DNA of 64,000 bases, from contig VLTN01000006.1 in assembly GCA_008330645.1 (NCBI GenBank), positions 620,001 through 684,000 of the forward strand. The letters run 5' to 3'. Position numbers and translations under genes: made by a program. Each line of letters starts with the position of its first letter. Position 1 is the stretch's first letter. The notes under the pieces are model-generated. The model made no database searches. It saw only the letters and a program-made list of their open reading frames with translations, and was not told the origin of the DNA. Below are positions 1 to 64,000 of this stretch, in pieces. Source of the stretch: Cafeteria roenbergensis. Lineage: Eukaryota; Sar; Bigyra; Bicosoecida; Cafeteriaceae.

Positions 1-1276
1 CCACATGGTCGCGAGGTTGATCCCCGCGTCGCGGATGGAGGCCGGGGCCTGCGGGCGAGACGTCATGGCCGAGGCGGCGCGCGCCGCGAACTGCTCGGCG
101 GTGGATGCCGCCTTGGCCGTCTTGGCGTCCGCCGCTGCGCTCTCCGCCGCGGCAGTCGACCCGACCTCGTTCTGGATGGGCGGGGGAGGCACCGCTCCGT
201 CCTCGGCAGCAGGCTTGGCGGGCGTGCTCGTCGCCGCAGGGCGAGGGGCCTCGCTGGCTGCGGCGGGCTTCCGGTCAGCAACTGACGCTTCCGTCGAGAG
301 CATGCGCCGCGCGTAGTCGAGCGCCGGAGTCGGCATCGCCGAGAGCTGCAACCTCCCTGCCCCGGGGAGGCGCGAAGCGGTGCCGAGCGCAAGGCGGGCG
401 CTGCGCAGGCGGAGCTCCGTCAGGGCCGGAGGCGCCGGGGCAGGACTCCTCGTTGCGGAAGAGATGGGGCGCGCCGCCACAAAGCAGGCAGCGCGAGGCA
501 TTCTGGTCGAGCCAGCCTGCGCGGACGAGAAACGCGCGCGCACGCAGCGAGGAAAACTTCGGTGGCGGGCACGGAGGGCGGGAAGCGGGGGCCGCCTGGG
601 CCAGGGGCCGCGCGAGCGGGGGCGCGACATGCGGTGCGCCGCTCAAGGGGAACTGGGGAGGGGAGCGGGCAATCTGCGCCATCGGGCACGGCCGCCGAGC
701 CCCCCCCGCGCAGCCAGCACCGCCCGCAAGCGGCGCTATACTCCGACAGTGGGCCCGTGGTGGCGGACTGGGCCGGGGCCGAGGTCCCTGTCGCCCGTGC
801 GCCTCGCTCGGAACTCTCGAGCAAGAGCTCGACCGCGCCGCACCGCACGCAACCGAGTCGAAGGGCAGGCCCGGCCCTCCGGGCCTGGCCGCGCGCCGGA
901 ACCGCCGCCCCCCAATGCGCTGGTTGGGACCGGCGCAGCCCCTGGGAGGGGTTTCCGCACGCGCGGGGCTGCCTGGCAGGTGCGCGCCACAAGCCAGCGA
1001 GGCAATCTGAAGCGGACGCTGTCGGCACGGTGAAGGGCGGCTCGGGGCTGGCTGCCGCGGGAGGCGGAGGCGCGCCCGAGATGGGTGCTCGCACAGAGGC
1101 ACTGGTGGCCGCCTGCCCCGCCTGCCGTCCGGGGCGGGGCGAAAGCGGGGCGCGTTGCTTGTCCCAGCGGCCGGGCTCACCGTGGCTGCACTCCTGGGAA
1201 TGCCGGCAGAGGCCGGCAGGAGGGCGCCCCGAAGCGTCACTGAGCGGGCGGCACGAGCCCGGTGAGAGAGAGCCAT
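1..1276 (-). CDS. Mitochondrially targeted protein of unknown function, partial (C-terminus beyond left edge)
   Basis: The proposed model is exon 1 at 1276-1181 (32 codons) and exon 2 at 345-1, which continues past the left edge. Exon 1 starts MALSHRARAARSVTLRG: Arg- and Ser-rich with no acidic residue, which is the classic composition of a mitochondrial presequence. It ends in phase 0 at a GTGAGC donor. Exon 2 begins after a TTGCAG acceptor and stays open to the edge. Its visible part is Ala/Pro/Thr-rich low complexity, followed by a helical stretch that begins RDAGINLAT just before the edge. No enzyme family is recognisable. The 835-nt intron is long for this window, so a further exon inside it is possible. 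The alternative start is the Met at 336 within exon 2. The presequence and matching phases are seen; the mitochondrial location is inferred. Confidence 0.5.
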
Positions 1277-1663
1277 GGGGATGCGACCTGGTCTCTGGGC
1301 TAAGCGGGAAAGGGAGGAGCTGCCGTCAGGAAACGCCGGCGGATGAGCGCCGCGAACAGTGCCGCGAGGCGCGTTGGCGTCTGCCGGCGCGGAATGTTTG
1401 CCAAAGCGCATACATGTGCACGGCAAGCGCAATTGCTTCCACGATGGCGCCCGCAGGGCGCCGGCGAGGCGAGGCCGCGCCGCGGCGGCACTTGGTCCGG
1501 CGCCTTGCGGGCGCCCCTGGGCTCGGTCGCTGCCTGGCCTGCGCGCCTGCGTGACAGCCGGGGCCAAGCGCATCCGCGTCGGCCCGCGCCGCACTGACCC
1601 TCCCGGCAGTGCCGCCAAGCGCTTTGCCGTGCTGCCAACGCAGCAGACGCGCGCCGGTGCTGC
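1277..1663. promoter_or_regulatory. Divergent intergenic region, putative bidirectional promoter
   Basis: This 387-bp gap lies between the start codons of the left-edge gene (-) and the lipase gene (+). No TATA-like element or gene is visible. The promoter role is inferred only from the head-to-head layout. Confidence 0.35.
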
Positions 1664-4102
1664 ATGCGGCCCAGGGCGATGTTCTCTGGATCTGTGCCGG
1701 ACTGGGCCGCTTCGCAGTGGTCGGCGATCGCTGGGTCACTCTCGCGGGCGCCGGCGAGGGCCGGCCAGTCGGGCGGCTGGTCGCAGGGCCGCCAGTCCTT
1801 CTCGCGGGCGGTGGCCGCAGCCTCGGCCGCAGCTGCAGCGGCTGCTCTCGCCGCGATGCCGGGCAGCGCCGCTGAGCCGGCGCAGGAGCCGCAAGCAGGC
1901 TTGGGCGTCTCGCCAGCGGCCGCCGCGCCTCCAGGCCAGCCAGAGGGGCCGGTGGCGGCTGCGCGAGCGCACCCGAGCAGTGCCGGCACTGCAGTTGGCG
2001 CCGGAGGCTCCGTGCTGCCAGGGGAGCCGTCCACGGGCGGTCAGCCCCGCGTCAAGGAGCAGCCACGCGCGGCGCCCTCAGGCTCGTCCTCGTCCTCCAT
2101 TGCCTCGTCTTCGTCGTCAGCGCAGCCCTCCTGGACCGAGGCCATCCTCGGCAAGACGCGCGCCTCGGCGCTGGACGTGATCACGGAGCTGCGCGGGCAG
2201 ATTGCCTCAGACCTGGGGGGCACCTCTCGCCTCCGCGCCCTCCGCTACCTGCAGCAGCACAACGACTCGCTGGCCTCTGCGGAGCGGCTTCCCCGCGCGT
2301 CGCACGCCATGCCGCAGCCTGCGGCCCGCGAGCTCGCCGACCGAGCGGCGTGGTTCGCCTGTCTCTGCAACGCAGCCTACGGCACGCGGGGCGCCCTCCT
2401 CTTCAGCGCGTGGGCCGTGGCCGCCAGGGCCCCGGCCGCTGGCGCCGCGACCGCTGCTGTCGGGGCGGTGGCCGCGGCGGCGGAAGGGGGCGGGCCCGCG
2501 GCTGTGGCAACGGGGGCGGCTGTGGGGCGGGCCGTGGCGAAGCAGGCCGGGCCTGACACTGCCTCGTCCTCGTCCTCATCGGCGGCGGCGGTGGCGGCGG
2601 CGGAGGCTGCTCGGGGCGGCGAGCCGCTGCCTCCCGACGCGGCGGCAAGCCCCGCCCCAGCGGCAGGGGGCAGCGTGGCGGCTTCTGGCCAGGCGTCTGG
2701 CACCGTGGCCGGCTCCAGGGGTCACCCTAAGGCCGCAGACGCCTCTCCGCGAGCCTCTTCGCTGTCAGCGGGCCTTCCCGGGACGGCCGCCTCGCGTGAT
2801 GCGGGCGCCGGGGGCGCAGCGTCGAGCTCCCCCGCGGCGGAGTCCTCAGCCGGCGGAGGCGCTTTGGCCGGGCCGCCTGGTCTGGGGGACCGATTTGGCC
2901 ACGCCGTCAGCATGTTCAGCGCTGCGGCAAGTGGCGGCGACATCGGCGTGTTTGCGTCCCTCACGGGGCTGCGCAACGACGACGTCTTGCACGCCCACCT
3001 GGAGGCAGAACCACACTTTCCCGCGCACTTTTTGGTGAGAGACTCGGACAGGAAGCTGCTCATCTTGGTGGTGCGGGGCACGATTTCCGAGGCCGACGTT
3101 GTGACCGACGTGGTGGCGGGAGACGCCCCCTTCCTGGGGGGGCAGGCGCACGAGGCCATGGCCCGCTCGGCGAACGCGCTGTACGCGTCGCTCATGACCG
3201 CGGGGCCTGGGAACATGGATTTGGCCGGCCACCTGCAGGACCACCCGGGCTACTCGTTCGCGCTCGCCGGGCACAGCCTCGGGGGGGGCGTGGCGTCGCT
3301 GCTGCACTGTATCATGCACGACGCAGTGGCGCGGCGGGCGGCCCAGCGGGAGCGGCTGGCTCGGTTGCGCGGGGGCAAGGCGCCCGCCGCATCGCCGGCG
3401 CCGGAAGAGGCCGTGCCTGCCCCGGCGGAGTGCTGGTGCTTCGGGGCACCGCCCGTTCTGGCCCCGCTGGACACCGTGCCCTTCTCAGCGGCAGCCACGC
3501 TGACGCAGGTCGTGGTGGGCGAGGACAGCGTGCCGCGGCTGAGCCTGTGGTCCGTGCGTCGCCTGGCGCGCCTTCTCCGCCTGCTCGACGAGGAGTACCC
3601 GCCGCGGAGCGTCGGCCAGGTGCTCGGCGTGTCGCGCAGCAACCGCCCCCCGCTCGGGGTGGCAGTCGCGAGAGCGGAGTCTCGTCTCGAAGAGGAGGAG
3701 TTTCACTTGCGGCACGTGGCCGAGGCGATCAAGCGCCAGCGCGACGAGGACAGCGGGGAGGAGGCCCAGGCCCACGGCGCCGACGCCCTGTCAGAGGCGG
3801 AGGCGGCCAGGATGGGGGCTCGAACGGGTGGCCGGGATGCCACTGCGCGCGACCAAGTCGGCGGCGACCAGGACAAGGTCAATTGTCCCGCCCCCGCCGG
3901 CGAGCAGACGGCCTCGCGGCTGTTTTTGCCGGGGAAAGTGGTGCTTGTGGGCAGCCCGGGAACGCCCGAGTCGCTGGAGCTTCGGGAGGTTTCAGCAGAG
4001 GACTTGGGCGACATCCCCGTGTCCTCGCGCGCAATCCTGGACCACATGCCCACCGCGTACGTTGCGGTGCTGCGCGACCTGGCCGTGCCCGAGCGAGAGT
4101 GA
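1664..4102 (+). CDS. Class-3 lipase, diacylglycerol-lipase-like serine hydrolase
   Basis: Single-exon gene of 812 aa. The lipase domain carries the nucleophile elbow GHSLGGG, with Ser at about residue 538. The other likely triad members are Asp at about residue 621 (GEDSVPRLS) and His at about residue 794 (LDHMP), close to the C-terminus. The stretch VRGTISEADVVTDV just before the elbow and the very late His match sn-1-specific diacylglycerol lipases and related Lipase_3 proteins. Those enzymes release a fatty acid from diacylglycerol or similar lipids. About 400 N-terminal residues are low-complexity Ala/Ser/Pro with serine runs. An Arg/Glu-rich insert lies between the Asp and His. No clear transmembrane bundle like that of animal DAGL is seen, so the protein may be soluble or peripheral. 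Met1 at 1664 is the first ATG of the frame; Met6 is equally possible. The substrate is inferred. Confidence 0.85.
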   Translation: MRPRAMFSGSVPDWAASQWSAIAGSLSRAPARAGQSGGWSQGRQSFSRAVAAASAAAAAAALAAMPGSAAEPAQEPQAGLGVSPAAAAPPGQPEGPVAAARAHPSSAGTAVGAGGSVLPGEPSTGGQPRVKEQPRAAPSGSSSSSIASSSSSAQPSWTEAILGKTRASALDVITELRGQIASDLGGTSRLRALRYLQQHNDSLASAERLPRASHAMPQPAARELADRAAWFACLCNAAYGTRGALLFSAWAVAARAPAAGAATAAVGAVAAAAEGGGPAAVATGAAVGRAVAKQAGPDTASSSSSSAAAVAAAEAARGGEPLPPDAAASPAPAAGGSVAASGQASGTVAGSRGHPKAADASPRASSLSAGLPGTAASRDAGAGGAASSSPAAESSAGGGALAGPPGLGDRFGHAVSMFSAAASGGDIGVFASLTGLRNDDVLHAHLEAEPHFPAHFLVRDSDRKLLILVVRGTISEADVVTDVVAGDAPFLGGQAHEAMARSANALYASLMTAGPGNMDLAGHLQDHPGYSFALAGHSLGGGVASLLHCIMHDAVARRAAQRERLARLRGGKAPAASPAPEEAVPAPAECWCFGAPPVLAPLDTVPFSAAATLTQVVVGEDSVPRLSLWSVRRLARLLRLLDEEYPPRSVGQVLGVSRSNRPPLGVAVARAESRLEEEEFHLRHVAEAIKRQRDEDSGEEAQAHGADALSEAEAARMGARTGGRDATARDQVGGDQDKVNCPAPAGEQTASRLFLPGKVVLVGSPGTPESLELREVSAEDLGDIPVSSRAILDHMPTAYVAVLRDLAVPERE

Positions 4103-4505
4103 GGCCGCCGCGTTTCTTCGCTGCCAACGCGCGACACAGGGCGGTCGCGGTTGGCATCCAGCGTCCGGCCGCCAGCCGTTGGCACCGCCCTGTGTGCGGG
4201 GCAGCGACTGGTCCCCCCCGCCTCCTCATGCCCGCTGAGCCGGAGAGAGCTGCAACGGAAGGGCGAGCCCGTGTTGCCGAGGCTCGAGTGCAGGGCACGG
4301 GGCATGCGCGGGCGCAGGAGCGAGGTCGCTGTGGCCTTGCGAGCAGCGAGAGGGAGAGACAGGCGAGCAATTTTGCGTGCGTGCCCGCTGCGTCCATCAC
4401 ACGCAAAGACGAACAGCGCGCGCAAGCAGTTGCGCCAGCGGCTGCACGGCAAGCAGCGGGCGTCAGCAGGGAGCGAGGCGGCTGCGGCGGTGCCGGCGCT
4501 CAGGC
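4103..4505. other. Convergent intergenic region
   Basis: This is a 403-bp gap between the stop codons of the lipase (+) and the GNAT-like gene (-). A TGCGTGCGTGC tract at about 4374-4384 follows the lipase stop in sense orientation. A CACACGCAAAG stretch at about 4397-4407 reads TTTGCGTGTG on the minus strand, facing the other gene. Both look like the TG-rich 3' tracts seen elsewhere in the window. Nothing else is visible. Confidence 0.4.
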
Positions 4506-6147
4506 TCAGAGGGAGGCGAGGGTGTCGAGCGACACGCTGAACGCGGGCACGCCGCCGGTGTGGGGGGCGCGCACGAAGAGCCGGTACTCCACGCCGAACA
4601 CGGCGTAGCGGGACTCCTCCACCTCGACGAAGCCCTGCGAAGGCGCGGTGTGGGTGAGGTGCCGAGCGCGGGGAGGCTTGCAGGCGGCGAGCGGAAGCGG
4701 GCGAGGCGGTGGCGAAGCAAGGCCCTCGGCAGCGCGGTCGCGTCGGGCAGCAGACCAGGAGGGGGTGGGGGCTCACGAGTGCCTTGTAGGCGTCAGCGAC
4801 GTTGACGGAGGTGGTCTCGGCGTAGGTGGCCTTGCCCTCGGCGTCGGCCTGGGCGAGCACCGGGGCGAGCGTGGCGCGCAGGGCGCCGAGGGGCTTATCG
4901 GCGGCGTCAGACGCGCCGGCCTGGGCGGCCACGGTCACGTAGTACACCCCGGACGCGAAGCGGGCGGTCAGGCGACGCCTGTGGGCCGCAAGCGTCTCGC
5001 CAAGGCCGGGGAAGCGCAGACGGCGGTCCCATCCGGTGAGGCGAGCGATGTAGGCCCACCCGCCCTGGCACACGAACTCGGTCGTGGGGAAGGCGGCGCC
5101 GGGGGGCAGCACGGCCACAACGGCAGCGGGCGAGGCGGCGCCGGGCTCCGAAGACTCGTCTCCGCGCAGCACGATCGCGCCAGTGGACGAGGGGGCCAGG
5201 GCGGCAAGCATGCAGCTGTACAGCCAGGTGCCGCGGCTCTCCACGTCGGCCGAGCTCGCGCCCTGCGCAGCAAGGCGGCAAAACGGGGCAGGGGCGGCAA
5301 TCGACTCGAGCCCACGACGAACGCTTGCAAATATCGGGCCAGGCCCAGCTCCCGAAAGGTGGGCACGCGCCATATGCCCCCACGGGCGCTGGGGAGCCCC
5401 GCCCGCAGCCGCAAGCGCACCCTCCAGCTGCCTCCGTGCAACACCGGCACAGTGCACTCGGTCGCGCGGGGGTTGGGCTGGCGAAAAGGCAGATTCAAGC
5501 TCGTGGGCGCCCAGGCCTGCACGAGCAACCTTCAACTTGAGGTGCGTCGCAAAAGCTGCAGTGCCCCCCGCCCTCGCGCCCCCCACGGGAAGCGATGCGA
5601 TACGCGGGCCCCGTGGTGCATAGAAACGGGCGGCCCCTCAGCCAGCGGCGCCGTGACAGGGGGGGGCAGGGACTCAGGGCCGACCGACGCAGCGCCCCGA
5701 AACGAGGTCGCGCCCTCTTCGGGAGCCAACCCGGGGTCAGAGTCGCTGGGCGGCGCCCCATCCCACGCGCGCACGCGCACAGCCACAAGCTGGGGCGATG
5801 GCGCGTCTGGTTCGAAGCCACCCTCTCACCTTGGGGCACATGGCGGGCAGTGCCGAGTCATCGCCAACCAGTGCCTTGGCGACAGTGGCGGCGCAGGCGC
5901 CTGCCTCGGCCTGGCGGACGCGGCGCACGTGGATGCGCTTGCCGGAGGCCATGGCACTCGTGATCTTCTTGGCAACGGCCTTCTGGGCCGCCGAGAGCTC
6001 GCCCTCGCGGGCGCCAGTGGCGAAGCGCCAGCCGGAGTAGCCCACAATGGCGGCGACCACAGCGCCTCCCGCCACGGTGAAGGGGAGCACGGACGGCTCG
6101 GTGAGCTTGGCCGAAATCTCGTCCACCTGCTTCATGATTCCCTCCAT
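4506..6147 (-). CDS. Membrane-anchored GNAT-like acyltransferase domain protein
   Basis: Three exons (6147-5830, 5262-4777, 4634-4506) join in phase 0 to give 310 aa. Donors are GTGAGA and GTGAGC; both acceptors are CGCAG. Residues of about 18-40 form one hydrophobic segment (PFTVAGGAVVAAIVGYSGW), a probable membrane anchor. The C-terminal half resembles a GNAT acetyltransferase fold. A strand (GVYYVTVAAQ) is followed by KPLGALRATLAPVLAQADA at the position of the acetyl-CoA loop and helix, then TYAETTSVNVADAYKALGF and a final strand YRLFVRAP. The acyl-CoA loop is degenerate: the usual Q/R-x-x-G-x-G/A is not intact, so activity is uncertain. The start codon lies 221 bp from that of the divergent gene at 6369. 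The fold is my inference from pattern; the substrate is unknown. Confidence 0.65.
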
Positions 6148-6368
6148 GGTAGAGGCGGAAACCGTTCCGTTGGGAGCCGAGCGGTGAGTCCCGGAGAGGG
6201 CGCACCTTGTTGTTCCCGAGCCAGGCCGGCAGAGCCGTTGGCGGCAGAGCCCTGCCCGCGCGCAACCCATCCATCAGAGCGACCGCTGCTGCGCGGGCGG
6301 GGAGGGGTCCCGGAGGGAGAACTGGGCACTCCCAGTTGCGGTCCGCAAGGGACGCGGCGGCTGAACCG
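6148..6368. promoter_or_regulatory. Divergent intergenic region, putative bidirectional promoter
   Basis: These 221 bp separate the start codons of the GNAT-like gene (-) and the four-exon gene at 6369 (+). No core promoter motif stands out. Confidence 0.35.
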
Positions 6369-7851
6369 ATGGCGGGGCGCACGTACGGGCGGTCGACGCT
6401 CCAGGGTGAGCTTGCCGAGTTGCCGCAGCCGTTGCCCGGCACCGCTCGCGGCCACGCCGGGAAGGACATGAGCGCCCCTGGCCCGCGCGACTGCTTTGGG
6501 CAGTGGGGCGTTGCCTGGTCGTGTCTGCTGGCGGCGCTCTGGCCGGACTGCGGATCCGCGCGCGAGGCACCACACCGCTGGCTGCCCGCCAATCGGCACG
6601 CTGCGCGTCCGCAGGCAACTGGGCGGAGGACCGCGCTCAGGCCGAAAAGCCGAAGCCAGCTGTGATTGCGGCATCGGTGAGACTGCGACCTGAGCAGGCT
6701 GTGCCCCAGGGCGGGCCAGCGGCTGGTGCATGAACTGGCTGGGCAACCGCGCTTCCAACCCCCCCCCCCCCCTCCTCGCCGCGTTTCATTGCTGGCGCAG
6801 GACGCCTTCTTGCCCGTGGCCAAGGACTCCTTCCGGCGGCCCACGACGTACAAGGACCACTTTCACGGACGGCGCGCCGGCGCAAGCCGCCGCTTCGGCA
6901 TGGTGACCCCCGACACCATCACCGAGGCCCGCATGGCGTAGTGAGACCCGCGTGCTGTGGCAAGGACGCGGCGGCCAGCGGCCAGCAGCCCCCCCCCCCG
7001 CCCCCCACGCTCGCAGCGGCAGTGCTGGCGCGCGCACCGCGGCAACGGCTCGCCCGGTCCGTTCGAGCACCTCTGCCGGGGAGCGGCCTCCTCGCGCGCC
7101 CGTCGCCCGCTGCGCCCTGCCCTGCTCTGCCCTGCCCTGCTCTGCCCTGCCCTGCTGAGCCCGCAACCCCTTCCCCCCGCGACCGCCTGGGCACCCCCTC
7201 CCACCTGTCCCCCGCAGCGGCGATGGCGAGGCGGTCGGGTCTCGCTTCGGCGCCATCATCAAGGTGCACGGCGGCGAAACCGAGGGAAGGTGGTTCGAAA
7301 CCACCGGTGCCGACTACGGCAAGGAGGCAGAGCCAGACTTCGCGGCAGCAGCCCACGCACGAAGGGAGGCAGTGCCCGGGCGGCCCCGCCTCCAGGCCTC
7401 GGCGGCGGCCGTGTTGAGCAGCTCCACCCTCGGACGGCGTGGAGCGCACTCCGCGCTGGCGCCGCCCGCAGGCGGCCCCGCCGCTCGCGCCGAAGCGCGC
7501 GGGACAGCCACGGGGGGCTCCATCGGCGAGAAGTACGTGGACATGGCCGACGGGCCGGCCTCGCGCGCCACCGCCGTGCAGCGCTCCTGGTACCCGTCCG
7601 TGGACCCAGCCATTGCTGCCCAGAACGCCAGGCGCACGGGCAGGCTGGGAGGGCCGGAGAGGGACGCGTCTTACATGTCGGTGCCGCTGGGGGGCGCGGG
7701 GGCCGGCGCCGGAGTGGTCAAGGCCAAGGACGCGGGGCCCGGTTGCGAAACCGCTGCGTGGAGGGCCCCCAGGCGCGTCGCCACGATCACTCTGTCGGCG
7801 GCAGAGCAGTCGCGCAAGCCCGGAGTGCGCATCTTCGCTGACGACCCGTGA
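6369..7851 (+). CDS. Small basic protein, possible axonemal (microtubule-associated) protein
   Basis: Four exons (6369-6405, 6615-6676, 6801-6940, 7218-7851) give 290 aa. All donors are GTGAG and all acceptors CGCAG. The three junctions need phases 1, 0 and 2, and all fit, which strongly supports the model. The protein starts MAGRTYGRSTLQGNWAEDR and has basic, aromatic segments (SFRRPTTYKDHFHGRR, SRRFGM), then GRWFETTGADYGKEAEPDF, then an Ala/Gly-rich tail ending KPGVRIFADDP. There is no signal peptide, membrane segment or known domain. Short proteins with scattered Y/F/G/P and basic residues are typical of ciliary microtubule inner proteins, and this window contains other ciliary genes, so an axonemal role is a guess. 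The middle exons are too short to be found as open frames. Confidence 0.7.
7111..7157. repeat. CTGCCCTGCT-type tandem repeat in an intron
   Basis: This is a short run of alternating CTGCC and CTGCT units inside the third intron (6941-7217) of the gene at 6369. It supplies part of the pyrimidine-rich stretch before the acceptor. Confidence 0.7.
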
Positions 7852-8128
7852 TGCTGACGCGACCGCTGCGTGATGTTGCGTGGACAGCTGCGCCGAATGT
7901 GTTTCAGTGTTTCCGCGAAACCGTGCGCTTGCGTGCCACGCAACAGGCGGCATTCGTCTGCCGTGCTCGGCGCGGCCTCGGGGCTGGCGGCGGCAGTGAG
8001 CTCCTGCCCAGGGCAGAGGGCGGGGGGGGGGGGGCGAGGGGCGTTGCGAACGGCTCTGCGCCAGGGCGGGGGGGGCAGGGCGCTTGCATCAGTAGGCCTG
8101 GCGCCCAAGGCGACCAATCACGCACCAG

Positions 8129-11080
8129 TCAGAGCAGGCGGCCCGAGGACCGCCTCCGTTGCTGCAGCACGGACCGCGCCTGGCCAATGGCGTCGTCGAG
8201 ATCGAGCCTGTCGCTCTCGAGCGCAGCCCGCTTCTGCCGCAACGCCTCTATGCTGCGCTTGACGCGGTCGATGGCCTTGACCCACTGCACAAAGTCCTGC
8301 GGCGTGTCTGCGAATATGACAAAGTCCTTGGAGCGGTCGGCCACCTGCGTGTTGCAGAGGCGCAGCGTGCGCCCGGCGTGCGGGTGCTCCGCCTTCTCGA
8401 GCAGAAAGTCGCCCAACTCGACCACGCCTGCGGGCAGTACAGTGCAGCACAGCGCAGCGGCAATGTTGGCAGCAGCGGATAGCGGGAGGGGGCGACGGCT
8501 TGCGGTACGTGCCGGGGGAGAGCAGATCGGGGGGAATGGGGAGGGAGGGGAGGGGGCGGTGCGCGCGGGAGAAAGCGAGGGCCGCTGCGCGTGAACGCGC
8601 TGCGGGACGCAAATCGCTTCTGCCAGCGACGGGCAGGCCGTGCAAGGCTGCTGGCGCTGGCCGGTCTCACCCTTTGGCTTGGCGTCTCTGGGCGATACAA
8701 AGTAGGAGAGCGTCTGCCCCTGCAGCTGGAACCAGCGCCTCCGCCACGACAGGATTCTGTGGCCCTGCTTGGTCAGGAATCCGGCCCGGACCAGCGTCGT
8801 CCGGAGCGCTCGCTCCTCCTCCTCGAGCGACGCCTCTCGGGCCGCAAGCTCGGCCCGGAGTTTGGCCGCGACCGCCTCTCGCGCTGCCTCGGCGTCCTCG
8901 CTCTCCGCCCCCGCAGCGGCGTCGTGCGGCCGCCGATGAGTGCCCCTCCTACCCACCCGGGAACTGGCGCTGTGGTGGTGGTGGACGTCTCCCCCAGCGG
9001 CGGCGGACGACGCTGCGGCAGCGGCGACGGAGGAAGGGTTGGGCGCGGTTGACGGCCACTGGCCAGGCGACGCGGCGAGGGAGGCGCCGTCGCCGCCGCC
9101 GCCCGCCCCGCCTGCACCCGTCGCTGCCGTGGCGGCCGTCGCTGGTCCGCTCTGCCCTCCGTCCAGCGCAAACCCCGAGTCTGGGCCAGGGCCGGCAGAG
9201 CCCCCGGCAGAGCCCCCAGCAGCAGCGGGGCTGGCCGCGCTGCTAGGGAGGAACGCAGGGCTCGCCACGGACTGCGGCGAGGGCGGGGGCGGCTGAGTCG
9301 GCGGGCGGGGATTCACGGCGCTGGAGAGAGAGCCTGGTTTTCCGTCCGCCGCGCTGCCCCCGCCCCTGTGACGGCCGCTACCGCCGCTGCCGCCGCCGCC
9401 GCCGCCGCCGCCGCTCCGAGACTGGCCGCCGATGCGCCTGGGCGATCGCAGCGCCACACCCCCCGCGGACGCCACCGAGCCGGCAGCGTACCCCGCCCCC
9501 GCCGGGGACGCCGCCAGGCTGTCAGGGGCCGGCAGCAGCGACGCAGTCGCCACGTGCAGGTCAGCCCGTCCCCGGCCCGCGCCGGGCCGCTGGTGGCCCA
9601 GGTGGCCCAAGTCGGCGTGGAAGTCCAGCGTGTTGGCCGCCTCGGGCGTGCTCGCAAGCGCCTCTGCACCCAGCGGGGGAGTCACGCCGCTGCCGCCGCC
9701 CCGCCTCCCGCGTAAGATGCCTCCTCCGTCGGTCGTCAGGGACCCTCCGGGGCTGCGCGCCCCCACCTCCCCAAGCGCCCCTGGGCCAGCCGCCACGCTC
9801 CCGGCAGAGCCCGTTGGCGGCAGAGCTCCCCCAACAGACGAGCGGCTCTGCCGAGAGGGGTGGGCTTGGATGAGCTGCCGGAGGGCGGAGGCCACGCCGC
9901 GGCCGCCGCGCGAGCCCCGAGCAGCCAGAGAGCTGGTCCTGTGCTCCCGATCCGAGCCGACGTCGGAGTCGGCGTGGGGGCCGGGGGAATCGAGGGCGTG
10001 GCCCGGAAGCAGCTGCGAGGCGGCGGCTGCGGCGGCGGCCTCCGCGTCGTCTGTCTCGGAGCTGCCGCTCGCCACCAGCGCGCTGGAGAGGCGCCGACGA
10101 AGAGACGTCGGCGACCCCACGGCAGCGTCCACGGACGCGTTGCGTAGGGGCCCGCTGCTAGAGCCTGCGGCAGCGGCGGCCGCGGCGGCAGCCGCGTCGA
10201 TGGCGCGGGACATGCGGCGGATCACCGCCGGACGAGCGCCGTGGTCCTGGAGGGCAGTGCCGTCCCCGTCGTGGCCGGGGGCTGCTGCTGCTGCTGCTGC
10301 CGGTGCTGCTGCTGCAATCGGCGCTGCGGATGCTGCTGCTGCCGCGGCCGGCGCTGCTGCTGCCGCGGCCCTCAGCTGTGCCTCGCGGAGCGCACGGGCG
10401 CCGTCGGAGGCGTCCCGGGCAAGGCGCATCCGCGCGGCGCGGCGGGCCAGGGCCCGGGCGTGGGAGGCGTCTCTCAGTTGCTCTGCCTCCTCCAGGGTGC
10501 CGGCGCCGCCGGCCACGACGGACCAGTGCGCCGGGTCCAGCGCGGCTTGCAGCGACCCGGGTGGGTCCGAGGTGGAGACTGCGGCCGACACGCTGTCGGT
10601 CACGCGGTAAAACGCGTGGTCTTCGTCGCGCCAGGGCGCTGGGCTCCCGTCCGCCCCCGCCCCTTGTCTCGCGGCGCTGTTGAACGGCTCAAGCAACCCT
10701 GCCGTCACAAGGCCGCGCCCGATGATCCCGGCATCGAACCGCGTGGTAGCCACTCGAATGAACAAGCAAAAGTCCACAAAGTCGCGCCCAGCAATGGCCG
10801 CAGGATACTTCTTCAGGCGCATGTGGCGGTCGCGAGGCACTCCCATGGTCACGAGCCGCTGGCACAAGTCAACCAGGGTGCGGGAGTACAGGGGCACACG
10901 GGGCAACGCCCAGCCCGCTGGCGCACCGCTCGTGCCCACAACGGGCCTCTCGTCGCGGCCGTGCTTGGGCTGCGGCCAGGCCGGGCCGGCGGCTGGGCGA
11001 GGCTGCCTGCGCGTGCTAGGCTGCTGCCTGGCGACCCACGCGCCGCCCTCGGACAGCCCCACAGGCGTGAAGCCGTCCAT
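8129..11080 (-). CDS. DEP domain - disordered linker - PH domain signalling protein
   Basis: Two exons (11080-8671 and 8427-8129) give 902 aa; the intron is 243 nt, GTGAGA to CGCAG, phase 1. A DEP domain occupies about residues 60-150. It has the helical LVDLCQRLVTMGVP start, the basic hairpin RLKKYPAAIAGRDFVDF and GRGLVTAGLLEPFN, ending DEDHAFYRV. DEP domains bind phospholipid or GPCR/G-protein partners. About 600 residues follow that are rich in Ala, Ser, Gly and Pro with poly-Ala and Gly runs. The last 140 residues form a PH domain (GFLTKQGHRILSWRRRWFQL, ending DFVQWVKAI) plus a short basic coiled coil. The intron splits the PH domain after KPKG. Met1 is the first good ATG before the DEP domain; the frame stays open 600 nt further upstream without support. 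Role inferred: membrane-recruited adaptor. Confidence 0.85.
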   Translation of the reverse strand: MDGFTPVGLSEGGAWVARQQPSTRRQPRPAAGPAWPQPKHGRDERPVVGTSGAPAGWALPRVPLYSRTLVDLCQRLVTMGVPRDRHMRLKKYPAAIAGRDFVDFCLFIRVATTRFDAGIIGRGLVTAGLLEPFNSAARQGAGADGSPAPWRDEDHAFYRVTDSVSAAVSTSDPPGSLQAALDPAHWSVVAGGAGTLEEAEQLRDASHARALARRAARMRLARDASDGARALREAQLRAAAAAAPAAAAAASAAPIAAAAPAAAAAAAPGHDGDGTALQDHGARPAVIRRMSRAIDAAAAAAAAAAGSSSGPLRNASVDAAVGSPTSLRRRLSSALVASGSSETDDAEAAAAAAASQLLPGHALDSPGPHADSDVGSDREHRTSSLAARGSRGGRGVASALRQLIQAHPSRQSRSSVGGALPPTGSAGSVAAGPGALGEVGARSPGGSLTTDGGGILRGRRGGGSGVTPPLGAEALASTPEAANTLDFHADLGHLGHQRPGAGRGRADLHVATASLLPAPDSLAASPAGAGYAAGSVASAGGVALRSPRRIGGQSRSGGGGGGGGSGGSGRHRGGGSAADGKPGSLSSAVNPRPPTQPPPPSPQSVASPAFLPSSAASPAAAGGSAGGSAGPGPDSGFALDGGQSGPATAATAATGAGGAGGGGDGASLAASPGQWPSTAPNPSSVAAAAASSAAAGGDVHHHHSASSRVGRRGTHRRPHDAAAGAESEDAEAAREAVAAKLRAELAAREASLEEEERALRTTLVRAGFLTKQGHRILSWRRRWFQLQGQTLSYFVSPRDAKPKGETGQRQQPCTACPSLAEAICVPQRVHAQRPSLSPARTAPSPPSPFPPICSPPARTASRRPLPLSAAANIAAALCCTVLPAGVVELGDFLLEKAEHPHAGRTLRLCNTQVADRSKDFVIFADTPQDFVQWVKAIDRVKRSIEALRQKRAALESDRLDLDDAIGQARSVLQQRRRSSGRLL

Positions 11081-11503
11081 GAGTGAGCGGAATGCGCACC
11101 CGCCCTTCGGAAACCTCCCCCACTCGGCCTGAGTGCCGGGTTGCAGGCTGCCGGGGCTCCGACACTCAAGCAGTTGCAGCCGAACCGAGGGCCAGATTCG
11201 AGGCACGACTATGTGGCGAATTCGGGGGAGGGGTGGAGGAGGGGCGTGGCGCCAATGGCGAAGCCGCCACAAGAGGGCGCACACCGGCCCCCAGAAGGCA
11301 CATTTGGCAAGCAAGCTACTCTGGCGCGTGGTTCGCAGCTGGGCGTGCCCGGGCCGGGCCGCCGTGGGCGCTGCACTTGCGGCGGCAGAGTTCCGCGATC
11401 GCAAGTTTTTGAACCTTGCTCTGCAGCAGCGTGGCGAGCAAGCCGAGCGTCGAAGATCGCCGGCCCACGTGCGACACTTTGGTCCTGCCTCCGTCTGGAA
11501 GCC
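11081..11503. promoter_or_regulatory. Divergent intergenic region, putative bidirectional promoter
   Basis: This 423-bp gap lies between the DEP-PH gene (-) and the signal-anchored gene at 11504 (+). No distinct motif is seen. An open minus-strand frame crosses it, but it has no ATG-supported homology. Confidence 0.35.
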
Positions 11504-12324
11504 ATGCGCGGCCTCGTTTTTGCCCTCGTCGCGGCCTCTGCCATCGTGGTGGCGGTGAGTTCCGGGCGAAGCGGCTTTGCAAGTGACGTAGGCGAAGCCG
11601 CCTGCGCAGCTCGAGCCGCGCCCTCGCCAACTGCCATGCTGGCGCTGGCACGCGCTCACCCGGGCACTCGCCCCGGGGCGCTTCGACGGTGGGGGGTCGG
11701 CCAAGTTTGCTCATTTTTTGCCAACTCGGACCCAGCCTTTGCGCCGAGGCCGTGTGTGACGCCGCTGCGCTTTGCTTGCTGCACAACGAGTGTCGGTGTC
11801 CGCAGCTCGCCCAAGGGAACAACGTCGATAGGCACATCCAGGCAAGCCAGGACGCGGCCAGGAGGGCCAGCGATGCAGTTGTGGACGCCGCCGAGCCCGT
11901 GGCCGAGGCAGTTGTCGAGGCTGCTGAGGAGGCCAAGGAGGCAGCTGAGCCCATCGTCGAGGTCGCCGTCGACGCGGCCAAGGATGCCCAGCAGGCCGCT
12001 GAGCCTGTCGTTGACGAAGCCGCCGCCGCGGCCGCCGCCGCCGCCGCCGCTGCTCTGGCGGCGTCCAAGGCAGGCACGAACCAGCTCGTCGTCTACGTCG
12101 TCGCCGCCCTGGTGGCCGCTGGCATCCTCATGATCGTGGCCCACCTCAGCGAGATGCAGGCCGATGCCGACACTTCCGCCCCCGTGGAGAGCGTGCCAAT
12201 GGCACCGGGATCCAGCTTCGCTGCAGAGGAGGCGGAGGAGGAGGAGGACGAGGAGGAGGAGGAGGAGACCACCTCGAACCGCCGCAGCTCTAGCTCCAGG
12301 CGCTCTCGCCCTGTGGCGGCCTGA
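11504..12324 (+). CDS. Secretory-pathway type I membrane protein with helical repeats and acidic tail
   Basis: Two exons (11504-11554 and 11806-12324) give 189 aa; GTGAGT donor, CGCAG acceptor, phase 0. The first exon encodes only the start of a signal peptide (MRGLVFALVAASAIVVA). This is followed by about 75 residues of Ala/Glu/Val helix containing three AAEPV-like repeats about 20 residues apart, then an Ala run. A single transmembrane segment (about residues 110-133, QLVVYVVAALVAAGILMIVA) follows. The C-terminal region ends in a dense Glu/Asp stretch and an Arg/Ser tail, predicted cytosolic. No family is recognised. The signal peptide, membrane segment and repeats are seen; ER or endomembrane location is inferred. 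It overlaps nothing and converges with the gene ending at 12621. Confidence 0.75.
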
Positions 12325-12620
12325 GCAGACCCCTGCGCCACCCATGCGCACATCGCTACCGGCTCTGAGATGGACTGTTCAGTGCTGCTTCGTGGGACGG
12401 CGCTCCCGCCGCAAGACCGCCGTGGCCCCCGCTCCCGGCTTGCTCTGCCCCTGCGTGCGCGCATGCTCGTTCGCGTGCGTGTACGAGAGTGAGAGTGCGT
12501 GTGTCCGCCTCCTCTGGGAGAACCTCCCTCTTCGTGTGCAGCTGGCTCGCCTGGCCCGCGGCTCGCCGCGCGCACACACGCGGCGCGCGCTCTCACCCGC
12601 AGCAAGTGCCGCCGCGCCGC

Positions 12621-13862
12621 TCACGCTGGCGCCACCACGGGGGGCTGCCACCGCTTGACCCCCGGCCGCTGCCTGCTGAAGTCGTCGCCCGCTGCGGCAG
12701 CTGCGTCCTCGCTACGCTGGTGACTGCGTTGCTCCTCCGCCAGCCACGTGCCCACGCTGCGGATATACGCGGCGGCAGACGCCACCATCCCGGCCAGCTC
12801 GCCAGCGGGCGGCGCGGTTCGCGGGGCGGCCTCGCCAGCGGCGCCACCCACATCGCCCGGCCACCGCTGACGCAGCGTTGACAGAACGGCGTGGCCTCCC
12901 GCCAGCGGGGTCCGGGCGTCGTGCTCGCCGCTGTGGGGAGCAGCAGCAGCGGCAGCAGCGCCGGCGGCAGCGGCAGCAGCGGCAACAGCAGCAGCGCCGG
13001 CGGCATGCCCCCCGCCTTCAGCATCGGCCGGCGCTGCAACGGGCGCCATCGCGCTCCCCGCGCCGCTGCGCGCGCCGCAATTCGCCCCCCCACCGCCGGT
13101 CACCGCCTCTGCTGCCGCCGCTGTCTCTGCGGCTAGGTAACCCCCCGGGAGCCAGCCCGCTGCCCGCACGGCCGACGTAGCCTCTGCACAGACCGCCGCC
13201 GCCCGCTCCCGGCCCAGCAGCCCCAGCCGCACGCCGAGCGCGGCGGCGCCGCACAAGCGCCACGCCGCCCTGTGGGGGTCCCCCGCCGCCATGGCAGCGT
13301 AGCAGAGGTGCACGCCGCATCGCAGCGCCTGCCGCGAGTCTCCCATGGACAGGGCCAGGCGCTGCTGGGCGAGGGCCAGCGCCTCCGCCTGGGGCAGGTG
13401 CCGGCACAGGAAGTGGCCCCCGCCGAGCGTGGACAGCATCGCGCTGGCCTCTTCATACGCCACGCGCGACCGCTGCAGCCGCCGCAGCCGCCCCTCCCAC
13501 GACAGCCCGGGCCCGCGGCCCGCGTAGCTGCCGCACGCCACAACCCACAGCAGCCCCGTGTTTGGTGGCAGCGTGTCCGCGACCCCCGCGGCCTCGATCG
13601 CCGCGCGAACGAGGGCAGCCTGGGCGCTGCGGCTGCCAGATGAGCACGCGTCGGCCCAGTCGACGTGGCAGCCGGTGTTCGTCAGAAGCACTCCAGCGGG
13701 CGGCCCCGACCCGCCGCCGAGCGAAGCGAGCGCGCTGACAAGCTCAGTGGCCATCCAACACGACGGCGGCACGACGATTTGCCAGTCTGCGGGCGCCTCC
13801 GCACGCTTCCGCCCGGGCGCCGGAAGTTCCAAACTCCAATCGGGAAGCGACCACTGCGCCAT
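12621..13862 (-). CDS. Helical protein of unknown function
   Basis: One exon, 413 aa. The start at 13862 is chosen because it is followed by a non-repetitive segment (MAQWSLPDWSLELPAP) and faces the DAK start 194 bp away. The open frame extends further upstream only by overlapping the DAK gene. Residues of about 25-125 look globular (WQIVVPPSCW, LLTNTGCHVDW, LLWVVACGSYAGRG). Residues of about 125-260 are helical with TPR-like spacing and many Cys, then low-complexity Ala/Gly. The C-terminal 60 residues are helical again (ELAGMVASAAAYIRSVGTWL) and end in a basic Trp-containing tail. I do not recognise the family. No signal or membrane segment is evident. Confidence 0.65.
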   Translation of the reverse strand: MAQWSLPDWSLELPAPGRKRAEAPADWQIVVPPSCWMATELVSALASLGGGSGPPAGVLLTNTGCHVDWADACSSGSRSAQAALVRAAIEAAGVADTLPPNTGLLWVVACGSYAGRGPGLSWEGRLRRLQRSRVAYEEASAMLSTLGGGHFLCRHLPQAEALALAQQRLALSMGDSRQALRCGVHLCYAAMAAGDPHRAAWRLCGAAALGVRLGLLGRERAAAVCAEATSAVRAAGWLPGGYLAAETAAAAEAVTGGGGANCGARSGAGSAMAPVAAPADAEGGGHAAGAAAVAAAAAAAGAAAAAAAPHSGEHDARTPLAGGHAVLSTLRQRWPGDVGGAAGEAAPRTAPPAGELAGMVASAAAYIRSVGTWLAEEQRSHQRSEDAAAAAGDDFSRQRPGVKRWQPPVVAPA

Positions 13863-14055
13863 CCCGCAATCCCTGCGCCACAACGCGCCCCGGGCTTGTC
13901 CCTGCGTGCCTGTGAGCCTGGCCTCTGAGACGCGCTGCTGCCCGTGTGTGCCGTGTGACCCGGGGTGGCCCAGCAGCGTGGCGCTTGCGTGGCTGCTCTG
14001 CCGAGTTGCGCCGCGGCCAGCGACGGCGCACAGAAGCGAAGAGGCAACAAGCAGA
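13863..14055. promoter_or_regulatory. Divergent intergenic region, putative bidirectional promoter
   Basis: These 193 bp separate the start codons of the unknown gene at 12621-13862 (-) and dihydroxyacetone kinase (+). The role is inferred from layout. Confidence 0.35.
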
Positions 14056-16275
14056 ATGGCGGCAAGCGAGGCAGATGGACCCAGGAACGCGCCGTGCTTC
14101 ACCGACGGGGCGACGACGCACGTCGACGACGCCATCGACGGCATGCTGTTCTGCAACCCGCAACTCGTCGAGCTTGAGGGCCGCCGGGAGCACGGAATGC
14201 GCGTCATTGTCCGCGGCGACTGGAGCCGGGACACGACTGACCACGTTGCAATCGTTTCGGGGGGTGGAAGTGGCCACGAGCCCGCTGTGAGTGTTGCGGG
14301 CCCTGGTGGTGGGCGCAGCGCCCGGCGGCTCGCGTTGCGGGCACTCGCCGCCCGCACAGTCATCGCTTCCCCCGCGTCGCCCTGCCCCCCTCCTCTCGTA
14401 CACACACAGCACGCAGGGTATGTGGGCGCGGGAATGCTGACCGCGGCCGTGTGCGGCGACGTGTTCGCCTCGCCGTCCGTGGCCGCGGTCCTCGCTGCCA
14501 TCGCCGCCACAGCTCGCCCAGGGGGGCCTGGCGCCTTGCTCATCGTCAAGAACTATACCGGCGACAAGCTCAACTTCGGGCTGGCGGCGGAGAAGGCCCG
14601 TGCTGCCGGTATCGCCGTGCGGGTCGTCCACGTGGCCGACGACGCCGCCGTCGACGGCGGGCGCATCACTGGGCGACGCGGGCTCGCCGGCACACTCCTC
14701 GTCCACAAGTGCGCAGGGGCAGCTGCCGCTCGCGGCGCGTGCCTCTCAGACGTCGCGGCTGCCGCGGAGGCCGCTGCCGCTGCCGTCGCCACCGTCGGGG
14801 TGTCCCTCACCACGTGCAGCGTGCCGGGCGCCCCGCGCAGCCGGCGCCTCGACAACCCGCACACGGTGGAGCTCGGTCTCGGCATCCACGGGGAGCCCGG
14901 TCGCGAGGCCATCACCCTGCCATCAGCGACCGATCTGGTCGACCGCGTCATGACCGTGCTCAGCGCCGCCCCCGCCCTCAGCAAGCCCGTGGAGGAGGGC
15001 GGGAGCGTGCCCCCGCTGGCGCTGCTGGTCAACGACCTGGGCGCCTGCAGCGGCCTCGAGCAAGCCATCATCGCGGGCGCGGCGGCGCGGTGGCTGTCGT
15101 CTCGCGGCCGGCGCGTCGCTCTTGCCGCCTGCATTCGAGGCATGACCGCCATTGACATGCGCGGTTTCTCCGTCACCATCATGAGCCTATCACCTGCTGT
15201 CCAGGAGCTGGTCGAGGCCGGCACCGAGGCCCCGGCGTGGGCGCCGCTCCGCAGACCCGTCGCTGCGCCGCGAACAGTGCCGTTGCCGCGTCTCGCTGCC
15301 GAGACCTCCGGTGCCGACCCGTGGTTCCCCGGCCAGGGCGGCTCAGGACCTGCCCTGGACGGCGCCGCAGCGCGGCTGGCGGCCAGGTGCCTCTGGGCAG
15401 CGGCTGCGGCGGTGGGTAGCAGCGAGGCGTCTCTCAACGCGCTGGACGCTGTGAGCGGTGACGGCGACTGCGGAGCCACGGCGAGCAAGGGTGCTTGCGC
15501 GGTGGCGGCAGTTGCGGACGCCTCGCTCAGTAGAGCCGGCGTGCCGAGCGACGAGGTGTCGCTCATGCGCCGCGAAGCCATGGCTGTCGGCAGAGCCACC
15601 GCGAGCACCCTGCTCCCCAAGTTCACCGGCGACGAGGCAAAGCCGCCGAGCGCCCCAACGCCTCGGGGAGCAGACGGCTCTGCCACCGGCTCAGCCATCG
15701 GCTCTGCCGCCGGCTCTGCCGCCGGCCCTGCTGCCGATTTGACCCAGCTGGCGGCGCTGTTGCACGCGTGCGAAGCAGCGGTGTCTCGCAGCATGGGTGG
15801 CAGCTCTGGCGTGATCCAAGCGTTGCTCTTTGCAGCGGCAGCGGCAGCGGCAGCGGCGGGTGCCGATGGTGGCGACGGCTCTGGCGCTGGTGCCACTGCT
15901 GCTGGCGCTCGTGGAAGCGATGGCGCGGTTTCGCTGGCTGCCAGAGCCGCCAAGGCAGGCGTGGCTGCGGTGATGGCGGCCGGGGGGGCGTCGCCGGGCG
16001 ACGGCACAATGGTGGATGCGCTGTTCCCAGCTGCGGAGGCGTTGGAGCGGGTGGGCTTGGCTGGTGGCTCTGCCGTTGAGGCGGCCAGGGCGGCGGCTGA
16101 TGCAGCGGCGGCGGGAGCAGAGGCCACCCAGGGCAAGGCTGCCGCGGCCGGGAGAGCGTCGTACGTGGGCACGGCGGAGGCCGCAGCGGCGGCCGATCCA
16201 GGGGCTGTGGCCGCGGCGCTGTGGGTTCACGCGGTTGCAAGCGTTCTCTCTGACGCTGCAATGACTCAGGGCTGA
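14056..16275 (+). CDS. DAK: Dihydroxyacetone kinase / triokinase (DAK1-DAK2, single chain)
   Basis: Two exons (14056-14286 and 14410-16275) give 698 aa; the 123-nt intron runs from GTGAGT to ACACAG, phase 0. It falls between GSGHEPA and HAGYVGAGM, exactly inside the conserved DhaK motif, so the splice is certain. The N-terminal DAK1 domain contains GGGSGHEP and GIHGEPG; His at about residue 237 is the substrate-binding His that forms the hemiaminal with dihydroxyacetone. The DAK2 ATP-binding domain begins after about residue 400 and has the Asp-rich metal motif SGDGDCG (about 427) and SSGVIQALLF. The enzyme phosphorylates dihydroxyacetone (and often glyceraldehyde) with ATP, feeding glycerol or C3 sugars into glycolysis. 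At 698 aa it is about 100 residues longer than most homologs, because of Ala/Gly-Ser inserts in DAK2 (e.g. GSAAGSAAGPAAD). Probably cytosolic: no targeting sequence. Confidence 0.95.
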   Translation: MAASEADGPRNAPCFTDGATTHVDDAIDGMLFCNPQLVELEGRREHGMRVIVRGDWSRDTTDHVAIVSGGGSGHEPAVSVAGPGGGRSARRLALRALAARTVIASPASPCPPPLVHTQHAGYVGAGMLTAAVCGDVFASPSVAAVLAAIAATARPGGPGALLIVKNYTGDKLNFGLAAEKARAAGIAVRVVHVADDAAVDGGRITGRRGLAGTLLVHKCAGAAAARGACLSDVAAAAEAAAAAVATVGVSLTTCSVPGAPRSRRLDNPHTVELGLGIHGEPGREAITLPSATDLVDRVMTVLSAAPALSKPVEEGGSVPPLALLVNDLGACSGLEQAIIAGAAARWLSSRGRRVALAACIRGMTAIDMRGFSVTIMSLSPAVQELVEAGTEAPAWAPLRRPVAAPRTVPLPRLAAETSGADPWFPGQGGSGPALDGAAARLAARCLWAAAAAVGSSEASLNALDAVSGDGDCGATASKGACAVAAVADASLSRAGVPSDEVSLMRREAMAVGRATASTLLPKFTGDEAKPPSAPTPRGADGSATGSAIGSAAGSAAGPAADLTQLAALLHACEAAVSRSMGGSSGVIQALLFAAAAAAAAAGADGGDGSGAGATAAGARGSDGAVSLAARAAKAGVAAVMAAGGASPGDGTMVDALFPAAEALERVGLAGGSAVEAARAAADAAAAGAEATQGKAAAAGRASYVGTAEAAAAADPGAVAAALWVHAVASVLSDAAMTQG

Positions 16276-16277
16276 AT

Positions 16278-16380
<103 letters not shown>

Positions 16381-16547
16381 CCTCGCGTCGAGCAGCCTGT
16401 GCCTCGCAACGCGCCGGGTAGTCATTCGCGGGAGCCGCCGCCAACTATACGAGACCCGCTCCGCAACAGCAAAGCGACCCCCTCTCACGCGCGGCGCGTA
16501 ACTGCCGCACGTTCGAGGTCGGGCCATGGGCCATGCACCCATTAGCG

Positions 16548-18390
16548 TCACCCCTTGGCCCTTGCAACCATGGCCTCGAACGTGGGGACGGGCAGGCCGG
16601 CCGCGGCGGCGCGAGCGGCCAAATCCGCCTGCTCTGCTGACAGCCGGGGCGCCTTGCTCACTCTCGGCCTGCCGCCCCCCCTGCGCGCGCCGCCCCGGCC
16701 AGGGCCCCATCCGCCACCCCGTCGGCCGCGCGGAGCTTGAAGCAGGTGCCTCCAAGCGACGGCGGGCGCCGCGTCTGCTGATTGGGAGCTGATTGGCTCC
16801 TCGCGCCGCGGCTCCGCCCCGCAGTCCGGGTTCACCCCCACCAGCTGGCAGTCGGCCTCGTCGCCGTCCACGCAGCTGACGCCATCGGATTCGATGCTCG
16901 CGCTGGGAGCTGACGGCCGAGGACGCTTACGCGATACCGGCGCCTCGCCGCTGCGTGCCACAGTCGCGCACGCGCCCTCGGCCGTCAGTCGAGGCGCGGC
17001 GTTGCCACCAGCTGTGCCAGGACAAAAGACACCGCCACCACCGCCGTCGCCTCCGCAGTCGACGCCTCCGCCGTCGATGCCACCAGCCGGCAGCGCCGCC
17101 CTGCCCCCTCCTCGGCCACTGCGGCTGCTGCTGCCGTCTCTGGAGTCGTCCGAGTCGTCCGAGTCGTCCGAGTCGTCCGAGTCGTCCGAGTCGTCCGAGT
17201 CGTCGGCGAGCTCGACCGGTGCGGGCTCGCCGCTGAGGTCAGCACATCGACGGCCCCTGCCGCCACGGCTGCCGCTGGCCGGTCGCCCGACAACCCAGCC
17301 CACCAGGGAGCCCCTGCCGCCGGCCGTCTGCGTGGGCGCCGCGGCGGAGAGTCTGGCGGGGACTGCAGCGCGGCCGCTGGGGGGAGGGGCACTGGCACCT
17401 GCGCAGCCATCGTGGCGAAGTTCCCCCGTGAGCTCTGCTAGCCTTCTCCTGGCCTGCTTGGCGGCCAGCGGGGGGCCCTGCTCGTCCAGCAGCGGCAGGA
17501 GGCGCCGCAGTCCCTCGATCTCCCGCTCCTTCCGCGCAGCCGATTCCGTCGCACGGAACCGCGCCAGCTGCGCGGCAAACTCCGCAGCCACCTCGCCCTT
17601 CTCCGCAACGCGCCTGCTGGCGGCAGCAGCAGCGTCGCTGCACGCGGAGGCAGGGGCCGAGTCGGCGGCGGCCGCCCCCCTGCTCGCTGGGCCCGGCGCC
17701 TCTGAGGCGCCATCCTCGTCTTCGCCCTCGGAGTTGCCGCCCGGGCCCACGGAATCATCGCTCGACGGCCAGAAGGGAGGCGTCGTCTCCCCGCCGCCCC
17801 CAGAGCCAGCATCACCGGCTCTACCGCCTCCACCGGGCTCGCTGCCTCGCCCCCTCCGCCTGCCGCGCCCGCTGCTGCTGCTGCTGCCGCTGCTGCCGCG
17901 CCGGCTGATGCTCCCAGCGCCCGCCCTCGGCAGCGACCACTCCACGAGCGCCTGCCCGGCCGCTTTCACAGCCTCGCAAGGCACTTTGAGGAGCGCGCGC
18001 CGTTCCAGGCGCTGCTTCAGCTGAAACTCCGCCCACCGCCGCACGAGCGCAGGCCGGCGGTCCCGCACTCGCCGCCACGCTTCCACGTCGACAAGCTCGG
18101 CACGTCCTTGTCGGCGAGAGCGGGGCCGCTTGAGCGTGTTCCCGCAACCTGCAAGGCACGCCCCCTTGGTGCCGCGCTTGACAGCCAAACTCAAGCACGC
18201 GTAGCTGCGGCAAGTGGCAAACACAGCATCCGCGAGCGAGGAATGGTACGGGGTAGTGCCCCCTCGCGCGCCTCCCGGACCAGCGAGCGTCGCAAGCACA
18301 GTCTGGGCCTCACCAGCACGTTTGCCCGCATTGGTCGCAAACCACGGGCTCCATGCTCGCCCCCAGGCACGCAGGGCACGTGCCCGACAT
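16548..18390 (-). CDS. Cys-rich (RING-like) zinc-finger protein with long disordered tail
   Basis: Two exons (18390-18314 and 18204-16548) give 577 aa; GTGAGG donor, CGCAG acceptor, phase 2. Joining them creates an N-terminal cluster within about 47 residues: CPAC, ten residues, CDQC, GQT, then CC-Y-A-C, a basic stretch and CLAGC. This all-Cys C-x2-C spacing resembles RING, B-box or related two-zinc fingers. I cannot assign the exact class, so E3 ligase activity is only a possibility. After it come a basic helical segment (AELVDVEAWRRVRDRRP) and a Gly/Ser/acidic low-complexity region. Then follow a coiled-coil-like helix (EREIEGLRRLLPLLDE), a tandem Asp-Asp-Ser run and a C-terminal AT-hook-like GRPRVSK before a final helix. 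A nuclear, chromatin or ubiquitin role would fit; none is proven. The first exon is too short to show as an open frame. Confidence 0.7.
17143..17214. repeat. Nine-base tandem repeat (GAGTCGTCC), about 8 copies, coding
   Basis: Near-perfect units read on the minus strand as the tripeptide Asp-Asp-Ser in the zinc-finger protein. Copy number could vary between strains. The Ser-Asp-Asp pattern is a casein-kinase-2-type acidic context. Confidence 0.95.
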
Positions 18391-19093
18391 GGGCCCGCTC
18401 GCCTATTCGAAGTAGCAGCCCGACTCCGTATCTGGGCGCCGAAAAGATCCCGCTGCGCCCGCAGCGTGCGGGCGCTGTGAGCCAGTGGGTCCGGAATTTC
18501 GAAATGTTTGACGGGCGTCAGGCTTCTGCGCCGACGGGAATCCTTGTCGCTGCATATATCGGAGCGCTGCGCTGTGCGACACGCACATGCACGACCAGCG
18601 GGGCCCAGGTTTGCACGGAAACGGGAGACGGTGGCGGCGCTGCTGTGTCGCGCTTGCGGTTGCCAAGCGGAGGGTTGGGTGCTCGGGCTGAGCGACAGAG
18701 GCGCAAGCGAGTCCAGGCTTCGTGGCCTCCTGGTCCCCGCCCCAGCTATCTTGTGGCCGGCGGTGTCCCACGAATCCAAGCAGGCACCGGTGTCTGCCTC
18801 AGGTCTGATGGCCAGCTGAGGTGCCGCCCTGCACTGCGCAATCGCGGCGCTCAAAGCTCGCCGACCGCGGCCTTGGCTTGGGGCCACGCCCCCGCCACCC
18901 CTGCCGAAGGGCTACCTCAGCTATGAGAGCGATGCTGACGCCAGCAGCTCGGCACGCTCTGCGGCCTTTGCCGCTGGGAGGGTGCACACCCACCTCTGGC
19001 GCCATCGCACGCCCGTGTTGCCGGTCTCGCCGTGGCCCGCACATTCTCCAGCGCGGTTGCGGCGACCAGCTCTCTTTGCGCAAGATGCAAAGC
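18391..19093. other. Intergenic region without recognised gene
   Basis: These 703 bp lie between two minus-strand genes. A TATAT string at about 18555-18559, rare in this GC-rich DNA, lies about 165 bp upstream of the zinc-finger start codon and could be a core promoter element. Small open frames are present on both strands, but none has a plausible domain or splice support. Confidence 0.4.
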
Positions 19094-20101
19094 TCAATGC
19101 TTCCGGCCGTGCGCCACTGCCTGCGTGTACTGCTCACGCAGACGTGCGCGCGCCGCCTCCCGGGCTGCCCCCAGAGAAGCAGCCCTGTTGGCCTCCATTG
19201 CAAAGCGATGCTGCAGTCGCCGATGGTAGTCAGCGGTTTCACGCCGGTGGCGCTCTGCGCATCGCAGGGAGCGCTGCAGCAGCGAGGGACCAAAAGTCGA
19301 AGCGTCTCGCCTCCTGTCCCATCGCTGGTCCGGCTCGCGAACATCCCAGAGGCGCTGCTCTGCGGGCGCTGACGCCTCCGGCGCAATCGAAGCCTGCGCA
19401 GACGCCCGATGGCGGCAGACTGGGCTTGTAAAGGGCCTGTGCAGCTGGACAGCTCGCAAGCATTCCCTATGCGAGGAGTCTCTCCAGGCGTCTGCGACGG
19501 TGCGCCCTTCCAGCCTGCACCCTTGGGAGCCAGACAGTGCTCTGAGCCGGGCAGCAGTGTCAGCCCGCGCCCGATTCGTGCCGCCAAGGGCGAACGGAGG
19601 GCCCAGGCGCGTGGGCTGCAAAGAAGGTGGTGCTTCATCCCGGACCATGCGGCTTTCCAGGCTTCCGCGCGCTTCCCCGCGGCTACCCGCTGTCTCCAAG
19701 GCGCTAGAGGCGCGAGTCGAGGGGGCGTTCACCGACGAGACCGCTGATGCTCTGTCCACATACGACACGGGGCGAGCTCGCGGGACCGAGGGCAGCGCCA
19801 CCGGCGGTGCCGTCGAGGGCCGGGCACCTTCTTTCGCACGGGACGACGCCGCTGCAAACGGGGACGCCGCGGCACGGGTCCCGACAGAGCGAACGTGGGG
19901 GCGAAGAACGGCTGGCTCGGTGCTGTCCGGGCCGCCAAGCCGGGGAGGCCGCCGAATCCGGTTCTCGTGTCGCCCGAGGCCGCGACTTGGGGAGTTGGCA
20001 GCCGATGTGTGCGCAGGCTCCCTCGACCGGTGGCGCCTTTGGGGGGCGGGGCGCTGCTCGCACGATTTGTCGAGTCGGGCACGCTTGGTTTCGCCCAACA
20101 T
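19094..20101 (-). CDS. Basic low-complexity protein of unknown function
   Basis: One exon, 335 aa from the ATG at 20101. The frame is open further upstream to about 20488, so the start is uncertain. The protein is rich in Arg, Ala, Ser and Pro and mostly disordered. The last 80 residues look more constrained and helical (RWDRRRDASTFGPSLLQRSL, ETADYHRRLQHRFAMEANRA, REQYTQAVAHGRKH). No known domain, signal peptide or membrane segment is seen. It ends facing the zinc-finger gene on the same strand. The call rests on frame length and the ordered C-terminus, and it could be partly artefactual. Confidence 0.45.
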   Translation of the reverse strand: MLGETKRARLDKSCEQRPAPQRRHRSREPAHTSAANSPSRGLGRHENRIRRPPRLGGPDSTEPAVLRPHVRSVGTRAAASPFAAASSRAKEGARPSTAPPVALPSVPRARPVSYVDRASAVSSVNAPSTRASSALETAGSRGEARGSLESRMVRDEAPPSLQPTRLGPPFALGGTNRARADTAARLRALSGSQGCRLEGRTVADAWRDSSHRECLRAVQLHRPFTSPVCRHRASAQASIAPEASAPAEQRLWDVREPDQRWDRRRDASTFGPSLLQRSLRCAERHRRETADYHRRLQHRFAMEANRAASLGAAREAARARLREQYTQAVAHGRKH

Positions 20102-20867
20102 TCTGGTCGTGACAGGCGCTGCCACCGCGCTCAATTCAACTGGGTACGTAACGGGAGGACCCCGCCCGACTGCGGCCCACTGGCGCTGGCGAGCGTGCCT
20201 GGACTCGGCCCACGCCGCACTGGTCGCAAGCGCTTGACGAACCGCGCTGTTGCGCCCGCACGTGATGCCAAGGCCCTGGGGGGCGATGCAAGTGCGAAGC
20301 AGCAGCTCCCGCGGCCCCGTGCCCTCGTGGTCAGCAGCGGCACCCCGGGTCCTCCGCATCTCGGCGCCTTGGGTTCCGTGCCGGGGATGGGCGGGTGCGG
20401 TTGCACAGCCGCTTTGCAGAGCCGCCAACAAGCTCGGTGGCGAGGTTGCAATGTGTGCATATGCGCGGTGCCTTTCGCTGTGATGCACCGATGCATTCCC
20501 TCGCTGGGTCGGGCCACCGCTTGATCACACATGCGGGGTTGACCGCACACCCTTGGCATCTGGCCGCCAGCGCGAAGCAATCATCTGGCAGTGTTCAGGT
20601 GCCTCAGTCGTGGCTGGAGGGTGCAACACTCAATCGAGGCGCTCGATGGGCCGCCGCAACGCAACAGGCAAACGTAACACTTACAGTTGTTTCAAAGCAA
20701 AGGGCTCGGGCGAATACGGCACGACGGCACGGCAACTCCGCGTGGCGTGCCTTGCAGGGACGCTGCTCGTCTGTTCTCGTCGCGGAGTCGCCTGTGCGCT
20801 GGCTGCGCCTAGCCTTGGGGCTTGCAGGCGCCTAGGTCAGTACGTTGGTGCCGGGAGTTGCGCGCAG
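20102..20867. other. Intergenic region without recognised gene
   Basis: This 766-bp stretch separates two minus-strand genes. It is slightly less GC-rich than the surroundings around 20620-20720. No gene, RNA or repeat is recognisable. It presumably holds the upstream region of the 19094-20101 gene and the 3' end of the next gene. Confidence 0.4.
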
Positions 20868-22592
20868 CTACATTGGCTGGCTCCCTGGCACGAACTCCTC
20901 CCGGGTGCGGCCTCTGGCCGCAAGCTCGTGCGGGGGGATGAACCCGCGAGGGGACGACGCGCTGAGCTGCCTGGGGGTCGCCAAGCCGTCCACCCACCCC
21001 CCGTGCCCTCCGCCCGGCATGCCGTCGTCCTCCCCGAATGCAAAGAACATGTCGTCCTCCTCCTCCTCGTCCTCCTCCTCGTCGGCGTGGCCGCCGGCAC
21101 CGACGCCGTCAAGGAACGCCTGGGGAGCTGCAAGCGGATGCCCAGCGTCCGTTGCCGAGTGCAGCAGCCCCAGGGAGGGGATCGCCCGCAGCCGGGCTCG
21201 ATCGCCCACGGCAGAGCGGCGCGGGGAGCGGGCGTCCGGCGCGCGCCCCGGGTCGGCCATTGGGCCAGTGGCTGCCAGGGGCGCGAGAGTGCCGCCCCTG
21301 GAGCTCTCCCAGGAGCCAGGTCCGGCGCCGTGGCCCGCCGTAAAGTCGTTGTGTCCCATGCCACTGACGAGCTCCGAGGGGGGGTGCGGCTGGCGGTGGG
21401 GGGAGCGGGATGTGGCAAATGCAGCGTAGGCGCCGCCCGAGGGGGCCACGTCAGCCGCCACCGCGGAGTCGAGGGACCCGGCGGACGCGCGGCGGTGCGG
21501 CGCCGAGGTGGGGGCGCCTGCGGCGTCGCTGAGCGGGCCGTGGCACGGGCTGTCCTCTGAGGGCATGGATGCGGCGACCGGAGCCGGCTGCGCCGCCGAT
21601 GTGGCCGGGGCGTGGGTCGCGGGGGAGGCGCCGAGGGGGTGCCTGCGCTGCGACGGCACCTTGCGGGGGCGGGAGGCGTGGCTGGGGGTGGCGGCGGCAG
21701 CTGTGGCCGTGGAGGGCTCAGTGGACGCGGCCGAAGGCGAGGCCGATGCCGCGTCCAGGTCCATGAAGGGAGCGCCCGCCGTGTGGCCGCGGGAGGCAGA
21801 GGAGCTGGTCCCGCTGATGCGGCGGGAGCGGCCGCTCTCAGCGCGGGCGTGGCGCATGTGGCCCAGGGCGGAAGCGCGCGGCATCGGCGCGGTGGGGGCC
21901 CTGGTGTGGCTGGCGTGGCCGGCCTGGGACGAGGGGGGAGGGGAAGGGGCGGGGCTTCTCTGGTCCTCGTCGTCAGTAGGCGAGGGGGGCGCCGCTCGGG
22001 ATGCTGAGCTGTGGGCCGGCGAGGCCGGGCCGGGCAGGTGGGTTGGCATCGGGCTGGTCCGGCAGCGGGGGCGGCGGCCCGCGGGGAGAGGGCTGTCCGA
22101 CTGCGCAAAGGCGGGAGCCACGGTGACGGCGTGGCTGTCCGAGGAGGCCTCCGAGCCGCCGCTGTGGGGCTGCAAGCCGATCAGGCCGGGCGTGACTGCT
22201 GAAGTGGCCGACGTGGCCGATGTCCGGCGGCCCGTGGCTGCCGCGGTGCCGGACGGGGATCGGAAGATCGCGCCAAGTCCCGAGGAAGAGGAGGACATGG
22301 AGGAGGGGCCCGAGGGCGAGGCGGCCGCGGACAGCTCGACGTCCGGGACGGCAAGCTGGTACGACGCACCGCGCACGGGCACGGCAACGGGCCGGGAGCC
22401 GATTGGCCGCGGGCTGGAGGAGGCTGGCGGGCGATGCAGACCCGTGGGCTGCGTGCGGCGGTGGGGCGCCGCCGGCGGGAGCGCCAGTCCCGAACTGGAG
22501 CCTGGGGCGGCTCCATGAATGGGCGGCGAACCGGCTTCCTCTGAGGTGTGAGAGCTGGCCTGGCCGCCCTCGCCGCGCTTGCGGTTGGCCAT
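20868..22592 (-). CDS. Ser/Pro/Ala-rich disordered protein with acidic C-terminal patch
   Basis: One exon, 574 aa from the first ATG of the frame (22592; MANRKRGEGG). Almost the whole chain is low complexity: Ser, Pro, Ala and His with many RR-x-S and S-P sites. Near the C-terminus is an acidic block of about 15 Glu/Asp residues followed by MFFAFGEDDGMPGGGHGGWV. The protein ends with a more ordered, hydrophobic and basic segment (GFIPPHELAARGRTREEF). No catalytic motif, signal or membrane segment is seen. The composition suits a phosphorylated scaffold or regulator, but that is a guess. An acceptor-like CGCCAG precedes the ATG, so an upstream non-coding or coding exon cannot be excluded. Confidence 0.6.
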   Translation of the reverse strand: MANRKRGEGGQASSHTSEEAGSPPIHGAAPGSSSGLALPPAAPHRRTQPTGLHRPPASSSPRPIGSRPVAVPVRGASYQLAVPDVELSAAASPSGPSSMSSSSSGLGAIFRSPSGTAAATGRRTSATSATSAVTPGLIGLQPHSGGSEASSDSHAVTVAPAFAQSDSPLPAGRRPRCRTSPMPTHLPGPASPAHSSASRAAPPSPTDDEDQRSPAPSPPPSSQAGHASHTRAPTAPMPRASALGHMRHARAESGRSRRISGTSSSASRGHTAGAPFMDLDAASASPSAASTEPSTATAAAATPSHASRPRKVPSQRRHPLGASPATHAPATSAAQPAPVAASMPSEDSPCHGPLSDAAGAPTSAPHRRASAGSLDSAVAADVAPSGGAYAAFATSRSPHRQPHPPSELVSGMGHNDFTAGHGAGPGSWESSRGGTLAPLAATGPMADPGRAPDARSPRRSAVGDRARLRAIPSLGLLHSATDAGHPLAAPQAFLDGVGAGGHADEEEDEEEEDDMFFAFGEDDGMPGGGHGGWVDGLATPRQLSASSPRGFIPPHELAARGRTREEFVPGSQPM

Positions 22593-22996
22593 CTGGCGCA
22601 GTACAAGCGGTGCCGGCCGCTGGGGGAGCGAGCCAACGATTCCGACTTCGCCAGCAGAAGAGCCCGCTCCGGCACTGCAATTCAGGCGAAGCAAGGGCGA
22701 AGCGCACGCGACTTGGCAGTGACCGGGGCTCGAGAGAAGCGACGGCAACCGCGCATCGGCGAGACCGCTGGTTCCCCGAGCGGGCAGGAGCCGAGGGGCC
22801 TCAAGCGGGCAGGGGGCGCACCGCGCGAAGAGGGATGCGCGGCGTGCGCCCGGTCATCGAGAGGGTGGGTGATTTGCCTCGGGTTCGAACCAGAAACGCC
22901 AGGCAGGTTCTGGGCCGAGAACCCTCGCGCCGACGGCCGCGCGCCCTCCCAGAGCCCGGGCGACCCCGGCAGGACAAGCCAAGCGCACCAGGCCGC
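22593..22996. other. Intergenic region without recognised gene
   Basis: This 404-bp gap lies between two minus-strand genes. It contains the palindrome GGTTCGAACC at about 22882-22891, whose flanks do not fold as a tRNA. Nothing else is seen. Confidence 0.4.
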
Positions 22997-23638
22997 TCAC
23001 TCTTTCCTTGCGTCCTCCTTTCCGCCCTCTCCGACGAAGCGAAGGCCGTCGCCGAGGTCGTGAGAGGGCTCGCGAGTCTGCGGCTTGCCGGGCGCAGCTG
23101 CACCGCTAGCGCCGGGGTCCTGCGGCCCGGTGGCGTTCACGGCCCTCAGGTACCGAAGCCTCCACTCGGCGGTCTGCAGCTCAGGCGGAATGGGGGAAGA
23201 CGGGGACGGTGTGTCAGCGCCGAGGCATGACAGCGGGCGAAAGTACCGGCTGGGAACACACGCGCCGGCGGCTTCACGATGCGCGCGGGCCGCCAAGGCC
23301 GCGACGCTCACGTCAAAGGCCGGGAGGGAGGACGAGACAGGCCGAGAGGCAGACTGCGGGGGAGGGGGGGGGAACGGCAGGGCCGAGATGCGAGGGCAGT
23401 CGAGGCGCTGGACCTGCTGGCAAGCGGCCACGTTGGTTTGCCCGTCACTGGAATCTCCGCGCGGAGCCCCAGCTCCCAGGCGGCTGGGGCGCGCCCACGA
23501 AGCAGCATCTCGTCCCGCCGCGGGAGCGGTGCTCTTTCGCATCCCGGGAGCGGCCCCGGGGCGCCGAAGAACAGCCTTGAATTGATGACGTGACGAACGA
23601 GCGTTCGGACTCACGCCTCGGCGAGGCCTGGCGGCCAT
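22997..23638 (-). CDS. 80-residue protein encoded by three small exons, unknown function
   Basis: Exons 23638-23615, 23353-23312 and 23173-22997 (8, 14 and 58 codons) join in phase 0. Donors are GTGAGT and GTGAGC; acceptors are CGCAG after a C-rich tract and TGCAG. The product begins MAARPRRGSASRPVSSSLPA, has one likely helix (TAEWRLRYLRAVNATGP), and ends in a hydrophilic tail (LGDGLRFVGEGGKEDARKE). No domain is recognised. Its start is 240 bp from that of the divergent ciliary gene CFAP144. A shared promoter, and hence a ciliary role, is possible but unproven. The same region reads as one long open frame without splicing, so an unspliced 213-aa form is the alternative. I favour splicing because both introns match the local signature exactly. 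Confidence 0.55.
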   Translation of the reverse strand: MAARPRRGVSPNARSSRHQFKAVLRRPGAAPGMRKSTAPAAGRDAASWARPSRLGAGAPRGDSSDGQTNVAACQQVQRLDCPRISALPFPPPPPQSASRPVSSSLPAFDVSVAALAARAHREAAGACVPSRYFRPLSCLGADTPSPSSPIPPELQTAEWRLRYLRAVNATGPQDPGASGAAAPGKPQTREPSHDLGDGLRFVGEGGKEDARKE

Positions 23639-23878
23639 CGGCGAAGAGGCCGGGGGTCTGGCAAGGACAAGGCGGGGGGCCAAGCCTTCGGGGCGAGTCT
23701 GGTCGACCCGGGAGGGCCAGACAGGCCGCGGAGGCGCGTGTGCCGGGCGAGGAGCGCGGGCCCTTCGGGAAAGCACGCGAACGCAAGGTGGCCTGCAAAA
23801 CGCTAGGGCTCTGCCGGCGAGCCTGCATCGGGTGTTCCGCCACCTTGCGGCGCAGGCTGCGGGGGCGTCGCAGCAGCC
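23639..23878. promoter_or_regulatory. Divergent intergenic region, putative bidirectional promoter
   Basis: These 240 bp separate the start codons of the 80-residue protein gene (-) and CFAP144 (+). No motif stands out. Confidence 0.35.
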
Positions 23879-24605
23879 ATGGCCAAGTCCGCGGCCGAGC
23901 CGGAGCGCAACGAGGTGAGCTGCTGCCGCTGGCTGTCCCCAGGGCCGTGACGACGGGGCGGGATAATCAAGCCCTCGAGGGGCGCCGAGCCCCTGCGCCG
24001 CGCGCAGAGGCGTTGCAGCTGCAGGGCTCCGGCGAGCTGCTGGCGGCTGCCAAGGCCGGCAAGCTGCGCGCCAGCGAGAGCGCCCCCGGGAGCTCCGCGC
24101 CGCGACCGCGCATGCACTCTCTTGTGGCGCGGCGGCGCGCTTCGCGTTGGCGCAGGTTGCACGCGTGCAAATCATGTCCGAGACGTTCATGCGGGAGGCA
24201 GCCGTGGCCGAGCGTGAGGCCGCGCGCGGCCCCGCCACGTTTGCACCGAATGTGCGGCGCATCGCGACCGTGACTGGCAAGATCGGGTCCAGGCACGACG
24301 CCGTGGACTTGGGCAAGCTGTCCAAGAGCGACGTCGAGGACACCGCGCGGTCGCTGGCTGCCACGCGCAAGGTGCCGCGGGAGCGGAGCGCCTTCCCGCT
24401 TCGCGAGAGCGACGAAATCGGGTGGCTTGCTGCCGACTTCGACCCCCGCGGAGGCGAGGATGCCGCTCCAGACGACGTGGAGGGTGTGACGATGGCCGAC
24501 CGCCGGCTCCCCAAGCAGGCGTGCGACGAGACCAAGTGGGCCATGATGTACTACACGCGACACGGCTGCACGAACCCGTTCAGCAGCACCGTCGGCAAGG
24601 CCTGA
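23879..24605 (+). CDS. CFAP144: Cilia- and flagella-associated protein 144 (FAM183 family)
   Basis: Two exons (23879-23914 and 24156-24605) give 161 aa; GTGAGC donor, CGCAG acceptor, phase 0. The layout matches the FAM183 family: an N-terminal NEV...Q...ET/EL..RE helix, a middle segment with IATVTGKIGSRHD, then DEIGW followed by a DRRLP turn and a short helical end. Human FAM183A has the equivalents NQVVHQNQ, IHTITEKPMSWHD, QEIGW and DHRL in the same order. Family members are microtubule inner proteins bound inside axonemal doublets, so this gene indicates a motile cilium. There is no targeting signal, as expected. Length is a little above the human protein (about 134 aa), because of a longer acidic linker after EIGW and a short C-terminal tail. 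Confidence 0.85.
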
Positions 24606-24707
24606 GGCCGGGCGGGTGCCGGGCCTGGCGCTGGACTCGGCAGCTCACCGGGACGTGGCCGCGCTCGCAATGGCCGCTCTCAAGGGCTGTCACCAAGAGC
24701 AAGGGAT

Positions 24708-24738
24708 CGTGCGTTGTGTGTGTTTGTGTGCTTGTTTG
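24708..24738. repeat. TG-rich tract downstream of CFAP144
   Basis: GTGCGTTGTGTGTGTTTGTG and flanking bases start about 100 bp after the CFAP144 stop, in sense orientation. It lies in the 272-bp gap before SETD9. Possibly a 3'-end signal. Confidence 0.5.
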
Positions 24739-24877
24739 CCCCGCCTGCGTATGCATCTCGGCCCGAACCTAGCACGACTTGTTGCGGCGATTGTCGAACA
24801 GGGGGTGCGCGGGCGGCAGAGCGCCTCTCAGTGCGGCAAGCAAGCCCACGCTGGCATTGCGCACCCGCCGCCAAAGG

Positions 24878-26653
24878 ATGCTGCGGTGGGCGCTCAAGCG
24901 CCTCAATCTGGGGCAGGCCGTTCGGGACCGCAATGGCCAAAAATTGCAGGTCAGAGCGCGCTGCTGGGCGCCACTGAGGGCGGTGTGCGCTCTGGGGCGT
25001 CGGCCCGACAAGTTGCCCAGCGCGGCGTGCCTCGTCTGATCTGCCCACCGCGAGCTGCCGCAGAGCCGTGTGGACTTTATCCAGGTCTGCGCGTTGATGG
25101 ATGTGTATGAGGCCTGTCGGGAGGGGCAGATTGCGCCGGACGAGGTCGAGGAGTGAGAGCGCCTTGTTCGCCGCCCAGCGTGCCTTGCAGCGCTCCCCTG
25201 CCCCAGGGCGGCCCCTGGGCGGGGCCCGTGTGGCGATCTTCTGCGAGGTTGACGGGCGCCTCTGTCCGACTGCGCCTTTCGTCCGCAGCAAGTGGCAAGC
25301 GAGCTTGACGCGCTGGGAGTCGGAGCCGAGCATCGCGGCCCTCACGGCGCACGCAAACGACGGCATGATCGCGCAGATCACGGAGCAGTTCGCGCACCTT
25401 CACGATTTGGACTCGGGGGCCGTTCCTGTGCCAGCCACGCTCCCAGACCTGCAGGGTGAGCCGGCCCTGCGCACGCGGAGGCCGCGTCGCACGCGAACCG
25501 CTCGCGCTGGGTATCGCGGCGGAGACGACGCTCGGTCCCCATTCGCCCCTGCCACCGCTCGCGACTCTCCCCGATGTTCCCTTTCCCGGCGAGCGCGCAG
25601 CTGCCTCCGGCTCCACGGCGGCGAGCGAGCCGACGGCAGGCCCGTCCACCTTCACCAACCCGCTCCCCACCGCGGCCTTTGCCCTCAGCGCCCTGGCAGC
25701 CGACGACGCTGAGACTGCCGTGCGAGACGTGAAAGACTCACTCCTGCGGAGGGTGGGGTTCGCGCCCTGGATAGGGCCCACCCAGGCCCCCACGCCGGAG
25801 CACAGCGCTGGCCTCTTCCTCAAGGGGGCGGCTCTGCCGGGCACGGTTGTGGCGCTCTACCCCGGGGCCACCTTCGCGATCGACATGCGTATGCGCGTGA
25901 GTGAGGCTGCACGGGGCGGCCTGCGGGGCCTTGGATGCTTTGGCGGCGTCCCCGCCTGCCGAACCGAACGCGCTGCTTCCCCCCCCCTCCCTCCCCACCC
26001 CTGCCTTGACCCGCGCGGATGCGCAGGCCAGCGACGTGGGCCACTGGATGGATCCGAGAGTGAAGCGGACCATAGTGCCCCGCCACGACGGCGCGATGCT
26101 CGACGTCGACGCGTACCGGCCGGAGCGGCCCAACCCCTTCGCCGTGGCGCAGCACGCCAGACACCCCCCTCCCGACGTGCGCCCCAACTGCGCCCGCATC
26201 CAAGTTGACTTTGTCCTCGACAGCCGAAACACCACCCGCCTGCTGGGCTTGCCAGACTACCTCTCGCCCTTCCTGCCCGTGGACTGGGGGGCCAAGGTGT
26301 CGCAGGCGCAGGCGCTGCACAACGCGCTCGACCCGCCCGACCACCGCTCCGGCGTGGCTCTGGTGGCGCTGCGAGAGGTGTACGACGAGGAACTGTTTGT
26401 GGACCACAGGATCAACCCCTACCGGCCGCAGCCGGCAGGGTACATCCCCCACGATATTGGGGCGGCAGAGCGCACGTGGTGCCGGTGGGTGGACTCCAGC
26501 CGCGTCAGCGACGGGCGTGCCCGCTGGGAGCAGTTCGTGAAGGAGACGGGCATGCTCCCCGCCGGCGCGGGAGCGGACGAAGCTCCGGTCGGGGCCATCG
26601 GCCCGGGCAGCGACGCGCCTCCGGGCGGCGGCGAGGCTGGGGGCAGGAGGTGA
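24878..26653 (+). CDS. SETD9: SETD9-like SET-domain protein (putative methyltransferase)
   Basis: Five exons (24878-24949, 25064-25152, 25289-25455, 25601-25896, 26027-26653) give 416 aa; all four junction phases agree. The order of motifs follows SETD9: a basic amphipathic N-terminus (MLRWALKRLNLGQAVRDR), a helical region, then HSAGLFLKGAALPGTVVALY (the first SET strand pair). RHDGAMLDVDAY follows, then NPFAVAQHARHPPPDVRPNC (the NH-type cofactor-binding motif region), and finally GVALVALREVYDEELFVDHR. In human SETD9 the equivalents are GVFVTKGLVPKGAVVSMYPG, NPLAVGQYVNNCSNDRAANV and VVLVALRDINQGEELFSNYY. The canonical N-H pair is replaced by Q-H here. A Gly/Ala tail follows the domain. The methyl-acceptor substrate is unknown for the family. 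The first donor is GTCAGA, unlike the GTGAG used by most introns here. Confidence 0.8.
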
Positions 26654-27112
26654 CGTGCTCGGCCCGCGTGCCCTGGCAGCCAGCCAGCGCGACGCGCTCC
26701 GAGCCCTTTTCCGTGCGTGCCGCTGCGCCTGACTCAATGCGTGAGTGCGTGCCGGGGACGACGCCGGCCTGTGCCTGGCACTCGCGCCCTTCGTTGGTGC
26801 GTGAGGCTTTTCGCACATCGCGCCGTGTGTGCGCACGCGCGAATCCTCTCACCCCCCTTTCAGCCCCAGCGCCGAGCGCGCTTGCCACTCGCTTGCTGGG
26901 GCCAATTCCTCGCACCCACGGAACACGCAGCACGCTCTTTTGGTGGGTACATGCCGCGCGCGCTTGGCCCAGGCGCGAGTGTTCAGCGCCGCAAATTGTT
27001 TTGGGAGGGCACGGCTACGATGAGCAGGACCACGAGTTAACGCGGCGGGCGAGAGAGGGAGCAAGGTGCAGCCACACTCAATCGCAAGCAGGCAGCGGCG
27101 GCGGCGGCGCGC
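26654..27112. other. Convergent intergenic region
   Basis: This 459-bp gap lies between the SETD9 stop (+) and the stop of the helical protein gene (-). It holds scattered GTGCGTG and GTGTGTGCG motifs in the + sense at about 26740-26840. No gene is recognised. Confidence 0.4.
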
Positions 27113-29277
27113 TCACTGGCCGGAACGCTTGGGCTTGCGACGGCGTCTCCCAGAAGTGCCCGAAGTCGAGCGAGCCGTGGCCGTGTGAGAGCGAGGGGGC
27201 GAGGTGTCACGCGGCGAGGAGCCGGCGTCGTCGGCGGAATCGTCATCGTCGGCGTCAACGGGCCCGGAGGGCGCCGCCTGGGTGTCGGTGACGGTCACGT
27301 GCTGGGTGGCGGGGGCCTCGGCGGGGGGGTGGATGGCCGCCTCGGCAAAGGTTGAGGGCGGGCTGCCGTCGCCACGGCGCAGGGCCTCGGCGAAGGTGGC
27401 GGCCTCGTCGCGGCGCGAGAGGGGCGAGGTGGCGGGCGAGCGGTCGGCGCCGGAGGCCGAGGCGGGCGGGCAGGAGGGCTTGGCCGGGGTGCCCGCGGCC
27501 GACACGGGGGCGGGGGCGGCAGCCTTGGTCACGGTCGCGTCAGACACGCGGGTGGCGATGTGGCCAGCGTAGCCGACCAGAGCCTCTGCCAGCCGCCAGA
27601 TGGCGGACGCGCTGCGGCTGCCGCAGCCCCCGCAGTAGGCGGAGTCCACCTCGGTGGCGCGCTGCACGACGGCGCGGCCCCCCTCCGACTCGGCGAGGGC
27701 GCTGGCCTTGTCAACAACGGCGTCCACGGCGGAGCGAAGGTGAAGCGCCTCGACGGCGGCGGCGACGCGGGCGCTGCAGCCGGTTGCGTTGTTCCCCGCG
27801 ACGGCGGCCTCAACGACGACGTCCTCCGCGGCGCGGCCGAGGACAGCCACGGCGCGCGTCAGGCTGCCTGCGCCCTCGGCCCCGAGCGCCGCAGCCTCGG
27901 CAAGGGCGGGCGTGAAGCGCGTGCGGGCGGAGTCCACCTGGGTGCGGGCGGCCTCCACGGCGGCAAAGGCCCGGATGCGGGTGGCGCTGTAGGTGGAGTC
28001 GATCGCGGTGCGCATGCCAGTCTTGCTGGCAGTGGCAGCGCTCATCAGGGCGGAATGGGCGCGGCCGAGGGCTCCGGAGGCCGCGTCGAGAAGGCCGTCC
28101 TTGCGGCCCGCGTCCCAGGCGGAGCGGATGTCAGCGAGCTCGGCCTGAGCGCCCTCGAGGCCGGAGCGCACGGTGTCGACGAGGCTGCCTTCGGGCGAGG
28201 CCTCGATCAGAGCAGCAACTCGCGCCTCCGCAGATGCAAGCGCGCCGCGGATTGCCTCGGCAGCGCCGGCCACGGGGGCCGCACGCTCCTGCAGAGCCTT
28301 GGCGCCCTCCTGGGCGGACGCCAGGGCGCCAGCGGCGCGGGTGTAGGCGTCGGTCACGGCGGCCGACGCGCGCTCTTGCAGCTTGTAGGTGTCGTCGAAG
28401 TCGGCCGCCGCGGTGGCCGCGCTAGACAGCAGCAGCATTGCCCGGGCGAGGGCGGGGTACACCAAGTCGGCCTGCGGCGACACGAGGCGGGCCGAAGGGG
28501 GCCGGGGGGCGCGTGAGTGAGCCGAGGTGCGAGGCGGCAACCGGCGGCACGTTCCATTTCGCGAAGGGAAGCCAGCGCCAGCTGTCCGATCCGCGCGCCA
28601 CCCCCAAGCCGCGCGCATGCCGGCAAGCCACGGCGCAGGGTGCGCGGGCCGCAAGCCGCTCGTGGGAGCGGGGGGGAAAGAGCAACGGCTCGCGGAGGGG
28701 GCGGGGGAGGGCGGGGCGCCAGGCCCGCGGGTTGCCGCTGCGACCTTGCAGTGTTCTCGAGGCGGCAGAGCGGCAACTGGCTGGTGGGGCCTCTTTCTTC
28801 GCGCGACGCGTGCCAACCAACTCACGCGGCGCAGGGTGTCGACCTCGTCCGATGCGGCCATACTGTCGGCAAGCGCGTTCAGCTGCGGAAAGGAGGGGCG
28901 GCGGGCAGGGGGGGGCGCCGGGGCGGGCGTGACGAGGCGGCACAGGCGCAGGGTCAGCCCGGCAAACGGCCGAACGTGGCGATTGGGTCAACGTGGCCGA
29001 GCGAAAAAAACACCCATTCCGGCAAGTTCCACCGAGTCAGCGGCACCCGGAGCGAGCGCGAAGGCTCCACGGGTGGGCCCCAGGGGCACGGCCTCACCTC
29101 GTCATGCGACGCCTGGGCGTCGGTGGCGAGCTTGCGGGCGAGGCTTCCGCCTGCCTGGAGCTCTTCGGAGAGGCTCGAGGTGAAGGCTGCCACCGCATCT
29201 CGCACGTGCCCAAGGGCCGCCTGGGCGTCGCCCACGAGGGTGCGCATCTCCACCTGAGGAGCTTCGGTCTGGGCCAT
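27113..29277 (-). CDS. Long amphipathic-helix protein, possibly lipid-surface or structural
   Basis: Three exons (29277-29098, 28882-28826, 28471-27113) give 531 aa; donors are GTGAGG and GTGAGT, both acceptors CGCAG, both phase 0. Residues of about 1-380 are almost continuous Ala-rich amphipathic helix with regular Arg/Glu and repeated SALxxA / A(R/E)xxVD patterns. There is one small Cys/Gly break (YCGGCGSRS). The last 150 residues are disordered, Pro/Ser/Asp-rich, ending in a basic tail (RRRRKPKRSG). There is no signal peptide or transmembrane helix. Such chains occur in perilipin-like lipid-droplet coats, LEA-like proteins and coiled-coil scaffolds. I see no motif that decides between them. 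Structure is seen; function is inferred weakly. Confidence 0.7.
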
Positions 29278-29540
29278 TGTTGGCGCGCGAGGGGTTCGGG
29301 GTTGGGCGCGAACTGGGGAGGAGTGCGCCTTGGCGGGGCCGGCGGCGGTCGGCGGGTTTGGCCGGCCGGCAGAGGCGCGCGATTGCAGAGTGTTGCAGCT
29401 GCCGCCAATGTTGCAGGTTGCCGCCGAGCGATGTCGGAATCGCACGCACACGCACTCGCACCGCTCCCAAGGCCCCACCGCCCTTCCGCGCGAACACGGG
29501 ACTGCAACCCCCCCCGCCCCCCCCGCCCCCACGATGCAGT

Positions 29541-31547
29541 CTAGTACTGCCGCACCGTGTTCTCCGTAATGGCTGCGGCCCAAGCCTTGTCGAACTCTGC
29601 CTGCTTCTCGGAGTCGCTGAATCGCGCGCTGATGCCATAGAGGTGCTTGAACCGCAGCACCGGGCTGCCGTTGGAGCCAAACCAATCCAGGATCTCCTCC
29701 TCTGTCGGCCCGTTGTCCAGGTCTGCCGGCTGGACGTCCTGCGTCATGGGCGCGTCGTCGTTGCTCATGGAGGGCAGCTTTGCCGTCGTTGAGATCACCC
29801 ACTGGGCCTCCGGGCTCGGCGCGAGCGCACTCTCCCCATCCGCCGCTGCATCAAACGCGAGGCGCACTGCGTGGTAGTCGCCTGCGGGCGGCTCCGCGGG
29901 CGTGAGAGGGTTGTAGCGAAACATGCGCTCGCGGAACGAGTCCTGGCCCATGCTGGCGAGGAATTCGCGGATGCCGAAATGGGCAGTGAAGGAGCAAGTG
30001 TCCGGGTCCCTGCTGGTGCCCGAGCAGCCCCGCTTGGTGCCGCCCAGCCCGAACACACTGCATCCGTGGCAGCGAAACGCGGGCAGAATCACGGTTCGCC
30101 CCAGCATGCGGCCGATGGCCATCGCCGCACGCAGCGCCCCCAGCTCTGTATCCAAAGACGCGCTCGCCGAGGGGTTCCCAAACTCCAGGTACTTGCGGCT
30201 GGGGGAGGAGTAGTAGGCGTTGGGGCCGTCCACCAGCCACTGCAAGCTCTCCTTGAACCGGTGCACCTTGGCGACCGTGCCCACGATCCAGTTGTTGTGC
30301 ATGATCACGCACTTGCGGCACGGGTTCTCGTGCGCGAACATGCGCCGCGGGCTCTCAAAGAACGCCTTGCCGCAGGGGAAGCTTGAAGTGGGCAGGACCA
30401 GGTGCGAAAAGGATAGCTTCATTCTCCGCATGGCCATGTTCACTGCAGGCTGCTGGCGGATTTCGGGGTCCTTCCTCGCGATTTCGACGGCCTTGGCAAT
30501 GAAGGCCAGTCCCCCCGGCGTCGCCTTGACGAACATGAAGCCTGAGTTGCGCCCCGCCTCGGCGTCGTCCTGAATCTGCAGGTCGTACACCCTGCCCTTG
30601 TTGTTCCGCGCGAGCACGGGCAGCGGGTTCTGCAGGAACACGATGTCCCCGTCCACCAGAAGCACGTCGTAGCCCAGGCGAACGATGGCCATCACCACCT
30701 CGCTCTTCACGTTGACAATGCGCGCGAACTCCACGGAGCCGTACTCCCCACCGGCCCCGTAGTCGCCTGGGGCGTCCACGCAGGTGACCGCCCCGCCCAG
30801 GGTGGGAATGGTCCGGCACATGCCCTGTTCCAGCGCGACTACGAGGTAGTGCCTGATCGCGTGCCGCTGAATGCTCGTGGCGATGAAGTTCTGCAGCATC
30901 GGGAGGAAGCCGCGGTCGCCGATGCCGATTACCAGGGGAGGACGCCCGCCCTTGGCAAGCGCAGCCCCGACCTCGCCTGCGGTTGCCGCGCCGGCCTTGT
31001 GCACCGCCGCGACGAAGGCGGAGTCTTGAAGAAGTGGGGTGGCGGTTGACGGGGAGCCTGACAGCGGGGTCACTGGCGCAGGCCGTGGCAGCTTCGGCTT
31101 GGAGCCTGGAATCTCCGGAGGCACGTCCGGGCTGGTGGCATCGGGCTCGCTGCTGGGGCCGGTCGTCGGCGTGGCTGTTGGCTCGGAGCCTGCAACTTGA
31201 CTTCCCGCCTGGAGGTTCAAGCGAGAGTCACTGGGCTCCAGTCCCTTCTCTGCCGCCTTGCCACGCAGCACAGACCAGGTGGCGCGGGTGCGCTTGGTGC
31301 GGACGACGGTCTGCTCGCTCTCGTGGTCGAACAGTCGTGGCTGGGAGAGCTTCGGCTGGACTCCGTAGTTCCCGACGCCGTCGCCGTTCAGGCTGTCAAA
31401 CGCACCGCTTAGGGAGCCATCCGACGGTGGCAGCCACGCCATGGTCGCGAATGTGATTGTCACAGCCACGGCGGCCATCGCCGCCACGGCCAAGTACCTC
31501 TTGGAGTCGCGTTGAGCTGGGGCGCACGGTTTGAGAAAGCCGGGCAT
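29541..31547 (-). CDS. Type II membrane glycosyltransferase, Nucleotid_trans (RXT/RGXT-like) family
   Basis: One exon, 668 aa from the ATG at 31547; an ATG at 31580 would add 11 residues. Residues of about 17-38 are a single hydrophobic signal anchor (YLAVAAMAAVAVTITFATMAW), as in Golgi glycosyltransferases. A Pro/Ser/Thr-rich stem of about 150 residues follows. The catalytic region starts near RPPLVIGIGDRGFLPMLQNF. It contains GYDVLLVDGDIVFLQNP, whose DGD (about residue 297) is the DXD metal/nucleotide-sugar motif. SGFMFVKAT and HNNWIVGTVAKVHRFKE follow, as in Nucleotid_trans proteins related to plant xylosyltransferases. A C-terminal Cys-containing region (PAFRCHGCSVFGLGGTKRGC) comes next; a similar extension occurs in other large algal and protist family members. 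Probably transfers a pentose or hexose to glycoprotein or polysaccharide in the Golgi. Donor and acceptor cannot be told from sequence. Confidence 0.85.
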   Translation of the reverse strand: MPGFLKPCAPAQRDSKRYLAVAAMAAVAVTITFATMAWLPPSDGSLSGAFDSLNGDGVGNYGVQPKLSQPRLFDHESEQTVVRTKRTRATWSVLRGKAAEKGLEPSDSRLNLQAGSQVAGSEPTATPTTGPSSEPDATSPDVPPEIPGSKPKLPRPAPVTPLSGSPSTATPLLQDSAFVAAVHKAGAATAGEVGAALAKGGRPPLVIGIGDRGFLPMLQNFIATSIQRHAIRHYLVVALEQGMCRTIPTLGGAVTCVDAPGDYGAGGEYGSVEFARIVNVKSEVVMAIVRLGYDVLLVDGDIVFLQNPLPVLARNNKGRVYDLQIQDDAEAGRNSGFMFVKATPGGLAFIAKAVEIARKDPEIRQQPAVNMAMRRMKLSFSHLVLPTSSFPCGKAFFESPRRMFAHENPCRKCVIMHNNWIVGTVAKVHRFKESLQWLVDGPNAYYSSPSRKYLEFGNPSASASLDTELGALRAAMAIGRMLGRTVILPAFRCHGCSVFGLGGTKRGCSGTSRDPDTCSFTAHFGIREFLASMGQDSFRERMFRYNPLTPAEPPAGDYHAVRLAFDAAADGESALAPSPEAQWVISTTAKLPSMSNDDAPMTQDVQPADLDNGPTEEEILDWFGSNGSPVLRFKHLYGISARFSDSEKQAEFDKAWAAAITENTVRQY

Positions 31548-32104
31548 GCGCCAGTTCGCGTGCCTCGGAGAGCCCGGCATTGTCCGTTCCCCCGGCGCTT
31601 GCTCTTGCGGCACAAGCTTCCCACGCGCCGCGAAAGCTGGCCGGGTGAGGCCGGGTGCCCGGCGCAGAGTGCCGGGCGCCTGCGCGGAAGGCGCCTCGTT
31701 GCAGGCTCTGCACATCGCCGACACGGCCGCAGGCTCAGAGGCGTTGAGCCTGGTTGCCAAGGAGGAGCGCGCGAAAGCGGGCCAGAGGCTGGTCAAAGAG
31801 GCCTGTGCAAGCTAAGCGACGAGCGCGAAGCGGGGGGGGGGGGGGGGCAGCGACCCCGCGGCATGGGCAACCAGTGCGATGGCGGCGGTGCGCTGGAACT
31901 GTTTCTGCTTTCTGGAAAAAGCCCGCAGTGGGGTCGCTCGTGTGCAACGGCGACGTGCGGTGCGCCGCGCCTGCACTGCCCCGACGGTTCCTTCTGGTGT
32001 GTAGCGCGCTTCGCGTGGGCGTGGGCTAGTGGCTGCCGCGAGAGGTGCTGCCTCCATGTCAGCTCCGGCTTCGAAGACTGCAGAACGGCATGCGCGCCCG
32101 CCCG
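31548..32104. other. Intergenic region without recognised gene
   Basis: This 557-bp gap lies between two minus-strand genes. It contains a run of 16 G at 31832-31847, which may form a G-quadruplex. The rest shows no gene, RNA or other repeat. Confidence 0.4.
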
Positions 32105-35100
32105 CTACCTGCGCCGCATCGCCTTGACTCGAGCACGCATGGCCTTAACACTCGCCCGAGCACTGACCGGTGCTGCGGGCTTGGCTGCGCGGACCGGGGC
32201 AGCTGGCTGAGCCGTAGCAGCTGCACGGGCAGGCACGGCGCCGGAAGCGCCGCGCCCAGCGCCAATCCGAACCTTGACCGACGGGTTGGCAGCTGCTGCG
32301 GCGCCTCCGCCGATCTTGATCTTCACGCTCGAGCTGGCGGCCTTGGCGGCCTTGGGGGCGCCCCTGGCCGCCGCGGCGCGCTTCGCCTTGGCCGTGGTCT
32401 TCTTCGCCCGCTTGCGGCGCGGGTTGAAGTCCTCGTCCTCCTCGTCGAACGCCTCGTCGTCCTCGTCCTCGTCCACGAAGTCCTCTCCCATCGCGCCGTC
32501 ATCGTCGTCGTCCTCCTCGTCATCCATGCCGTACGCGCCCGGCACAAACGCCTCCTCCTCCTCCTCCTCCTCCTCGTCGTCGTCAGCTGCGCCGCTCTCT
32601 TCGTCACTCAGCTGCCACCCGTCCTCCTGCGCCGAAGTAGCATGGCCGGCAGGCCGCTTTGCCGGCGGCTCCTCGCCCTCGCCCGCACCTGCACCCGCAC
32701 CCGCGCCGGCATCGTAACCTGGCACTGCCTGGAGCGGGTACTTTGCCGACCCCTCCAGAGGCTCCCGCCGCGCAAAAGCCCCGACCGCGTCACACTCCCG
32801 CGGCGCGCCCCCTGCCTTGGCCTTGCAGCGCGTGCCTCGCACCCCGCTCAACGCAGCGAGCACGGCCTGGTGCAGGCGAAGAGCAGTGCCCAGGCCGCAG
32901 GCCGCAGCAGCAGCAGCAGCCGCCTCGCCCACCGTCTCAGTGAAAAGCAGCGCAGGACCGCTCGCCGCTCCCGTCGACTGCGCGCCGGCCCCGGCCGATG
33001 AGGCCGCATCCGCCGGCGCTGCAGCAGCGCCCCCGGAAGCCGCCACAAGCGGCTGCCCGCCCACTCGGAGCCGGATTCGTCGCCTTTGTTCCCCGTCGGG
33101 CCCTGTGTCAGCGCCAGCAGCACGGGCCGGGGCAGCAGCAGAAGTAGCAGCGGCAGCGGCAGAAGCAGCAGCGGCAGCACCGTCTCCGGCGCCATCCTCG
33201 GCGGGGGCGGCTTGGGCAGCCGCTGCCGCCGGAGCATCGACCCCAGCCACCGCAGCCCAGTCCGCCCGCCTGCCCTCCTCGTCAGCTGCGCCGCCGTTCA
33301 CGGCAAAGCTTCGCGCCAGCTCTGCCAGAAGGCTCGGCAGCCCAGCCAGCTCCCAGCGAGACAGTCCACCGGCCCCCGCCCCGGGCAGGGCCAGAGCAGT
33401 GAGGAGGCCCACCGCGCGCGCCGCCTGGCGCTCGTCCACGGCCCCGGAGGGGGCCGTGCCTTCCGCGGCTGCTGCCGAGGCGGCGGATGCGCCGTCGTCG
33501 TCGCCGGCTCTCTCAGCGGCAATGGCGGCCGCAGCGCGCGCCGCTATGGCCCGCCCGTCAGCGGCCAGCAAGTCCAGGGCAGAGGCGCAGGCGTCCGCGG
33601 CGTGGTCGCCGCGAAGGAGGCCGGCGGCCAGTCCCGCAAGCGCCCTCCAGTCCAGCGGCGAGGCCACGGCCGGCGCGGCGCCCACGGCGGACTGCCGCTC
33701 GTCGCGGCTCAGACCAGACGCGTCGTCCAGTTCGGCCGCAGCGCGCCTGGCTGCCGCTGGCACGCCGAGCAGGGCCGAGGAGGAGGAGGAGTCTGGCGAT
33801 GACGGCGACGGCGATGACGACGACGACGAGGGGCCAGCAGCGTGAGCGCGAGCCGTCAATGCGTTGGGGTCGGCGGCGCTGCCGGGCACGACGGGCTCTG
33901 CTGGAGCCAGGAGCAGCTCACCCCAGCCGCCAAAGGCTCTGTGCGTCGCCCAGGCAGACGGGTCGGCGTTTCGCCTGCGGCGCAGCGAGACCGCTGTGGA
34001 GCTGACGTCGTCTGCTGAGGCGAGCGCCAGGGCCGCGGCGGCGCGGCGGCCTCTGAGGGCGGCAGGGATGTCCAGCCCCGGCGCGAAGGCGCCGTGAACA
34101 GTAACCGTGTCTGCGGGGGCGTAGACAGCGAGAATCCACCCTTCCGGGACCAGCAGCACCTGCCCCGGGCGGACTCGCGCGGTGACGGCGCCGGCAGCAG
34201 ACGGCGTCGCGGCCCAGGGCTGCACCAGGAGCGACCCGGCCGCCCGCGAGTGAGGGGGGGTGCCTCCCCAGGCAGCAGCGGCTGCAGCCGCGTCAACCGA
34301 GTCGGCGCGTCGCGCTTTGGCCTCGGCCTCGCACTGGCGCTGCCACCGGCGCAGAGAGAGCAAGTTGGACGGTGTGCCCGGGGCCGCCACCACCACCTCC
34401 TCGCCGGATACGACGCCCCGCCAGCGCGCCTCGCCGCTCAGCAGCAGGGAAAAGTCCAGCCAGCTGCCAGCGGGGCTCAGCGCCAGCATCAGCCGGCCCG
34501 GCGCCGGGCTGCCAACCGGCCCCCCGTCCGCGCCCGCCGGAGCGGGGAAGCGACGCGCCCAGTCCAGCTCGCGCACGGGCTGCGGCAGGCGCACCGCGTC
34601 AGCGAGCGCAGACCCTTCCAGGTCGGCGGCCGGCAGAGCGAGGAGGGCCTCCCTGGATCCGGGGTCAGCCCAGTACTGCGACACATAGCTGGCCACCGAC
34701 CAGCCGAGCGCTTCCTCTGCCTGCGCTGCCACCTCCATGACCTGCGCTGGGGAATCGTCCGCAGCGCATAGCTCTGCCAGGCGCTGCGGCGGCAGAGCCG
34801 CGGGCGGGGGCAGCGTGGCCCCGCAGTCCTCGGCTCGGGCCACCAGCACGGGGCGGCGGAACCCCGTGGCCCGCATCCAGTCCGCGGAGAGCAGCGTGCC
34901 TTGAGGGACAGTCTCCACACCGGGGGGCGGTGGCTGGCAGGGCGTGAGGGTGCACGATCCGGCGGAAAGCAGCGCCGTCGCGATGCGGGCACTTGCCTTT
35001 CCGAAAGCGTCGGCGGTCTTGGCGACGCCGCCCAGGCTCGCGGCGGCCGCCATGAGACCCGTGTCGACAGGCGGGCCAGCGGGCATGGCGGCAGTGATGG

Positions 35101-35610
35101 CCTCGATGGCGGGCTCCACGGCCTCGCGCACCAGCCGCCTCGTCACGTCTGCATCCCTGGGAAGCGACTCGAGCTCGGCTGCGGAGGCGCAGCGGACGGG
35201 CACAGGTGCGCACGGGCAAGGGAGCGCGCTGACATCGCCGGGCAAGGAGCTGGGGGCGGCACGGTCGGTGGGCTCGCCGTGCGGCGACAGCCGGCCGCGG
35301 ACCGCGCACCGGGGACGCGGTTGCAACGCGGGAGCGCGCAGCCTTGGGTCGGGCGCAACAACGCCGCGGCGCCACCTCCCCGACGGGACTGCAGCCCAAC
35401 CCAGCCCCCCCCCGCGCGCGTCTTGTTGCCGCGCCACAGTCCGCGTCCTGGCGCATCCCAGCTCCGGGGCCAAGAGCAAGCCGGGAAGGGAAACGAGGGC
35501 CACTCGAGCGGCAAAGCGCGGGCCCGGCCGGGCTGCAAGAAGCCAGGCCGGCTTGCTTTGCCCGGAGCCTCACCATAGTTGATGCGCTCGCGCTTGCGAC
35601 GGGACGACAT
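32105..35610 (-). CDS. KDM2/KDM7-type JmjC-domain protein, iron ligands replaced (probable pseudoenzyme)
   Basis: Two exons (35610-35574 and 35178-32105) give 1036 aa; GTGAGG donor, CGCAG acceptor, phase 1. The N-terminus reads MSSRRKRERINY. Residues of about 80-400 follow KDM2/PHF8 order: a VMEVAAQAEEALGWSVASYV helix region, ADLEGSALADAVRLPQPVRE, then LDWARRF. Next comes the jelly-roll segment WLDFSLLLSGEARWRGVVSG with APGTPSNLLSLRRW. The second half is VRPGQVLLVPEGWILAVYAP and VHGAFAPGLDI. In active KDM2 proteins the first segment carries HVD and the second GNFLHSLNI. Here HVD aligns to SLL and the last His to Pro, so the Fe(II) ligands are absent. The rest is low complexity, with a long Asp/Glu tract and a Lys/Ala/Arg histone-H1-like tail. 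Likely a chromatin-binding scaffold rather than a demethylase (inferred). It is divergent from FAM32A. Confidence 0.8.
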
Positions 35611-35786
35611 CCAGCGACTCGCCGCGTTGTGAGCAGGGCGAGCGCTCGGCCGCCGAGGCGAGGCGCCCTTGGCAGAGCAGCCGAGTTGCTTGCGGCTTTG
35701 GGCGGCCGCCGGTGTTCGGCCAGCGCACTCCCTCAGGCTCCGGCGAACAGGGGGCGTCCCGGTCCCTGCACAGCGCGCAGCCGGCG
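35611..35786. promoter_or_regulatory. Divergent intergenic region, putative bidirectional promoter
   Basis: These 176 bp separate the start codons of the JmjC gene (-) and FAM32A (+), among the shortest gaps in the window. Confidence 0.4.
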
Positions 35787-36338
35787 ATGGACGGAGACCT
35801 CTACTCCACGGTGGTGGCGGGGAAGCTGCGCCTGAAGAAGCCCAAGAAGGGCAAGCGCCCGCCCAAGGAGGCTTCCATTTCGGAAGCGCCGGTTGCCGCG
35901 GCTGCCCTTGTGGCCGGCGCGCCGGCCTCTGGCGAGTCTGTCGGCGCACCAGCACCGTCGTCGGCGCGGGCTGCCAGGCCAGCCCGGGCGGACGCGGCTG
36001 CCAGGGAGTCGGACGAATTGGCCGCGCCTGCCCGCAAGCCCCGCCGCCGCAAGCGCCGCGCCGACGACGGCCACGACGCAGACGGCGCCGCGAAGCGGCC
36101 CAAGGCCCCTGAGCTCACCGAGTCCGACGAGGAGGCTCTGGCCACCGTGCCCGACCTGGCCGGGTTCACCCCCGCTCAGCGGCGGCTCGAGGCTCTGCGA
36201 ATCAAGCAGGAGCGCATGTTCAACAAAGACCGCGTGGAGCACAGCCACCGAGAGCGCATGGAGGAGCTCAACGGCAAGCTCGAGAAGCTGCCCATGCACT
36301 TCGACGTCCCAAAGGTCGCAGCTGCCGGCCTCGGCTGA
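35787..36338 (+). CDS. FAM32A: FAM32A homolog (spliceosome-associated small basic protein)
   Basis: One exon, 183 aa. The start at 35787 (MDGDLYSTVVAGKLRLKKPK) is preferred over an in-frame codon 75 nt upstream, because the family begins with this Y-x-x-V-x-G-x-L-x-L-K motif. The N-terminal Lys-rich block and the C-terminal module (TPAQRRLEALRIKQERM, then helix, then HFDVPKV) match human FAM32A in order; the human end is HYDIPKV. The middle 80 residues are a basic Ala-rich insert, so the protein is longer than the human one (112 aa). In human spliceosomes FAM32A binds near the 3' splice site in the C*/P complexes and promotes exon ligation. The same role is inferred here and suits an intron-rich genome. 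Probably nuclear. Confidence 0.9.
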   Translation: MDGDLYSTVVAGKLRLKKPKKGKRPPKEASISEAPVAAAALVAGAPASGESVGAPAPSSARAARPARADAAARESDELAAPARKPRRRKRRADDGHDADGAAKRPKAPELTESDEEALATVPDLAGFTPAQRRLEALRIKQERMFNKDRVEHSHRERMEELNGKLEKLPMHFDVPKVAAAGLG

Positions 36339-36404
36339 GCCCGGCGGCTGCCCCGGACGCTTGGCCGCTTGCGTGGCCCGCGATCCCCAAGGCCCGCGGG
36401 ACGG

Positions 36405-36480
36405 CGTGCGTGCGTGCGTGTGGCTATGCAGCGTGTGTATGTGCACGTGTATGTGTGTGCGTGTGGGTGCGTGCGTGCGC
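36405..36480. repeat. TG/TGCG-rich tract downstream of FAM32A
   Basis: Imperfect TGCG and TG repeats about 65-140 bp after the FAM32A stop, in sense orientation, in the 267-bp convergent gap (36339-36605). It could be a 3'-end signal or a microsatellite. Confidence 0.6.
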
Positions 36481-36605
36481 CTGGTTCGGACACGGGTCAG
36501 GCCCGCGCTGAAGGGTCGCTGGATCGGGCGGAAACGTCTTGAACGCAGTTCCGGATGCACGGGAAAGCCAATTGCGAGCACAGTCGCCAATCTGTCGTCG
36601 TCGGT

Positions 36606-38813
36606 TCAGACGCGTCCCCGGCCCCGCAGGCCGTCCAGCGCTCTTGCCGCCCCCGAGGAGCTTAGGTCAGCGGACCCGGCCATGTCTGAACGGCGAAGCT
36701 GCTGCGGTGACCGCCACCCCGACTCGCTGGCCAGGGGGGGCCTCGAGGGCCGCTCTGGGGACCCCATCCAAGGGCCCCCCTGCGCCTCACCGCCGTACCC
36801 GCCGTGCCCGCCGTCGCCCTGCGAAGCCCTGTGCCAGGGGCCTGCAGAGGCCGTCGGCGCCGTGCCGGAGCGCCCGTCGTCCAGCGGCCCTCGCCAAGCT
36901 GGTGCGGGTGCGGGGGCTTCCCCTCCAAGCCGGGCGGCCAGCCCACCCGAGGCGCCGCCGTCCCAGCCCCTCACCGCTGCCGCTGCGCTCCCTGCACCCG
37001 GCACGGGCGTTGCCCTCGCCAGCTCTGCCCTCGCCAGCTCTGCCCTCGCCTCCGCCGCCGCCTCCTCGGCGTCCGACGCCCGCTGCCGCCACGCCTGCTC
37101 GGCGCTCGTCAGCCGCCGAACCTCCGCCCGCAGCTCCAGAAGCGTCGCCGTCTCCGCGCCCCGCAGCCGCGACAGCTCTGCCCGGGCAGCCTCCGCCTCC
37201 ACCGCCTCCTTCTTGCGCGCGTCCTCCGCCGCCTCCCGCGCCTCCCTGCAGGCCGCTGCCTCCGTCAGCGCGGCCTCAGTGCGGCGCCGCTCGGCGGTTG
37301 CCTCCCGCAGCGCAGCTTGCAAGTCCTCTCCCGTTCGCTCCCCCGCCGCCCCCAACCTTTCGGCCCGTGCCTCCGCCTCCTCCGCCCGCCGCAGCAGCGC
37401 GTCGCTGCGTCGCGCCGCCTCGGCCGCGGCCGCCTCCGCCTCCGCCTCCGCACTCTCCGCGCGCCTCTCAGCCTTGGCGGCGGCTCTGCTGGCAGCGTGC
37501 GACGCAGCGCCGAGCTCCGTGACCTTGGCCTGCGAGTCCATCAGCTGGCGCCTGATCCCCGCCTCCGCGTCGCTCCTTCGGGCCGCCTCCGCGGCTGCCT
37601 CAGTGCGCTCACGCTGCAGCGTGGTCTTGAGCGCGCGCACCTCCGCCTCCAGCGCCGCAACGGCTCTCCGGAGCATGGCCGCGGTGGCCCGGTGACCCTC
37701 GTCGCGTGCCATGGCCACAGCGGGCGACGCGAAGGCTTCGCCGGGAGTGTGCAGGGCCGGCGAACCGCCCGCGTCGCCGGGGGCGGCGGCGACGCCCCAG
37801 CCGCGGCCGCGGCCGCTGGAGCCTGCGGCGGCCTCGGCTTCAGCCTCAGCCAGCGCGAGCCGGTCCCGGAACCTTGGCCCAGACCCGGGGAGGCGGGGCC
37901 CGGAGCCGTACGGAGGGGTGGACGGCTCGTCCGGGTCGAGGCGCCAGTGGGGCGCGTGGTGGCCGGGACTGCCACCCGGCCCGTGGGGGGCTTCGGGGTG
38001 GTGCCGGCCGCCGAGGCGGTCACCGGTGGGAGGAGGATGCTCGTGGTGGCCCCCGCCGTGGCGGCCACTGAGCTCAGGAGACGGACTCTGGTCGGCGTTG
38101 GGATAGCGGCCCTGGCGATGGCTGCTGCGCTCGCCGCTGTCCTCGCGGCGGCTCAAGACTGGCTGCCGCTCGCCGCCGGGGTAGCGGCTTGCATGCGTTG
38201 CGTGCTCGGCGCCGAAGCCGTCGTCGGGGTACGTGCCTGCGTGCGAGAACGGGGTCGCGTAGTCCGTGCCAAAGCTGCCGTCGGGGCCATGGAGCTTGCG
38301 GGGATGCCGACCGTCTCGCCCCTGCTCAGTGCGCTCGTACGAGGCGGCGCCGTACTGGTGTGCGTAGCGCTCCGAGTCGTCGTCGCGGGAGAGAGAGTGG
38401 GATGCGCCGCCGCGACCGGCAGCAGCCTCCCGCCGCCGTCCGCCCATGCCAGGCACCACGCGCGACACGGGCGAGGACCAGGCTGGAGTGGACAGGGAGC
38501 CGCCGGCCCGGACGGCTGACACCTCAAGGGGCCGCTCTGACACCCGGTAGCGCGAGGTCGAGGTGGAGCGGCGCTCGCGCTCATGAGGAGCAGCCTCGCC
38601 AGCCCCGGACCGGATTCCAACGGCGACGGAGCGGGAGAGCTCAGCAGCGCGAAGGGACGCGATCCGTGACTGCTCGGCCCGGCGGGCCGCCTCCGCTGCC
38701 GCCATGAGCCTGCCGCTCCGTTCCAGGCCCGCGACAACACCGGCTCGCTCATCCTGCGAGCCCAGCCTGCCGCGGCCGCCTAGCGCCTCGTGAAGCTCCG
38801 AGTCGGACGCCAT
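36606..38813 (-). CDS. Long coiled-coil protein of unknown function
   Basis: One exon, 735 aa from the ATG at 38813 (MASDSELHEALGGRG). Residues of about 1-370 are low complexity, rich in Arg, Gly, His, Ser and Tyr, with an early Ala/Arg helix (MAAAEAARRAEQSRIASLRA). Residues of about 375-595 form an uninterrupted Ala/Glu/Arg coiled coil with clear heptads (AALEAEVRALKTTLQRERTE, LTSAEQAWRQRASDAEEAAA). The C-terminus is Gly/Pro-rich and ends GLRGRGRV. No motor, kinase or membrane motif is seen. Ciliary, centrosomal and cytoskeletal scaffolds often look like this, but nothing specific is recognised. A GTGAGG site about 170 nt upstream of the start (near 38988) leaves room for an unrecognised first exon. 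Confidence 0.65.
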   Translation of the reverse strand: MASDSELHEALGGRGRLGSQDERAGVVAGLERSGRLMAAAEAARRAEQSRIASLRAAELSRSVAVGIRSGAGEAAPHERERRSTSTSRYRVSERPLEVSAVRAGGSLSTPAWSSPVSRVVPGMGGRRREAAAGRGGASHSLSRDDDSERYAHQYGAASYERTEQGRDGRHPRKLHGPDGSFGTDYATPFSHAGTYPDDGFGAEHATHASRYPGGERQPVLSRREDSGERSSHRQGRYPNADQSPSPELSGRHGGGHHEHPPPTGDRLGGRHHPEAPHGPGGSPGHHAPHWRLDPDEPSTPPYGSGPRLPGSGPRFRDRLALAEAEAEAAAGSSGRGRGWGVAAAPGDAGGSPALHTPGEAFASPAVAMARDEGHRATAAMLRRAVAALEAEVRALKTTLQRERTEAAAEAARRSDAEAGIRRQLMDSQAKVTELGAASHAASRAAAKAERRAESAEAEAEAAAAEAARRSDALLRRAEEAEARAERLGAAGERTGEDLQAALREATAERRRTEAALTEAAACREAREAAEDARKKEAVEAEAARAELSRLRGAETATLLELRAEVRRLTSAEQAWRQRASDAEEAAAEARAELARAELARATPVPGAGSAAAAVRGWDGGASGGLAARLGGEAPAPAPAWRGPLDDGRSGTAPTASAGPWHRASQGDGGHGGYGGEAQGGPWMGSPERPSRPPLASESGWRSPQQLRRSDMAGSADLSSSGAARALDGLRGRGRV

Positions 38814-39408
38814 CGTCACAAGCTCCGAGCTTACAGTCCGTACAGCCTCGAGGGCGAGCCGCCGGCCGCCGCCGGGCGTGCCTGTGCCACGCAAGCGTTG
38901 GCACAGGCGGATTGCGCGCCGGCAGAGCCGCGCTCTCCCGCTGGAAACGCAACCGAGGAGATTTGTTCTGGTCCATCGGAGCCTCACGGCCTCCTCGGAC
39001 TCGTGGTGCGCAGGTTTGGCATGCGCGGTGCTGCGAAGCGGCGCATTCATTCGCTTGAAGCCATTTGGCGATGGCGACGCAGACCCTCGCCCTTGATGGG
39101 GGGGGGCCTGTGCAACGGTGCTCGGGTTGAAACTGGGACGAACGATCCAAGGTGCGCGCCCCAACCCGCAAAATCAGGCAGCGGTCTCACGCGCAACTGC
39201 ACCCGAGGTGGGGAACAGCTCGACCTTTGCTTGCTGCTTGCTGACGCATCGTCGTGGGTCGCGGGATGCCGCGGCAGAGCGCGCTCCTGCTGCAGAGCCC
39301 GGAGGCCACCCCATGTGCTTGAAACGCAGCCCGAACGCCCGAACCGCTCCGACGGCCCCACAGCGCCTTTCGGCGCCGGTCTGGTTGGCAGGCGGCAGCC
39401 GGGCCACC
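38814..39408. promoter_or_regulatory. Divergent intergenic region
   Basis: These 595 bp lie between the coiled-coil gene (-) and SMC6 (+). The region may include 5' UTR or a small upstream exon of the coiled-coil gene. Potential donors GTGAGG and GTGAGA occur on the minus strand near 38988 and 39190. No other feature is seen. Confidence 0.3.
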
Positions 39409-42400
39409 ATGCAGCGAAGCTCCAAGAGGCGCCGCCGCGCCCGGGCGGCACCTGAGGACGACTTTGACGTCCCAACGGGCCCTGCAGCGGCTGCAGCCGC
39501 CGGTGCGGCTGGGGCAGCAGCCGACAGCGGCCCTGCGAGCGGCGTGGAAGCCGACGATTTTGCCGTTTTTGGCGCCCCGGGCGCCCTCACGTCGGCGGGA
39601 GTCTTGCTGTGAGGCCCGCGGCGACGAGCTAGCGGGAGTGTGTGCGCACATGCCTCGCAGCACCGATCCCGCCCGCTCCAGGCTGCCTGGGGCGGGGCAT
39701 CCCGTGCCCCCCCCAGTTTCACCTGCCATACAATGGTGCACCATGTGGCTGTGCGACTGGCCTCCGTGCGGGTCCCAGCTCGTCTGCCGGCGGTGCTTCG
39801 CGGCAAGCCCCGCGCCGCCCAGCCCTCAGTGCCGCTCGCGACTCGCCGCCTTCCCGCCCCGGCCCCGCAGCAAGCTTGAGCTGCGCGACTTTATGTGCCA
39901 CGAGCACTGCCTCATCAAATTCGGCCCGCGGATCAACTTCATCACCGGCCGCAACGGGTCGGGCAAGAGCGCGGTTGCCACAGCCATCTGCATGGCCTTC
40001 GGCGCGACGGCGTCTCAGGTGGTCAAGGAGGCTACGCTCGCGGACTTGGTCAGGAACGGGGCCAGCAAGGCCGTCATCGAGCTCTCTATCAGCAACGTTG
40101 GTGAGCTGCCCTTCCGTCGACGAGGGACGGCGGCAGACCGCCTGTCAGACGGCGGCAGGCAGCCCGTGGGACGGCGGCAGACCGCCTGTCAGACGGCAGG
40201 CCGCCGATTGGTCGCCCTCCGCCGCGAGCTCAAAGCCAGCCGCCTGCATGGCGGCCACAGGCCACCGCGAGCTGCCTCACGGGGCCAGCAGCAGCCCTCG
40301 TCTCACCCGCCTTCCCCGCCCCCTGCCGCTCTGCCGCCCTGCCCTGCCCTGCCCTGCCCCACTGCTCCGTGCCTCCGCCTTGCCCGCTCTCCCGGCCTCG
40401 CAGGCAGCCACGCGTTTTGCCCGGAGCTCTACGGGGGAGTCATCACGGTGTCGCGCTCCATCACCCGCACCGGCGAGAACCGCGCCACGTCCTCCTACAG
40501 CCTTCGCGGCGAGTCTGGGACGGAGGTGTCCAAAAAGCGAGACGACCTTCGCAGCCTCTGCTCTCGAATGCGCATCGACGTGACCAACCCGCTGCAGTAC
40601 ACGGGACAGGAGGCCATGAAGGAGTTCACACAGACGTCCGGCGTCGCGCTGCACGCCTTCCTGGCCAAGGGCACTGGGCTGGAGGCGTTTCTGGAGAACA
40701 TTTCCCAGACGCGCGCCCGCCTTCAGGAGATGAAGGACAACATCAAGCTGGCGCAGGCGGACGAGCCCCTGCTGGAGGAGCGCCACACGGAGCTCAAGCG
40801 GCAGCAGGAGGCCATCGAGGAGGCTATGCACTCCAAGGAGCGCCACAAGGAGGCCCTCAACGCGGCGGCGTGGGCGGAGCTTCTTGAGAAGAAGCGTGCC
40901 TGTGAGCGGGCTGAGCGCGAGGCGGAGGAGCTGGAGGGCAAGGTGGCCGGCTTCAAGAGGCACCTCGACAAGATGGCCTCCGAAGCCACGAAGCTTGACG
41001 ACCAGGCTGCAGAGCAGGAGGCGGAGCTCGAGAAGACCCGCGAGGAGTCGGCCGCCCTCGGCCGCGACGTGGAGCGACTGACGGAGCAGCACCGGGTGGG
41101 GTTTGCGCTGCGCATCGACGCCATCAAGAAGCGGATGGCGCAAATCAAGGCGGCGGCGAGGTCCGAGGCGACCGCCCGGCACCGCCTCGAGCGACAGCGG
41201 GAGAGTATCCTGGCGGATCAGGCCCGCCAGCTGGGGGACACGGCCCTTCAAGAGGCCGACGCCAAGGTCGCGGAGACGGAGCAGGGCATTCAGGCCCTGC
41301 AGGAGGGCTCGGGCGAGACGGACGCCGCGCTGAGGCGAGCGAGGCACGAGCACGAGGACGCCGAGGCGGCCTACTCGGACGCCAAGGCGGCGCTTCGCAA
41401 TGCCGAGGCGGCGGTGGACAGCATCCGCGCCCAGGCGCGCGACGCAAGGGACGGCTCTGCCACGGTGGACGTAGCCCCCGGCGTCCGCATCAACGTTTCC
41501 AGGCTGCAGCTCATGGGCACCAAGGTTGCCGACGTGGTCAAGCTGCTGCTGCGAAACCGCTCCCACTTCTCCGCCCCCATCATCGGGCCGCTGGGCGCCA
41601 TGCTCAACGTGCGCCCGGAGCGGAGGGACCTGGCTCTGCAGGCGGAAGTGGCCCTCTCAAACACGACGATGCACTTCGTGACGGCGACCACCGCAGACGC
41701 CCTCGCCGCCAGCAGCCTGCTGACCCGGTCCGGCGTCACAAGCCGCTGCACCTTCACCACCATGGGCGAGGTGCCGGAGAGCTCTCGCGAGCGGCTCATG
41801 CAGCGGGGCAGGGAGCTGCCCTCCGGGTGCGTGGGCCTGTTCGACGTGATCGACGGGGACAAGCTTCCCATCCGCGCGCTCTGCGCCATTGCGGACAGCG
41901 TCAACGTGGACAAGCTGCTCCTCTCCGGCCTGGACACGGAGGGGGCCTCGCTCGTGGCCCAGCAGTCGGACAAGAGCGTGGTGGACAGGTTCGGAACCAC
42001 GCACTCCGCCAAGCGCATTCGGGGCGTCATTTCGGCCGTGAGGGCCAGACCCTGCCCAGAGAGGCTCAGCGGGGGGCACGGGGTGCTTCAGGTCGACGAC
42101 AGCGGCGCGGCAGAGGCGCTGGAGCGGCAGGCGGCGCGGCTTGTGCGGAACAGAGACGACCAGATGCGCGCCTTTGAGGCGGCCGCCGAGGCGCGGAGGG
42201 CCGCGTCGCTCAAGCTTGACAGCCTCGAGGCGAGGTCCAGGCAAGACCGCGAGGAGACCCGCCGGCTGCGAGCCAGGCTCGCGGAGTGGCAGGCCAAGGT
42301 GGAGGCCATTCGGGCCAAGCTGGCCGACGCTGGCGAGGAACAGGCGGCTATGGCCGACAAGCTGGAGAGCCTCGCGCAGCAGATTACCGAGGCCAAGGAG

Positions 42401-43525
42401 CGAGAGTCCGAGTGCCGCGCGGAGGCGGAGGAAGCGCAGGCGGAGCTGCACCGCGTCGTGGAGGACGCGAAACCGCTGCTCGCCGAGGTGGACGAGCTCA
42501 AGGCGAAGCTGTCGCAGGTGTCGGAGACGAGCGAGCTGGCGCGCGAGGTCGGCTTGCTCAGGGACAAGGCGACAGAGCTTCGCGCGACGGCCAACTCGGT
42601 GAGGCACGGGAGCATGGCACAGACGATGAAGCAGGCCGCGGCGGCGCAGGAGCGAGCAACGACGATGCGCGGCGACGTCGGCGGTCAGGAGACGTCGCTT
42701 CAGGAGCTGACGGGGCTCGCGGAGCCGCCTCCCGACGCGGCCAAGGGCGTGGAGTGGTGCGAGCGGCGCAAGGCGAAGCTGGCGGCGTCGCTTGAGGCAG
42801 CGAAGCAGGTGGCCGCGGCGCAGGGACTCGACGTCGAGCGCATCCGCGCGTCGCTCGAGGCGGTGGAGGCGCAGCTCGAGAAGCGGCGCGACCGGGCCGA
42901 GGCGCTCAAGGCGCTGCGCGTCAAGCTGCGGTCGCACCGGTCGACGTCCCACGACACGTTTCGGCGCATGCAGGCGGACATCCAGGCGAACGCCGCGGCG
43001 CGGTTCAGCGCGATTCTGGCGGAGAGGGGCCACTCGGGGTCGCTTGACTTCGAGACGACCAAGTCCGGGGCGACGGCGTGTGTGGTGAAGGTGCAGACGC
43101 ACGCAGTGGCCGGCAGCGACGACGCGGGGCTGGACGGCACGCAGATGGCGTACGACGACGATGACGACGAGGAGGACGAGGGCGGGGAGGGGGCCGCCGG
43201 CGGGGCGCGAGCGACTGGCAGGATGGAGCTTGGAGCGCTGTCGGGCGGCGAGAAGGCCATGACCTCGGTGGCTCTGCTGCTGGCGTTTGGCGAGAGCGTG
43301 CCCGCCCCCTGGCGCATGTTCGACGAGTTCGACGTGTTCATGGACGAAGCCAACCGAAAGCTCGCGATGGACCTGCTGGTGGCCCACGGCGGCTCCAACG
43401 GCAGGCAGCTGGTGTGCCTGACGCCGCTGGACATCTCGTCGGCGATCAAGCCGGGGCCGGGGGTGGCCGTCGTGGACCTGGGGCGGCCGCGTCGGGAGGG
43501 CGACCCGGCCCCGGGGGCGGCCTGA
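39409..43525 (+). CDS. SMC6: SMC6, structural maintenance of chromosomes protein 6
   Basis: Three exons (39409-39608, 39871-40100, 40404-43525) give 1183 aa; junction phases 2 and 1 fit. After about 66 disordered residues comes the SMC6 N-terminal head: ELRDFMCHEHCLIKFGPRIN and the Walker A GRNGSGKS (about residue 94). It continues as NPLQYTGQEAMKEFTQT. A long coiled coil, a hinge near residues 535-610 (APIIGPLGAMLNVRPERRDL) and the returning coiled coil follow. The C-terminal head has the ABC signature LSGGEKAM (about 1088) and Walker B MFDEFDVFMDE (about 1115), then LLVAHGGSNGRQLVCLTPLD. FDEFDVFMD is diagnostic for SMC6 rather than SMC5. With SMC5 and Nse proteins it forms a DNA-entrapping ATPase used in repair and replication-fork rescue. 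An acidic insert (DDDDDEEDEGGEG) precedes the signature loop. Nuclear. Confidence 0.95.
40126..40200. repeat. Direct repeat of about 29 bp in SMC6 intron 2
   Basis: The unit GACGGCGGCAGACCGCCTGT plus CAGACGGC occurs at about 40127-40154 and again at about 40172-40199, spaced 45 bp apart. Each unit contains GGCAGACCGCC-type inverted symmetry, so the intron could fold into hairpins. Confidence 0.7.
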
Positions 43526-43801
43526 GCCGGCGTTGCGCTCGCGGCTGCGCGATCGTCCCGCTGCTTCCGCGTGGCTGAGGAGGAACGGGGCAAGGCGCAG
43601 CCGGCTGGAGGTGCGCCGTGTGCTTGTCAATCGGTGTTGCGTGCGCGAGTGCGTGCGTGAGAAACCTGCAATCGCAAGGCTGCTGAGATTTGGCACTCGG
43701 CTGCAAATATATGGGGACGCCTCCTCCGTTCAGTTCTGCTTTCCCCGCTTTCAACTAGAGTCCGCTAGAGAGCACACCTGCCGACCGGCGTCTCGGTGCC
43801 C

Positions 43802-46800
43802 ATGGCAGGCGCACCTCCCAGCAGGGGCGTCATGGTGTGCATTCGCACCAGGCCCACAGCGGCCTTTGCCCAAGACGAGATCATCATCGACGAGGAGGCG
43901 AGCGTGAGCGGGTTGCTTCTCCCCGATGCCCGGCAGCTGCGCCCCGAGCCGCGGCCGCACCCCGAGTGGTGGGTGCCGCGGCGCAACTTGCGGTGCTCGT
44001 GTTGTCCCTTCCCTCCCCCACCCCTCCGCGACGGCCGGCGCGCGGGGGCGGGCAGCCAGGGGGCTGCGCGCCGGCTGGCGCGCTCTGCATGAACGGCTCG
44101 CCGCCGCCGCAACCGTCGCGGAGCCCAGCGGGCAGTGCGCCAAGGCTGGCGAACTCCTCTGGAGCAGGGGGTGGCTGACTCCTTCCGTTGGCGTGGGCAC
44201 GCCACTCGTGGCAGCGGCGGCCTGTTGTGCGCAGCATTGCGGCGTCCGACTCGCAAAGCGCAACGCCTCCCCCTGTCCGTGCGCTCTCCGCAGACGGTGA
44301 CCGTGCATGACGCGGCCCAAGCGCAGTCCTCGGATGCAGTGAACAACCGGAAAGCATCCTGGGGCTTCAAGTTTCACTCTGTCCTGCACAATGCGTCGCA
44401 AGAGACCGTGTACGACCGCGCCTGCCGGCATGTGGTTGCCGGTGTGACCAGCGGCCAGAACGGCACCATCATGGCCTACGGCCAGACGGGCGCCGGCAAG
44501 ACCTTCACAATGATCGGAGACACCAAGTCGTACGCCAGCCGCGGCGTGGCGCCTCGCGCGCTGTCCCATCTCTTTGGGGAGATGGAGTCGCGGCCCGAGA
44601 GCGTGTTTTCGGTGCGCTGCTCCTACATGGAGATTTACAACGGTGAGAGCCGCAACGCGCAAACAACGCGCTGTCCGTGACGCTCGCGGTGCGTGTCCGT
44701 CGTCGCCCCTGGCCTCACCCACCGCGGGAGAGAGTGCTGCCCCCCCCCGCCCTCCCCCCCGCCACCCACCGCCTGCGCGACGCGACGCCCACCACGCCGG
44801 ACCGCAGGCCGCATCCGGGACCTGCTGTCGGACGTGCCGCCGCTGCCCTCCGGGCCCACGGGCGGAGACGCCGGCATCAAGGCCGGGGCGCAGGCGCTGG
44901 CAGAGGCGAAAACCCCCACCGTCGGCAGCGGCGGCGAGCTCACCGTGGCGGAGGACCCCGTGATGGGGACGGTGGTCCGCGGCCTCACCATGCTCCCCGT
45001 CGAGTCCGAGGAGGCCGCCCTTGACGCGCTCTTCCAGGGGGACCTCCGGCGAACCACCGCCGAGCACAGCCTCAACCGCCGCTCCAACCGCAGCCACTGC
45101 GTGTTCACGCTCTTCGTCACGCAGCGCTCCAGGCTGGGAACGGCGGAGCGGGCAGTCCTCTCCCGCCTCAACCTCGTGGACCTGGCCGGGTCGGAGCGCA
45201 TCAAGAAGACGCTCGGCAGAGCCGCAGCTGCCGGAGCACGCACCGACGAGACGCTGCAGCGCGAGTCAATGGCCATCAACCAGTCGCTCTCCGCCCTGGA
45301 GCAGTGCGTCGTGGCCCTCACAAGCAAGGCGCGATCGCACGTTCCGTTCCGCTCCTCGACGCTCACCAGCGTTCTCAAGGACTCGCTGGGGGGCACCAGC
45401 CGGACCGTCCTCCTCGCCTGCGTGTGGGGCGAGCACAGGCACCTGGAGGAGACCGTGTCCACGCTCAACCTCGCCCAGCGCATGACTCGAGTCAAGAGCA
45501 AGGCCGCCGCGGCGGGGGCGGGCGTGCTGGTGGACGACGCCGCCCGCGCCGCGCGCCTCGAGCGCGAAGTGGCAGAGCTCAGGCAGGAGCTGGCCATGCA
45601 CGACGCGCTAGCGGAGCGGGGCGCCGTATCCTACGGCGAGTACGGCCCAGAGGAGCGCGACGCGCTGCGGGCGCAGCTCGAGGAGTTCGTCGCGGCCGAC
45701 GACGCCGAGGGCGAGGCGGCGGCTCTGCCGCTGCAGTCGGTCCGGCAGATGAAGGAGGCGCTGAGGCTGGCCAAGGCGCTGATCCGCGAGAGCAGGGCGG
45801 CCGCCGAGGACGCTGCTGCGAGCGGCGCGGCCGCTGTGCGGGCAAGCACTGCTGCCACGGGCGGCGGGGGCAGGGGTGCGAGCGCGGGCCGCGGCGCAGG
45901 CGACGCCGGAGACGGGCTGGGAGACGAGGCCGACCTCGGGCGGCCCGCCGAGGCTGTGGGGGACCTCGACCAGGGCTTGAGCGGCGTGAGCCTGGGGCGG
46001 ACGGCGACGTCGGCACGGCCTCCCACGGGCATGCGGACGCAGCCAAGGGGCGTGGCGAGGCCGCCACCCGGCAGCGAGGCAGCGGCTGCGGGGGGCGGGT
46101 CGCCGGGCCGCGGGTCGCCCGAGCGCCGAGGCGGAGCGGCAAGCCCGGGCACCGGGGCCCGGCGGGGCGTGTCCATGGCCAGCATGTCGCTCGGAGAGGG
46201 CGCTGCCGCAGGCGGGGCTGGCGAGGACATGGCGGAGGGCAAAGACTGGGAAGCGGCCCCGCCTCGCAGCCAGCCGCTCGGATTTGGCGACTCCCCGCCC
46301 CGGTCGTACGGCGGCGGGGGCGGCCGGGGCGGCGCAGGGGCAGACGGTCAGGCCTACCGCCAGGCGTGGGCGCAGTTCCGGGGCAGAGGCGGCGACGGCG
46401 AGCGACTGGCGGCGGCGGCGCAGCAGGCAGCAGCGGAGGCCGCGGAGCAGCGCGCAGCTGTGGAGGCGGCGGCGCGAGAGGTCAACGCGCAGAAGCAGCG
46501 CATCGACGATGCCACTGCAGAGCTGGGCAGGATTCGCCGGTCTCGCGGCGGGGGCGGGGGCGGGGGCGGGGACGCCGCCGGGTCGGGCGTGGTGGACGCG
46601 GACGAGTTCTCCGCGCTGCAGGCGCTGTCTGAGGGCAAGGCTTCGTACAGGGAGGCGGCGGCCGTGCTGCGAGCGAGGGCAGACGGGGCGCGCGCCGCGG
46701 GCAGGCGGGCGGCCGCGGCGAAGGGGGAGCTTGTGAGGGCGTTCGAGGCTTGGTTCGAGAACCGCACAGGCGAGCGGCTGAGCGAGGCGGTGCTTTCGGC

Positions 46801-47158
46801 GTCGTCGCCGCTGCGCGGAGCGGGAGGGGGTGACCTGTCGGCTTCGCCGCTGGCTCGCCGGGCCGTGCCCTCGCCGTTCCGAGGCGCCGGCGGCGGTGCC
46901 GGCGGTGGCGACGTCGGTGGCTTTGGGCCCTCTGGCGCAGGCGCCGCCTTCCATGCAGGCACTGGGGAGGAGGCGCTCGCTGTCGATGCCAGCGGCGACG
47001 TCCTGGACGACGGGGAGGCGTTCGAGCGCCTCGAGGCGGACCGAGTGGCGGCGCGCGACCCGGACGCTCTCGCATACTTTAAGGCGGGCAAACGAATGGC
47101 CGGCACGTTGCGCGAGTCGAGGAGGACTGGGGTGAAGCTGGCACACGGCCGGCGGTGA
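43802..47158 (+). CDS. KIF9: Kinesin-9 family motor (KIF9/KLP1-like), flagellar
   Basis: Three exons (43802-43903, 44294-44642, 44808-47158) give 933 aa; phases 0 and 1. The motor domain starts with GVMVCIRTRPTAAFAQDEI, typical of kinesin-9 (V-F-V-R-V-R-P-T-x-x-F-A). It continues with WGFKFHSVLHNASQETVYD. P-loop GQTGAGKT is at about residue 97, switch I-type NRSHC near 245, and switch II NLVDLAGSER near 272. The catalytic core ends near RMTRVKSK. The tail has coiled-coil segments, a Gly-rich disordered middle and a conserved-looking end (YFKAGKRMAGTLRESRRTGV). The kinesin-9 member KLP1 sits on the central pair of the axoneme, and KIF9 is needed for flagellar motility; the same role is inferred. 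Exon 3 begins GRIRDLL, restoring the usual YN-x-x-I-x-D-L-L motif across the splice. A rare AT-rich stretch (CAAATATATG at about 43704) lies about 95 bp upstream. Confidence 0.92.
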
Positions 47159-47486
47159 GCGGCCTGTCGCGGGGGGGGCCGCTGCGTGCGTAGCGTGCGT
47201 GCGTGCATGCGTGCGTGCGTGCTGCTGGCGCTTTGCGCGCTCGGGAAATGTCGGTTGCGTTCGCTGTGCCGGCGACACTGCCTTCCAAGCCTGGCGGTGG
47301 ACTCGTTGCATCAGGCAGCGGCGGCGCGGCAGCGGGGGCAGCGGGGGCAGGGGCAGGGGGCAGCGAGGGCTGCCTGGCACCGGGACGCCCACCGCCAGCA
47401 TCCACACGAATATGCACACAAAGTGAAAGGAGCTGCAGGCGGACCAGCACCAGCTCCGGCGGCTGAAGCGGCGGCTAGCCGAGCCC
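47159..47486. other. Convergent intergenic region with TG-rich tracts
   Basis: These 328 bp lie between the stops of kinesin-9 (+) and MYCBP (-). GTGCGTGC repeats at 47182-47223 follow the kinesin stop in sense orientation. ACACGAATATGCACACAAAG at about 47411-47430 reads as a TG-rich tract on the minus strand, facing MYCBP. Nothing else is seen. Confidence 0.5.
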
Positions 47487-48217
47487 TCACGCCTCCTCGT
47501 CCATGCCGCCCTCCCCGTGCGCAGCCTCGAGCTCGGCCCGGAGGGCGTCATTCTCCGCCGCCAGCGCGTCGTTCTCCTCCCTGAGGCGCTCGTTCTCGGC
47601 TCGCAGGGCCTCGACGTCCGTGCCGGCGGCCGAGCCCAGGTACCGCTTGATGTACTCCACGGCGTTGGGGGGGCGCTCGGGCTCTTCGTACAAGCCCACG
47701 AGCACTGCGCGCGGAAGAGGGGCACACGATGCTCGGCACGGGGCGACGGGGAGTGAACAACGAGCGCGGAGGGCTCCCACAAAGCGATGCACGGCGCCAG
47801 CGCTGGCCCGGCCGGGCGTCGCAGACGCACCCTTAGTCATGGAGTCAATCACCCCGGCCTTCTCCAGGTACTTCCGGAACTCCTCCTTCTTGGCGTCGGG
47901 CGTCTGCGCGGCACATGGGTCGGACGCACAGGCCAGGCAATGGTTCAAGGCGCGAAAGGGCTGCTGCGCGAGGTGCGGGCCGCCCGCCTCTGACGGCGCA
48001 CCGCTCGGACAGCTTTTCGCCAGCGCGCCAGCGGCGCACCCGAGCCCGCGCGTTCGCCATGAGGCGCCTGGGGCCAAGGACGCGCAGCCCGCGAGATTGC
48101 CAACGGCAACGCGGCTCGACTCGCTTCCAAGGCCGGCCCAGACTTGCCCCCATTGCGCCCCCGCATTGCGGATGCAGTGCTGGTGCTGAGCAGCCTTACC
48201 TGGTAGGTGGTCGCCAT
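47487..48217 (-). CDS. MYCBP: MYCBP (AMY-1) homolog, ciliary central-pair/AKAP-associated protein
   Basis: Three exons (48217-48200, 47903-47831, 47704-47487) give 102 aa, close to human MYCBP at 103 aa. Exon 1 encodes only MATTYQ. Donors are GTAAGG and GTGCGT, two of the few non-GTGAG donors here; acceptors are CGCAG. The family core is clear: KKEEFRKYLEKAGVIDSMTK then VLVGLYEEPERPPNAVEYIK, corresponding to human REQFRRYLEKSGVLDTLTK and VLVALYEEPEKPNSALDFLK. A leucine/Glu coiled coil follows (ALRAENERLREENDALAAEN) and an acidic end. MYCBP binds AKAPs; in Chlamydomonas the homolog FAP174 is a central-pair protein. A ciliary role is likely given kinesin-9 next door, which works on the same apparatus. 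The two genes are tail-to-tail. Confidence 0.92.
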
Positions 48218-48453
48218 GCTTCCGGCGAGAGGCGCGGGGGAAGCACCGAGTGGCAAACTCACGCGCGCAACAGCGTCATTTGCGGTCGGGCTGCGAATCT
48301 GGCGCATGATTGGGAGCCATAGTTGGGCGACTGTTTTCTTGCGCGAACACAAACTGAGACGCCGGGTTCCGCCCCGCACCCTGCCGCCCCACTCGCGCTC
48401 CGGAAGGCCACGGGGCGGCCCCGGACCCCGGACTCGATCCAGCACCTGCCGCA
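48218..48453. promoter_or_regulatory. Divergent intergenic region, putative bidirectional promoter
   Basis: These 236 bp separate the start codons of MYCBP (-) and the PH-PP2C phosphatase (+). No clear motif is visible. Confidence 0.35.
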
Positions 48454-51400
48454 ATGGCCGTCTCCTTCCAAAATGTCCGCACGCCACAAGACTACTTGCG
48501 GCATATGCGGTGAGCGCGAGCGCAGCCTGGCGCTGGCCGTCGTCGAACAGCTGCAGCCGATGCCAGCGTCCGCCGAGGCCTCCGGCCAGCGGCATCGCGC
48601 GGCAGGGATCGCCTCTCTCGGCGGAAGCCGGGCAACGTGGTGGGCCAGGCTCCCGGCCCCCCAGGCGCGGGCGCCCCCGGCTGCTTCGTGCCGAAGTTGC
48701 CCGCCGGCCGAAAGGAATTCGCTTCTCCCGACCGGTCCCCGGGCCAGCGCTCCGGCCACCACCCCTGCGCCCTTGTCCCTCCCCGCCGCTGCCCCGCCGC
48801 GCCTGCAGTCCATCGACGCGTCAGGGCTACCTTGACGTCCGCTCGGCCCGTGACCAGACCTGGCGCAAGCGCTGGTTTGTCTTGGAGGTGAGCTATCCGG
48901 CCTTCAAGCGCGGTGGCCGCTGGCCGGAGCCCGCGCTCCCGTTCCTCCCCACCTCCTGAACAGGGACCGCCCCGCGCCGATGCGACTCTGGCATGTCTGT
49001 TCCGTTTCCCCCACGCCATTGTGGGGGCGCTGGCGCCCGCCGAGGCCGACAGAGGGCCGGCGGGCGCTGGAGTGTGGCACTGGTGACGTTGGTTGGCGTT
49101 CTCGAAGAAACACCCGGCGCCGAGTCCCGTCCGAGTCTCAAGCTGCGCGCGTTCGCCCTCTTGCCCCCCCCCCCTCACACCGGGTGTCCTGCAGAAGGAT
49201 TCTCTTGCGGTGTTCAATTTTGACCCGGCCGAGGGAGGCACAGAACAGCGCCGCGTGTTTCTGGACGAGATCAACGGACTCTCTCGGGGCGTTTCCTCCA
49301 ACTCCGCGGCCATGCGCTCGGCCGCTCACACCCACCCGGGCGCAGACGCACTGACCCTCGCAGCAGCCGCCAACGCCGTGCCCCCCGGCGGCGACGACTC
49401 GGACAGCGACCGAATCTTCGTCGTGCGCATGTCGTCTGGCACAATGATGCTGCGCGCCGAGTCTGCCGACGTCAGCGTGGACTGGATGTTCGGCTTCCAG
49501 TGCGCCATCGTCACCATGGTCCTCAGCGCCATTCATGAAATGCCTGACGCCGCAGCTGTCGGCTCCGCGGGTTGGCAGTCGCTGTGGCAGCGCCAAGCAG
49601 CCGAGGCCGCCGACGGCGCCGTGTCGTCCGCAGGTGCCTCCGCAAGCGGAGCCGGGCGCGCCCCCGCGAGCACGGCAGGCTCCGGTCTGGGGGCAGCAAT
49701 TGGCAAGGCCCCCCGTGCCATGAGCGGGAGCGAAACATCGCTCTCGATGCAGCGGGAGACGTCGGACGGCATGAGGTCGATCTCTCACGGCGTCATCGCG
49801 GCAGAGACAGCCCGCCTCCACGGCCACCACACCAGCGGCCGTGTCGCAAGCCCTGCAAGCGGCAGTGGCAGCGGCAGTGGCAGCGGTGCCGTTGACTTTG
49901 CATCGACGAGGCCCGTCCCGACGACCGGACGAGGGGCTCGCCCATTCGCAGCCCGGCCCTTCCCTCCGGCTGCGGGCGCTCGGGTCGGGCTGCCTGGCCC
50001 CATCGGGCGCTTTGGCTCGTCAGGAGGGCGACCTGGCGCCGTTGCCGCGTCGCTCCCCACAAGCGGGTCAGGCCTCGCTTGCGCCTTTGGCAGCCCCCAC
50101 CGTCACTCGCGCCCTCAGCCCGTTGACCCGAGCAGCGCGGCTGAGAGCAGTCTGGCGGGCCTGTTCGAGGAGGAGGACGACGAGACGCCTGAGGAGGAGG
50201 ACGCCCCCACGCCCAGCTCGGGCCTGGGCCTCGGTGCGCCGAGGGGGGCTCCGGCAGCGGGCGGCACCCCCTCGCCCGCTGGAGCATCCGACGTCAGCGA
50301 TGCGTCGGGACCCGGCACCTCCGCGTCCCCGGCGAGCGGCCTCGGAGCCGCGCTTGGGGCATCCCAGACGGCCCCCCAGGTCGCCGCGCCGGAGCCGCCG
50401 CTGAGCGAGGAGGACAGACGATTCCTTATCCTGGAGGAGCGTTTCAAGGCCAAATGTCACATCCTCGCCTCAAGGCTCGAGTCCATGCAAGAGTGGCAGC
50501 GCCGGACCGGCCGTCCCGTCCTCGGCCCGGTATCCAAGCCCACCATGCGGCGCGGCGTTTCGGCCCCCGAGCAGGGCGCCAGCCTGAGCGACCTTCTGTT
50601 CGGCCCCGTCAAGACTGAGGCGGAGCAGCACCTCGGGAACGAGTGGCAGGCCTGCGCCGATCACAAGCAGCCGGCAGCGGCCGCCGCGGCGGCCGCTCGC
50701 CAGCCCCCCTCCACCAAGCATCGCGCTGACAAGGGCGCATTCGGCGGCAAAGGCGAGGGCGTGGGGACGTGGGGCGTGTGGGGCTGCCAGGGCATCCGCG
50801 AGTTCATGGACGACGCCCACCTGTCGCGTCCCAGTACGCACCCGGACGCCCCGCTCCTGGCGGCGGAGCGACGCGTGTCGCTCTATGGCGTGTTCGACGG
50901 CCACTCCGGGTGCGCGGCAGCCGAGTTCGTCGCCCGGGACATGCCCGCGAGGCTGGACCACCTTGTGCTCCCAGCCCTCGCCGAGCTCCCCGCGGGGACG
51001 AGTCCCGGGACAGTGGCGGCCGAGGTGGGCCCATCTTTCGTGCAGGCGTTCCAGGAAACGGACACGGCCTTCGGCCGCCGCGTGGAGCGGATCAAGGACG
51101 GGGAGCCAGAAGCGGAACTGTTGCCGGGCACGGGCGGCATCGGGTCCGGAACCACGGCGCTGGTCGCGCTGGTGGACCACACTGCACGGATCGTCGTTGT
51201 GGCGTCGGTTGGGGACTGCCGCGCCATCGTGGCAGGGACCGCAGCTGCCGGTGGCTGCCCCGACGCCTCGGCCACAGCAGCGCTCTGGCTTGGACACACA
51301 GCCTCCGCCGGGACCGTCGCTGAGAGTGACTCGGGTGTCCCGACCCTGACGGCCAGCGATTGGCCCGAGCAGTTCGGCCGCGTCTCGGCGGTGGACATGG

Positions 51401-51954
51401 TGCCTCCGCACAGCCCCGGCGGGGACCTGGAGCGCGCTCGCATCACCTCCGCTGGTGGCTGGGTCACGCATGAGGAGGAAGCGCTTCTGCCCAAGATGAG
51501 AGGCGGCGAGGTGATGCGGGACTCCTTCGTGATCGCCCGCATGCGCCGGTCGGTTGGCCACGGGCCAAAGGTCCACACCTACCGCGTGTGCGGCGAGCTG
51601 GGCGTGGCTCGCGCTCTGGGGGACGTCAACCTCAAGGAGCCGCTGCTTCACACGTTTGACTTCAATTGGACAACCGCGCCTGACGGGCAGCGACCCAGCT
51701 TCACCGGAGACCTCGTCACAGCCACTCCCGACGTCGGCGTCTTCGCGTTCGACGAGAAAACCGAAGTTATGATCGTTGCCTGCGACGGCCTTTGGGACGT
51801 CATTTCTCCCATTGACGCGGCCAGAGCAGCTTGTGAAGTGCTGCGCGCCGGGGCGTCGCCCAAGATTGCAGCTCGCCGGCTTGCCGAGTGCGCGATCCAC
51901 CTCGGCTCGACCGACAATGTTACGGTGCTTGTGGTCGACCTCAGGGCCCCTTGA
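48454..51954 (+). CDS. PH domain - PP2C (PPM) serine/threonine phosphatase
   Basis: Three exons (48454-48509, 48809-48887, 49195-51954) give 964 aa; phases 2 and 0. Exon 1 (MAVSFQNVRTPQDYLRHMR) was chosen because it is the only nearby ATG exon with the phase needed by exon 2. An N-terminal PH domain (about residues 25-165) starts QGYLDVRSARDQTWRKRWFV. It continues after the second intron with KDSLAVFNFDP, has an inserted Ala-rich loop, and ends SVDWMFGFQCA. About 350 disordered residues follow. The PP2C domain occupies about 555-964: GVWGCQGIREFMDDAH, YGVFDGHSG (metal-binding Asp, about 612), GSGTTALVALVD, SVGDCRAI, GELGVARALGD, ACDGLWDV (about 909) and GSTDNVTVLVV. All metal-binding Asp motifs look intact, so it should be an active Mn/Mg-dependent phosphatase, probably recruited to phosphoinositide membranes. 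Animal PHLPP also pairs PH with PP2C but has leucine-rich repeats, which are absent here. Confidence 0.9.
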
Positions 51955-52189
51955 GCGCCGATGCAATGGAATGAGTCTGCTCTGACTGCCCTTGTGCGTG
52001 TGTGTGGCAAGACCTCGGGTCTGATCGTTTTATTGCCCGGGTTATTTGCTTCGCACCGAACATTGGATCTCCTTCGCCGCGCCGCACCCTCGCAACACAG
52101 CTGGCGCGGCGGTCTTTGGCCCCTCCGCCTGCCGCCTGCTGCGGGACCTCGAGCTGCTCGTTGCACCCAGGGCAAGGCGGAGTCAAACC

Positions 52190-54040
52190 ATGTGCACGCC
52201 GTCGGCCTTCGGGGGCCGCATTGTTTGCATCCCGTCCACCCCGCTTTTCCTGGCCCAGCTCCTCGTCGCCCTCGGCGCCGCATCGTACTTCTTCCTGGCT
52301 GGCTTCCTCTACGTGAGTGCACACCGGCGGCGTCGCATCGCGGGGCGGGGGGCAGCCCGTGCGCGCGCGCCATGCCCTTGCGCGATAGGGCAGCAGCGGT
52401 GGTGGCAGCTCGTTCGGGGCGGCGGACGGCAATCGGCGCATCGGCCGAGCACGCTCCGCTCTCGCCCGGCTGCGGCGCCCGCGTCCGCGGTCGCGCGGCG
52501 CTGGGTTGCAGTCATGGCGGCCCAGCGGGAGGAGGCCAGGCGGGTTGTCGGCTGGTGGTGGGTGGGCCGCAAGCGTGCGGGGTCGGGCGGTGGCAAGGCC
52601 ACCTTGCCGTGTGGGACTCGACGCCAGGCGCGAGAGCTGCTTGCGGGCGTGTGCTTGCTCGGGTTCGCGCGGCGCAGAACGAGTTCTATGAGGAGGTCGG
52701 GCAGTCCCCGGTGGCGGGGCTGCAGCTGCGAACGGACACGCTCGACTACGCTGCGACTGTGCTGGGCGTGAACGATACGTCTGCGTGCGCCGGGCAGACA
52801 CTGCAGATCCCGGCGTTCGGGTCCAGGTTCGCGACTGCGGGCCCCGGTGCCGCGCCGCTGAACTTCACGCCGTCGTGCTCCGGGTTGGAGGCGGCGCTCA
52901 CCGCCGCCGCCGCCGTGGGGCCGTCCTCGGACGCGCGTCTCCCGACGTCCGTGGTGCGGTACGAGTGGCTGCGCGTGCCGGCGGCGGGGGCCGCGGACGT
53001 GGCTGCGATGGAGTCCCTCGGCTTTCGCGTCGTGCCGTACGCTGGGGGCGCCACGGGGGTGCGCGCCTCTGGGACGGTGTACCGGACGGACGCCCGGCTG
53101 GTGACTCTCGAAGAGACGCTGACAGTGCTTGCGGACGGCCAGGGCAGCGTGGGGACGAGCGGCGAGGTGGAGCCGTACGTGGGACGGGAGTCCCGGTTCG
53201 GGTTCCGCCTGGTCACCTCGTCGGGCGCAGTTGTGAGGCGGTGCCTTCGGGCGGGGGCGCTGGCGACGAATCTGTCGCTGACGGCGTCGGAGCTGGAGTC
53301 CCAGGTGTTCACCGCTTGCGAGGCGGCTGCCGGCGTTCCCGCCCGCGAGCGTCCGGTGCTGACGCTGGACGCGCTGCTCTTCTCTGCGGGCGTGGGCGCG
53401 GGCCTGTCGACTGTGGACGCGTCGCTGGAGGCATCGCTGGTGCGCCTGTCGCAGTCAAACGGGGTGGCGGTGCCGCTCCAGGTTGCTGGCGTGTCGCTCG
53501 ACGTGGAGATGACGTACGACAACCTGCCCGTGCTGGAGCGCAGCCCCGACCCGTCGGCTGTGGCCGTGACGGCCCGTGCGGTGGTGGCAACCGACCGCGA
53601 CGCGTCCTGGGTGGGCTCCAGCATCGGGAGCAGGCCGTCCTGGGAGGCGGTGCCGGGCGCTGCGCATCTCGTGGTGCGTCCGACGGCAGCGGCGGCCTGC
53701 CAGTCGCTCAGCTGGTCGTCGACGTCGGCGGACGTGGCCGCGTGTCTGGCCGCAAGCCCGGGTGGTGCGTCGGAGGCGTTCGACGTGTCCAGCGTTGCTG
53801 CGACAGTGCGGAGCCGCGATGAGACGTTTGGGGCGGTTGTGCGCGCCGTTCCGAGCGGGCGGCTGGTGCGGTTCAGCTACATGGAGCTGGCGTCTCTGGG
53901 CGTGCAGTCGCTCGTGAAGTACCTGCTGGTGTGGGGCGCGGTTCTGCTGTTGGGGGTGCAGTGCTGCCCCGAGCGAGTGCGCAGCGCGGTGTGCTTGACC
54001 GTGCAGGCGGACGGGGACAAGGAGGACGACGGCGACGCGG
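52190..54040 (+). repeat. Direct duplication, left copy (about 1.85 kb)
   Basis: It matches 55980-57835 with about nine substitutions outside one replaced block. Homology begins within a few bases of the start codon and covers exon 1, the 365-nt intron (three differences) and exon 2 through TM2. Offset between copies is exactly 3790 bp through 54030. Flanking sequences on both sides are unrelated. Confidence 0.95.
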
Positions 54041-54513
54041 AAAGTCGTGATGTGACAGCTGACCCGCAGGGGGCTGGGCGCTCGAGTGTGCAGCGCAGGT
54101 CCTCAGTTGATCGCCAGTCTCTAACGGCTATGAGTGCCACTGGATTCGGGAGGTTCGTGTCTCCGCCTCGTCGCGGGCGGGACTTGGACGCTCGCATGTC
54201 GGCGACTAGCTCGAAGGAGGTGTCCAAGGGCATTGATGAGCTGCGGAGCTCGATGGCCGCCCTATCCGGCAATTTCGAAGTGTTCAAAAAGGACGTCGAG
54301 CTAAAGGTGTCGGCCATTTTCGCCCTGGTCGAGGATGCTGGTTCTTCCGTTCAAGAAATGCACAATCGTGTCAGCCGAGTCCGCGAGCAGATTCACGATG
54401 AAATTCGCAGCCTCTACGCCAGGGGCATCGAGGCGAAGGCAGCGAGTGCGGCCAGGGACGCTGTACGACTGGCGCTTACGGGAGTGCCAGCAGGCAGCGG
54501 CGCGCGCGTGTGA
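52190..54513 (+). CDS. Two-pass membrane protein with Cys-rich ectodomain, copy 1 of a mosaic paralog pair
   Basis: Two exons (52190-52312 and 52678-54513) give 652 aa; GTGAGT donor, CGCAG acceptor, phase 0. TM1 is at about residues 17-41 (FLAQLLVALGAASYFFLAGF). A predicted extracytosolic domain of about 400 residues has six Cys and NDT, NFT and NLS sequons. TM2 is at about 447-470 (LVKYLLVWGAVLLLGVQCC). A cytosolic tail of about 180 residues is basic and Ser-rich, then coiled coil (SSKEVSKGIDELRSSMAALS, VSRVREQIHDEIRSLYARGI). The topology resembles P2X or TMEM231-type proteins, but I find no matching signature and assign no family. Exon 1, the intron and most of exon 2 are almost identical to copy 2 at 55980. 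A 42-bp block (52779-52820) and everything after about 54040 differ completely. Confidence 0.85.
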
Positions 54514-54782
54514 AGCTGGCGCTCGCTTGTGAGCCGAGAGCGTCGCCTCGCCAGTGCTCGGAACAAAGAGCTTGATGCGTCTGATTGCGTGAACGACTGA
54601 AATACATTCCACGAATGGCGACCTCCACTCCGGGACACGCGACTTGTGCGCACGCCTGCGCGACTGGAACCGCATACCGCCCTATCAGATGGATGCATTC
54701 TGAAACAAGCCAGCCTCGGGGCCGCTTCACCGAGTGTGACACACAACGTAGTGGTTTGCGTGAGAATGTGCACGGGCAGCCC

Positions 54783-55800
54783 TCAGTGTCCGAGCCGCCA
54801 TAGCGTGAGCAGGCAACGGTGAATCCGATTCAGAAGCGCCCCAGTCAGCCGCCCAAGCCAGCCTCGCAAGCCTGAGCGTTTGGCCTCTTGGGAGGGGCGC
54901 TCAGGCCAATCCGCCCACCCGCGTGCAAGCCTGCCTTGCTCGCAGCCCAGCAGACGACGAAAGCCTCTCGGCCGCGAGGCTCCGCTGGCCATGCAACCAC
55001 GCCTCGCCGTCGTGGCCCGACGCACATCATCTTTGGCATCCAGATCAGCACCACGATCACAAAGGACTCGTGTCACCTCAGCGTGGTCGTTTGTCGACGC
55101 AACCATCAGCGCGGTGCAGCCCTCCTGTCATGCGTGGGGATGGGGGAGGGGAGGAAGACGCACTGGCCCGCCTGGCAACGAGCTGAGTCAGAGTCTGCTC
55201 CCTCAGCAGCTGCCGCCTCACGTCGCTGCGCGACACGACAGCAACCGTGATGCTCATGCCTTGTCCGCGCGTGCGTACCCATTGTGGCAGTCACAGCGCG
55301 GGGGCGAGGAGACCTTGTTGCCTCCGACTGCCCCGTGAAACGCTCCAAACAACCCCTAGCTGCACCTCGGGCCACCGGCATGCCGCTGCGTGTGCGGCAC
55401 GATTGACCTCATCTCGAGCCTCCAGGTCTGCACCGCGGTCCGCAAGCATCCCCACAACATCTGAATCCCCCTTGCGAGCGGCCCAGAGGAGCGCAGTCCA
55501 GTTGTCCTGCGTGGGATTGAACATATCACGCTCCAGCGACTCAAAGCAACAGCAGTGTGGCATGAACTCCACTCTGTGATCTCCCCACGGATCAATGATT
55601 GGGGCTGGTTGTGCTTTTTCTCGCATTTTGCAGTTTGGGCATCCTGGAATGCATCTCGGCCTCCAGCAGCCGCGCTCCACGCTCACGGCGCGAGTGCAAT
55701 TGATGCTTGCTCCGTTATCCAGAACGGCCGCGAGCCCCATCGAATCGCCTCGCTTGGCGGCAGCCAGCAACGCGTCAACCATCGCATCGTCGGCCTCCAT
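54783..55800 (-). CDS. Small ankyrin-repeat protein, 3' end unresolved
   Basis: Exons 55800-55687 (38 codons) and 55506-55408 (33 codons) are followed by an exon starting at 55124. All join in phase 0. Exon 1 encodes the capping helices (MVDALLAAAKRGDSMGLAAV, DNGASIN). The next two exons each encode exactly one 33-residue ankyrin repeat: NWTALLWAARKGDSDVV, LADRGADLEARDE; and GCTALMVASTNDHAEV, LCDRGADLDAKDD. Donors after them are GTCAAT and possibly GTGCGT at 55025. If that last donor is not used, the frame reads on to a stop at 54783, giving 184 aa with a non-repeat tail. If it is used, a short last exon lies to the left; several TGA-ended candidates exist and I cannot choose. The gene lies between the two membrane-protein paralogs and is divergent from copy 2 by 179 bp. 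Protein-protein adaptor role inferred. Confidence 0.65.
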
Positions 55801-55979
55801 GACCGCCACGGCTTGCGTGCGTCGCGACAAGTGTGGGTATGAGCAGCCGAGCCAAGCTGCTCTGCCAGCCGCAACTCGCGCAGCCGCATGCGAGCGCTCA
55901 CCGCGACCCGGCCGCAAGGCGGTCCCAATTCAGGGCCTGTGCAGGGGACGCTGCGCAAGGCGGGATCGCCAGGCCTGCC
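55801..55979. promoter_or_regulatory. Divergent intergenic region, putative bidirectional promoter
   Basis: These 179 bp separate the start codons of the ankyrin gene (-) and paralog copy 2 (+). The sequence is unrelated to the region upstream of copy 1, so the two paralogs probably have different promoters. Confidence 0.4.
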
Positions 55980-57835
55980 ATGTGCACGCCGTCGGCCTTC
56001 GGGGGCCGCATTGTTTGCATCCCGTCCACCCCGCTTTTCCTGGCCCAGCTCCTCGTCGCCCTCGGCGCCGCATCGTACTTCTTCCTGGCTGGCTTCCTCT
56101 ACGTGAGTGCACACCGGCGGCGTCGCATCGCGGGGCGGGGGGCAGCCCGTGCGCGCGCGCCATGCCCTTGCGCGATAGGGCAGCAGCGGTGGTGGCAGCT
56201 CGTTCGGGGCGGCGGACGGCAATCGGCGCATCGGCCGAGCACGCTCCGCTCTCGCCCGGCTGCGGCGCCCGCGTCCGCGGTCGCGCGGCGCTGGGTTGCA
56301 GTCATGGCGGCCCAGCGGGAGGAGGCCAGGCGGGTTGTCGGCTGGTGGTGGGTGGGCCGCAAGCGTGCGGGGTCGGGCGGTGGCAAGGCCATCTTGCCGT
56401 GTGGGACGCGACGCCAGGCGCGAGAGCTGCTTGTGGGCGTGTGCTTGCTCGGGTTCGCGCGGCGCAGAACGAGTTCTATGAGGAGGTCGGGCAGTCCCCG
56501 GTGGCGGGGCTGCAGCTGCGAACGGACACGCTCGACTACGCTGCGACTGTGCTGGGCGTGAACGATACAGCCACCTGCAGCATTCCCAGCAAGCCTGTGT
56601 CGGTCATGCAGTCCAGGTTCGCGACTGCGGCCCCCGGCGCCGCGCCGCTGAACTTCACGCCGTCGTGCTCCGGGTTGGAGGCGGCGCTCACCGCCGCCGC
56701 CGCCGTGGGGCCGTCCTCGGACGCGCGTCTCCCGACGTCCGTGGTGCGGTACGAGTGGCTGCGCGTGCCGGCGGCGGGGGCCGCGGACGTGGCTGCGATG
56801 GAGTCCCTCGGCTTTCGCGTCGTGCCGTACGCTGGGGGCGCCACGGGGGTGCGCGCCTCTGGGACGGTGTACCGGACGGACGCCCGGCTGGTGACTCTCG
56901 AAGAGACGCTGACAGTGCTTGCGGACGGCCAGGGCAGCGTGGGGACGAGCGGCGAGGTGGAGCCGTACGTGGGGCGGGAGTCCCGGTTCGGGTTCCGCCT
57001 GGTCACCTCGTCGGGCGCAGTTGTGAGGCGGTGCCTTCGGGCGGGGGCGCTGGCGACGAATCTGTCGCTGACGGCGTCGGAGCTGGAGTCCCAGGTGTTC
57101 ACCGCTTGCGAGGCGGCTGCCGGCGTTCCCGCCCGCGAGCGTCCGGTGCTGACGCTGGACGCGCTGCTCTTCTCTGCGGGCGTGGGCGCGGGCCTGTCGA
57201 CTGTGGACGCGTCGCTGGAGGCATCGCTGGTGCGCCTGTCGCAGTCAAACGGGGTGGCGGTGCCGCTCCAGGTTGCTGGCGTGTCGCTCGACGTGGAGAT
57301 GACGTACGACAACCTGCCCGTGCTGGAGCGCAGCCCCGACCCGTCGGCTGTGGCCGTGACGGCCCGTGCGGTGGTGGCAACCGACCGCGACGCGTCCTGG
57401 GTGGGCTCCAGCATCGGGAGCAGGCCGTCCTGGGAGGCGGTGCCGGGCGCTGCGCATCTCGTGGTGCGTCCGACGGCAGCGGCGGCCTGCCAGTCGCTCA
57501 GCTGGTCGTCGACGTCGGCGGACGTGGCCGCGTGTCTGGCCGCAAGCCCGGGTGGTGCGTCGGAGGCGTTCGACGTGTCCAGCGTTGCTGCGACAGTGCG
57601 GAGCCGCGATGAGACGTTTGGGGCGGTTGTGCGCGCCGTTCCGAGCGGGCGGCTGGTGCGGTTCAGCTACATGGAGCTGGCGTCTCTGGGCGTGCAGTCG
57701 CTCGTGAAGTACCTGCTGGTGTGGGGCGCGGTTCTGCTGTTGGGGGTGCAGTGCTGCCCCGAGCGAGTGCGCAGCGCGGTGTGCTCGACCGTGCAAACGG
57801 ACGGGGACAAGGAGGACGACGTCGGCGACGCGGGA
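55980..57835 (+). repeat. Direct duplication, right copy (about 1.85 kb)
   Basis: Partner of 52190-54040. The replaced 42-bp block lies at 56569-56610. Homology fades at about 57822-57835, where copy 2 has an extra GTC codon before the sequences part. Confidence 0.95.
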
Positions 57836-58261
57836 AGAGCCGACCACTCGTCGGTACGCCTCGCGTCCACTGCGGCACCGCTTTCGGCCGCCCCCAGTCA
57901 AGCTGGCGGGCTTCGGAGGCGTGGCGCCGGCACCATCGGTGGCGCAAGCCACGAGGACGATGGCGGCCCAGAGTCTGTCCTCGAGACCGTTGCAGCCAAT
58001 TTGGCGACCATGGACGAGGAGCTGACGACTGAGCGCGAGTCGATTCGACAGTACGTTGCGCTTTTCTCCAAAACAGTCCGGGCAACGTTTGGCGACTTGG
58101 CAAGTCTCGACCGCTCGCTCAAGAGCCTGACAACAGTAGTCGAAGACGACATTCGCGAGCGTTTCTCGCCCGCCATCGCAGAGGTGGCGCAGCGTGCAGC
58201 GCGGGACGAGGTGGTACGAACCCTGACTGGCAAGGGCATTGCTGAGATGGCGTCCAGCTGA
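55980..58261 (+). CDS. Two-pass membrane protein with Cys-rich ectodomain, copy 2 of a mosaic paralog pair
   Basis: Two exons (55980-56102 and 56468-58261) give 638 aa. Exon 1, both membrane segments and nearly all of the ectodomain are identical to copy 1. The six ectodomain Cys positions are kept. The variable block encodes NDTATCSIPSKPVSVMQSRF where copy 1 has NDTSACAGQTLQIPAFGSRF, so the Cys and the flanks are conserved while the loop is new. After TM2 the tail is unrelated to that of copy 1 yet of the same kind: acidic start (DGDKEDDVGDAG), a basic Ser/Gly-rich part (QAGGLRRRGAGTIGGAS), then about 110 residues of coiled coil (SVLETVAANLATMDEELTTE, LASLDRSLKSLTTVVEDDIR). This suggests the same topology with a swapped recognition loop and swapped cytosolic partner. 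Family unknown. Confidence 0.85.
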
Positions 58262-58799
58262 ACCCAGGCGACAGTTTGAGTTGATTTCGTGCCTGCGTGA
58301 AGTGCCTCTTGGGCGCCCCCGCCAATCGGTGCTGCGTTGTCCTTGGTGCAAAGGAAGCGGTGAATGCCCCTCTGCGGCCCAGTGGTGTTGTAGCTGGGCT
58401 CCGAGCAAGGCCGTGGCTGGGCGGCACTTCGCGTCGGGCGCGCGCTATGGTTTCGCTTCTCGGGGTTACAGAGCCGCGGCCCGGCCCCAAAGCCTGCACC
58501 CCGCGGAACCAGCGGGCCACGAGCCCGAGCCGCTGCCACCGGGGCTGCATTGCAAGGAGCCGGGTGTCGCCTTTTGTGCCAAGCGATGCGTGGGGGCACG
58601 ATAGATGTGGCGCCGACTGGCAGGGGGGAGTTTGAGTCCCACTCCCGCGTCGCAGGCGAGCGCTGGTCCCGACGCCCGTTCACGCCATGCCCCTCAACGA
58701 AGGAAGTCCGCCGAGTCCTTGGAATCGGCACGGCACCAGCATCGCACTGGTTGGGTGTGCCGGTGCACACGCTGACCCGTCGGGAGCCACGGTCGCACG
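58262..58799. other. Intergenic region without recognised gene
   Basis: This 538-bp gap lies between two plus-strand genes. GGGGGGAGTTTGAGTCCCAC at about 58623-58642 looks superficially like a tRNA T-arm, but the loop is too long. No gene is recognised. It presumably holds the 3' UTR of copy 2 and the promoter of the next gene. Confidence 0.4.
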
Positions 58800-60216
58800 A
58801 TGCGCGCGCTGTCACGCTTCGCCGACGGGCTGCCCCAACGCCCGTGGGCCTCGCCAACGACCCCCTCCCAAGCTTTCGCCATGTCGAGGTGAGTGGCCCT
58901 GGCCTGCGCGTTGCCATGGGGGTTTTGTGGCGCCGCCGCCTCGGCCCGCGCGCCCCGTGCCGGGCGCGCTGGTTCGTGCGTTTCTTGTTTGCAGCAGGCC
59001 CAGCCGGTCGCAGCTTGTGGCCTCTGACTCACTTGGGGCCTGGGAGCGCCCGCCATGGCCGGCCGCCCAGGCGTCACCATGGCTTTTCGCTCAGCCTGCT
59101 GAGCGTTGCCTCCCAGTTCGGTTCGCTCTCGCCGCCACGAGTTCTGATTCGCAGAGCGTGGTTGACAGCGGCCTGACGCATTCGGAGCGGCCGGACCCTT
59201 GCAACCCGTGCCGTCGCGTGCGAGCCCGGCGAGTCGTGGTTATGGAGGACCATGGTGGCATATTCCGCCGGAGCGTCACCTCGTACAGCCCGTCACAGAG
59301 CGCTGCAGCGGCAGCGGCAGCGGCAGCAGCAGCGGCGGCGCCACAAACCGCCGAGATCCAGTCTGGGCGATTGGCGCGCTCGCGCCCTCGTGCTTCTCCG
59401 TCACGAGCAACAAGTGCGCCGCGTGCTGGCACGGCGCGATTGAGCCTGTCGGGGCAATCGAGGTCTCGCCAGCGAGCGCGGCCAGCTGGCAAATCGGGAC
59501 CTCCGTTGCGGCCCGAGCAGCAGCCACGACGCGGCGGAGCCAGCCCGAGGCGGTTCTTCACAGACGCTGTCAATGTCGCGGGCTGGCAGCCAATGGCTAG
59601 CCCAGTGCGTCCTGGGCTCTGTGCGGCCGAGCAATGCACGATCAACAGGAGGGTGGAGCCGCTGGAGTCGTGGTCAGCCAGGCTCGAAGAGGTCGAAAGC
59701 GGTATGCCGCTCAGGCGAGCCATGTGGACGGCTCCCGGACCCATGGGGCGCTTGCCCCCCGCTGAGCGTAAGGCGCTCGTGATTGAGCGGCTCAGGCGGG
59801 CCCATCGGAACGCGATTTCGCAGAGCTTGCCGAGTGAACTTCGACAAAATGGGTCAACCGGCAGCATCGCAGGCTTTGGGGCCGCCGACAGCCATGATGG
59901 GTCCACGTGTGAGCCGGAGTGGGACCCCGTAGGGTTCAGCCCTTCGGAGTCGCGGGCCAACGGGCAACCCGCACAGCGACAGGACGCTGCCGATTCCGCC
60001 GGCGCGTTTGACGAGGAACTCTGGGCCCGCTTCGGAGTGGACTCGTGCCAAACGGCGGGTAGCAACGGCAGCGACCCGCGGGCAGACTCGGCACAGTTTG
60101 GCTCGGCCTCCGTCGCGCTGTCGGCCCTGCGGAGAGCGGGGTCCGTTGGGCTTCAGAGCCCGAGGCGGCAAGCCAAGCCACCAGCTCCGAAGCACAGCAT
60201 CACGCGCAAGTTTTGA
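58800..60216 (+). CDS. Disordered protein with one conserved-looking helical segment, unknown function
   Basis: Two exons (58800-58888 and 58995-60216) give 436 aa; GTGAGT donor, TGCAG acceptor, phase 2. The first Met (58800; MRALSRFADGLPQRPW) is used. A second Met at residue 28 (MSSRPSRSQL) is possible. Most of the chain is Ser/Arg/Pro/Ala-rich with a poly-Ala run (about residues 120-135). Residues of about 220-300 look ordered (RRVEPLESWSARLEEVESGM, LPPAERKALVIERLRRAHRN). Short acidic and aromatic motifs follow (FDEELWARFGVDS) and a basic C-terminus (KHSITRKF). No catalytic or targeting motif is recognised. Confidence 0.6.
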
Positions 60217-60713
60217 CCGGGCAGGCATCTGTTCGGAGCTTGTGGGGCTCTTGTGTGACGGCCTGCTTGCGAAAGTGTGGGCGGTTGTGCCTGTGCTCCA
60301 GCTCTAAGCTCGCCCCGCTGCCTCTGCTCGGCCGCGAGCGCCCGTACCCACCCCAAAGGGTGGTACCGCCCTGCCATGCCGTCCGGGGCGGCCCGCGGCC
60401 GGTTCGGCTTGGTGGTGCGGCCGTGGCGGGCCCATCGCGCATTGTTCCGCCAGACTTGTCGCCAGCCCTTGGCCTGCGGAAGCCGCGAGGGACGCATAGG
60501 CATGGTGGCAGCGGGCGCACGCGTGGGCTACGCCTTTGGCGGCGGTGTGCGTTCCCATGGACGGCCTTGCGCCAGCTTGCTGCGCCCACCAGATTGATCT
60601 TTGCCTCTCAAGACCAATCGCGCGACAACCCCCCAACTCTGCCGGAATGCTCGGCCCGCGGCATCGTCGCTGGAAGCAGTCCGGCCACACAACCTCCTCC
60701 CGAGCGACAAAGG
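60217..60713. other. Intergenic region without recognised gene
   Basis: This 497-bp stretch lies upstream of pyruvate kinase, on the same strand as the preceding gene. It must contain the pyruvate kinase promoter. No TATA-like or other motif stands out. Confidence 0.4.
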
Positions 60714-62663
60714 ATGGCCGCTGCAAGCGCCGCAGCCCCTGGCAGCATGTTCAGCAAGAAGCCCATCGGGTGAGCCCGCGCATACCGCGTGCCTCTCGCG
60801 GCCAGGGCTCGCGAGCGCCTCCGACAGAGCACGAAGATTCGCCCAATGGCCGCGCTTGACCTGTTTCCGCCGCCCTTGCGAGCCCGCAGGCTTGCTGAGA
60901 TCTACGCCGAGACCGACGTATCGACCAGGTGCACCAAGGTGAGTCGCCCCTCGCATGGACGCCGCCTGGGCGCCGTCGGCGGCGGCGGAAATGACCTGGC
61001 TTGGGCGGGCAAAGCGTCCGGGGGTCAAGCGCTGGGTGGTAGCAGCGCAGCGAGTGTCTGGCGGCCCGGGAAGGCGCGCCGCGGGGAGCAAAGCGGCCAA
61101 CCCAGAGCACCGCGGTGCGGTCGTCGCGCGACTGCAGCTGTGCGGGAGGGAGTCGTGCTGACTGCTGGAGCTCTCGTGGGTCACTCGCGGTTCCGACTCT
61201 TGCGCCATTTGCCGCCTCCTTCACGTGTCCCGCAGATCGTGTGCACCATCGGCCCGTCGTCCTGGGACAAGGACCGGCTTGTCGAGATGATCGATGCTGG
61301 CATGAACGTTGCCCGCCTGAACTTTTCCCACGGAGACCACGAGCGCCACGCCCTCACCGTGGAGGCGATCCGCGCCGCTGCCGCCGAGCGCCCTGGCTGC
61401 AACGTGGCCATTCTGCTCGACACCAAGGGCCCGGAGATCCGGACCGGCATGCTCAAGGGCCACACTCCCGTGCAGCTGACTGCCGGCCAGCGCCTGAAGA
61501 TCTCGACCGACTACACGCTTGAGGGCGACGCAGAGACCATCTGCTGCTCGTACGCCAGCCTCCCGAGGTCGGTTGTTCCGGGGAACGTCATCCTGGCCGC
61601 CGACGGCTCCGTGGTGATGGTCGTCGAGGAGATCCTTGAGGACGGCGTCATCGTGACGGTCCGCAACGACGCGCTGCTCGGCGAGCGCAAGAACATGAAC
61701 CTGCCGGGCGTCATCGTGGACCTCCCCACCATCACGGCCAAGGACGAGGACGACCTCGTGAACTTTGCCGTGCCCCAGGGCGTGGACTTCATCGCCGCTT
61801 CCTTCGTGAGGAAGGGCTCCGACATCGACGTCATCCGCGAGGCTCTCGGCCACGCCGGCGCCGGCATCCGTATCATCGCCAAGATCGAGAACCAGGAGGG
61901 CCTTGACAACTTCCCCGAGATCCTCGCTCGCGCCGACGGCATCATGGTCGCCCGTGGTGACCTCGGAATGGAGATCCCGACGGAGAAGGTCTTCCTCGCC
62001 CAGAAGATGATGATCGCCGCCTGCAACCACGCGGGCAAGACCGCCATCACGGCCACCCAGATGCTTGAGTCCATGATCAAGAACCCCCGCCCCACCCGCG
62101 CCGAGGCCGCCGACGTGGCCAACGCCGTTCTCGACGGCACGGATGCGGTGATGCTCTCCGGCGAGTCCGCGGCGGGAAAGTTCCCCCTGGAGGCCGTCAC
62201 CGTCATGTCCCGCATCTGCGTGGAGGCGGAGCGCGTGCTCGGCTACAGCCGCTTCGACACCGCCATGCGCTGGGCTGGCCTCAGCGACGACGACGAGGGC
62301 GTGCCCGAGTCCATCGCGTCCTCCGCTGTCAAGACCGCGGGCGACCTCGGCGCCCGTGCCATCATCGTCTGCTCGCAGACCGGCGGCACTGCCCGCCTCG
62401 TGGCCAAGTACCGCGCCCCTCAGGCCATTCTCGTCCTCACGGCCGACGACCAGATCTCGCGCCAAGTCACCGGCCTCACCCGCGGCGCGCGCGCCATCAA
62501 CGTGGGCTCCATGCTCGGCACGGATGCCCTGCTCCTTCGCGCCGTGGAGCAGCTGCGCGAGGACGGCATCGTTGACACCGGCGACCGCGTCGTGGCCGTT
62601 CACGGCATGATCGAGGCGCACCCCGGCTCCACCAACCTCCTCAAGGTTATGGTCGTGTCCTGA
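60714..62663 (+). CDS. PK: Pyruvate kinase
   Basis: Three exons (60714-60769, 60890-60938, 61236-62663) give 510 aa, the usual length. Phases 2 and 0 fit. The second junction restores TKIVCTIGPSS, a family hallmark. Further motifs in order: NVARLNFSHGDHERH, LLDTKGPEIRTGML, the catalytic Lys in IIAKIENQEG, GIMVARGDLGMEIP (metal and phosphate binding), TATQMLESMIKNPRPTRAEA and DAVMLSGESAAGKFPLEAV. The C-terminal domain is complete and ends LKVMVVS. The enzyme converts phosphoenolpyruvate and ADP to pyruvate and ATP at the last step of glycolysis. No signal or transit peptide precedes the conserved start, so it should be cytosolic. Codon choice is strongly biased to C-ending codons with fewer Ala runs than neighbouring genes, consistent with high expression (inferred). 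Confidence 0.97.
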
Positions 62664-63056
62664 GTGTCCGAGCCTGCTCGCCAGCACCCCGCCCCCCTGC
62701 CTCGGGCGGGGCGGGACGGCTGGCAGTGTGTCTTGCCTTGCGATCATGCCCGTGGCACGACAGCGGACTCGCCCGCAAAAGCCGCCCGGCTGTGCGCGTT
62801 CCGGCCCGGGTGCCGAGGCCGGCCTTCGCCCAGCGTGCACCGCGTCCCGAGGCGGGCTTGTGGCGATTCGTGTGTGTGTGTGTGTGTATGTGTGTGGGTT
62901 CGTTTAGGCGCGCGGGCCCGGCGCCAGCTGCGGAGGAGGAGACTTGACCGTCGTTTCCAGGACCGAAGCCGCAGCTTTCTTCCCCAACGCGCGAACGCCT
63001 CCTCTCCCACCGCCTCCCCCCCCCCCCAGCCACATGAACCGAGCGCATCGCCGCGC
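62664..63056. other. Convergent intergenic region with TG tract
   Basis: These 393 bp lie between the stops of pyruvate kinase (+) and the pseudouridine synthase (-). A TGTG-rich tract at 62869-62897 is about 200 bp after the kinase stop in sense orientation. A C-rich run lies at about 63015-63028. No gene is seen. Confidence 0.5.
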
Positions 63057-64000
63057 CTACTCCTTGCCCTGCCGCTCGCCCTGCTCAAGCGCGTCCTGCG
63101 CCCACGAAGGCAGGCCGCACCCGAAGTCAAACGAGTGACCGCTCGCGCCCCGAGCGCGGTACCGCACAGAGTGCAGCCACACGCCCAGACAGGTCAGCTG
63201 CGACGCGCTGAAGTCCTCTCGGGGCCCGAAGCGCAGCAGCCAGGACCGGTCGCGCGCTGCGGCCACGCCAGCGAGGCCGAACCCGTCGAGTGCCGCCAGG
63301 TCCATACTCGGGTCAGACGAGCCAGCCGTCGGAGCAAGCGGCTCCGCCGTCGACAGGGCCGCAGCGGCAAGGCGAAGCTGGGCGGCGGCCGCGTCCTCGG
63401 CCAGGCGCGCGCGCTTGGCTTGACCCTCGCCGCCGCTGTCGTCGCTGTCGTCGTCGGCGAACACACCCGCCCCGTCCTCGGCCTCGTAGTCCACGTCGTC
63501 GTCGTCGGCCCACGCGTCAACGAGCTTCTCCTGCGCGTTCTTTTCAAACGCCGGCGCGGCAACTGCGCCTCGCGCCGCCGCCGCGCGAATCTCCGCGGAG
63601 CGCGCGGCCGCCCGCTCGCGCGCCGCCGTTTCCTCGGCCACCAGCCTGGCCTGCAGCGTCGCGTCTGCGTCCGCCGTGTGGCCGGTCACCGCGGCGGGGG
63701 GAGTGTACTTGCGAATGCTGAACTCGGCGTTGACCCGCGGATCGCACCACGGCGGGCACCGGGGCATGGCGGCCGGGTCGCCCCCGGCTGCCTCCAGGGC
63801 CGCCGCCTCCGGATCAGGGAAGCCCTTGCGAGGGGCGACGTCGACTGCGTGCGGGGCGCCTGGCAGCGGCGTCGGGTCGCCGTACATGGGGTCGTTTCCG
63901 ATTCCGTGGCCGACTGCGGCGAGGTGCGCGCGAATCTGGTGCGTGCGGCCGGTGAGGGGTCGTGCGGCAACCAGCGTCCACCACTCCCCCGCGCGGAGGA
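63057..64000 (-). CDS. RPUSD2: RluA-family RNA pseudouridine synthase (RPUSD2-like), partial, N-terminus beyond right edge
   Basis: Open from the right edge to a TAG at 63057-63059; 314 codons are visible. The first residues carry the C-terminal RluA motif [20 protein letters not shown] followed by NDPMYGDP, which in RluA enzymes lies near the RNA-binding and catalytic cleft. The catalytic Asp domain is outside the window. The remainder is a eukaryotic-type extension: a Cys-containing segment (RCPPWCDP), a long Ala/Asp-rich insert, and the C-terminal [20 protein letters not shown]...LPSWA. RPUSD2/Pus8-9-type proteins end with the equivalent LHA-x-RY...W-x-F/Y...P-x-WA. It probably isomerises uridines in tRNA or mRNA. 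Targeting cannot be judged without the N-terminus. Confidence 0.85.

Follow-up and report, generated by a model that had tools for sequence, protein, structure and literature searches.

Probable gene conversion in Cafeteria burkhardae between old tandem paralogs of a putative membrane protein that remain divergent in one outer loop and the tail

Results

Two tandem genes of Cafeteria burkhardae, here termed A and B, form a mosaic of near-identical and strongly divergent parts. The mosaic itself is real and well-delimited: an almost uniform body is interrupted by a single 42-bp block in the region encoding the ectodomain and gives way to divergent tails. The explanation favored here, which we regard as probable, is that A and B are old tandem paralogs in which gene conversion has homogenized the body while one outer loop and the tail stayed different.

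The positions of the two genes and of their predicted parts within the window, i.e. the whole stretch of 64,000 nucleotides that was analyzed, are collected in Table 1. Splicing was predicted from GT...AG sites and the reading frame. Both genes have one long second exon, and the encoded proteins have an ectodomain of ~400 residues between two hydrophobic segments, with six cysteines (residues 78, 108, 230, 255, 382, and 397) and three N-glycosylation sequons (Asn73, Asn103, and Asn239) present in both copies. By this architecture, A and B would be two-pass proteins of the surface or of endomembranes with the tail inside, and a bridge between Cys78 and Cys108 may form in the ectodomain. The pair lies ~118 kb from the end of its 796,535-bp contig. 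Given that A is located downstream of a PP2C phosphatase gene and that B has an ankyrin-repeat gene as its divergent neighbor, the two starts being 179 bp apart, A and B are probably under different promoters. No Rfam match was found in 48000-62000 of the window. The host (formerly Cafeteria roenbergensis) is a bacterivorous stramenopile that is diploid on the sequencing data and for which, according to the assembly paper, no sexual cycle is known (PMC6972860).

Table 1. Predicted features of the A/B gene pair (positions in the window)
Feature	Position	Strand	Description
Gene A	52190-54513	+	652 aa protein
Gene A exon 1	52190-52312	+	41 codons, with the start codon and the first hydrophobic segment (residues ~17-42)
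Gene A intron	52313-52677	+	365 nt, GT...AG; three differences from B
Gene A exon 2	52678-54513	+	ectodomain, second hydrophobic segment, tail, stop
Gene A divergent 42-bp block	52779-52820	+	residues 76-89, SACAGQTLQIPAFG; Cys78 common to B
Gene A second hydrophobic segment	53896-53970	+	residues 448-472, from hydropathy
Gene A divergent tail	54044-54513	+	from DNA and protein alignment with B
Gene B	55980-58261	+	638 aa protein
Gene B exon 1	55980-56102	+	identical to exon 1 of A
Gene B intron	56103-56467	+	365 nt
Gene B exon 2	56468-58261	+	ectodomain, second hydrophobic segment, tail
Gene B divergent 42-bp block	56569-56610	+	residues 76-89, ATCSIPSKPVSVMQ; Cys78 common to A
Gene B second hydrophobic segment	57686-57760	+	residues 448-472, from hydropathy
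Gene B divergent tail	57837-58261	+	register matches tail of A counting back from stop codon

Comparison of A with B revealed a single direct repeat (52188-54044 versus 55978-57837) over which the copies share 1.82 kb, and these tandem paralogs show very low divergence over most of their length, intron included. Outside the block, 9 substitutions were observed in 1,778 bp (0.51%) of 52188-54007, i.e. the body is 99.5% identical. In the coordinates of A, the sites are 52602, 52618, and 52644, all three in the intron, and 52841, 52848, 53184, 53996, 54006, and 54007. A sequence-only reading of this DNA had described ~1.85 kb with about nine substitutions and an intron with only three differences, and the alignments agree with both descriptions. 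Before the tails, and the block aside, the only amino-acid changes are Gly96Ala, Leu481Ser, and Ala485Thr; the first, 7 residues after the block, is the sole ectodomain change outside it, and the other two adjoin the tail.

Near-identity sets in 2 bp upstream of the ATG, and the first 412 bp of the repeat, which stand beside unique 5′ flanks, contain no substitution. At its 3′ end, homology fades and the tails begin; a 3-bp indel (54029) and one more substitution (54041) fall in this region. Alignment of the upstream flanks of A and B detected no significant residual homology, and a word common to both (GCAAGGCGG) was dismissed, as 9.3% of 4000 random stretches equaled it. The GC content at third codon positions is 0.88 in the body and 0.66-0.69 in the tails. 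GC-biased conversion as the source of this step was dropped because Dak, a single-copy control gene in the same window, also falls from 0.79 to 0.66.

The block had been read as wholly replaced in frame, and this description was borne out. Only 15 of 42 bases match between A and B, a number reached by 11.6% of shuffles (mean 11.2), and a gapped alignment of the blocks is no better than shuffles. Both versions are in frame, of equal length, and without a stop, and 13 of the 14 encoded residues differ; the exception is Cys78, kept at an identical codon. The loop encoded by the block begins directly after the Asn73 sequon. The possibility that the block is an inverted, frame-shifted, or locally templated copy was rejected. 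Divergence is low in the body, with a local peak at the block that fades into the flanks. Of the 6 core substitutions, 5 are found no more than 180 bp away from the block (binomial p 0.0018, with the 180-bp limit set post hoc after the sites were seen), and the mean distance of the core substitutions to the block was matched by 27 of 20,000 random placements, a test that rests on six sites.

The tails had been considered unrelated, and a DNA-level alignment of the two gave nothing significant. At the protein level, however, they look like diverged homologs. When anchored at the stop codons, the last 96 residues align without gaps and with 17 identities. This register scores 49 with BLOSUM62, whereas 80 shifted registers average -57 and score 4 at best, and none of 20,000 heptad-preserving shuffles reached it. 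DNA identity in the codon register is 37.1%, against a mean of 28.1% and a maximum of 34.9% in shifted frames. Local alignments as good were obtained from 9 of 3000 shuffles for the whole tails and from 2 of 3000 for the last 105 residues; the tail halves alone are weaker, with 203 and 220 of 20,000 shuffles as good, and helical tails have a periodicity in common. Given that the alignment holds in register up to the stop, the tails are taken to be homologous and saturated. On the 17 of 96 identities, with the weaker halves noted above, the duplication would be older than the divergence of the body suggests.

It is plausible that both tails are coiled coils. The tail of A is modeled by AlphaFold2 as low-confidence helices, and a sequence search of the PDB returned 8 sequences (E 0.32-0.63), all of them weak coiled-coil matches to the tail that are attributable to chance; no solved relative of the body was found there. 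The AlphaFold2 models obtained from a two-sequence alignment (mean pLDDT 33.7) and from the ectodomain of A alone (mean pLDDT 35.7) are unusable.

Relatives were sought in the whole assembly (36,303,456 bp in 167 contigs) by DNA and protein searches in which the best candidates were scored, so that the resulting counts are lower bounds. Further family members with alternative blocks or tails, which the sequence-only reading had led one to look for, did not materialize: neither a convincing third member nor another convincing copy of either tail was detected, and, apart from A, B, and the C1 region described below, the tail and body queries gave weak matches with E above 0.3. Pfam assigned no family to A or B at E up to 1. 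Two short peptides used as queries gave 126 pattern matches in viral contigs and 162 in prokaryote genome contigs, none confirmed as a relative, in collections that cover prokaryotes and viruses and hold no protist genomes. No report of the pair was found in the top-ranked literature on Cafeteria, paralogs, receptors, and gene conversion, which does not prove its absence. Judged by these comparisons, A and B are an orphan family. The family appears to be new, and so does the joint occurrence of the two divergent parts in a membrane protein of a protist; concerted evolution itself is known.

One region, on a contig designated C1, was pursued as a possible third member. It contains weak matches to the tail (C1:1131662-1131931, E 0.008) and to the ectodomain (C1:1123129-1123335, E 0.19) on the same strand and 8 kb apart. 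When protein A was compared with the 179 ORFs of this region alone, two ORFs matched in the same order as in A (residues 55-123, E 0.00016; residues 281-354, E 0.012), and B gave only E 0.42 on the first. The candidate was rejected as chance: the matches are alanine-rich, Cys78 and Cys108 are absent from the first match, and the tail match was gone when the whole protein was the query. The region may nonetheless hold a very remote relative. The surroundings give the impression of a soluble repeat protein.

Discussion

The data can be explained by the following sequence of events. A and B would descend from an old tandem duplication of the full-length gene for a two-pass membrane protein. Interlocus gene conversion would then have evened out all DNA that could still be aligned, from the start codon to the start of the tail and including the intron; the promoters and tails would already have been too diverged for conversion to reach. 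The 14-residue loop would stay different, most simply because conversions across it are removed by selection. Two proteins of one fold would result, with different loop specificity, promoter, and inner partner.

Saturated homologous tails next to a body that is 99.5% identical, intron included, are what an old pair homogenized by conversion wherever its DNA aligns would be expected to show. Further support for conversion comes from the clustering of substitutions near the block and from the boundaries of the repeat, one at the coding start and the other where homology fades. A review describes that selection opposing conversion at a small target produces a peak of divergence there and low divergence elsewhere (PMC3924837), and the block, together with the substitutions around it, matches such a peak. 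The sequence-only reading had named conversion of older paralogs around preserved variable parts as one of two possible origins of the mosaic, and it is this origin that the evidence favors. Conversion is deduced here from two paralogs of one assembly.

Gene conversion could have homogenized A and B without any function of the block, which would then be a leftover whose heterology was too large to pair and which conversion tracts bypassed. Heterology alone limits gene conversion, and selection on the block is itself an inference. Against a functionless leftover stand the open frame without a stop and the retention of length and of Cys78. The block would also need to have diverged fully before the last homogenization while its flanks were being homogenized. 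This alternative is unlikely, although it keeps an appreciable minor chance of being correct.

A partial recent duplication is rather unlikely. Here, the segment from the ATG to the start of the tail would have been copied beside another promoter and joined in frame to an existing tail, with the block replaced later in one copy. The sharp 5′ edge just before the ATG and the lack of detectable DNA homology outside the repeat are as such an event would leave them. By contrast, the homology of the tails in register up to the stop is at odds with it, in that a tail joined in frame would resemble the other only by chance, and the breakpoint would have to fall at the ATG by coincidence. The block would require another, independent event, one that preserved frame, length, and Cys78, and the clustering of leftover substitutions near the block also argues against this alternative.

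An artefact of assembly or polishing would have to be one in which short-read polishing of the 1.8-kb repeat erased differences far from unique anchors, or in which one copy is chimeric. Several of the remaining substitutions do lie near the block and the tail start, where reads could be anchored, and the assembly was polished by mapping of PacBio and then Illumina reads, with redundant allele contigs removed (PMC6972860). However, no substitution remains in the first 412 bp, directly beside the unique 5′ flanks. The copies are not two alleles set one behind the other, as flanks, tails, and blocks all differ between them, and the pair lies well inside its contig. PacBio reads of usual length span one copy of this size. 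We consider an artefact improbable.

Programmed or frequent exchange of cassettes, in which the block (and tail) would be swapped from silent donors to switch specificity, is the origin that the earlier reading had offered beside conversion, and it is barely credible: a wholly different block between near-identical flanks is its expected outcome, but each block occurs at one place only in the assembly (36 of 42 bases queried, up to 3 mismatches), the longest words shared with the block within the window are 11 bases (median 12 for random 42-mers), convincing further tails or bodies were not found (a lower bound), both genes read open, and the block keeps its length and Cys78 as an aligned, diverged loop would. 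The earlier reading had suggested that the pair may act as in mating-type, allorecognition, or antigen-variation systems. No silent donors or larger repertoire were detected in these searches, and a pair of genes that lacks spare copies bears little resemblance to antigenic variation.

Homogenization around a preserved difference, as proposed for A and B, has counterparts in known systems. In the red/green opsins of primates, divergence peaks at exon 5 (PMC3924837). Like A and B, these are tandem membrane-protein paralogs, homogenized by conversion, in which a small functional region stays divergent. In A and B, the island is 42 bp and saturated, tail and promoters diverge too, and the pair is known from its sequence alone.

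In vertebrate paired receptors such as Siglec-11/Siglec-16, conversion keeps the ectodomains alike and the inner parts differ (PMC5701461); CEACAM1/CEACAM3 provide another example (PMC5112662). Ectodomains that are nearly identical, save for the loop, and different, putatively cytosolic tails are likewise found in A and B. Unlike paired receptors, however, A and B have two hydrophobic segments, belong to a protist, and gave no evidence of an Ig domain, ITIM, or ITAM in the Pfam search. Their ectodomains are also not wholly alike, one loop being different, and opposed signaling is only inferred.

On a common scaffold, but with loops and inner partners of their own, A and B may act as receptors and may signal in opposition. 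A more specific proposal is that a unicellular heterotroph has a minimal recognition system made of two receptors, in which conversion keeps the scaffold common, the 14-residue loop sets binding, and the tails signal differently or oppositely. Such a system would parallel paired immune receptors in a protist and might be directed at bacteria, giant viruses, or other cells of the same kind; this proposal is speculative and quite unlikely to be right in full. If selection holds the 14 residues and the tail apart against conversion, both must matter. Divergence kept against conversion would then offer a cheap way to locate functional sites in protists, most of whose surface proteins are unannotated. 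Were A and B to send different signals from their common scaffold, paired-receptor logic would reach beyond animals.

Gene conversion also limits the divergence of the tandem receptors TLR1/TLR6 of mammals (PMC2077338). A and B have the tandem arrangement in common with them, and conversion is proposed to limit their divergence too; the protein is unrelated to A and B. GOT1 is a soluble enzyme and, unlike A and B, not a membrane protein. The GOT1 paralogs of Tigriopus resemble A and B in their islands of divergence, which persist despite gene conversion (PMC3728101).

Base Composition and Neighboring Genes

On entering the divergent tail that follows the second hydrophobic segment, third-position GC in genes A and B fell from 0.88 to 0.66-0.69. 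Among the eight control genes, one (the single-copy gene Dak) likewise fell to 0.66.

Gene A begins 235 bp downstream of the end of an ORF in which a protein phosphatase 2C domain is encoded. Gene B is arranged head-to-head with an ankyrin-repeat gene, the start codons being 179 bp apart. The Pfam match in the latter was obtained with its first exon; the gene probably comprises multiple exons, with the frame shifting from one to the next.

Features in the window and on C1, another contig of the source assembly (G000)
Feature	Position	Strand	Evidence
Tail, gene A	54044-54513	+	
Tail, gene B	57837-58261	+	
Phosphatase ORF	49093-51954	+	Domain match, E 8.1e-33
Ankyrin-repeat gene	55800 to about 54850	-	Ank_3 (first exon), E 8.7e-06
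Perfect tandem repeat, ~100 bp, 6-bp period	16279-16379		Self-comparison of window
Weak tail match (L025/L026)	G000:C1, about 1131662-1131931	-	

The frame surrounding the C1 match was reported open for 8,134 residues, which is remarkable given the introns in this genome, and may encode a giant coiled-coil protein.
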